Below are positions 1 through 27,561 of a stretch of DNA of 27,561 bases, piece by piece. The DNA lies in contig JAGGVT010000002.1 of NCBI GenBank assembly GCA_021157815.1, positions 1 to 27,561 on the forward strand, read 5' to 3'. A program made the translations under genes and the position numbers. This DNA is from a bacterium. Lineage in GTDB: Bacteria; JAJVIF01; JAGGVT01. Position 1 is the stretch's first letter. The number at the start of each line of letters is the position of its first letter. The notes beneath the pieces were generated by a model. It was given only the letters and a program-made list of their open reading frames with translations, had not been told where the DNA came from and did no database searches.

Positions 1-501
1 GCAAGTCCCAATCTATCATGTAGGTATTTCACTGCGAGCCATGAGACATTAATCTGGGCGAGAAAACACAAAAGCGCGAGGCATATTTTCAATTATCAAG
101 CGATGAAAAATGGTTTCTTCCCAGAAGACAAGCTTAAAAACGCAGGAAAGCAGATGCGAAGTGTCTGGTCATTAAGCACTCCGAAACCAATTGAAAAAAT
201 TCACGGAAAGCATCCAACTCAGAAATCATACAAATTGCTTGAGCGAATTGTTCTTGCCTCAACTAATCCAGAAAATATGATCCTGGATCCATTTATGGGA
301 AGCGGCACAACTGGCGTGGCAGCCTTACGGCATAACCGCAAATTCATTGGGATTGAGATCGACAGCAATTATTTTGATGTTGCTGAAAAGCGTCTTGTCG
401 ATGAGCAATTTGGGGAATTGAAAAATGACTGGACACCGCAAGCTGGTAGAATTCATGACTCTTCTCATGAGGCAATTCATGAAATGACGATAACGAAATA
501 A
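1..501 (+). CDS. Site-specific DNA methyltransferase, beta class (5'-truncated by window edge)
   Basis: The reading frame is open from base 1, so this is the C-terminal 166 residues of a longer gene; the ATG at 103 is internal. The visible part starts with a stretch of the type seen before the AdoMet site in N6_N4_Mtase (PF01555) enzymes ([13 protein letters not shown]). It then carries the motif X-like HPTQK at fragment residues 71-75 and the AdoMet-binding motif [11 protein letters not shown] from residue 96. Motif I lying C-terminal to the expected catalytic DPPY motif is the arrangement of beta-class N6-adenine or N4-cytosine methyltransferases. The catalytic motif and target recognition region lie left of the window. 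No restriction endonuclease is visible on this side, so restriction-modification versus solitary methyltransferase cannot be decided. A minus-strand terminator follows, from the convergent neighbour. Confidence 0.93.
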
Positions 502-520
502 GAACTTATTAAGAAATACT

Positions 521-549
521 AAAAAAGCCCCTCCAAGACGGGGAGGGGC
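521..549 (-). terminator. Intrinsic terminator of the 584-1645 lipoprotein gene
   Basis: GCCCCTCC (527-534) pairs with GGAGGGGC (542-549) around a 7-nt loop. On the minus strand the hairpin is followed by six T residues (521-526 read as A on plus). It lies 35 bases after the stop of the minus-strand gene ending at 584. On the plus strand the trailing sequence is only weakly T-rich, so it may serve the methyltransferase gene less well. Confidence 0.85.
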
Positions 550-583
550 GTGATTATTTATATTTCGCAAATGTGTTTAACCG

Positions 584-1645
584 CTACGGCTCGGCGTAAT
601 ATGTTCGCTGTGTGATGTACTGGTAGCTTGAGCTTTGATGCGCAACATAAATGCCGTAATTGTCATTATCCGTATCAAGATACTTTGGCGTATATTTGCA
701 CATCGGATTGCTTACTGTGCCAATGCCTTCATCCTGCCAGCCATAATCGTAAATTCTTATTTGAATTATATTGTAAGTGTCAATTCCCTGTGGATTTAAT
801 GATTTAGCTTTAATGAAGAGATTCCACAAGCTTGGAGGTTTGTTATTGTTGTTTTCAATTTCGGCCTCCCAGTAATCACTATAAGTATTAACCATCGGCT
901 CAGCCGAACCGGTAATGCTGGCGCAGTAAAGCGTAACCGCGGAAACATCATTCTGCCAGTTCTTGACTTGGCATGATATTGTAGAAGAGCCGTAATGTTC
1001 GAAAAGGAAACCGTCCTGTTTTATATTGCTGATTTCATAGGGGTCGCCGCAGTGCTGCCAAAGCCATGCGGTCAGCTTGAAATTGATGAACAACGGGCTT
1101 CCGGGTGGGAAGCGGATATGCGCTGTTACAGTGTCAACATCATAAGGATTAAAGAATCTATCCGGATCGCTTTTCTTGAAAGCGAGAAAAGATCTTGCCT
1201 GTCCTCCAATAGCGGTAGTCAAACCGTCGAGATTATTCAGCTTTTGCGGATAGGTGATCTCAGTTATGTCAGTAAAAATCAGGCGTACATCGCTGACTCT
1301 CAAATTGGTCGGATTAGTAAGCTCGAAATCAGCGACGAGTTCGTAGTTTGATGGATCATAGCTGACAAAGGTGGCGAGAAGGCATCCGCTGCCTCCGCAT
1401 GCCGGTGGAGAGAGCAGGCTGGTTACATCATAGTGGAAATTGGATTCGCGGTCGAAAACAATTTCAGCCTGTTCGTTTTCCAGATCGACTTTCAGCGTGT
1501 AATCGCCCCAGTCGGCAAAGGCATCATTCTCCTCCGGGATTTCAGGTCCCGTTGGAACATTCTTCGCGCTTTATGAGCATGACACAGCCAATAATCCCAT
1601 CAAACTCACAAGCAGCATTAAAAGCAGATAGTGTTTCTTCATCAT
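584..1645 (-). pseudogene. Putative lipoprotein gene interrupted by an in-frame TAA at codon 25
   Basis: Read through, the frame gives 353 residues. It opens with MMKKHYLLLMLLVSLMGLLA and a lipobox ending VSC (Cys23), then Ser24, then TAA (1573-1571). The same frame continues without another stop to 584. After the stop come a Pro/Glu-rich linker, a CGGSGC-type cysteine pair, Ig-like beta-rich sequence, and an acidic C-terminal part rich in D, N and Y. Start, Shine-Dalgarno (GGGAGG, 1650-1655), promoter and terminator all look intact. Without readthrough only a 24-residue leader would be made; internal starts such as TTG at 1303 would give a signal-less fragment. I recognise no family. Possible explanations are a fresh nonsense mutation, an assembly error, or readthrough. 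General reassignment of TAA is excluded because other genes here end in TAA. Confidence 0.75.
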
Positions 1646-1678
1646 GGTACCTCCCAAATGTGGTTTTTCGAGGGCTAC

Positions 1679-1707
1679 ATTATAGCAGGGAAATAGTGAT
1701 ATATCAT
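1679..1707 (-). promoter_or_regulatory. Sigma70-like promoter for the interrupted lipoprotein gene
   Basis: On the minus strand a -10 TATAAT (1684-1679) lies 17 bp downstream of a -35 ATGATA (1707-1702, four of six matches to TTGACA). Transcription would begin near 1672, about 27 nt upstream of the ATG at 1645. The -35 touches the stop region of the upstream gene. Confidence 0.55.
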
Positions 1708-2771
1708 TATTTAACTAATATTTCTGGATTGTAATTCTTTAAATCAATGCAGTGAATAACCACGCCGGATAGTACATATAGAGTATTGCCATCTGGTGAT
1801 AACGCTATCTGACTGTTGAATCTAAATTCTTTATCAATTGAACTCATTGAGTTGGAGTTGAAATCAATGCTTGCAATAATGCATGAATCATGAGCTTCTG
1901 GATGATATCGAGTTTTTATAAACGGTGAAAACAGGATGTTCCTGTTTTTGTCAAACGCCATATCTCCAAAATGAGTTTTGTCAATATCAAAAGAATTAAC
2001 GATTTCATCCGTTTGCGTATTTATTACTGCAAATCCGGAAGATATATATGAAAGGATTATTTCATTATCGCGACCATTTATTAACTCTTTTGGACCTCCA
2101 GTAACTGAAATCTCACCTATTTCTTCAAGAGAATCCGGATCGTAAATCTTCAATTTAGACCACCCAGGACGTGTTCTATATGTACAATAGAGCTTGGTTT
2201 GTTCATCGTTTAGAACAATTCTATCGCCATATCTATCAATTCTAGTATCATTCTCAATCCTATTATTCTTAATGTTTATTTTTTTAAGTATTCCATCACC
2301 TGTGCAATCAGGGAAACCTTCAATAAAATAAACACTTTCTTTTTTCTCAGCTGGCAGTATTCTTAATAAATAATCATAGCAAGTAATGGAAAATTCAACA
2401 TCTTCAAAACAAAGTATCAATTCATGTGTAGTAACATCAATTATTGAAATATCCTTCCATCCAAGTACATACAACTGATTACCCTGTTTACTAAACAAAA
2501 CTTTGTCGAAATAATCCTGCCACTTGGATGTCGGTGAGGATGGTATCTCTACAGAATGGACAAGCCTATGATTAAAGGGGGAATAGAAATCAACAGAATG
2601 GTTTGTAACAACGGCAATTTCACCGGATTTTGGATTGACATCGAAATAATGCCCATTTGTCGAAATGGTTCTTTCATGCCTGGTTAATTGTTTGGTGGAT
2701 GCGCATCCGGCAATTGCGACTGTGAGTATTACTGTGTATATAACCAGAGCAGTTCTCAGGTTATTCTCCAT
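1707..2771 (-). CDS. Putative lipoprotein with beta-propeller (YVTN/YncE-like) repeats
   Basis: A 354-residue protein. It begins with a signal peptide and a lipobox ending AGC (Cys23), so the mature protein is probably lipid-anchored. The rest consists of about six or seven repeats of the type xLYVLxxxxISIIDxxTxEL: for example around QLYVLGWKDISIIDVTTHEL, then GFAVINTQTDEIVNSF, and finally DGNTLYVLSGVVIHCIDLKN. This is the blade pattern of YVTN/YncE-type beta-propellers. No catalytic motif is visible and the ligand is unknown. The gene is AT-rich compared with its neighbours (hand count of 2101-2160: 21 of 60 G+C). No good Shine-Dalgarno precedes the ATG, and the terminator of the upstream gene occupies the gap, so its own promoter is not evident. 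Confidence 0.75.
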   Translation of the reverse strand: MENNLRTALVIYTVILTVAIAGCASTKQLTRHERTISTNGHYFDVNPKSGEIAVVTNHSVDFYSPFNHRLVHSVEIPSSPTSKWQDYFDKVLFSKQGNQLYVLGWKDISIIDVTTHELILCFEDVEFSITCYDYLLRILPAEKKESVYFIEGFPDCTGDGILKKINIKNNRIENDTRIDRYGDRIVLNDEQTKLYCTYRTRPGWSKLKIYDPDSLEEIGEISVTGGPKELINGRDNEIILSYISSGFAVINTQTDEIVNSFDIDKTHFGDMAFDKNRNILFSPFIKTRYHPEAHDSCIIASIDFNSNSMSSIDKEFRFNSQIALSPDGNTLYVLSGVVIHCIDLKNYNPEILVK

Positions 2772-2783
2772 TACTGTTTTAAT

Positions 2784-2807
2784 AAAAAAAGCACCTTTGC
2801 CAGGTGC
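2784..2807 (-). terminator. Intrinsic terminator after the PIN-TRAM gene
   Basis: GCACCT (2791-2796) pairs with AGGTGC (2802-2807) around a 5-nt loop, and on the minus strand the stem is followed by seven T residues (2790-2784). It lies in the 69-bp gap between the stop of the PIN-TRAM gene (2841) and the start of the beta-propeller lipoprotein (2771). The two genes are therefore probably separate transcripts. Confidence 0.85.
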
Positions 2808-2840
2808 CTGTAAATTCTCTTTTTTTAACCTACCGCACCA

Positions 2841-3917
2841 CTACTTCGCTTCGGCGGGTTGTTTTGAGGGACGGGCGAATATTAATCGTCCCGCGACTGT
2901 ATTCAAAATCGATGTTACGCTGACATTAATATCTTTTCCGATATAACCATCTCCACCCTCGACAACAATCATGGTGCCGTCGTCAAGGTATGCCACTCCT
3001 TGTCCGGCTTCCTTGCCCTGCTTGATAATCTGCACATGCAGATTTTCTCCCGGAAGAACAACCGGTTTTAGCGCGTTTGCCAGTTCGTTAATATTCAGCA
3101 CCTCGATTCCCTGAAGGACTGCGACACGATGCAGGTTGTAATCATTCGTAACAATTTTGCCCTCGAGTTTCTTCGCGAGGTTTACAAGATGCGAATCGAC
3201 GTCGGCGATTTCCTCCGTTGAATCCTGGAAATCATCGTAGATTTCGATTGGAACTTCCATCTCATCCTTCATGATGTTCAGGTTGTCGAGTCCGAGTTTG
3301 CCTCGATTACGCTTGAGCGGGTCGGGGCTGTCAGCGATTTTCTGGAGTTCCTTCAACACACTTGCCGGCACAATGACAGGCCCCTCTACAAAGCCGGATT
3401 TTATTATGTCGTTGATTCGACCATCGATAATGATATTCGTGTCGAGAATTTTCGGCGTTGATTCCATTGCCAGCGCGGCGATTCCGGTCTTCCCGAAATT
3501 CAGATGCGAAATCAGGAAACTAAAAATATAGACCATGATGAAGGTCATACTGGTACCGATGATTATTAAAAACGCCTGATTCTGTTGAGTGGTAGGCGGA
3601 ATGACAATCATAAAAATCATTGTTATCATCAGATAGGAGATTAGAATTCCGGCAATCGCGCCGAATGTCCCGCCAAGAATTTTTAATCCTGATGATTTGG
3701 AAATGATGTCAAGAAACCAGCGGTTGAATTTAAGAAGATATTTGTACGCCACCCCGGCAAGCATAAATCCAATAAGCGCGCCGATTATTGTGATTCCAGA
3801 CACGTTGGGGATAAAAGGACTGTCTTCCATGCCGGTGATTAACTGAGTTTTAGCGATTGCATAACCGATTATTGCTCCGAAAACCGAACAGACAAAACGC
3901 ATAAATCTGGTGTCCAT
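2841..3917 (-). CDS. yacL: YacL-type integral membrane PIN-TRAM domain protein
   Basis: A 358-residue protein. Four predicted membrane segments fill about residues 3-145. A PIN nuclease-like domain follows, from ILDTNIIIDGR (acidic Asp159) through VLKELQ, DVDSHL (Asp241) and TNDYN (Asp259); these are the clustered acidic residues expected of a PIN active site. The C-terminus (about 285-345, with GQGVAYLDDGTMIVVEGG) matches a TRAM RNA-binding domain. Length and architecture match the YacL/YcaL-like family of Firmicutes and many candidate phyla. The family's precise substrate is not settled; a membrane-tethered RNase role is inference. The start is supported by AGGAGG (3928-3933) ten bases upstream. 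It lies downstream of clpC on the same strand but 479 bp away, with its own candidate promoter. Confidence 0.93.
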   Translation of the reverse strand: MDTRFMRFVCSVFGAIIGYAIAKTQLITGMEDSPFIPNVSGITIIGALIGFMLAGVAYKYLLKFNRWFLDIISKSSGLKILGGTFGAIAGILISYLMITMIFMIVIPPTTQQNQAFLIIIGTSMTFIMVYIFSFLISHLNFGKTGIAALAMESTPKILDTNIIIDGRINDIIKSGFVEGPVIVPASVLKELQKIADSPDPLKRNRGKLGLDNLNIMKDEMEVPIEIYDDFQDSTEEIADVDSHLVNLAKKLEGKIVTNDYNLHRVAVLQGIEVLNINELANALKPVVLPGENLHVQIIKQGKEAGQGVAYLDDGTMIVVEGGDGYIGKDINVSVTSILNTVAGRLIFARPSKQPAEAK

Positions 3918-4031
3918 GAGGATAAATCCTCCTAATAAATGAATGAATAGTATAAATAAAAGCCATTTCTCAAAACAAAAGCAACGTACTCAAATTAAGT
4001 ACGCATCTTAATATGAATCGATAAATAGTAT

Positions 4032-4078
4032 TATCATATGATACACAATCATTATACCACCTGAGGATTTTCACGCAA
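4032..4078 (-). promoter_or_regulatory. Candidate promoter of the PIN-TRAM gene with a palindrome at the start site
   Basis: On the minus strand -35 TTGCGT (4078-4073), a 16-bp spacer and -10 TATAAT (4056-4051) predict a start near 4044, leaving a 127-nt leader before the ATG at 3917. A perfect 12-bp palindrome TATCATATGATA (4032-4043) lies exactly at or just after this start. That position suits an operator, but no regulator can be named. Confidence 0.4.
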
Positions 4079-4114
4079 GTTTATAGAATTTCAATAGAGC
4101 ACGATTGCACATTC

Positions 4115-4245
4115 AGTAGGGGCGCCGCTTGGAAACTGTCTCAGAACATCATCAAAACATATATAGTTCGTCATTCCGACCATCTTACTCGCTTTGCTCG
4201 TAGGATGTCGGAATGACGTTTTTTTGCTGTTTGGAGGTTCTGAGA
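4115..4245. repeat. Composite repeat: TCTCAGAAC-bounded element with CGTCATTCCGAC hairpin
   Basis: TCTCAGAAC (4139-4147) and GTTCTGAGA (4237-4245) form a 9-bp inverted pair. They enclose a perfect 12-bp hairpin, CGTCATTCCGAC (4169-4180) and GTCGGAATGACG (4207-4218), followed by seven T (4219-4225). The left flank AGTAGGGGCGCCGCTTG (4115-4131) recurs with one mismatch, inverted, at 7777-7793. A 24-nt segment at 4124-4147 recurs inverted with four differences at 9944-9967. It makes up part of the 479-bp gene-free stretch 3918-4396. Confidence 0.7.
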
Positions 4246-4251
4246 TACCTT

Positions 4252-4346
4252 CCTTGTGTTCGCCCACTAGTGGGTTGCCTTGTATTTATGCCTAACTTTA
4301 CGGGCGAACACAAGGTTCGCCCCTACATTAGCGCTTTTTCAACAGC
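4252..4346 (+). repeat. Hairpin repeat ending in CTTTTTCAACAGC
   Basis: CCTTGTGTTCGCCC (4252-4265) and GGGCGAACACAAGG (4302-4315) are perfect 14-bp inverted arms. The right side continues GCCCCTAC and ends GCTTTTTCAACAGC (4333-4346), the same end found at 9831-9844, 12748-12761 and 20410-20422. No matching left terminal repeat is seen, so the copy looks incomplete. It lies 50 bp after the clpC stop on the other strand. The remainder up to 4396 shows no gene. Confidence 0.75.
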
Positions 4347-4396
4347 CTTGGGACATCAGCGCTACGAGAATATGCACATTGAGTTATTTCAATTAA

Positions 4397-6874
4397 TCAC
4401 GATGTTGTCGAGGATGTTTCCGCCATTTCCTTCTCATGTTCAAACACGAGACCCTCATCTTTCAGGTCAATATATACGGTGTCGCCGGCTTTGAATTCAC
4501 CCTTGAGGATCAATTCACTGAGCGGGTCCTCGATTTTATTCTGGACAACCCGCCTGAGTGGACGTGCGCCCTGGTGTTTCGAGAATCCGTGGTCAACAAG
4601 AAAATGTTTGGCTTCATCTGAGATTTCAAGTTTCAGGTCATGCGCTTTCAGTGATTCAGAAACTCTAATAACGAATCGGTCGAGGATTTTGGTGATTTCA
4701 TTGTAAGTCAGCGGCATGAACAGGATTGATTCATCGAGACGGTTGATGAACTCAGGCCGGAAAGTTTTCTTCAACGCCTCCTGCACTTTTGGCTGGAATT
4801 GCCTGTATATCTTCTCCGCGTTGAATTCCTCTTCCTGGCCCATTCGGAATCCCATAGGCTCATTAACACCGACCGCTTCAGTTCCAAGGTTGGATGTCAT
4901 GATGAGGATGGTGTTTTTCATATCCACTCTTCGACCTTGGTTGTCGGTCAGTATGCCGTCCTCCATGACCTGCAGAAGTATGTTAAAGACATCGAAGTGG
5001 GCTTTTTCAATTTCATCGAGAAGGATAACTGAATATGGCCGACGCTTGACTGCTTCAGTAAGCTGTCCGCCCTCATCATATCCAACATATCCCGGAGGCG
5101 CGCCAACAAGCCTTGATACAGAATGTTTCTCCATGTATTCGGACATGTCAAATCGAACCAGCGCGAGTTCATCACCGAAAAGGAATTCAGCCAGAGTTTT
5201 TGCAAGTTCGGTTTTGCCAACACCTGTTGGGCCTGTAAAGAGGAAACATCCCATCGGGCGGTTCGGATCTTTCAGCCCGACTCTCGCGCGTCTCAGGGCA
5301 CGGCTGACCGCCGTGACAGCTTCCTCTTGGCCGACAATTCGCCTTGCCAGATATTCCTCCATCCTCAGAAGTTTTTCAGTTTCATCCTCAGCGATACTGG
5401 CAACCGGAATGCCAGTCCAGCTGTGAACGACATCAGCAATCTCATCTACCGTAACCATTTTTGGTTCCGCGGCAACGGCTGTAAATGGTGTTATCAGTTT
5501 TTCAACGTCCTCAGTTTCGATGCTGGACGGGTCATCCAGTTTGGATGTGTCTAATGTGTCGTCCTCCATATTCTCAACAGAGTCGTCGGAACTTTCGCTT
5601 ATTTCAGTTTTAGTATTTTTTTCTTCTTCTACAACATTGATTAGAGCTTCCTCTATTGCGTGAACGCCAAGCCCGACACGCACTTTCGCGGCTGCTTCAT
5701 CCATTAAATCAATCGCTTTATCCGGCAGGCAACGCGATGTTATGAATCTGTGCGACAGGTGAACCGATTGGAAAATCGCCTCATCGGTGAATTTGACGTT
5801 GTGAAATTCCTCGTACCTGTCTTTCAATCCCATGAGTATATCAATTGTTTCCTCGACTGTTGGCTCATCGACATTGATTGGCTGAAAACGCCTTTCCAGC
5901 GCGCCGTGGCGTTCAATATGTTTTTTAAACTCATTGGGTGTTGTTGCGCCGACGCATCTGAGTTTACCGCGGGAAAGCGCCGGTTTAAGAATGTTGGATG
6001 CGTCTATCGCGCCCTCGGCCGCCCCTGCTCCGATTATTGTGTGAAGTTCATCGATAAAAAGAATGATTTTTTCATCAGTCGCCTGGGTTATTTCCTTCAT
6101 TACACGTTTAAGGCGATCCTCGAATTCGCCTCTGAACTTGGTTCCCGCGACCAGTCCCGCAAGGTCGAGAGCGATAACCCTGCAGTTGCGCAAGCTCTTC
6201 GGAATTTTCTTATCGACAATCATTTGCGCAAGGCCTTCAACAATCGCGGTTTTGCCGACTCCGGGTTCGCCGATTAACACCGGATTATTCTTGGTTCGTT
6301 TCGAAAGAATCTGAATGATGCGCTGTGTTTCACGTTTTCGACCGACAATCGGGTCGAGTCGATGTTCCTTTGCTTCACGGGTTAAATCGATTCCAAATTC
6401 ATCGAGAGTCGGAGTTTTTGTCTTATGTTTCTCGGGCCGCTGCGTTGAGTTGATAATCTCAAGTGTTTTATTGCGCGCGGGTTGGTATGTCGCGCCGAAA
6501 TCTTTGAGCATTCGATAGGCTTTTCCCGACGTTACTTTCATCAGCCCCAGAAGAAGATGCTCGGTTCCGATATGCTGGTGTTTTAGGTTGCGAGCCTCTT
6601 TATATGCATGTTCCAGGACTCGCTTTGTCGATGTTGAAAACTGGACGTTTTCGAAATCGTATGCGCCAATCGGAATTTCCTGCACGACATGGCTTCTGAG
6701 CCTGTCGATTGGAACGTCGATTTCCTTCAAAATGCGTACGGCGAACGCATTGTCATCGCTGATCAATCCCAGAAGAAGATGTTCCGTGTCAACGTAGTCG
6801 TTTCGGAAGTGTTTGGCTTCCTCTGTCGCTCGTTTAATTGCTTTTTTTGATGATGTTGTAAATTTTTCCCACAT
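4397..6874 (-). CDS. clpC: ClpC-type AAA+ protease ATPase with acidic middle region
   Basis: An 825-residue Hsp100 unfoldase expected to feed proteins to ClpP. Two Clp_N repeats fill residues 1-145. D1 has Walker A GEPGVGKT (202-209), Walker B ILFIDE (271-276) and pore loop GTKFRGEFE, with Phe247 where Tyr is common. D2 has Walker A GPTGVGKT (548-555), Walker B VILLDE (616-621) and pore loop [12 protein letters not shown] at 674-676 fits the ClpP-docking tripeptide position. The usual ClpC coiled middle domain with its UVR motif (EFExAAxLRD type) is not recognisable. In its place, about residues 405-470, is an acidic low-complexity linker rich in E, D, S and T. No clpP or mcsAB genes lie in the window. 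No clear Shine-Dalgarno is present. Confidence 0.97.
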
Positions 6875-6928
6875 AGCTTTTTACGAATCACACCCGTTAA
6901 TTTTAGTCAGATAATTACTTTCACGATA

Positions 6929-6934
6929 ATTATA
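6929..6934 (-). promoter_or_regulatory. Possible -10 element upstream of clpC
   Basis: A consensus TATAAT on the minus strand lies 55 bp upstream of the clpC ATG. The best -35 candidate, TTGGAA, is only 13 bp away, so a standard sigma70 promoter is not convincing. I see no CIRCE or CtsR-like operator. The rest of 6935-7108 shows no gene. Confidence 0.3.
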
Positions 6935-7108
6935 CATTAAAAAACCATTCCAAGGATAAACCGAATGATTTCTCCCATTATGGACAGCGCATCATCGCAA
7001 AGGATTGCATGCTGCATAGAATAATATCGGAACTTTTTTGAAGTGATGAAACCAAACAGGCAAAACAGGAATCAGGACCTCAAAATCTTTATGTCACCTG
7101 AAAGAAAA

Positions 7109-7558
7109 TCAGGTCTGAGTAACAATGACGGGAATCTGGCTTGTTACTGAATCATGCCCGTCTGAAACAGTAATGTTGATATAAAATGTCCCTGTATTAT
7201 CAGTTGGCGCTATCCAGGTTGTGACAGATTCGGTTGGCGCACTCAGATTTCCATCGCCGCATGTCCAGGCGTACAACAGAGTGTCACTCGAGTCCGGGTC
7301 GTAGGCGACAACTGTCACAAGAACTGAACCGCCAAGGGGGATTGTATTCGGCACAGCGGTCAGTGTCAGAATTTGAGGAGGGTCATTGTCATCTCCTCCA
7401 TTCTTATCGAACACTCCAAGCTGCCATGCCAGAAGCCCAAGCCCAAGGATGGTCTCTGTACCGCTTCCTGCCATCTCGGAGCATCCGGGTAGTACAAGGG
7501 AACTTCCCAACACAAACATAATAATCAGATATTTCAGATTACTGATTCGTTTTAACAT
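7109..7558 (-). CDS. Small putative lipoprotein with PKD/Ig-like domain
   Basis: A 149-residue protein. I place the start at ATG 7558 because GGAG lies six bases upstream of it; the in-frame ATG at 7570 overlaps that ribosome site and is unlikely. The N-terminus MLKRISNLKYLIIMFVLGSS is a signal peptide, followed by a lipobox ending PGC. A short Gly/Leu segment leads into a single beta-sandwich domain with the PKD-like pattern: PPQILTLTAVPNTIPLGGSV, VVAYDPDSSDTLLYAWTCGDG, then GTFYINITVSDGHDSV. Such domains usually mediate surface or protein contacts; no enzymatic residues are evident. A 6-bp hairpin (ACCTGA/TCAGGT, 7097-7115) overlaps the stop but lacks a T tract. The gene is alone on its transcript as far as can be seen. 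Confidence 0.75.
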   Translation of the reverse strand: MLKRISNLKYLIIMFVLGSSLVLPGCSEMAGSGTETILGLGLLAWQLGVFDKNGGDDNDPPQILTLTAVPNTIPLGGSVLVTVVAYDPDSSDTLLYAWTCGDGNLSAPTESVTTWIAPTDNTGTFYINITVSDGHDSVTSQIPVIVTQT

Positions 7559-7733
7559 TTCGTTCTCCATTATCGAGCTTAACGCCCATTAGCATTTTGC
7601 AACCATGATATTTTAACCTTATTTTAGTCTGATTGCATCTTTCATGTGAAAAGTTCATTTATTTAGACACCTGAAATGGTATTTGTATTTGACTTTTTAA
7701 TCGTCGGGGTGTCGCTTGTTACGGCCTCAAATA

Positions 7734-7793
7734 AATTTGTACCCGGTACAAATTAATTGGCGCAGCAGGCGCGCTACAAGCGGCGCCTCTACT
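7734..7793. repeat. Two adjacent palindromes upstream of the GspF-family gene
   Basis: AATTTGTACC (7734-7743) and GGTACAAATT (7745-7754) form a near-continuous palindrome. AGGCGC (7767-7772) and GCGCCT (7783-7788) form a second hairpin. The segment 7777-7793, read on the minus strand, matches 4115-4131 in 16 of 17 positions, so part of this is a dispersed repeat. It ends six bases before a TATAAT. The rest of 7559-7733 shows nothing I can identify. Confidence 0.6.
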
Positions 7794-7798
7794 AATGG

Positions 7799-7804
7799 TA
7801 TAAT
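7799..7804 (+). promoter_or_regulatory. Possible -10 element for the gspF-like/cmk pair
   Basis: TATAAT ends 14 bases before the ATG at 7819. A start about seven bases downstream would leave a leader of fewer than ten nucleotides, which fits the absence of a Shine-Dalgarno. No convincing -35 is seen; the repeat occupies that position. Confidence 0.35.
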
Positions 7805-7818
7805 CAAAGCAATATAAT

Positions 7819-9009
7819 ATGTTTAAAAACTTTTCATATATCGCGGTTGACCAAAAAGGGAAAAAGCACCGAGGCGCTATCGAGGCTGAAAGCCGCGATG
7901 CCGCTATCCTGGCATTGAAAAAACAGGGGTTGTTCGCGACCACGCTGGATGACGGCTCCACGCAAACTGTTCCCACTGAAAGTGAAGGGCTGCAGTCGAT
8001 TCTTGATATCTTCGGATTCACATTGGTTAACCATAAAGACATGGCTGTTTACACTCGAGTGTTTGCCGGACTGGTCAATGCAGGAATTGACTGGGCGGAA
8101 TGTTTTCGCATTCTGCATGAGGAAACTGATAACACTCGTTTGAGAAAAATCTCCGGGAAAATTGCAGATGACCTTGGCAAAGGAGCGAATGTCGCCAGGA
8201 CGCTGGCTAAATATCCCAATGTTTTCACACGCGTCTATCGAAGCATGATTTCAGCCGGTGAATCGACAGGACGCCTCGATGAAATCCTGAACCGACTTGC
8301 GGACATGTATGAAGAAGAGCACGAACTTCGCACCAGTATAATGTCGAAACTCTATTTCCCGATTGTTTATCTCATAGTCGGGCTTCTGATAATCGCCGGT
8401 GTGATTTTCATACTGCCGCGATTTATCACTACAGCGTATGATGTTTTTCCCGTTGCCCTTTTTTCCAGAGTGTTGTTTTTCTGGGGTTCAATCGCCGCGC
8501 TTGTGATTCTCGCGCGAACGAAACCGGGTTACAGGATTTTCAGAACTATAATAGCGTTCGTTCCCCCATTTAATGGAGTTTTGCGTAAAATGTCGCTGGC
8601 GCGGTTTTGCCGTATGCTCAGCGCGATGTTTTCATCCGGTGTTCCCATTTTGACCGGGCTGGATATCGCGGGTGAAACGTTGATGGAACCTGATTTGATA
8701 GCTGGTGTAAAGAGTGTAAAAAATGAAGTCAACACAGGGCATGACCTTGCGACAGCATTGAAAAAATCAAACGTATTCCCCAGATCACTACGCAGCATGG
8801 TCAGAACGGGCGAGGTCGCCGGGGATATCGAGGGCATGCTCGACAAAGCCGCCGATTATTATGAACTTGAAATCAAATCGAGAAGCAATCTGCTGGCTGT
8901 GGTTTTCACTGTGCTTGTCATGCTTCTTGTTATGGGAACACTTGCGATATTTATTATTTCAGCGTGGAGCGGATATTTCGGTTTCGTGGAAAGCTTTATG
9001 GAGTGGTGA
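7819..9009 (+). CDS. GspF/PilC-family type II secretion / type IV pilus inner-membrane protein
   Basis: A 396-residue protein of the normal length for GspF/PilC, the polytopic inner-membrane component that couples the assembly ATPase to pseudopilin or pilin assembly. The N-terminal cytoplasmic domain opens typically (FSYIAVDQKGKKHRGAIEA). Two T2SSF domains follow, about residues 68-195 and 270-392; each has the helical YRSMISAGESTGRLDEIL / LRSMVRTGEVAGDIEGML signature. Membrane segments are around 178-200, 215-235 and 362-388. No ATPase, pilin or secretin gene is adjacent, so it is an orphan here and I cannot choose between secretion and pilus. cmk starts 14 bp downstream, suggesting one transcript. 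No Shine-Dalgarno is evident. Confidence 0.93.
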   Translation: MFKNFSYIAVDQKGKKHRGAIEAESRDAAILALKKQGLFATTLDDGSTQTVPTESEGLQSILDIFGFTLVNHKDMAVYTRVFAGLVNAGIDWAECFRILHEETDNTRLRKISGKIADDLGKGANVARTLAKYPNVFTRVYRSMISAGESTGRLDEILNRLADMYEEEHELRTSIMSKLYFPIVYLIVGLLIIAGVIFILPRFITTAYDVFPVALFSRVLFFWGSIAALVILARTKPGYRIFRTIIAFVPPFNGVLRKMSLARFCRMLSAMFSSGVPILTGLDIAGETLMEPDLIAGVKSVKNEVNTGHDLATALKKSNVFPRSLRSMVRTGEVAGDIEGMLDKAADYYELEIKSRSNLLAVVFTVLVMLLVMGTLAIFIISAWSGYFGFVESFMEW

Positions 9010-9023
9010 TATAAATTAATGTC

Positions 9024-9689
9024 ATGATAATCGCAATCGACGGTCCCGCGGGAGCCGGTAAAAGCACTCTCGCAAAAAATCTCGCTCGACACCTCAAGAT
9101 TCTATATCTCGATACGGGCGCGACATATCGTGCCGCCGCGCTTTTTGCGATTGAAGAAAAAATTGACCTCGATAATCCGACCCAGTGCGCTGAACTTGTA
9201 AACCGTTGCGATATTGGCCTGCAAACCATGGAAGACGGTAAAATGAAAGTTCTTCTCAATGGGCGGAATGTGTCCGATGAAATTCGAAAAAATGAAGTTT
9301 CAAACGCTGCAAGCAGGATTTCAGTCCATTCCGAGGTGCGGCATGCCCTTGTTGACCTTCAGAGGAGAATTGCTGAAAACAAGGACGTTGTCGCGGAGGG
9401 TCGCGACATCGGGAGCGTTGTGTTTCCGAATGCCGATTTGAAAATCTATCTTGACGCCCCGCTTAATGAACGAGCAGAACGCCGTATCAACGATTACATC
9501 GAGATGGGAGAGGCTAAATCTGTTGAGGAAATCGAAGAGGAGATGTCTGAAAGGGACAATCGCGACATGACTCGCGACGATTCCCCGCTTGTCTGTGTCA
9601 AGGATGCGGTTTATATCAACAACGGCAGGTTTCAACCTGAGGACACACTAAACGCGGTTTTGCAGGTTATCGAATCGATGAGGAGGTAG
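9024..9689 (+). CDS. cmk: Cytidylate kinase
   Basis: A 221-residue cytosolic nucleoside monophosphate kinase that phosphorylates CMP/dCMP with ATP in pyrimidine salvage and nucleic-acid precursor supply. The P-loop GPAGAGKST is at residues 7-15. The substrate-binding LDTGATYRA follows, then the family motif VVAEGRDIGSVVFPNADLKI, the lid region ERAERR, and MSERDNRDMTRDDSPL near the end. Length and motif order match bacterial Cmk. It follows the GspF-like gene by 14 bp and is followed by a nested hairpin element that probably ends the transcript. Confidence 0.97.
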   Translation: MIIAIDGPAGAGKSTLAKNLARHLKILYLDTGATYRAAALFAIEEKIDLDNPTQCAELVNRCDIGLQTMEDGKMKVLLNGRNVSDEIRKNEVSNAASRISVHSEVRHALVDLQRRIAENKDVVAEGRDIGSVVFPNADLKIYLDAPLNERAERRINDYIEMGEAKSVEEIEEEMSERDNRDMTRDDSPLVCVKDAVYINNGRFQPEDTLNAVLQVIESMRR

Positions 9690-9700
9690 GAGCGACGCGT

Positions 9701-9913
9701 TGTGGTGCGGGTATCCTGGGGCTGTTGAGAAACCTAATTATGTAGGGGCAGGTCTCTGTGCCTGCCTTTAGGTTTGCTGTAAATACAGGGCAGCCACAGA
9801 GAACTGCCCCTACGGTTCGGGATAAAACAAGCTTTTTCAACAAGCCCATCCTGCCTGCATCTTTTCAAATCTTAAGTTATATTAAAAAATGCAGGCAGGA
9901 TGCCCGCACCACA
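9701..9913. repeat. Interrupted hairpin element hosting a nested insertion
   Basis: The right arm, 9889-9913 (begins ATGCAGGCAGGATGCCCGCA), pairs with a left arm split in two: 9701-9718 (TGTGGTGCGGGTATCCTG) and 9854-9860 (CCTGCAT). Joined, the left arm matches in 24 of 25 positions. Between the halves lies a 129-bp element plus a repeat of ATCCTG. It sits 11 bp after the cmk stop and may serve as its terminator. Confidence 0.85.
9719..9847. mobile_element. MITE-like palindromic element with ATCCTG flanking duplication
   Basis: A 129-bp non-coding element with ends GGGCTGTTGAGAAA (9719-9732) and TTTTTCAACAAGCCC (9833-9847), inverted relative to each other with small differences. Inside, GTAGGGGCAG (9742-9751) and CTGCCCCTAC (9803-9812) lie in a longer imperfect palindrome. 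Flanks are ATCCTG at 9713-9718 and ATCCTG at 9848-9853, consistent with a 6-bp target-site duplication. Related ends occur at 4333-4346, 12555-12761 and 20410-20422. No transposase is in the window. Confidence 0.8.
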
Positions 9914-9943
9914 AAATTACTGGTTATTTGCACATTTCAATTA

Positions 9944-9967
9944 GTTCTGAGACAACCTCCAAGCAGC
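9944..9967 (-). repeat. Second copy of the TCTCAGAAC-end repeat
   Basis: Read on the minus strand this 24-nt segment ends GTCTCAGAAC and matches 4124-4147 in 20 of 24 positions. Its GCTGCTTGGAGGTT part also resembles GCTGTTTGGAGGTT at 4226-4239. It lies just beyond the stop of the minus-strand gene ending at 9982. Confidence 0.6.
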
Positions 9968-9981
9968 GCACCTAAGACAAA

Positions 9982-10683
9982 TTAACCATCCTGCTTCGAC
10001 TTATCAATTACTCCCTCGCTTATCTTCTCAACCCTCTGAGATAATTCAACCTTATCCTGTATTTCATCAAACATGCCTTGCTTATCCTCTGATTCATCAA
10101 ACATGCCTGACGAACTTTCGCTTGTGCTCTCTTCGCCCTCTGTACCCATTATCATGCCTGAGAAGAAGCGGAAGTTATCATCCGAGCGTTTAATAATAGC
10201 TGCTGATTTTAATTTGACGTAAAACAACGTAACGTTCCAGAAAACAATCTCAGCGATAATAGCGCCGATTAAAACCCATGTGAGATTGACGGAAATATCA
10301 ACAGGAGCGCCGATATAATTTGTTGCCCATACCGCGAGTGTTGCCAACGGAACAGTCATGGTTAGCCATGCCAGAGTTTGCGTTCCATAGGTCAGGCGTT
10401 TTTCCATTTCGTGGGAGCCGTATTCGTACGCGTCTCTCAATTCCTGTTGGTTTTTCAATGGTAGATTAAAAGCGAAAGCAAGGAGTGCGGACACCGGATG
10501 GTTGTCATCCTCCAGAAGAAGAATCGCTTTTTCCCTGTCACCGTTTGCGAGAGTTTGCGCGATGCGATTCATGAGGTTCGGATTGTCAACTGGCATGCGC
10601 CAGATGCGCGCCAGAAGCATCAGCACAAATGCCAATCCAATGATTGAGCCAATGACCAGGGGTATGAAGATTAATCCGACCAT
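9982..10683 (-). CDS. Membrane protein, weakly MotA/TolQ/ExbB-like, coupled to recN
   Basis: A 233-residue protein. One N-terminal membrane helix (about 2-25) is followed by a cytoplasmic helical stretch containing ALLAFAFNLPLKNQQELRDA and EMEKRLTYGTQTLAWLTMTV, then two more hydrophobic segments (about 107-128 and 135-160), and a hydrophilic acidic tail. The tail holds two similar copies, GMFDESEDKQ and GMFDEIQDKV. Topology and the helical region preceding the second membrane segment resemble MotA/TolQ/ExbB proton-channel proteins, but the conserved pore motif is not clear, so this is tentative. Its ATG lies one base after the recN stop (TGA-A-ATG), suggesting translational coupling. No ExbD/TolR or MotB partner is nearby. 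Confidence 0.6.
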   Translation of the reverse strand: MVGLIFIPLVIGSIIGLAFVLMLLARIWRMPVDNPNLMNRIAQTLANGDREKAILLLEDDNHPVSALLAFAFNLPLKNQQELRDAYEYGSHEMEKRLTYGTQTLAWLTMTVPLATLAVWATNYIGAPVDISVNLTWVLIGAIIAEIVFWNVTLFYVKLKSAAIIKRSDDNFRFFSGMIMGTEGEESTSESSSGMFDESEDKQGMFDEIQDKVELSQRVEKISEGVIDKSKQDG

Positions 10684-10684
10684 T

Positions 10685-12394
10685 TCAAACTGTGATTTTA
10701 TCTCCCGTCAGATGCCTGTTATCGAGAAGGCTTTTGGCAAGCGCGATTGACGATTCAGTATCCTTGCTGCCTGCCAGCATGCGCGCGAGTTCCTCCACGC
10801 GCTCATCCTGCCTTAACTCGCTTATTTCAATTCCTGTATCTTTTGCCGTTTCAGATTTTACAGCTCGAAAATGCCTGTGCGCAAATGATGCCACCTGCGC
10901 AAGGTGCGATACGATAATCAGCTGATGGCTTTCCGCCAGTTCCTTGAATTTCTCTCCAATTCTGTAGGCTGTATCGCCGCCGATTCCCATGTCAGCCTCA
11001 TCGAGAACCATAACCGGAACACCCTCCCGTTCAGCCCATAGAGCTTTCAACGCCAGCGTGATTCTCGCCGCCTCCCCGCCTGATGCTATTACATTCAACG
11101 GGCGCATCTCCTCCGCCTTGTTGGTTGCCAGCAGCAATTCAACAATATCGCTTCCATTTGCAGAGGGTGCATTATCCGGTTTCTTTTTGAAATCAAAAGC
11201 CACTTTCCCGTTCGGAAGATCAAGGTCGGCAAGATGTTTTATAAGTTCTTTTTCTATTTGTTTCGCAAGTCTCTTTCGCGATTGTGACAGTTTCGCTGTT
11301 TTATCTTTCAGCTGATTGCTTATCTCGGCAAATTCAGTTTTAAGCTTGCTCAAATCATCATCGCCGAATTGAATCAAAGCAACATCCCGCGCGAGATTAT
11401 CACGCAGCTCGATTAACTCATTCAGTTCACGATGATACTTCCTTTTCAGTTTCTCAATCAGCGATATCCGCTCCTCAACCTCTTTAAGCCGTTTCGGGTC
11501 ATCCTGTATCAATGCGGCTTTTGAATGCAGGTCCTTCGCGGTGTCCTGGATTAACTGCTGCGCTGATACAAGTTCTTCCAGACGGGATTGAAATTCATCA
11601 TCGATATCAGCAAGTGGTTTGATAAGTTCTATCGCTTGAGTAAGATTATCATAAGCCGATGTATCCAGGCTATTTTCAGCGACAAGGAATTCCTGAGCGT
11701 TGATTGCATTTTTGCGAAGTTCACTCGCGCCTGACAGAAGTTGAAGCTCACGATTCAGATTGTCCGGTTCATCGACGGCAAGTTCAGCCTCTTTTAATTC
11801 CCTGAGCTGGAATTCCATCAGGTCGCGGCGTTCGGAAAGGCTGCGAATCCGCTCCTCATGCTCTTTTATCACATTATTCAGATTTTGCCACTGCCTGAAT
11901 GTTTCGGAATGTTGCTTCAAAGTATTCTGATGCTTTTCATCGCCGATTGAATCAAGCACATCGAGTGCGGAGCGGTCTATAATCCGCGATGTTTTATCCT
12001 GTTGAAGGAAATCGACCATCGACTCCTGCAAAAATCGGACAATCGGCAGGTTTGCGCGACGCCCTCCCAGAAACAATTTTGATTTGCCATCCTTTTGCTT
12101 CAGGCGTTCAATGTGGATTTCATCCTCATCCTGCTCGATAAATCCTTCAGAGACAAGTTTGTTTTTCAGCGGGCTTGAGTCGGATATATGAAAAGTCGCG
12201 GAAATACTTACATTGTCTTTTCCTTTGGTGAAAACCTCATCGCCCCCTTTTGCTCCCAGAAGGAATTTCAACGCGCCCAGCACAAGTGATTTACCAGCGC
12301 CGGTTTCACCTGTAATGACATTGAACCCCTCATGCGGATGGATTTCAATATCTCTTAGCAGTTTGAATCCTTCTATTTTCAGTTCCTTCAGCAT
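10685..12394 (-). CDS. recN: DNA repair protein RecN
   Basis: A 569-residue SMC-like ATPase acting in double-strand break repair. The N-terminal half has LKELKIEGFKLLRDIEI and Walker A GETGAGKS near residue 30. A long coiled-coil arm runs from about 150 to 380. The C-terminal half has the ABC-signature-like VIASGGEAARITLALKAL, Walker B VMVLDEADMGIGG and the switch histidine in IIVSHLAQVASFA. Length matches RecN. It is read divergently from folD-xseA-xseB and is followed after one base by a membrane-protein gene. No Shine-Dalgarno or SOS box is obvious upstream. Confidence 0.97.
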   Translation of the reverse strand: MLKELKIEGFKLLRDIEIHPHEGFNVITGETGAGKSLVLGALKFLLGAKGGDEVFTKGKDNVSISATFHISDSSPLKNKLVSEGFIEQDEDEIHIERLKQKDGKSKLFLGGRRANLPIVRFLQESMVDFLQQDKTSRIIDRSALDVLDSIGDEKHQNTLKQHSETFRQWQNLNNVIKEHEERIRSLSERRDLMEFQLRELKEAELAVDEPDNLNRELQLLSGASELRKNAINAQEFLVAENSLDTSAYDNLTQAIELIKPLADIDDEFQSRLEELVSAQQLIQDTAKDLHSKAALIQDDPKRLKEVEERISLIEKLKRKYHRELNELIELRDNLARDVALIQFGDDDLSKLKTEFAEISNQLKDKTAKLSQSRKRLAKQIEKELIKHLADLDLPNGKVAFDFKKKPDNAPSANGSDIVELLLATNKAEEMRPLNVIASGGEAARITLALKALWAEREGVPVMVLDEADMGIGGDTAYRIGEKFKELAESHQLIIVSHLAQVASFAHRHFRAVKSETAKDTGIEISELRQDERVEELARMLAGSKDTESSIALAKSLLDNRHLTGDKITV

Positions 12395-12878
12395 AGGTGC
12401 GGTTTCAGGTATTTTTCAGTTATTTAATGGATCAGTTTTAGGATGATGACACATCACCAAACATATAACAATGCGCTAAAAGGCGCATTTTGTCAAGGCA
12501 GTGAGATGAGATGGTAGTGGTCGCGTTTGATGTTTATCGCAGCGGCGATGTTCCGGGGCTGTTGAAAAAGGGATAGATTTTAATGTAACCCGGAATGCCT
12601 TTATAAAAAAGCATGAATCAATTCTACAACGTTCGCAGGCATTCCGGGGTTGCGCATATCTACCCACTTCCCCGGCATGCCTGATTTACCTTATAGATAA
12701 TTGTTGCTTTGATTCGGGACGGCATGACCGGGTTACAGTGTAAATAGGCTTTTTCAACAGCTCCGTCCCATAGGCGGTATCGGCTACGCATCGTGGTCGA
12801 TACGATTTGTGTTATTTTAAAGTCAGACAAGCCTTCCTTATGATAAAATCCTCTTATGATTCTTTTGGGAGATTCGAA
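12395..12878. other. Gene-free divergent spacer between recN and folD
   Basis: A 484-bp region between divergent genes. It holds a short hairpin, AATGCGC (12470-12476) with GCGCATT (12483-12489), and the large repeat at 12555-12763. I see no credible coding frame; a minus-strand frame across 12660-13064 is antisense to folD and has no ribosome site. No clear consensus promoter for either recN or folD was found, although both must be transcribed from here. Confidence 0.6.
12555..12763. mobile_element. MITE-like element with GCTGTTGAAAAAG terminal inverted repeats
   Basis: About 209 bp, bounded by GCTGTTGAAAAAG (12558-12570) and its perfect reverse complement CTTTTTCAACAGC (12749-12761). Internal palindromes include AACCCGGAATGCCT (12587-12600) against AGGCATTCCGGGGTT (12637-12651), one bulged base. 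A GTAACCCGG stretch near the left side has a matching CCGGGTTAC near 12728-12736. The interior differs from the 9719-9847 copy; only the ends are shared. Flanking duplication is uncertain. Confidence 0.75.
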
Positions 12879-13736
12879 ATGACAGCACAAATCCTTAACG
12901 GCAAATCCCTTGCGAAAAAAATACGCGGGGAAATCAAACAAAAAGCCGCTGGCATTGGCAATGTTCGCAAACCCGGACTCGCCGCTGTCCTTGTCGGTGA
13001 GGATCCCGCAAGCGCAATCTATGTAAAGAGCAAAGAAAAAACCTGCAAAAAACTGGGATTCCATGCGGATACAAGACGCCTGCCCGCTGATATCTCACGC
13101 GATGAACTTCTGGCAGTTATAAATGAACTGAACAATGATTCGAAAATCGACGGCATACTTCTCCAGATGCCGATTCCAGAGCATCTCGACAAATTCGAAA
13201 TGCTGAGCGCGATTTCAATCGATAAGGACGTTGACGGTTTCAACCCGATAAGCCAGGGGCGTTTGTTTCTGGACATCGATGGTTTCATCCCGTGTACGCC
13301 AAGAGGAATAATCCGAATTCTCAAGGAGTACGAAATTCCACTTAAGGGCGCGAATGCTGTTATACTCGGACGTTCCCTTCTGGTGGGCAAGCCTGTCGCG
13401 ATGCTTCTGATGCGCGATCACGCGACTATTTCAATCCTTCATTCACGAACCAGGGATTTATCTGAATACACAAAACGCGCCGATATTGTTGTTGTTGCCG
13501 CCGGAGTTCCGAATATAATAACCGCTGACATGATTAAACCGGGCGCTGTTATTATCGATGTTGGCATAAACCGTCTCGATGACGGCTCCATTGCAGGGGA
13601 TGTCGATTTCAAAGCCGCGAGCGAAATCGCCGGCTGGATTACACCAGTCCCCGGCGGAGTAGGCCCAATGACAATCGCAATGCTTATGGAAAATACATGG
13701 CTCAGTTACGCTAAACGTGAGGGAATTCAATCGTGA
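12879..13736 (+). CDS. folD: Bifunctional methylenetetrahydrofolate dehydrogenase / methenyltetrahydrofolate cyclohydrolase
   Basis: A 285-residue FolD, converting 5,10-methylene-THF to 10-formyl-THF with NADP in one-carbon metabolism. The start at ATG 12879 is chosen because GGGAG lies seven bases upstream and the length then equals the family norm; an in-frame ATG at 12807 would add 24 unrelated residues. The catalytic YVKSKEK (Tyr48, Lys52) is present, followed by DGILLQMPIP, the cofactor-binding GRSLLVGKP and the C-terminal PVPGGVGPMTIAML signature. The stop overlaps the start of xseA by four bases (GTGA), so the two are translationally linked. Confidence 0.97.
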   Translation: MTAQILNGKSLAKKIRGEIKQKAAGIGNVRKPGLAAVLVGEDPASAIYVKSKEKTCKKLGFHADTRRLPADISRDELLAVINELNNDSKIDGILLQMPIPEHLDKFEMLSAISIDKDVDGFNPISQGRLFLDIDGFIPCTPRGIIRILKEYEIPLKGANAVILGRSLLVGKPVAMLLMRDHATISILHSRTRDLSEYTKRADIVVVAAGVPNIITADMIKPGAVIIDVGINRLDDGSIAGDVDFKAASEIAGWITPVPGGVGPMTIAMLMENTWLSYAKREGIQS

Positions 13737-14995
13737 ACATGATGCCGGACATACCTGAATTCATGAAACAGATTCAGATATACGCTGTATCTGAACTGAC
13801 ATCGCGTGTCAAAAGCACTCTGGCGGATGATGCTGAACTTCAGAATATCGCGGTTAAAGGCGAGGTTTCGAATTTCACCAAATCACACGCCGGCCATATT
13901 TATTTCTCACTGAAAGATGCAGGCGCGCAGGTTAGATGTGTTTCATTCCGTTCACGCGCCGAGAGGCTTTCCTATATTCCCAAAGAGGGCGATGAGGTTA
14001 TCGCGTTTGGCTCAATCGATGTTTACCCGCAGGGAGGGTCATATCAACTTTATGTCGATGAAATGTTCCACGCCGGAAAGGGTGAACTTTTCGCGCAGTA
14101 CCTTCAACTGAAAGAGGAACTTGAAAAGGAGGGCCTGTTTGATGTTGAACGCAAGACAGATATTCCCAAATTTCCACGTTTGATTGGCGTGGTAACATCT
14201 CCAAGAGGAGCGGCGGTTCGCGACATTTTGAAAATCCTGTCATCACGAGCGCCGCATGTTTCAGTCGTGATTTCACCATCGCTTGTACAGGGCGAAAGCG
14301 CTCCTGAGCGAATAATAAACGCGCTTGAAAAACTGCTGCGGCTTCAACCCGTGCCGGATACTGTAATTCTCGCGCGCGGCGGCGGAAGTTTCGAGGATTT
14401 ATTTTGCTTCAACGATGAGCAACTTGTCCGCTATTTGTCGGATTATCCGCTTCCGGTAATTACCGGCGTTGGGCATGAAACTGATTTCACACTGGTTGAT
14501 TTTGTGAGCGATTATCGGACTCCTACTCCAACAGCCGCCGCTCACGATTCCGTACCTGACAGGGATGATTTGAAAGAAGAGATTTCACAATTGGCGCGAA
14601 AGTGGGATGAATATATACGGGAGGGAATTGAAGGATACGATGAGCTAATCCATCAGATAATGTCGAAGCCGGTTTTCAGGCATCCCGAGCGCCAGTGGAC
14701 GAATTACTACCAGGAGATAGACAATATCCGAGACAGAATCAACCGCGCGTTTATTGGGGAAGTGAATCGTAACCGGGCTGAAATAAACAATATTCTTGCG
14801 ATTCTGGAACACACGAATCCGCATCGCCTTCTTCAAAAAGGATACGCGCTTGTCAATAAACTGCCGGATGATAAACTTGTTAAGCGCGCGGATGAGCTGA
14901 ATGTTGGAGATGAAGTAAGAATCAAATTATCGCGCGGGAAATTCACCGCACGTGTCGAAACAGTGGAGAACGAAAATGGCAAAGAAAAAAACTGA
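13733..14995 (+). CDS. xseA: Exodeoxyribonuclease VII large subunit
   Basis: A 420-residue catalytic subunit of ExoVII, which degrades single-stranded DNA in both directions. GTG at 13733 is preceded by GAGGGA (13719-13724) and overlaps folD's stop; ATG at 13739 is a possible alternative. The N-terminal OB-fold contains IAVKGEVSNFTKSHAGHIYF. The catalytic domain has PRLIGVVTSPRGAAVRDIL, VILARGGGSFEDLFCFNDE and PVITGVGHETDFTLVDFVSD, then RTPTPTAAA. A helical region follows and the end shows GYALV and DEVRIKLSRGKF. Its stop lies inside the start of xseB, the usual arrangement for the two subunits. Confidence 0.98.
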   Translation: MNMMPDIPEFMKQIQIYAVSELTSRVKSTLADDAELQNIAVKGEVSNFTKSHAGHIYFSLKDAGAQVRCVSFRSRAERLSYIPKEGDEVIAFGSIDVYPQGGSYQLYVDEMFHAGKGELFAQYLQLKEELEKEGLFDVERKTDIPKFPRLIGVVTSPRGAAVRDILKILSSRAPHVSVVISPSLVQGESAPERIINALEKLLRLQPVPDTVILARGGGSFEDLFCFNDEQLVRYLSDYPLPVITGVGHETDFTLVDFVSDYRTPTPTAAAHDSVPDRDDLKEEISQLARKWDEYIREGIEGYDELIHQIMSKPVFRHPERQWTNYYQEIDNIRDRINRAFIGEVNRNRAEINNILAILEHTNPHRLLQKGYALVNKLPDDKLVKRADELNVGDEVRIKLSRGKFTARVETVENENGKEKN

Positions 14996-15230
14996 AATGG
15001 ATGAACTCACATTCGAGGATGCGTTGAATCGCCTTCGAGAACTCGCTGAGAAACTTGAGTCCGAAGAGCTCGATCTCGAAAATGCTCTTCAGGGCTATGA
15101 GGATGCGGTCAGGCTGGCATCCAGATGCCTCGAACTGCTGAAGGACGCTGAAGAAAGAGTTAAAATGATCGCTGAAAGCGAGGGAGCGAAAACAATACTC
15201 GAGGATTTTGACACCGATATTTCTGAATGA
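14976..15230 (+). CDS. xseB: Exodeoxyribonuclease VII small subunit
   Basis: An 84-residue helical partner of XseA. ATG 14976 is chosen because GGAG (14965-14968) stands seven bases upstream; an earlier in-frame start at 14952 lacks this. The family signature is clear: LTFEDALNRLRELAEKLESE, then ELDLENALQGYEDAVRLA and a final CLELLKDAEERVK. The protein is a coiled pair of helices, slightly longer than most XseB owing to an acidic tail. It overlaps the xseA stop by 20 bases, in another frame. Confidence 0.96.
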   Translation: MAKKKTEMDELTFEDALNRLRELAEKLESEELDLENALQGYEDAVRLASRCLELLKDAEERVKMIAESEGAKTILEDFDTDISE

Positions 15231-15285
15231 TGCCTGTTTTTTTGTTAAAACCCATTGGCTTTAAATCCGATTAAGAGTATAAGTC

Positions 15286-15798
15286 ATGTATCTTGCAACA
15301 AATACAGATAACCAGTTTTTAATTTTCTTTGATGATTTTCTGCACAATCAGGTGTTGTGGACAGCAATCACGGCATGGGCTATTGCAGTTATCGCAAAGG
15401 CGTTTGTCACGCTTGTTTCGCAGCGAAGGCTGCCTCTTGAGAGTTTTCTTGGACCCGGCGGCATGCCCAGCACTCACACAAGCCCTATCGCGGGGATGGC
15501 GTTTATGGTCGGTTTTGTCGAGGGGTTCGATTCAACTTACTTTGCGATTGGAATTGTTTTAATGTCTGTTGTGATGTATGACGCGTCCGGAATTCGCCGT
15601 GCGGCGGGCAATCACGCTAAAGCGATTAACATGATATTCAAGGGACTTCTGGAACGCGAACAAATCGGGACTGCGCAGCTGGTTGAATTAAGGGAACTTT
15701 TAGGCCACGAACCGATAGAGGTCGCTGGCGGCGCGATAATTGGCTTCCTTACAGCGTTCTATATCTATTCAGCCGGCATCTTCGCGCCAATATTGTAG
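15286..15798 (+). CDS. DUF212 / YuiD-type divergent PAP2 membrane protein
   Basis: A 170-residue membrane protein of the DUF212 family, related to acid phosphatase/vanadium haloperoxidase-type enzymes. Visible signatures are PGGMPSTHTSPIAG (about 57-70), YDASGIRRAAGNHAKAIN (about 99-116) and LRELLGHEPIEVAGGAIIG (about 139-157). Hydrophobic segments surround them (about 22-42, 64-80, 84-100 and the C-terminus). Family members are presumed phosphatases acting on a lipid or polyprenyl-type phosphate, but the substrate is not established. It follows xseB by 55 bp, so the operon probably continues. The ribosome site is weak. Confidence 0.92.
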   Translation: MYLATNTDNQFLIFFDDFLHNQVLWTAITAWAIAVIAKAFVTLVSQRRLPLESFLGPGGMPSTHTSPIAGMAFMVGFVEGFDSTYFAIGIVLMSVVMYDASGIRRAAGNHAKAINMIFKGLLEREQIGTAQLVELRELLGHEPIEVAGGAIIGFLTAFYIYSAGIFAPIL

Positions 15799-15827
15799 AT
15801 TTATTCCGATTCCATTTTAAAGTAATA

Positions 15828-15833
15828 TATAAT
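15828..15833 (+). promoter_or_regulatory. Possible -10 element for the ATPase/DUF4276 pair
   Basis: TATAAT lies 40 bp upstream of the ATPase ATG at 15873. The only -35 candidate 18 bp away, TTCCGA, is poor. It suggests the pair can be expressed independently of the folD-xseAB cluster, but this is weak evidence. Confidence 0.35.
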
Positions 15834-15872
15834 CTAATGAGTACTGCATAAATATTGAGTCAAAATAATCCA

Positions 15873-17126
15873 ATGGCAAAAACTAGCAAAAACAACTTTC
15901 TGAAAAGTATAAAACTGAGGAATTTCCTGTCCTATGGTGATAAAGGGACAGAAATAAAATTAAAACCGTTAAATGTTTTTATCGGAGCAAATGCGTCTGG
16001 GAAATCGAATCTGATAGAAGCGATAAGGATTTTGAAAGCAGCTGCACAGACCGATCCTGAAAAGGATATTTCAGGTGAGATAAGCAAAAGAGATGGTATC
16101 TTAAACTGGATTTGGAAAGGTAAATCAAAAGAAAATTCCGCTGAAATACAACTGTATACTGATAGTGATCCTCGGTTGAAATTATTGATCGAATATAACT
16201 TGAAATTTCAGGAAGCAGATTATGGAAAATTTGAAATACTTGAAGAGAGCTTAATACGAAAAACAAAGATTCATGAAAAATCTCATAGACCAAAAGCGGA
16301 TTACTTCTATTCTAAAGGTAGTCCTCCTATTTTAGTTACTTATCCATCTAGAGGAGAACAGGAATCTATCAAAAAGAATCCTATGCAATCTCTCGGTCAT
16401 GCAAACGTGGAGGATCTAGATTTAAACAAATCGGTTTTATCACAACGAAAAGATCCGGTTCAGTTTCCGAATATAACATTTCTTGCTAATCAGTTTGATA
16501 AAATAAAAATCTATCGAGGATGGAATCTTGAATATGATTCGCCCATTAGAAATCCTCAAAAAACAGATAAATACCAGGATTTCTTGCTGGAGAATGCCAG
16601 TAATCTATCACTTATCATAAGTAGCCTATTAAAGAAATCTACTACACAGAAACAATTGGAGGATAATTTAAAGAAATTCTATCCGAATTTCGTTGGATTG
16701 GATTTTGGGGTGGAAGGCGGTATTCAAGTTCGTGTTGAAGAAAAGGGATTATACGAGAAGATATCTGCAAAAAGGTTGTCTGACGGTTTTATTCGATTCT
16801 TGTGTATATTAGCCATTCTATGCCATCCAAAACCGCCACCAGTAATCTGTTTGGAAGAACCAGAATTGAATATGCATCCTGACATTATCCCAACAATTGC
16901 TGAATTGCTGGTTGAGGCATCAAAGAGAACTCAATTGTTTGTAACAACTCATTCTGATATTCTTGTGTCAGCCTTATCTGACACACCTGAAAGTGTAATT
17001 GTCTGTGACCGAAACGAAAATGGCACAAGATTAAAGAGATTAAAAAGAAAAGAGCTTGAACTTTGGTTAGAAGACTACCTTTTGGGTGATATATGGTTGA
17101 TGAATAAAATTGGGGGAAATCCATAA
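15873..17126 (+). CDS. RecF/OLD-like AAA ATPase, partner of DUF4276 protein (putative conflict system)
   Basis: A 417-residue ABC-type ATPase of the AAA_21/RecF-like group. Walker A is GANASGKS (residues 38-45), within SIKLRNFLSYGDKG...LNVFIGANASGKSNLIEAI. The signature-like RLSDGFIRFLCIL lies near 303. Walker B VICLEEPELNMHPD has Glu328-Glu329, and the H-loop His360 sits in TTHSDIL. No Toprim domain is fused. A TTG at 15855 is an alternative start six codons upstream. Its TAA shares one base with the ATG of the DUF4276 gene (TAATG), indicating coupled synthesis. Such ATPase plus small-partner pairs resemble the split OLD-like and PARIS-type phage-defence architectures; function here is inference. 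The gene is AT-rich (hand count of 16261-16320: 18 of 60 G+C, against 28 of 60 for 14221-14280 in xseA). Confidence 0.85.
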   Translation: MAKTSKNNFLKSIKLRNFLSYGDKGTEIKLKPLNVFIGANASGKSNLIEAIRILKAAAQTDPEKDISGEISKRDGILNWIWKGKSKENSAEIQLYTDSDPRLKLLIEYNLKFQEADYGKFEILEESLIRKTKIHEKSHRPKADYFYSKGSPPILVTYPSRGEQESIKKNPMQSLGHANVEDLDLNKSVLSQRKDPVQFPNITFLANQFDKIKIYRGWNLEYDSPIRNPQKTDKYQDFLLENASNLSLIISSLLKKSTTQKQLEDNLKKFYPNFVGLDFGVEGGIQVRVEEKGLYEKISAKRLSDGFIRFLCILAILCHPKPPPVICLEEPELNMHPDIIPTIAELLVEASKRTQLFVTTHSDILVSALSDTPESVIVCDRNENGTRLKRLKRKELELWLEDYLLGDIWLMNKIGGNP

Positions 17127-17743
17127 TGAAAGTTAGAATCTTTGTTGAGGGGAAAGATAAAACGTCCAGACCTTTACAATCGTTACGACTAGGATTTCAA
17201 GCGTTTTTTAGAAACGGACTTCCTGAACAGGAACAACCCAGCATTGAGATGTGCGGACCAAGAGGAACTGCTCACAGGGATTTCTGCGATGCAACAAAAA
17301 AGAAAACAAGCACGTTCAATATTTTACTTGTTGATTCAGAGGTTCCTGTTTCACCAGGCAATACTACATGGCAGCATCTGGAATCATCAGACAATTGGGA
17401 CAATTGCGGAACCAGCGATGATCACTGCCATTTGATGGTTCAAACCATGGAGGCTTGGATTATTGCTGATGTCAAAGCTTTAAAAGCCTTTTATGGAGAC
17501 AAATTCGTTATAAAACATGTCTCACATTTGGGTAATATTGAAAAAATTAGCAAACCAGATTTACTCAAAGCACTTAAAGATGCAACTTACAAAGTCCCAA
17601 AAAAGAGTGGGACTGGCACATATCATAAAGGAAGACATCCTCGGAAATTACTTTCACTCCTTGACCCATTTGTCGTACGCTCAAAAGCACCTCATTGTGA
17701 CCGTTTGTTCAGAGTTCTTGAACAGCGATTAACTCGTTATTAA
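17126..17743 (+). CDS. DUF4276 family protein (Toprim-like candidate effector)
   Basis: A 205-residue protein. The N-terminus MKVRIFVEGKDK has the VEG motif (Glu8), and ILLVDSEVP follows with Asp70, a layout like the Glu and Asp positions of Toprim-fold nucleases. The family hallmark HLMVQTMEAWIIADVKAL runs from His102 through Glu109. The C-terminal part holds a basic, Lys/Gly-rich segment (VPKKSGTGTYHKGRHPRKLL) that recalls nucleic-acid binding. DUF4276 proteins are commonly encoded next to AAA ATPases like the one directly upstream. I infer that the ATPase senses or controls and this protein is the effector; this is not demonstrated. AT-rich like its partner, it ends 13 bp before tlyA. Confidence 0.85.
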   Translation: MKVRIFVEGKDKTSRPLQSLRLGFQAFFRNGLPEQEQPSIEMCGPRGTAHRDFCDATKKKTSTFNILLVDSEVPVSPGNTTWQHLESSDNWDNCGTSDDHCHLMVQTMEAWIIADVKALKAFYGDKFVIKHVSHLGNIEKISKPDLLKALKDATYKVPKKSGTGTYHKGRHPRKLLSLLDPFVVRSKAPHCDRLFRVLEQRLTRY

Positions 17744-17756
17744 ATTTATTACTCTA

Positions 17757-18506
17757 ATGCCTAAAAACAAAAAAAGACTCGACCTCCTCCTCACCGACCG
17801 TAACCTGTTCGATTCGCTTAAACTCGCGCAGGCGGCGATCATGGCTGGTCGGGTGCTTGTCAACGAAATCAAAATAGATAAAGCTGGCCACGATGTCGAT
17901 ATCAACTGTGTAATTCGAATTCTTGGCCGTGATTCGAAATATGTCTCACGCGGCGGATTTAAACTGGAAGCCGCAATCAAGCATTTTGAAATCGATGTCG
18001 ATGGCAAAATCTGCCTGGATATAGGCGCGTCAACAGGCGGATTCACAGACTGCCTGTTGCAAAACGGCGCAAGTAAAGTGACGGCGCTGGATGTCGGAAA
18101 GGGGCTTCTTCACAATAAACTAAGGCAGGACAACAGAATCGAAATACGTGACAGTGTAAATGCGCGCCTGCTGACAAAGGATGATTTCAATGAGCAGTTC
18201 GATATAATTACTATCGATGTCAGTTTCATTTCACAGCGTTTGATAATACCCGCTGTTATTCAGCATCTGAAATCTGATGGTGTTGTGTTAGCCCTTATCA
18301 AACCGCAGTTTGAGGCTGAAAGAGCAAAAGTAGGGGAAGGGGGGATTGTTCGGGATGAAAAAGTAAGAAGCGATGTTGTCGATAAACTGCTGGAATTCTA
18401 TACTGAAAAAGGTTTTTCTGTGGTGGGGACAATCGAGTCTCCAATAACCGGTGCCGATGGCAATATCGAATTTTTATTGTGCGCGGTGAAATCTGAAAAT
18501 GAATAA
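17757..18506 (+). CDS. tlyA: TlyA family rRNA (cytidine-2'-O)-methyltransferase
   Basis: A 249-residue protein: an N-terminal S4 RNA-binding domain (about 6-65, with RLDLLLTDRNLFDSLKLAQA and AGRVLVNE) joined to an FtsJ-type methyltransferase domain. The AdoMet motif is CLDIGASTGGFTDCLLQ. The K-D-K-E tetrad of 2'-O-methyltransferases is complete: Lys69 (SRGGFKLE), Asp154 (IDVSFIS), Lys182 (LIKPQFEAE) and Glu238 (NIEFLL). TlyA proteins methylate 16S and/or 23S rRNA. The gene overlaps uvrC by eight bases. tlyA is often found with xseA-xseB and recN in bacteria, so the ATPase/DUF4276 pair interrupts a familiar neighbourhood. Confidence 0.96.
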   Translation: MPKNKKRLDLLLTDRNLFDSLKLAQAAIMAGRVLVNEIKIDKAGHDVDINCVIRILGRDSKYVSRGGFKLEAAIKHFEIDVDGKICLDIGASTGGFTDCLLQNGASKVTALDVGKGLLHNKLRQDNRIEIRDSVNARLLTKDDFNEQFDIITIDVSFISQRLIIPAVIQHLKSDGVVLALIKPQFEAERAKVGEGGIVRDEKVRSDVVDKLLEFYTEKGFSVVGTIESPITGADGNIEFLLCAVKSENE

Positions 18507-20343
18507 GGATGTTGACAAACTGAAAGAAAAGGCATCAGGCTTTCCTAATGAACCCGGTGTTTATCTGTTCAGGGATGTTAAGGGAAAGGTAATCTATATC
18601 GGTAAAGCGTTGAATCTGAAGAAACGCGTGCAAAGCTATTTTGTTAAAAAAGCAAATCCTGAGCGGAAAATAATTGCCATTCTCCATAACGCGCGCAACA
18701 TTGATTTTGTTGTTACGCAAAGTGAAATGGAGGCGCTGGTTCTTGAGTCAACTCTTATCAAGCGGCACAAGCCAAGATACAACACGCGCCTGAAGGATGA
18801 CAAAGGCTATCCATATTTAAAAATCACAATTAAAGACCCGTTTCCCCAAGCGTTATTTACCCGTAAAATTATTAACGACGGCGCCCGGTATTACGGTCCC
18901 CTTTCCAGTGCGAGTGTACGAGCCGCGCTTTATACAATAAGACACACTTTTCGCCTTCGCGATTGCAAACTTGATTTAACAAAAAAATACTACCGCGCCT
19001 GCCTTGATTACCAGATTAAAAAGTGCATGGGACCATGTATCGGAGCGGTTACGCAGCGTGAATACAACAAAGTGGTAAAGGACGTTATCGCGTTTCTGGA
19101 GGGCAAATCCGATAAGGTTCTTAAACGCCTCAAGGAGGACATGAGCAAAGCCTCTGAAAATCAGGAGTATGAAAAAGCTGCGTTTTTGCGTGACCAGATT
19201 GGCAATCTGGAAAAATTCATCGCGGACCAGAAAATCGTTCCACAGGGATTGCATACAGAGGATTTCATCGCGCTTACACGCAAGGGCGGACACGCAGTCG
19301 CGACAATCGTTATGGTCAGAAGCGGTAAATTCATGGGACGTGAAAATTTCATTCTCCTTGCTCCGGCTGATGATACTGACCGCGAGGTACTCGGCGGATT
19401 CTTCAGGCAGTACTATAATCTAAATCAAACCATTCCGGGGCGAATTAACATTCCGTTTAATCTCGATGATGAACCAATCCTGATTGAATGGCTCCGAGAA
19501 AAACGCGGAAAACGTGTAATAATCAAGGTTCCCGACAGGGGCGAGCGGCGTCGGCTTCTCGAACTCGCTCACCAGAACGCGGTACTGCATCTGGATGAAC
19601 ATCTCGACAAGGAGTCAACAGCAAAGCAGGTGCTCGGCTCCGCGCTTGAGGAAATACGCAATCAACTGGGATTAATGCGGCTTCCAAAGCGTATCGAATG
19701 TTATGACATTTCTAATCTCGGCCGCGACAATATAAACAGAACAGCAGTGGCATCGAGGGTTGTATTCATCGACGGCAACCCCGCAAAGGAACATTACCGC
19801 CGATTCCGAATTAAAACAATCGAGGGTCAGGATGACTACGCCATGATGGAGGAGGTTTTAGTCAGGCGATTGAAAAAATATTCCAACGACACTCCGGACG
19901 GCGAGGATAAAATAGATTTGATAATCGTCGATGGTGGCAAGGGACATCTGAGTGTCGCGAGGAAAGTAGTAAAAATGCTGAGACTGACTGATTTCGATAT
20001 CGCCGCTTTAGCCAAGCGCGAGGAGGAATTATTCCGTCCCGGCAAATCCGCTTCAGTAATCCTTCCCAGGTCATCGCCTGAATTGTTTTTGGTGCAGCGG
20101 ATACGCGATGAGGCTCACCGTTTCGCGATTGAATACCAGCGCCAACTACGCTCAAGGCAACTTAAAACATCGGTACTGGATGAAATCCCCGGACTGGGCG
20201 CCAAACGCAAGGAGCAGTTGATTAGGAAATTCAAAAGCGTGGAGCGTATCGCAAAAATGTCTCCCCATGAGCTGGCGCAGACACCCGGAATCGGGCATGA
20301 ACTAGCGGAAGCAATTATTGAAAAATTAAATCCGAACGGGTAA
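18499..20343 (+). CDS. uvrC: Excinuclease ABC subunit C
   Basis: A 614-residue nucleotide-excision-repair nuclease that makes both incisions around a lesion bound by UvrAB. The N-terminal GIY-YIG domain shows NEPGVYLFRDVKGKVIYIGK (about 14-36). The UVR motif is QEYEKAAFLRDQI near 220. The RNase-H-like endonuclease domain has CYDIS (Asp403), IIVDGGKGHL (Asp478) and RDEAHRFA (His540). A tandem helix-hairpin-helix ends the protein (LDEIPGLGAKRKEQLIRKF and AQTPGIGHELAEAI). The loop after DISN is about four residues longer than in common UvrC proteins (NLGRDNINRTAVAS). The ATG lies inside the end of tlyA. A repeat hairpin follows the stop. Confidence 0.98.
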   Translation: MNKDVDKLKEKASGFPNEPGVYLFRDVKGKVIYIGKALNLKKRVQSYFVKKANPERKIIAILHNARNIDFVVTQSEMEALVLESTLIKRHKPRYNTRLKDDKGYPYLKITIKDPFPQALFTRKIINDGARYYGPLSSASVRAALYTIRHTFRLRDCKLDLTKKYYRACLDYQIKKCMGPCIGAVTQREYNKVVKDVIAFLEGKSDKVLKRLKEDMSKASENQEYEKAAFLRDQIGNLEKFIADQKIVPQGLHTEDFIALTRKGGHAVATIVMVRSGKFMGRENFILLAPADDTDREVLGGFFRQYYNLNQTIPGRINIPFNLDDEPILIEWLREKRGKRVIIKVPDRGERRRLLELAHQNAVLHLDEHLDKESTAKQVLGSALEEIRNQLGLMRLPKRIECYDISNLGRDNINRTAVASRVVFIDGNPAKEHYRRFRIKTIEGQDDYAMMEEVLVRRLKKYSNDTPDGEDKIDLIIVDGGKGHLSVARKVVKMLRLTDFDIAALAKREEELFRPGKSASVILPRSSPELFLVQRIRDEAHRFAIEYQRQLRSRQLKTSVLDEIPGLGAKRKEQLIRKFKSVERIAKMSPHELAQTPGIGHELAEAIIEKLNPNG

Positions 20344-20376
20344 TCCAGAAAAATCTACGTTTTCTTCAATTTGTTT

Positions 20377-20422
20377 GGGCAACCACAAGGGGTTGCCCCT
20401 ACATTTTGTCTTTTTCAACAGC
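20377..20422 (+). repeat. Hairpin repeat with CTTTTTCAACAGC end after uvrC
   Basis: GGGCAACC (20377-20384) and GGTTGCCC (20391-20398) form a perfect 8-bp hairpin, followed by CTACATTTTGT and the end CTTTTTCAACAGC (20410-20422). This right side resembles 4317-4346. No left terminal repeat is visible. It occupies the 99-bp space between the convergent uvrC and lipoprotein genes and may terminate both. Confidence 0.7.
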
Positions 20423-20442
20423 GAGTGCTTTCCGGCGCATTT

Positions 20443-21075
20443 CTACAAATCTTTCACACTCACAATAATTCGCGTCTGCCCCTGACCGCCTGACTTCGAG
20501 ATGATGAGGTTTGTCTTATATCCATTCGCTTTGTCGTTTACAGTTATATGATATTCAGGATTGAATTTATCACCTCTCTGATTAACCTGAGCATCCCCGG
20601 CGAATTGAGTCTGATACCACAGGGAGACCTGATCAGGTGAGTCGTTTGTCAGAAGAGTAACGCTGGTGTGGCTGGATGTACCGGACGGTTGAAAACCCTC
20701 GATAGGCTGCGAGCCGGGATATGTCATGTTGTTGTTCATGTATCTCTCACGATCTTCCTTGCTGTGGCCTTGATTATTAGATGGGCCTGTAGCCGGAAAG
20801 GCAGGAGTCCGTTTGTCCGAATCGCCTGTTTTTTCCTGGCCGGGCGCGGGACGTTTCTCCGGTTTTTCCTCTTCCTTGCCGGATTCCTCTTCCTGTTTTA
20901 CCTTTTCATCATCCGCAGCCTTTTGAATTTCATCAGAAAGCTGCTGTCCCGTATTATCCTTATTCTCCTCGGATTCTGTTGTGTTTATCATTTCCTCATG
21001 AACGGTTGTTTTCCCGCTGCATCCAAGGAACATCACAACGATTAAAGCAATCGGTATAATCCAAAGATAGCGCAT
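20443..21075 (-). CDS. Putative lipoprotein with charged low-complexity linker
   Basis: A 210-residue protein. ATG 21075 is chosen because GGGAG lies eight bases upstream; a GTG at 21084 overlaps that ribosome site. The signal MRYLWIIPIALIVVM ends in a lipobox FLGC (Cys19). Residues about 25-115 are an acidic, Glu/Lys/Pro-rich spacer containing runs such as EEESGKEEEKPEKRP, suited to spanning the periplasm or wall. A compact C-terminal domain (about 135-210) begins SVTLLTNDSPDQVSLWYQTQ and ends TRIIVSVKDL. Its beta-alpha pattern, with a SPxxVxxWYxxxF helix, resembles small periplasmic domains found in other lipoproteins, but I cannot name the family. It reads divergently from the 21252-22043 gene and converges on uvrC. 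Confidence 0.75.
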   Translation of the reverse strand: MRYLWIIPIALIVVMFLGCSGKTTVHEEMINTTESEENKDNTGQQLSDEIQKAADDEKVKQEEESGKEEEKPEKRPAPGQEKTGDSDKRTPAFPATGPSNNQGHSKEDRERYMNNNMTYPGSQPIEGFQPSGTSSHTSVTLLTNDSPDQVSLWYQTQFAGDAQVNQRGDKFNPEYHITVNDKANGYKTNLIISKSGGQGQTRIIVSVKDL

Positions 21076-21192
21076 ATCTATCACTCCCTAACTGAAATAG
21101 TCCAACACGTTTATTTTACTACATCCAGGGCATGAATTGTAGTTACCCCTAATGATTAAGAGTCCCCATTTGGCAATATTGACTAATTGTAG

Positions 21193-21212
21193 CCCGGCGT
21201 CCCTTCGCCGGG
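21193..21212. repeat. Short GC-rich hairpin in a divergent promoter region
   Basis: CCCGGCG (21193-21199) pairs with CGCCGGG (21206-21212) around a 6-nt loop. It lies in the divergent spacer 21076-21251, about 40 bp upstream of the ATG at 21252. It resembles common dispersed hairpins and lacks a T tract. A TACAAT -10-like element (21237-21242) follows without a clear -35. Confidence 0.5.
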
Positions 21213-21251
21213 GTATTGTGTGAATCCATACGATGGTACAATATAGCTGGA

Positions 21252-22043
21252 ATGAACAATCAAGACGGAAAATCATACGATCAATTCTCAGCGAAGCGCA
21301 GGCGAAAAAAACGCATCGGAAACATCATCTGGGCAGTAATCATACTTGGTTATTTGTTCCTTATTTTTGTGAGTTTCCCACAATTTGGGGGATTTTATAT
21401 TATTGTACTGCTCCTATTACTCATTATCGCCACTGTTATCATGACATTTGTTGTTCTACGTAATGAAGGTTACAGCATTTTTAGCAGTATTGTCATCAGC
21501 GGAATCACGCTCATACTCGGGTGTATTATACTCGCAATTGTTATTCCCCAGACATTGTCGTTTAGTAGAGAAGCCTGGGAGAACAGGTGCAAACTGACTC
21601 TCAGGGCGTTGGGTTCATCGCAAACCGCTTTCGCTGAAAAAAATAATGGCAACTATGGAAACTGGCTGGAGTTAACCGACGCTGATTACATTCAGGAAGG
21701 ATACAATCGCACCAATATGATCGACAATTATTCAATCACTGTTTTCGAGATAAAAAAAGCGACACTGTGTGACCTTGCTGAAGGCACTACCAAATCCTCA
21801 TTTACAATAATCGCAGTGCCAAGGAGTGGACGTTCCTCGGTCAATAAATACCCAATATACTTTTCCCCTCGAAAAGATTTTCCCGGCGTTAATGTATTAT
21901 TCAGAAATCGTCCCGGTTATCATCTTCGAACATTCGCGATATGCGAAGATCAAACCCCCCGATGCTGGATTGGCATAGATTCAAAATGGACAACCGAAAA
22001 CATCAGTCTCAGAAACAAAGAACTTTGGGAACCTTTGAGGTAG
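21252..22043 (+). CDS. Polytopic membrane protein with a pilin-like extracytoplasmic domain
   Basis: A 263-residue protein. I start it at ATG 21252 (MNNQDGKSYDQF), since an upstream in-frame GTG at 21216 has no ribosome site. A basic segment (KRRRKKR) precedes three hydrophobic helices at about 21-41, 43-63 and 75-100. The soluble region starts at about 110 with CKLTLRALGSSQTAFAEKNN and then GNYGNWLELTDADYIQEGY. This matches the periplasmic part of type IV pilin/pseudopilin-like proteins, in which LRxIxSAQ...NGxYG is typical. The usual prepilin peptidase site and single N-terminal helix are absent, so this domain appears grafted onto a different membrane anchor. The GspF-like protein in the window is a possible but distant partner. 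Confidence 0.7.
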   Translation: MNNQDGKSYDQFSAKRRRKKRIGNIIWAVIILGYLFLIFVSFPQFGGFYIIVLLLLLIIATVIMTFVVLRNEGYSIFSSIVISGITLILGCIILAIVIPQTLSFSREAWENRCKLTLRALGSSQTAFAEKNNGNYGNWLELTDADYIQEGYNRTNMIDNYSITVFEIKKATLCDLAEGTTKSSFTIIAVPRSGRSSVNKYPIYFSPRKDFPGVNVLFRNRPGYHLRTFAICEDQTPRCWIGIDSKWTTENISLRNKELWEPLR

Positions 22044-22085
22044 ATTTAAATGAGAATCCTCATATCCGGCAACCATCTTTCACGA

Positions 22086-22114
22086 TTGACAACCTCAACC
22101 CAAACGGATATAAT
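22086..22114 (+). promoter_or_regulatory. Perfect consensus sigma70 promoter for tRNA-Gln
   Basis: TTGACA (22086-22091), exactly 17 bp, then TATAAT (22109-22114). Both hexamers match the consensus fully. Transcription should begin near 22121, about ten bases before the tRNA. Confidence 0.9.
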
Positions 22115-22130
22115 TCGATATATATACCGT

Positions 22131-22204
22131 TGGGGAGTCGTCTAATGGTAGGACGGCAGGTTCTGGCCCTGTAAGTGAGGGTTCAACTCCTTCCTCCCCA
22201 ACCA
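22131..22204 (+). tRNA. tRNA-Gln (anticodon CTG)
   Basis: A full cloverleaf of 74 nt with CCA encoded in the DNA. The acceptor stem is TGGGGAG with CTCCCCA, the discriminator is A, then CCA (22202-22204). The D stem is GTCT/GGAC. The anticodon stem is GCAGG/CCTGT around loop TTCTGGC, giving anticodon CTG (22163-22165), which reads CAG. The T arm is GAGGG-TTCAACT-CCTTC. The variable loop is four bases. It has its own promoter and terminator, so it is a single-gene unit. Confidence 0.97.
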
Positions 22205-22218
22205 CTTTTGACAAAAGG

Positions 22219-22251
22219 AATCCTTCAGCTGGATAGCTGAAGGATTTTTTT
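22219..22251 (+). terminator. Intrinsic terminator of the tRNA-Gln gene
   Basis: ATCCTTCAGCT (22220-22230) pairs perfectly with AGCTGAAGGAT (22235-22245) around loop GGAT and runs into seven T (22245-22251). It begins 15 bases after the tRNA end. The space from 22252 to 22382 shows no other element. Confidence 0.95.
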
Positions 22252-22382
22252 GGCGCTTTCATGCCGGGGATTCAATCCCATTTACTTCTGTGTGAAATGC
22301 TGATACATTTCAGGATGATGAAAATCCATCAAAGCGAACCTTGCCTTCCAAAAGAGGGTTCTCGGTTTATCGGGAGAGCAAA

Positions 22383-25300
22383 ATGCGAAAACGTCTGACG
22401 CTAATCACAATCTGCCTGATTCTGCTTGTCATGCCCCTGCCGCGGGATGCTCAGGCGCAAAATGACAATCGGAAAGCACAGTTTGAATCATACACGTTCG
22501 AGCGGGAGATTCGTCTCGCGCCGGGTGAGTTCTACGCCGTCACCTACGATGACGAGCGCAAAGAGTTCATTGAAACCGAGCCGGACAGGCAATACCAGTG
22601 CCTTGATGACCGTGCGCTTAAACAGATCCTTCGCGCGCCGATGTGGCTCAGGGAGAAATTCGCGGACAGGATGGTTGACCTTCTGTTCGATGAAATAAAC
22701 GTTGGCGGGGATGCTGTTCCGATTTTTAGTGATGTCAACAGCGATGGCCTTGATGATCTTGTTGTGGGCAATGCAAAAGGGGAGTATGTATGTTACCCAG
22801 CGCCGTATTTCAAAAAGGATGATTCGATATCTGAGGATGATATTCCAAAAGAGCTGCTCGCCAAAATTAATGATGATTCCTATCTTGAAATTATCGGAAA
22901 GGGATTCCGGTTGGTCGGAGCGGATGATGGCTCAATAACCGCGACATCGATTACTGCAGTTGACAACCAGCTGATTGAGAATCTTAACCGGATTAAAACA
23001 AGCGGCAAATCGCGTCCGGTTTTTGCGGATGTAACCTCGGACAAATTACCAGATTTGCTGATAGGCTCGTCCGATGGCACAATCAGTGTTTATAAAAATT
23101 ACGGTACACAGGATAAATGGTGGTTTGTTACATATACGCCTGCAACAGAGCGAATATTCGATTACGATGTCGGATTTCTCTCCTCACCGTCTATTTGCGA
23201 TGTCAGCGGCGATGGAATAAACGACATAATAAGCGGCGCGAAAAACACGGATACTATTGTTGTATATTTGGGGCCTGATTATAATGAGCAAAACAATATA
23301 ATATTGCGTGGTGTATTCAGCAATAATGCTATTGACGCTATTAACCCGGCGCTTGGAGATTTGAATTCAGATGGAATAAATGATCTGTTAACAGGTCATG
23401 CGGATGGCGAGTGCACTGTTTATATCGCCAATGCTGATGGTGTAATAAACAATAAACAGACGCCTGACGTTGAAATCAAAGTTGCAGGATTCGCATCCCC
23501 ATGCATCGGCGATTTTGATGGCGACAGCTTTAACGATATTGTTGTCGGCGCGAGTGACAACAAACTCCATTTATTCAAGAGTAGTAAAGCAGGATATAAA
23601 GAGGTTGAAGGGTTCTTTGATGATGTCGATTGTGGCGAGTATCCATCACCCGCAGCGTATGATTTCAATAACGACAACATAACCGATCTTATTGTTGGGA
23701 ATAAATCGGGAGGAATAAAAGCCTTTATTGCTCCTGATTGGGAGGAGGTCGAGAGCGGTTTGGGATTGCCGCCAATCGGAAGTTTCTCATCTCCAACGTT
23801 TGGCGACCTTACCGGTGATGGCGTACCTGAATTGCTGATCGGCGCGCTGGATGGCACATTCCATTATTACGAAGGGAAATCGTCAACATGGGAGGAGCGC
23901 TATTCGTGGAAATTCCATCAGGCTATAGGCATAAATAAAATCGAGGATTACTTCAAGCGCACCCATCCTGAATCGACTTTGTTGCGTGGCGCGAATGATG
24001 ATGCCGCTTTGAACGCTTTCCTGGATGTTCTTGAAGACTGCGGGGATGATTATTTCGATGAGGCGGTTTTTGCGATTGCCAACACGCAAACGGAATTCCT
24101 TCGAGTAATGGCACGCCTAGATAACGCTGATATTGTTTTCGAAAACGCGAAAGCGATTTATGATTTCGCGTCGAAAGTAAAATACGCGAACATAAAGGAA
24201 AAAGAAGATTACACGACTATAGAATATGTGTCGGAGGATGGCTCGCTAAAGGAAATACCACGGGATATCTATTACTGGTGGGTTGTCCATCCAATTGTTG
24301 AATATGAAATACCCGCGCGTATTGACGCTTCTTATTTCCGCCATGATGCTGAATATTACGGCATCTCCGAAGATGAGTGGAAACGAAAACAGATTTCCTT
24401 TGACGAATACCAGCATACACCAAACGCGCATTTCTGGAGAACGTTTTTAATAAAGGACAGGCGTTACGGCAAAAACATTCTCGATGTCGTTGAAAATGCG
24501 GAAAACATCAAGGAAGCGGCGTATCTTATTGCCGACTGGATAACGTTTGCAGGGCCAAGACCGGATTTGTGGAATGAGTATGGCAGGCAGAGCACCGATT
24601 TCCAGCCGCTTGTTATTTACGAAAAAAACTATGGTTCATGCGGCGAACAGGCGATGTTATGTGTCGCGTATTCCAGATGCGCTTTGATTCCCAACGCTCC
24701 GGTCGGATGCCATGGTGAGGATCACGCGTGGAACGAATTCTGGATGGACGGCAAATGGTACAAATGGGATTTGGGTAATTCCATAATGGGTATCGGGCAT
24801 CCGTGGAACGAGCGTCGTGGACACACAGGAACGCAGTTATTATCAGTTATTCGCCACCGTTCGGACGGTCTCAGCGAAAGTTCATCGACCAGGCCTGAGA
24901 ATCCGCCGGGATCAAACTATAACAGCAATAACGCGCCCGGTTATACAGAGGTTGGCAGAGTTCGTATTCGTGTTGTTGATGAAATAAACGTTCCCATTGA
25001 AGGCGCGCTAGTGGTCGCGAGAAGCAAATGGAATAACTTCAACAGAGCGTCTGTCTGGGATTACACCGATCCTGAGGGCTATTGTTATTTCGAACTCGGC
25101 AATCCGGCAACAGGCTCCTGCATCATTGATGTAATCACACCGCTTGGCGCAACAGGCACTGAGTGTTTTGTTGTAAGAGAAAACGAGGATTTTGAATATA
25201 CATATAAAGTGCCAGGTCTATTCAATAAACAGGCAATAGGCTACAAACCTGATCTGCTGAATAGAACTGGCAGAGGATTTGTTGATGTAAGTATATCAGT

Positions 25301-27245
25301 TATTGAGGAGGAGCAAAGGCCACATTTATACGCGGGAGGCAAGTATGGCATTTCTGAGGATGATGACTTCCGTGAGAAAACAGGATATAAAGGCACTCGA
25401 TGGTACTCTGAACCGAATAAATATAAGTATGGTGTTTACTCTACAAAGCTAACAAAGAAGGAATATGAGAAGTTCCTTATCACACATGAGCTTTCCAGTG
25501 CAGCCAGGTTAAACAATTCAGGATATTCGGGCAATCTCAATGAGGATATTTATTTATTCTATAATGCAAACCGCTACACACATGTTAGATTTAAAGCGGC
25601 ATTTAAGGTTAATATAAAGAAGGAAACTCCGGTTATAAAACTGGCATCCGCTCACAAAAAGGCAATAACTGGTGAGAAGGTGCTGTTTGCGGGGACTGCA
25701 TCCGACAATCTGCATGTTGCCTCGATAAAGGTATCAATAAACGGCGGTGTTGATTATACAGATATAACAAACTGTTACGATAGAAATACGGGTGAGTTCA
25801 AATACACATGGGATACAGGCGATGGCGGACCACTGCCGGCTGGTGAATACAAAATAATATTCAGTGTCGAGGATGGTTCAGCTGGCTTTGCACAAACAGA
25901 GCCGGTAATATTAAATCTTGAACCAACAATGAATTTCACAGATCAGGTTATTTATCAGGACAATCCAGATGATCCGCTGCCAGTATCATCATGGATGCTG
26001 GGACCCTTTACTGTGGATGAGAGAGAGCGTTTTATCGGAATTGAGGGAACAAGCGAAGATCCCGGTTTCGACATGGACTTGTTCCTGTTCCATGACGAAA
26101 ACGGAAACCGTATCCTTGATGGTAACAGCGAGAGAATAAAGGAATCGACATCATCAAGCGCGACTGAATCGATAATCGTAAATGATCCTGAACCGGGCGC
26201 GTACTGGATTTACTGCCAGGGCTGGAAGGTGAAAGACCGTGAGGATATCGATGCGTGGGAGGGAATAAGGAATCTGTCGCCGGGTGAATTGCTTGCAATG
26301 CAAGCGCCTGATGCTGAGAAGATAACAACGTACGCGCTTTTGGATGTTGCCCTTTCATTCGATTACAAGCCGGCATTCATTGTGGACATAAATCCAACAA
26401 GCGAGTTGCCGATTGATAATCCTGTTATTACCGGTAAATTCGAGGATGGCTTTGATGTGAACAATTCCTCATTTAAAGTAACTCTTAAGGATGAGGATAT
26501 TACTGATAGTACATCTATTGAGGATAATCAATTTACTATAGATTTGAGCGGAATTTCGCTTAATATAGGAGAGGAATATCCGCTGCGAATAACAGCGCGA
26601 ACAAAAAACGGGCTTTACGACAAACTTGACCTGACACTTATTCCAACAATACCGGAAGTAGTTGATATAAAGCATGCAGTAGATGAGGATGGCGAGAATC
26701 TATCAGTAGATGTTGCTCTAATTAGGGAAGATATAAAGCTCGATAAAGTACGAGCAAGGATCAATGAAAGGTCGTGGGTTAAATTCAGATTGAGTGATGA
26801 TTTGCTTTCTGCAATAGGCAACATACCGCTTAATAAACTGGAAAGCGGGGAGCATAAACTGGTTGTTGAATACCGCATAACGGAGGGAAAAGCAAAAACA
26901 AGAGAGATTGAATTCAAGTATAAAAAGAAGGATGAAACGCTGATAAAAGTAATGCCATCCAACGGCGCAAAAGTATTCGACCACCGCACGGTAATAGTCG
27001 CTTATTACGCGCTTGAGATTAAGGATGATGTCATTGAAACAATACTTATTCTCGATGGGGATGATGTAAGCGATTCAGCGATAATCTACAGCGACGGCAT
27101 AATATATTTCCCCCTTGATGTATTGTCAAAAGGCGATCATGAATTTGTCGTTGTTGTAAAATTGAAGGATAGAAGCGTAATAGAAACTAAAAGCACATTC
27201 ACAATACTATCAATGGACGATGAGGAGGAAGAGAAGAAGGAATAG
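22383..27245 (+). CDS. Giant secreted protein: seven FG-GAP repeats, transglutaminase-like domain, Ig-like modules
   Basis: A 1620-residue exported protein. ATG 22383 is chosen because GGGAG stands six bases upstream and a signal peptide follows at once (MRKRLTLITICLILLVMPLP). Residues about 113-500 hold seven FG-GAP/VCBS repeats, each with a calcium-type DxxxDGxxDL loop (such as DVNSDGLDDLVVG and DLTGDGVPELLIG), enough for one seven-bladed propeller. A helical region follows. A transglutaminase-like domain has Cys753 (GSCGEQA), His781 (DHAWNEF) and Asp796 (KWDLGN), a complete triad. After that come a carboxypeptidase-regulatory-like domain (about 855-945), an Ig-like domain near 1090-1180, a pre-peptidase C-terminal-like domain with DMDLFLFHDENGN, and further Ig-like segments. 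The end is acidic (EEEEKKE), with no sorting motif recognised. Probable surface or extracellular protein, processing or cross-linking partners; target unknown. Confidence 0.92.
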   Translation: MRKRLTLITICLILLVMPLPRDAQAQNDNRKAQFESYTFEREIRLAPGEFYAVTYDDERKEFIETEPDRQYQCLDDRALKQILRAPMWLREKFADRMVDLLFDEINVGGDAVPIFSDVNSDGLDDLVVGNAKGEYVCYPAPYFKKDDSISEDDIPKELLAKINDDSYLEIIGKGFRLVGADDGSITATSITAVDNQLIENLNRIKTSGKSRPVFADVTSDKLPDLLIGSSDGTISVYKNYGTQDKWWFVTYTPATERIFDYDVGFLSSPSICDVSGDGINDIISGAKNTDTIVVYLGPDYNEQNNIILRGVFSNNAIDAINPALGDLNSDGINDLLTGHADGECTVYIANADGVINNKQTPDVEIKVAGFASPCIGDFDGDSFNDIVVGASDNKLHLFKSSKAGYKEVEGFFDDVDCGEYPSPAAYDFNNDNITDLIVGNKSGGIKAFIAPDWEEVESGLGLPPIGSFSSPTFGDLTGDGVPELLIGALDGTFHYYEGKSSTWEERYSWKFHQAIGINKIEDYFKRTHPESTLLRGANDDAALNAFLDVLEDCGDDYFDEAVFAIANTQTEFLRVMARLDNADIVFENAKAIYDFASKVKYANIKEKEDYTTIEYVSEDGSLKEIPRDIYYWWVVHPIVEYEIPARIDASYFRHDAEYYGISEDEWKRKQISFDEYQHTPNAHFWRTFLIKDRRYGKNILDVVENAENIKEAAYLIADWITFAGPRPDLWNEYGRQSTDFQPLVIYEKNYGSCGEQAMLCVAYSRCALIPNAPVGCHGEDHAWNEFWMDGKWYKWDLGNSIMGIGHPWNERRGHTGTQLLSVIRHRSDGLSESSSTRPENPPGSNYNSNNAPGYTEVGRVRIRVVDEINVPIEGALVVARSKWNNFNRASVWDYTDPEGYCYFELGNPATGSCIIDVITPLGATGTECFVVRENEDFEYTYKVPGLFNKQAIGYKPDLLNRTGRGFVDVSISVIEEEQRPHLYAGGKYGISEDDDFREKTGYKGTRWYSEPNKYKYGVYSTKLTKKEYEKFLITHELSSAARLNNSGYSGNLNEDIYLFYNANRYTHVRFKAAFKVNIKKETPVIKLASAHKKAITGEKVLFAGTASDNLHVASIKVSINGGVDYTDITNCYDRNTGEFKYTWDTGDGGPLPAGEYKIIFSVEDGSAGFAQTEPVILNLEPTMNFTDQVIYQDNPDDPLPVSSWMLGPFTVDERERFIGIEGTSEDPGFDMDLFLFHDENGNRILDGNSERIKESTSSSATESIIVNDPEPGAYWIYCQGWKVKDREDIDAWEGIRNLSPGELLAMQAPDAEKITTYALLDVALSFDYKPAFIVDINPTSELPIDNPVITGKFEDGFDVNNSSFKVTLKDEDITDSTSIEDNQFTIDLSGISLNIGEEYPLRITARTKNGLYDKLDLTLIPTIPEVVDIKHAVDEDGENLSVDVALIREDIKLDKVRARINERSWVKFRLSDDLLSAIGNIPLNKLESGEHKLVVEYRITEGKAKTREIEFKYKKKDETLIKVMPSNGAKVFDHRTVIVAYYALEIKDDVIETILILDGDDVSDSAIIYSDGIIYFPLDVLSKGDHEFVVVVKLKDRSVIETKSTFTILSMDDEEEEKKE

Positions 27246-27261
27246 AAAAGAAAAAGCGGCG

Positions 27262-27358
27262 CTTCAATAAATTGTGTGGGTTATATGTCCACCGTAAAAA
27301 AAGGGGACAGTCCCCTTTTTTTACTCAATCTAAACTCAACCCACACGATTTATTGAAG
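27262..27358. repeat. Large inverted repeat enclosing a bidirectional terminator
   Basis: Left arm 27262-27282 (starts CTTCAATAAATTGTGTGGGT) pairs with right arm 27338-27358 in 20 of 21 positions; the mismatch can form G-U. The arms enclose the GGGGA/TCCCC hairpin at 27303-27315. It lies exactly between the convergent giant gene and the aminotransferase gene. Confidence 0.85.
27296..27322. terminator. Bidirectional intrinsic terminator
   Basis: Seven A (27296-27302), GGGGA, loop CAG, TCCCC, then seven T (27316-27322). It can stop transcription from both the giant gene and the minus-strand aminotransferase gene. The GGGGACAGTCCCC core with A/T runs also resembles a dispersed hairpin widespread in bacteria. 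Confidence 0.85.
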
Positions 27359-27369
27359 AGCCTGAATAT

Positions 27370-27561
27370 TTATTTAGTAAAGAAACCCCGAATCGTTTCA
27401 ATTACGAATTCAACCTGCTCATCCGAAAGATACTGATGTATCGGAATTGAAAGCACCTCATCACAGACTTTTTCAGCTTTTGGATAATCTCCTTTTTTGT
27501 AATTCAGGTGTTTGAATACGGGCTGAAGATGCATCGGAACAGGATAATACAGCATTACTCC
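27370..27561 (-). CDS. DegT/DnrJ/EryC1/StrS aminotransferase, C-terminal fragment (cut by window edge)
   Basis: The frame is open to the window end, so the last 63 residues of a longer gene are seen. They match the C-terminus of DegT/DnrJ/EryC1/StrS PLP-dependent sugar aminotransferases: YYPVPMHLQPVFKHL, then the GDYPKAEKVCDEVLSIPIHQ region (LSxPxH signature) and YLSDEQVEFVIETIRGFF. These enzymes make amino sugars for surface polysaccharides or glycosylation. The PLP lysine is outside the window. The ATG at 27555 is internal. Confidence 0.93.
   Translation of the reverse strand, partial: GVMLYYPVPMHLQPVFKHLNYKKGDYPKAEKVCDEVLSIPIHQYLSDEQVEFVIETIRGFFTK

Follow-up and report, generated by a model that had tools for sequence, protein, structure and literature searches.

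A MITE-like element family at hairpin tips and its probable mobilisation by an IS1182-type transposase

Nested repeats at the locus

The window (the whole stretch of DNA analysed, 27.6 kb) corresponds to contig C195 of a draft genome of 3.2 Mb that comprises 221 contigs. The insertion site lies in a convergent gap between a cytidylate kinase gene (9024-9689, + strand) and a gene on the opposite strand (9982-10683, - strand). The features of this gap, and those of a second element of the same end type, are as follows.

9700-9861 (9700-9717 plus 9853-9861), + strand: interrupted target repeat unit, TTGTGGTGCGGGT[ATCCT]GCCTGCATC; core intact at 45 genome places
9713-9717, + strand: left copy of the 5-bp target duplication ATCCT (hairpin tip)
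9718-9847, + strand: MITE-like element, 130 bp, non-autonomous, no ORF (from the 76-copy family alignment and own-genome search)
9718-9728, + strand: left terminal inverted repeat, GGGGCTGTTGA; outer nucleotides the same as in a complete Sinorhizobium IS1182
9742-9813, no strand: internal inverted repeat, arms 9742-9766 and 9789-9813, 92% complementary
9837-9847, - strand: right terminal inverted repeat, TCAACAAGCCC, read on the minus strand as GGGCTTGTTGA
9848-9852, + strand: right copy of the 5-bp target duplication ATCCT
9888-9914, - strand: intact partner unit in inverted orientation (core 9891-9907); distance to the first unit 49 bp with 135 bp set aside
12555-12764, + strand: 210-bp element, same end type, other subfamily
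12550-12769, + strand: its imperfect 5-bp duplication, GTTCC (12550-12554) and GTCCC (12765-12769)

An earlier, sequence-only reading of this DNA described inverted ends, a direct repeat flanking them and a hairpin arm that can be reconstructed, and all of these were recovered. That reading placed a 129-bp element at 9719-9847, which the 11-nt ends found in all copies correct to 130 bp at 9718-9847. Of the flank given as ATCCTG, ATCCT is indeed repeated on both sides, while the sixth base, G, is the first base of the element. With one target copy removed, the arm matches its partner at 24 of 25 positions over the stretch originally considered, and at 25 of 27 over a longer one. The interrupted arm moreover forms a small hairpin of its own, GCGGGT-ATCCT-GCCTGC, with the insertion located at the tip, a feature that had previously gone unseen. 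Folded as a single strand, 9701-9913 is predicted to be far more stable than its shuffles (z = -10), and a tRNA is the only Rfam match in the window. The target of the 210-bp element is only weakly palindromic.

Nine intact inverted pairs of the ATCCT-type target have a spacing of exactly 49 bp, which is also the spacing of the window pair after setting aside 135 bp (130-bp element plus 5-bp duplication). This agreement, together with the intact paralogous sites, supports the insertion history. The proposal of a transposition-like insertion into an older hairpin repeat is thus borne out by many copies, target duplications and intact paralogous sites. The empty sites referred to here are paralogous, within the own genome; no same-genus or same-family genome was among the relatives searched for them. 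Inverted pairs of the target repeat with an almost invariant 49-bp spacing form a BIME-like arrangement at C61:1312/1361, C175:21146/21195, C206:36448/36497 and other places in the genome.

Copies, ends and targets in the genome

Searching the genome for the element and for the uninterrupted arm, as had been suggested, gave 41 scored matches to the 130-bp element and the target core intact at 45 places. Two main subfamilies of about 130 and 131 bp, about 79% alike, were distinguished. Allowing up to one mismatch, the genome contains 239 matches to the end motif GGGCTGTTGAAAAA and none to its reversed letters, used as control, which excludes chance. Distinct copies with paired ends could be read in 76 cases from the stretches around the end matches, so that the count is to be taken as at least 76. 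Their lengths range from about 86 to 995 bp and are mostly 128-133 bp, with further size classes of about 87, 166, 190, 210, 302 and 453 bp; the single 995-bp copy bears transposase sequence. From the count of ends, we estimate a genome total of roughly 120 copies. Contigs C19, C43, C47, C76 and C77 end inside the element (near base 111-126), as does C103 at its start. As many contigs of this 91%-complete draft end inside copies, the assembly is broken by the element, and copy numbers are lower bounds.

The elements are short, non-coding, multi-copy and bounded by terminal inverted repeats, and 60 of the 76 copies are flanked by a direct target duplication, as is characteristic of MITEs. Alignment of copies in different targets gave terminal ends of 11 nt throughout (GGGGCTGTTGA, GGGACTGTTGA or GGGCTTGTTGA). 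The boundary is the same in a complete Sinorhizobium IS1182 element that shares the outer 12 nt, GGGGCTGTTGAA; since the duplications of that element (e.g. AAAAC) are unambiguous, the boundary is fixed independently. With this boundary, and counting direct repeats with at most one mismatch, the duplication is 4 bp in 35 copies, 5 bp in 20 and 6 bp in five, and is lacking in 16. The constant 6-bp duplication of the sequence-only reading therefore does not hold, an outcome that reading had itself named as evidence against it. In targets closed by a C-G pair, a single copy leaves one base of ambiguity in the boundary at each side, and ends of GGG...CCC instead of GGGG...CCCC would turn 4 bp into 6 bp. 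Unambiguous sites without a closing C-G pair (L010, L124, L140 and L174) favour the longer ends, and a 4-bp duplication is thus preferred over 6 bp for the GAAA hairpins.

Removal of the element and one duplication copy restored palindromic targets such as ATTCCCGC-GAAA-GCGGGAAT, GCGGGC-ATCCT-GCCTGC, GCGGAC-AAGGCT-GTCCGC, GCCGCA-GTAGCC-TGCGGC, CACCATGC-TTTA-GCATGGTG, GTAGGGTGGAT-TTAAA-ATCTACCCTAC and GCTGGT-TTCTA-ACCGGC. At least seven target hairpins are unrelated in sequence to one another, a choice of hairpins without sequence consensus as in IS1272; the two commonest occur uninterrupted at 44 and 45 genome places. The first seven facing positions outside the duplication are 84.8% complementary, versus 21-33% in registers slid by 1-4 nt and 43% on average (58% at most) when right flanks are re-dealt among copies. 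At least six of the seven positions pair at 42 of the 60 duplicated sites, versus 0-1 sites in the slid registers, and 0.2% of random window positions reach 6/7 pairs. In 55 of the 60 sites, the best dyad falls on the centre of the duplication, and the parity of the duplication length matches that of the dyad at nearly all of the sites. When targets were folded under DNA parameters, duplication and predicted loop were the same for the 4-bp class; in most members of the 5- and 6-bp classes, the duplication comprised the predicted loop and one closing pair.

An alternative is that insertion is guided by sequence, with motifs of the repeat families (e.g. GC-N4/5-GC) being recognised and a fixed enzyme stagger setting the duplication. 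Most targets do come from two abundant families of repeats in which C-G pairs adjoin the duplication, and in the Sinorhizobium relative the duplication is fixed at 5 bp and located at sequence hot spots. We nevertheless regard it as unlikely in view of the seven or more unrelated targets, which include A-T and T-A neighbours (L010, L124, L140 and L174), and of a duplication of 4-6 bp whose parity tracks that of the dyad. Far less credit is due to the idea that the nested palindromes are one composite repeat (BIME/REPIN-like), which owes its dispersal to a REP-associated tyrosine transposase or to recombination. The dispersed hairpin pairs that serve as targets do resemble such repeats, and hybrid flanks occur in ten or so copies. 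The element was, however, not confined to one repeat family: it resides in many hairpins unrelated to one another, and the two commonest of these are also present in element-free form. In REPIN/RAYT systems, a hairpin unit is mobilised by an HUH enzyme without target duplication, whereas direct duplications and DDE-type ends are present here. To our knowledge, HUH transposases make neither direct duplications nor inverted ends, which also counts against a composite repeat, and this reading is hardly credible.

Among the 16 copies without a duplication, three are cut by contig ends, and at least two (L012, and L070 at 801) have no recognisable hairpin. Most of the others are flanked by halves of two different or opposed hairpins (e.g. 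L020, L029, L039, L054, L139 and L165). The simplest reading of these hybrid-flanked copies is that they arose by recombination between copies, as proposed for ISRm22 (see below). They also bear on a further alternative, namely that hairpins are replaced as by IS1272, with the apparent duplications being incidental. Hairpin replacement has precedents within the family, namely IS1272 and TnSha1 (PMC5678879, PMC4923244), and it would suit the minority of copies with inverted half-hairpin flanks and no duplication (L020, L029, L054, L139 and L165). For most copies it is contradicted: 60 of 76 carry a direct tip duplication, mostly with the full stem retained, instead of a lost hairpin without duplication, and the spacing of the window pair is still exactly the 49 bp seen in intact pairs. 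As a general explanation, replacement is thus very improbable.

A candidate mobiliser and related systems

The sequence-only reading had left the type of the mobiliser open and suggested looking for a transposase gene with such ends. A 995-bp element with both ends the same within one mismatch was found at C90:4771-5765, enclosing a deleted transposase frame that matches the IS1182 profile NF033551 in both its first half (E = 2.7e-32) and its second (E = 1.2e-13). Owing to the internal deletion of the gene, neither half reaches the score cut-off set for the full length. Pfam matches to DUF772, DDE_Tnp_1 and DDE_Tnp_1_6 were also obtained. The terminal 25 nt of this remnant are identical to those of the 131-bp subfamily. 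A second, shorter remnant copy on C56 is 94% identical, and the same inner segment of the profile (about positions 83-239) is missing from both. A scan of genome contigs with the N-terminal part of the remnant gave one fragment, without ends, and no intact IS1182 element with these ends was found in the own genome, a 91%-complete draft with contigs breaking inside copies. An apparently intact IS5/IS1182-like transposase gene on C155 (L067 633-1904) was considered as mobiliser and rejected, as its inverted ends, GGTACCGTTGCAAA, are unrelated. At the level of sequence, assignment of the mobiliser to the IS1182 family is well supported, and the transposase would have been supplied by the intact parent of the remnant.

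A complete counterpart is an intact IS1182-family element of Sinorhizobium (e.g. NZ_CP141215.1:328188-329685; 1497 bp, ends GGGGCTGTTGAAGAA). Its outer end is identical, and its transposase is 62% identical to the remnant over 69/72 aa. It differs in always giving a 5-bp duplication (20 records, few distinct sites) and in using non-hairpin targets; the choice of hairpins is therefore not common to every element with these ends.

Within the IS1182 family, IS1272 and TnSha1 of staphylococci target hairpins of little sequence similarity, which they delete wholly or in part without target duplication, and a review statement cited in both reports holds that some IS1182 members target palindromes (PMC5678879, PMC4923244). 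The present elements share the transposase family and the hairpin-forming targets, but keep the stem and duplicate the tip. A loop-duplicating route has been drawn as a hypothetical alternative only (Fig. 13, pathway c in PMC5678879). ISRm22 of Sinorhizobium meliloti, listed under IS4 and carrying a Transposase_11 domain, is found with all copies in REP palindromes, inserted at the axis of palindromy with direct repeats, and hybrid repeats in some copies were explained by recombination (PMC1525189). Axis insertion, direct repeats and some hybrid-flanked copies are shared with the elements described here; ISRm22 differs in being an autonomous IS with 6-bp repeats in one REP type (PMC1525189). 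As for bacterial MITEs, the likeness comprises short non-coding length, terminal inverted repeats, many copies and target duplication, and probably also ends shared with an IS, represented here by a deleted remnant, while the strict landing at hairpin tips and a duplication length varying with the tip are unlike bacterial MITEs in general. New with respect to the open literature checked is a duplication that varies with the loop yet is centred on it; an earlier description elsewhere is possible.

Proposed insertion route and distribution

The combined data make it likely that the MITE-like element was moved in trans by an IS1182-family DDE transposase and inserted at the hairpin tip of an extruded palindrome. 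Under this proposal, the transposase would mobilise the non-autonomous element, which would enter a small palindromic repeat at its tip, the repeat presumably being in an extruded hairpin or cruciform state. Joining would take place on both strands symmetrically around the dyad axis, next to the loop or no more than one base pair from it, after which the hairpin tip (ATCCT in the window) would be duplicated by gap repair. Insertion exactly at the hairpin tip, with the tip doubled, suggests that the folded shape of the target is recognised rather than its letters.

DDE transposases normally cut a fixed distance apart. Here, the stagger may instead be set by the extruded hairpin and not by the enzyme, with strands joined at the edge of the cruciform loop and the duplication corresponding to the tip of 4, 5 or 6 bp; we hold this part of the proposal tentatively, at slightly less than even confidence. 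If the insertion route is true, the genome holds a natural record of structure-guided integration dozens of events deep, and the family would be a loop-duplicating counterpart to the hairpin-deleting IS1272. It would also explain a low-harm spread, the elements being parked in dispersed palindromes.

The element was absent from the plasmids and phages searched and from 58 other genomes, save for three that contain 25-30 bp of its internal sequence. Within the internal hairpin, 25 bp at 9742-9766 (GTAGGGGCAGGT...) resemble dispersed repeats in G012, G035 and G058, which belong to other phyla. A wider search with the ends gave 30 and 10 hits in two same-class genomes and 54 in one distant genome. 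Flanks were readable in few cases, some lying in hairpins (TTCCA/TGGAA) and others not. The same-class genomes G001 and G003 bear the ends, with some TTCCA/TGGAA duplications at stems, in numbers too few to test the rule. Among relatives, a multi-copy, distant IS1182-type element in G050 shows duplications of about 4 bp and, as judged by eye, no clear choice of hairpins; other distant IS1182-type elements have partly palindromic flanks, likewise as seen by eye only. In the distant genome G277 (L234-L240), 54 exact end motifs, GGGGCTGTTGAAAAA, were found, and the one clearly paired copy has a 5-bp GTTTG duplication in a target that is not a hairpin. Horizontal spread is a possible origin of these end motifs.
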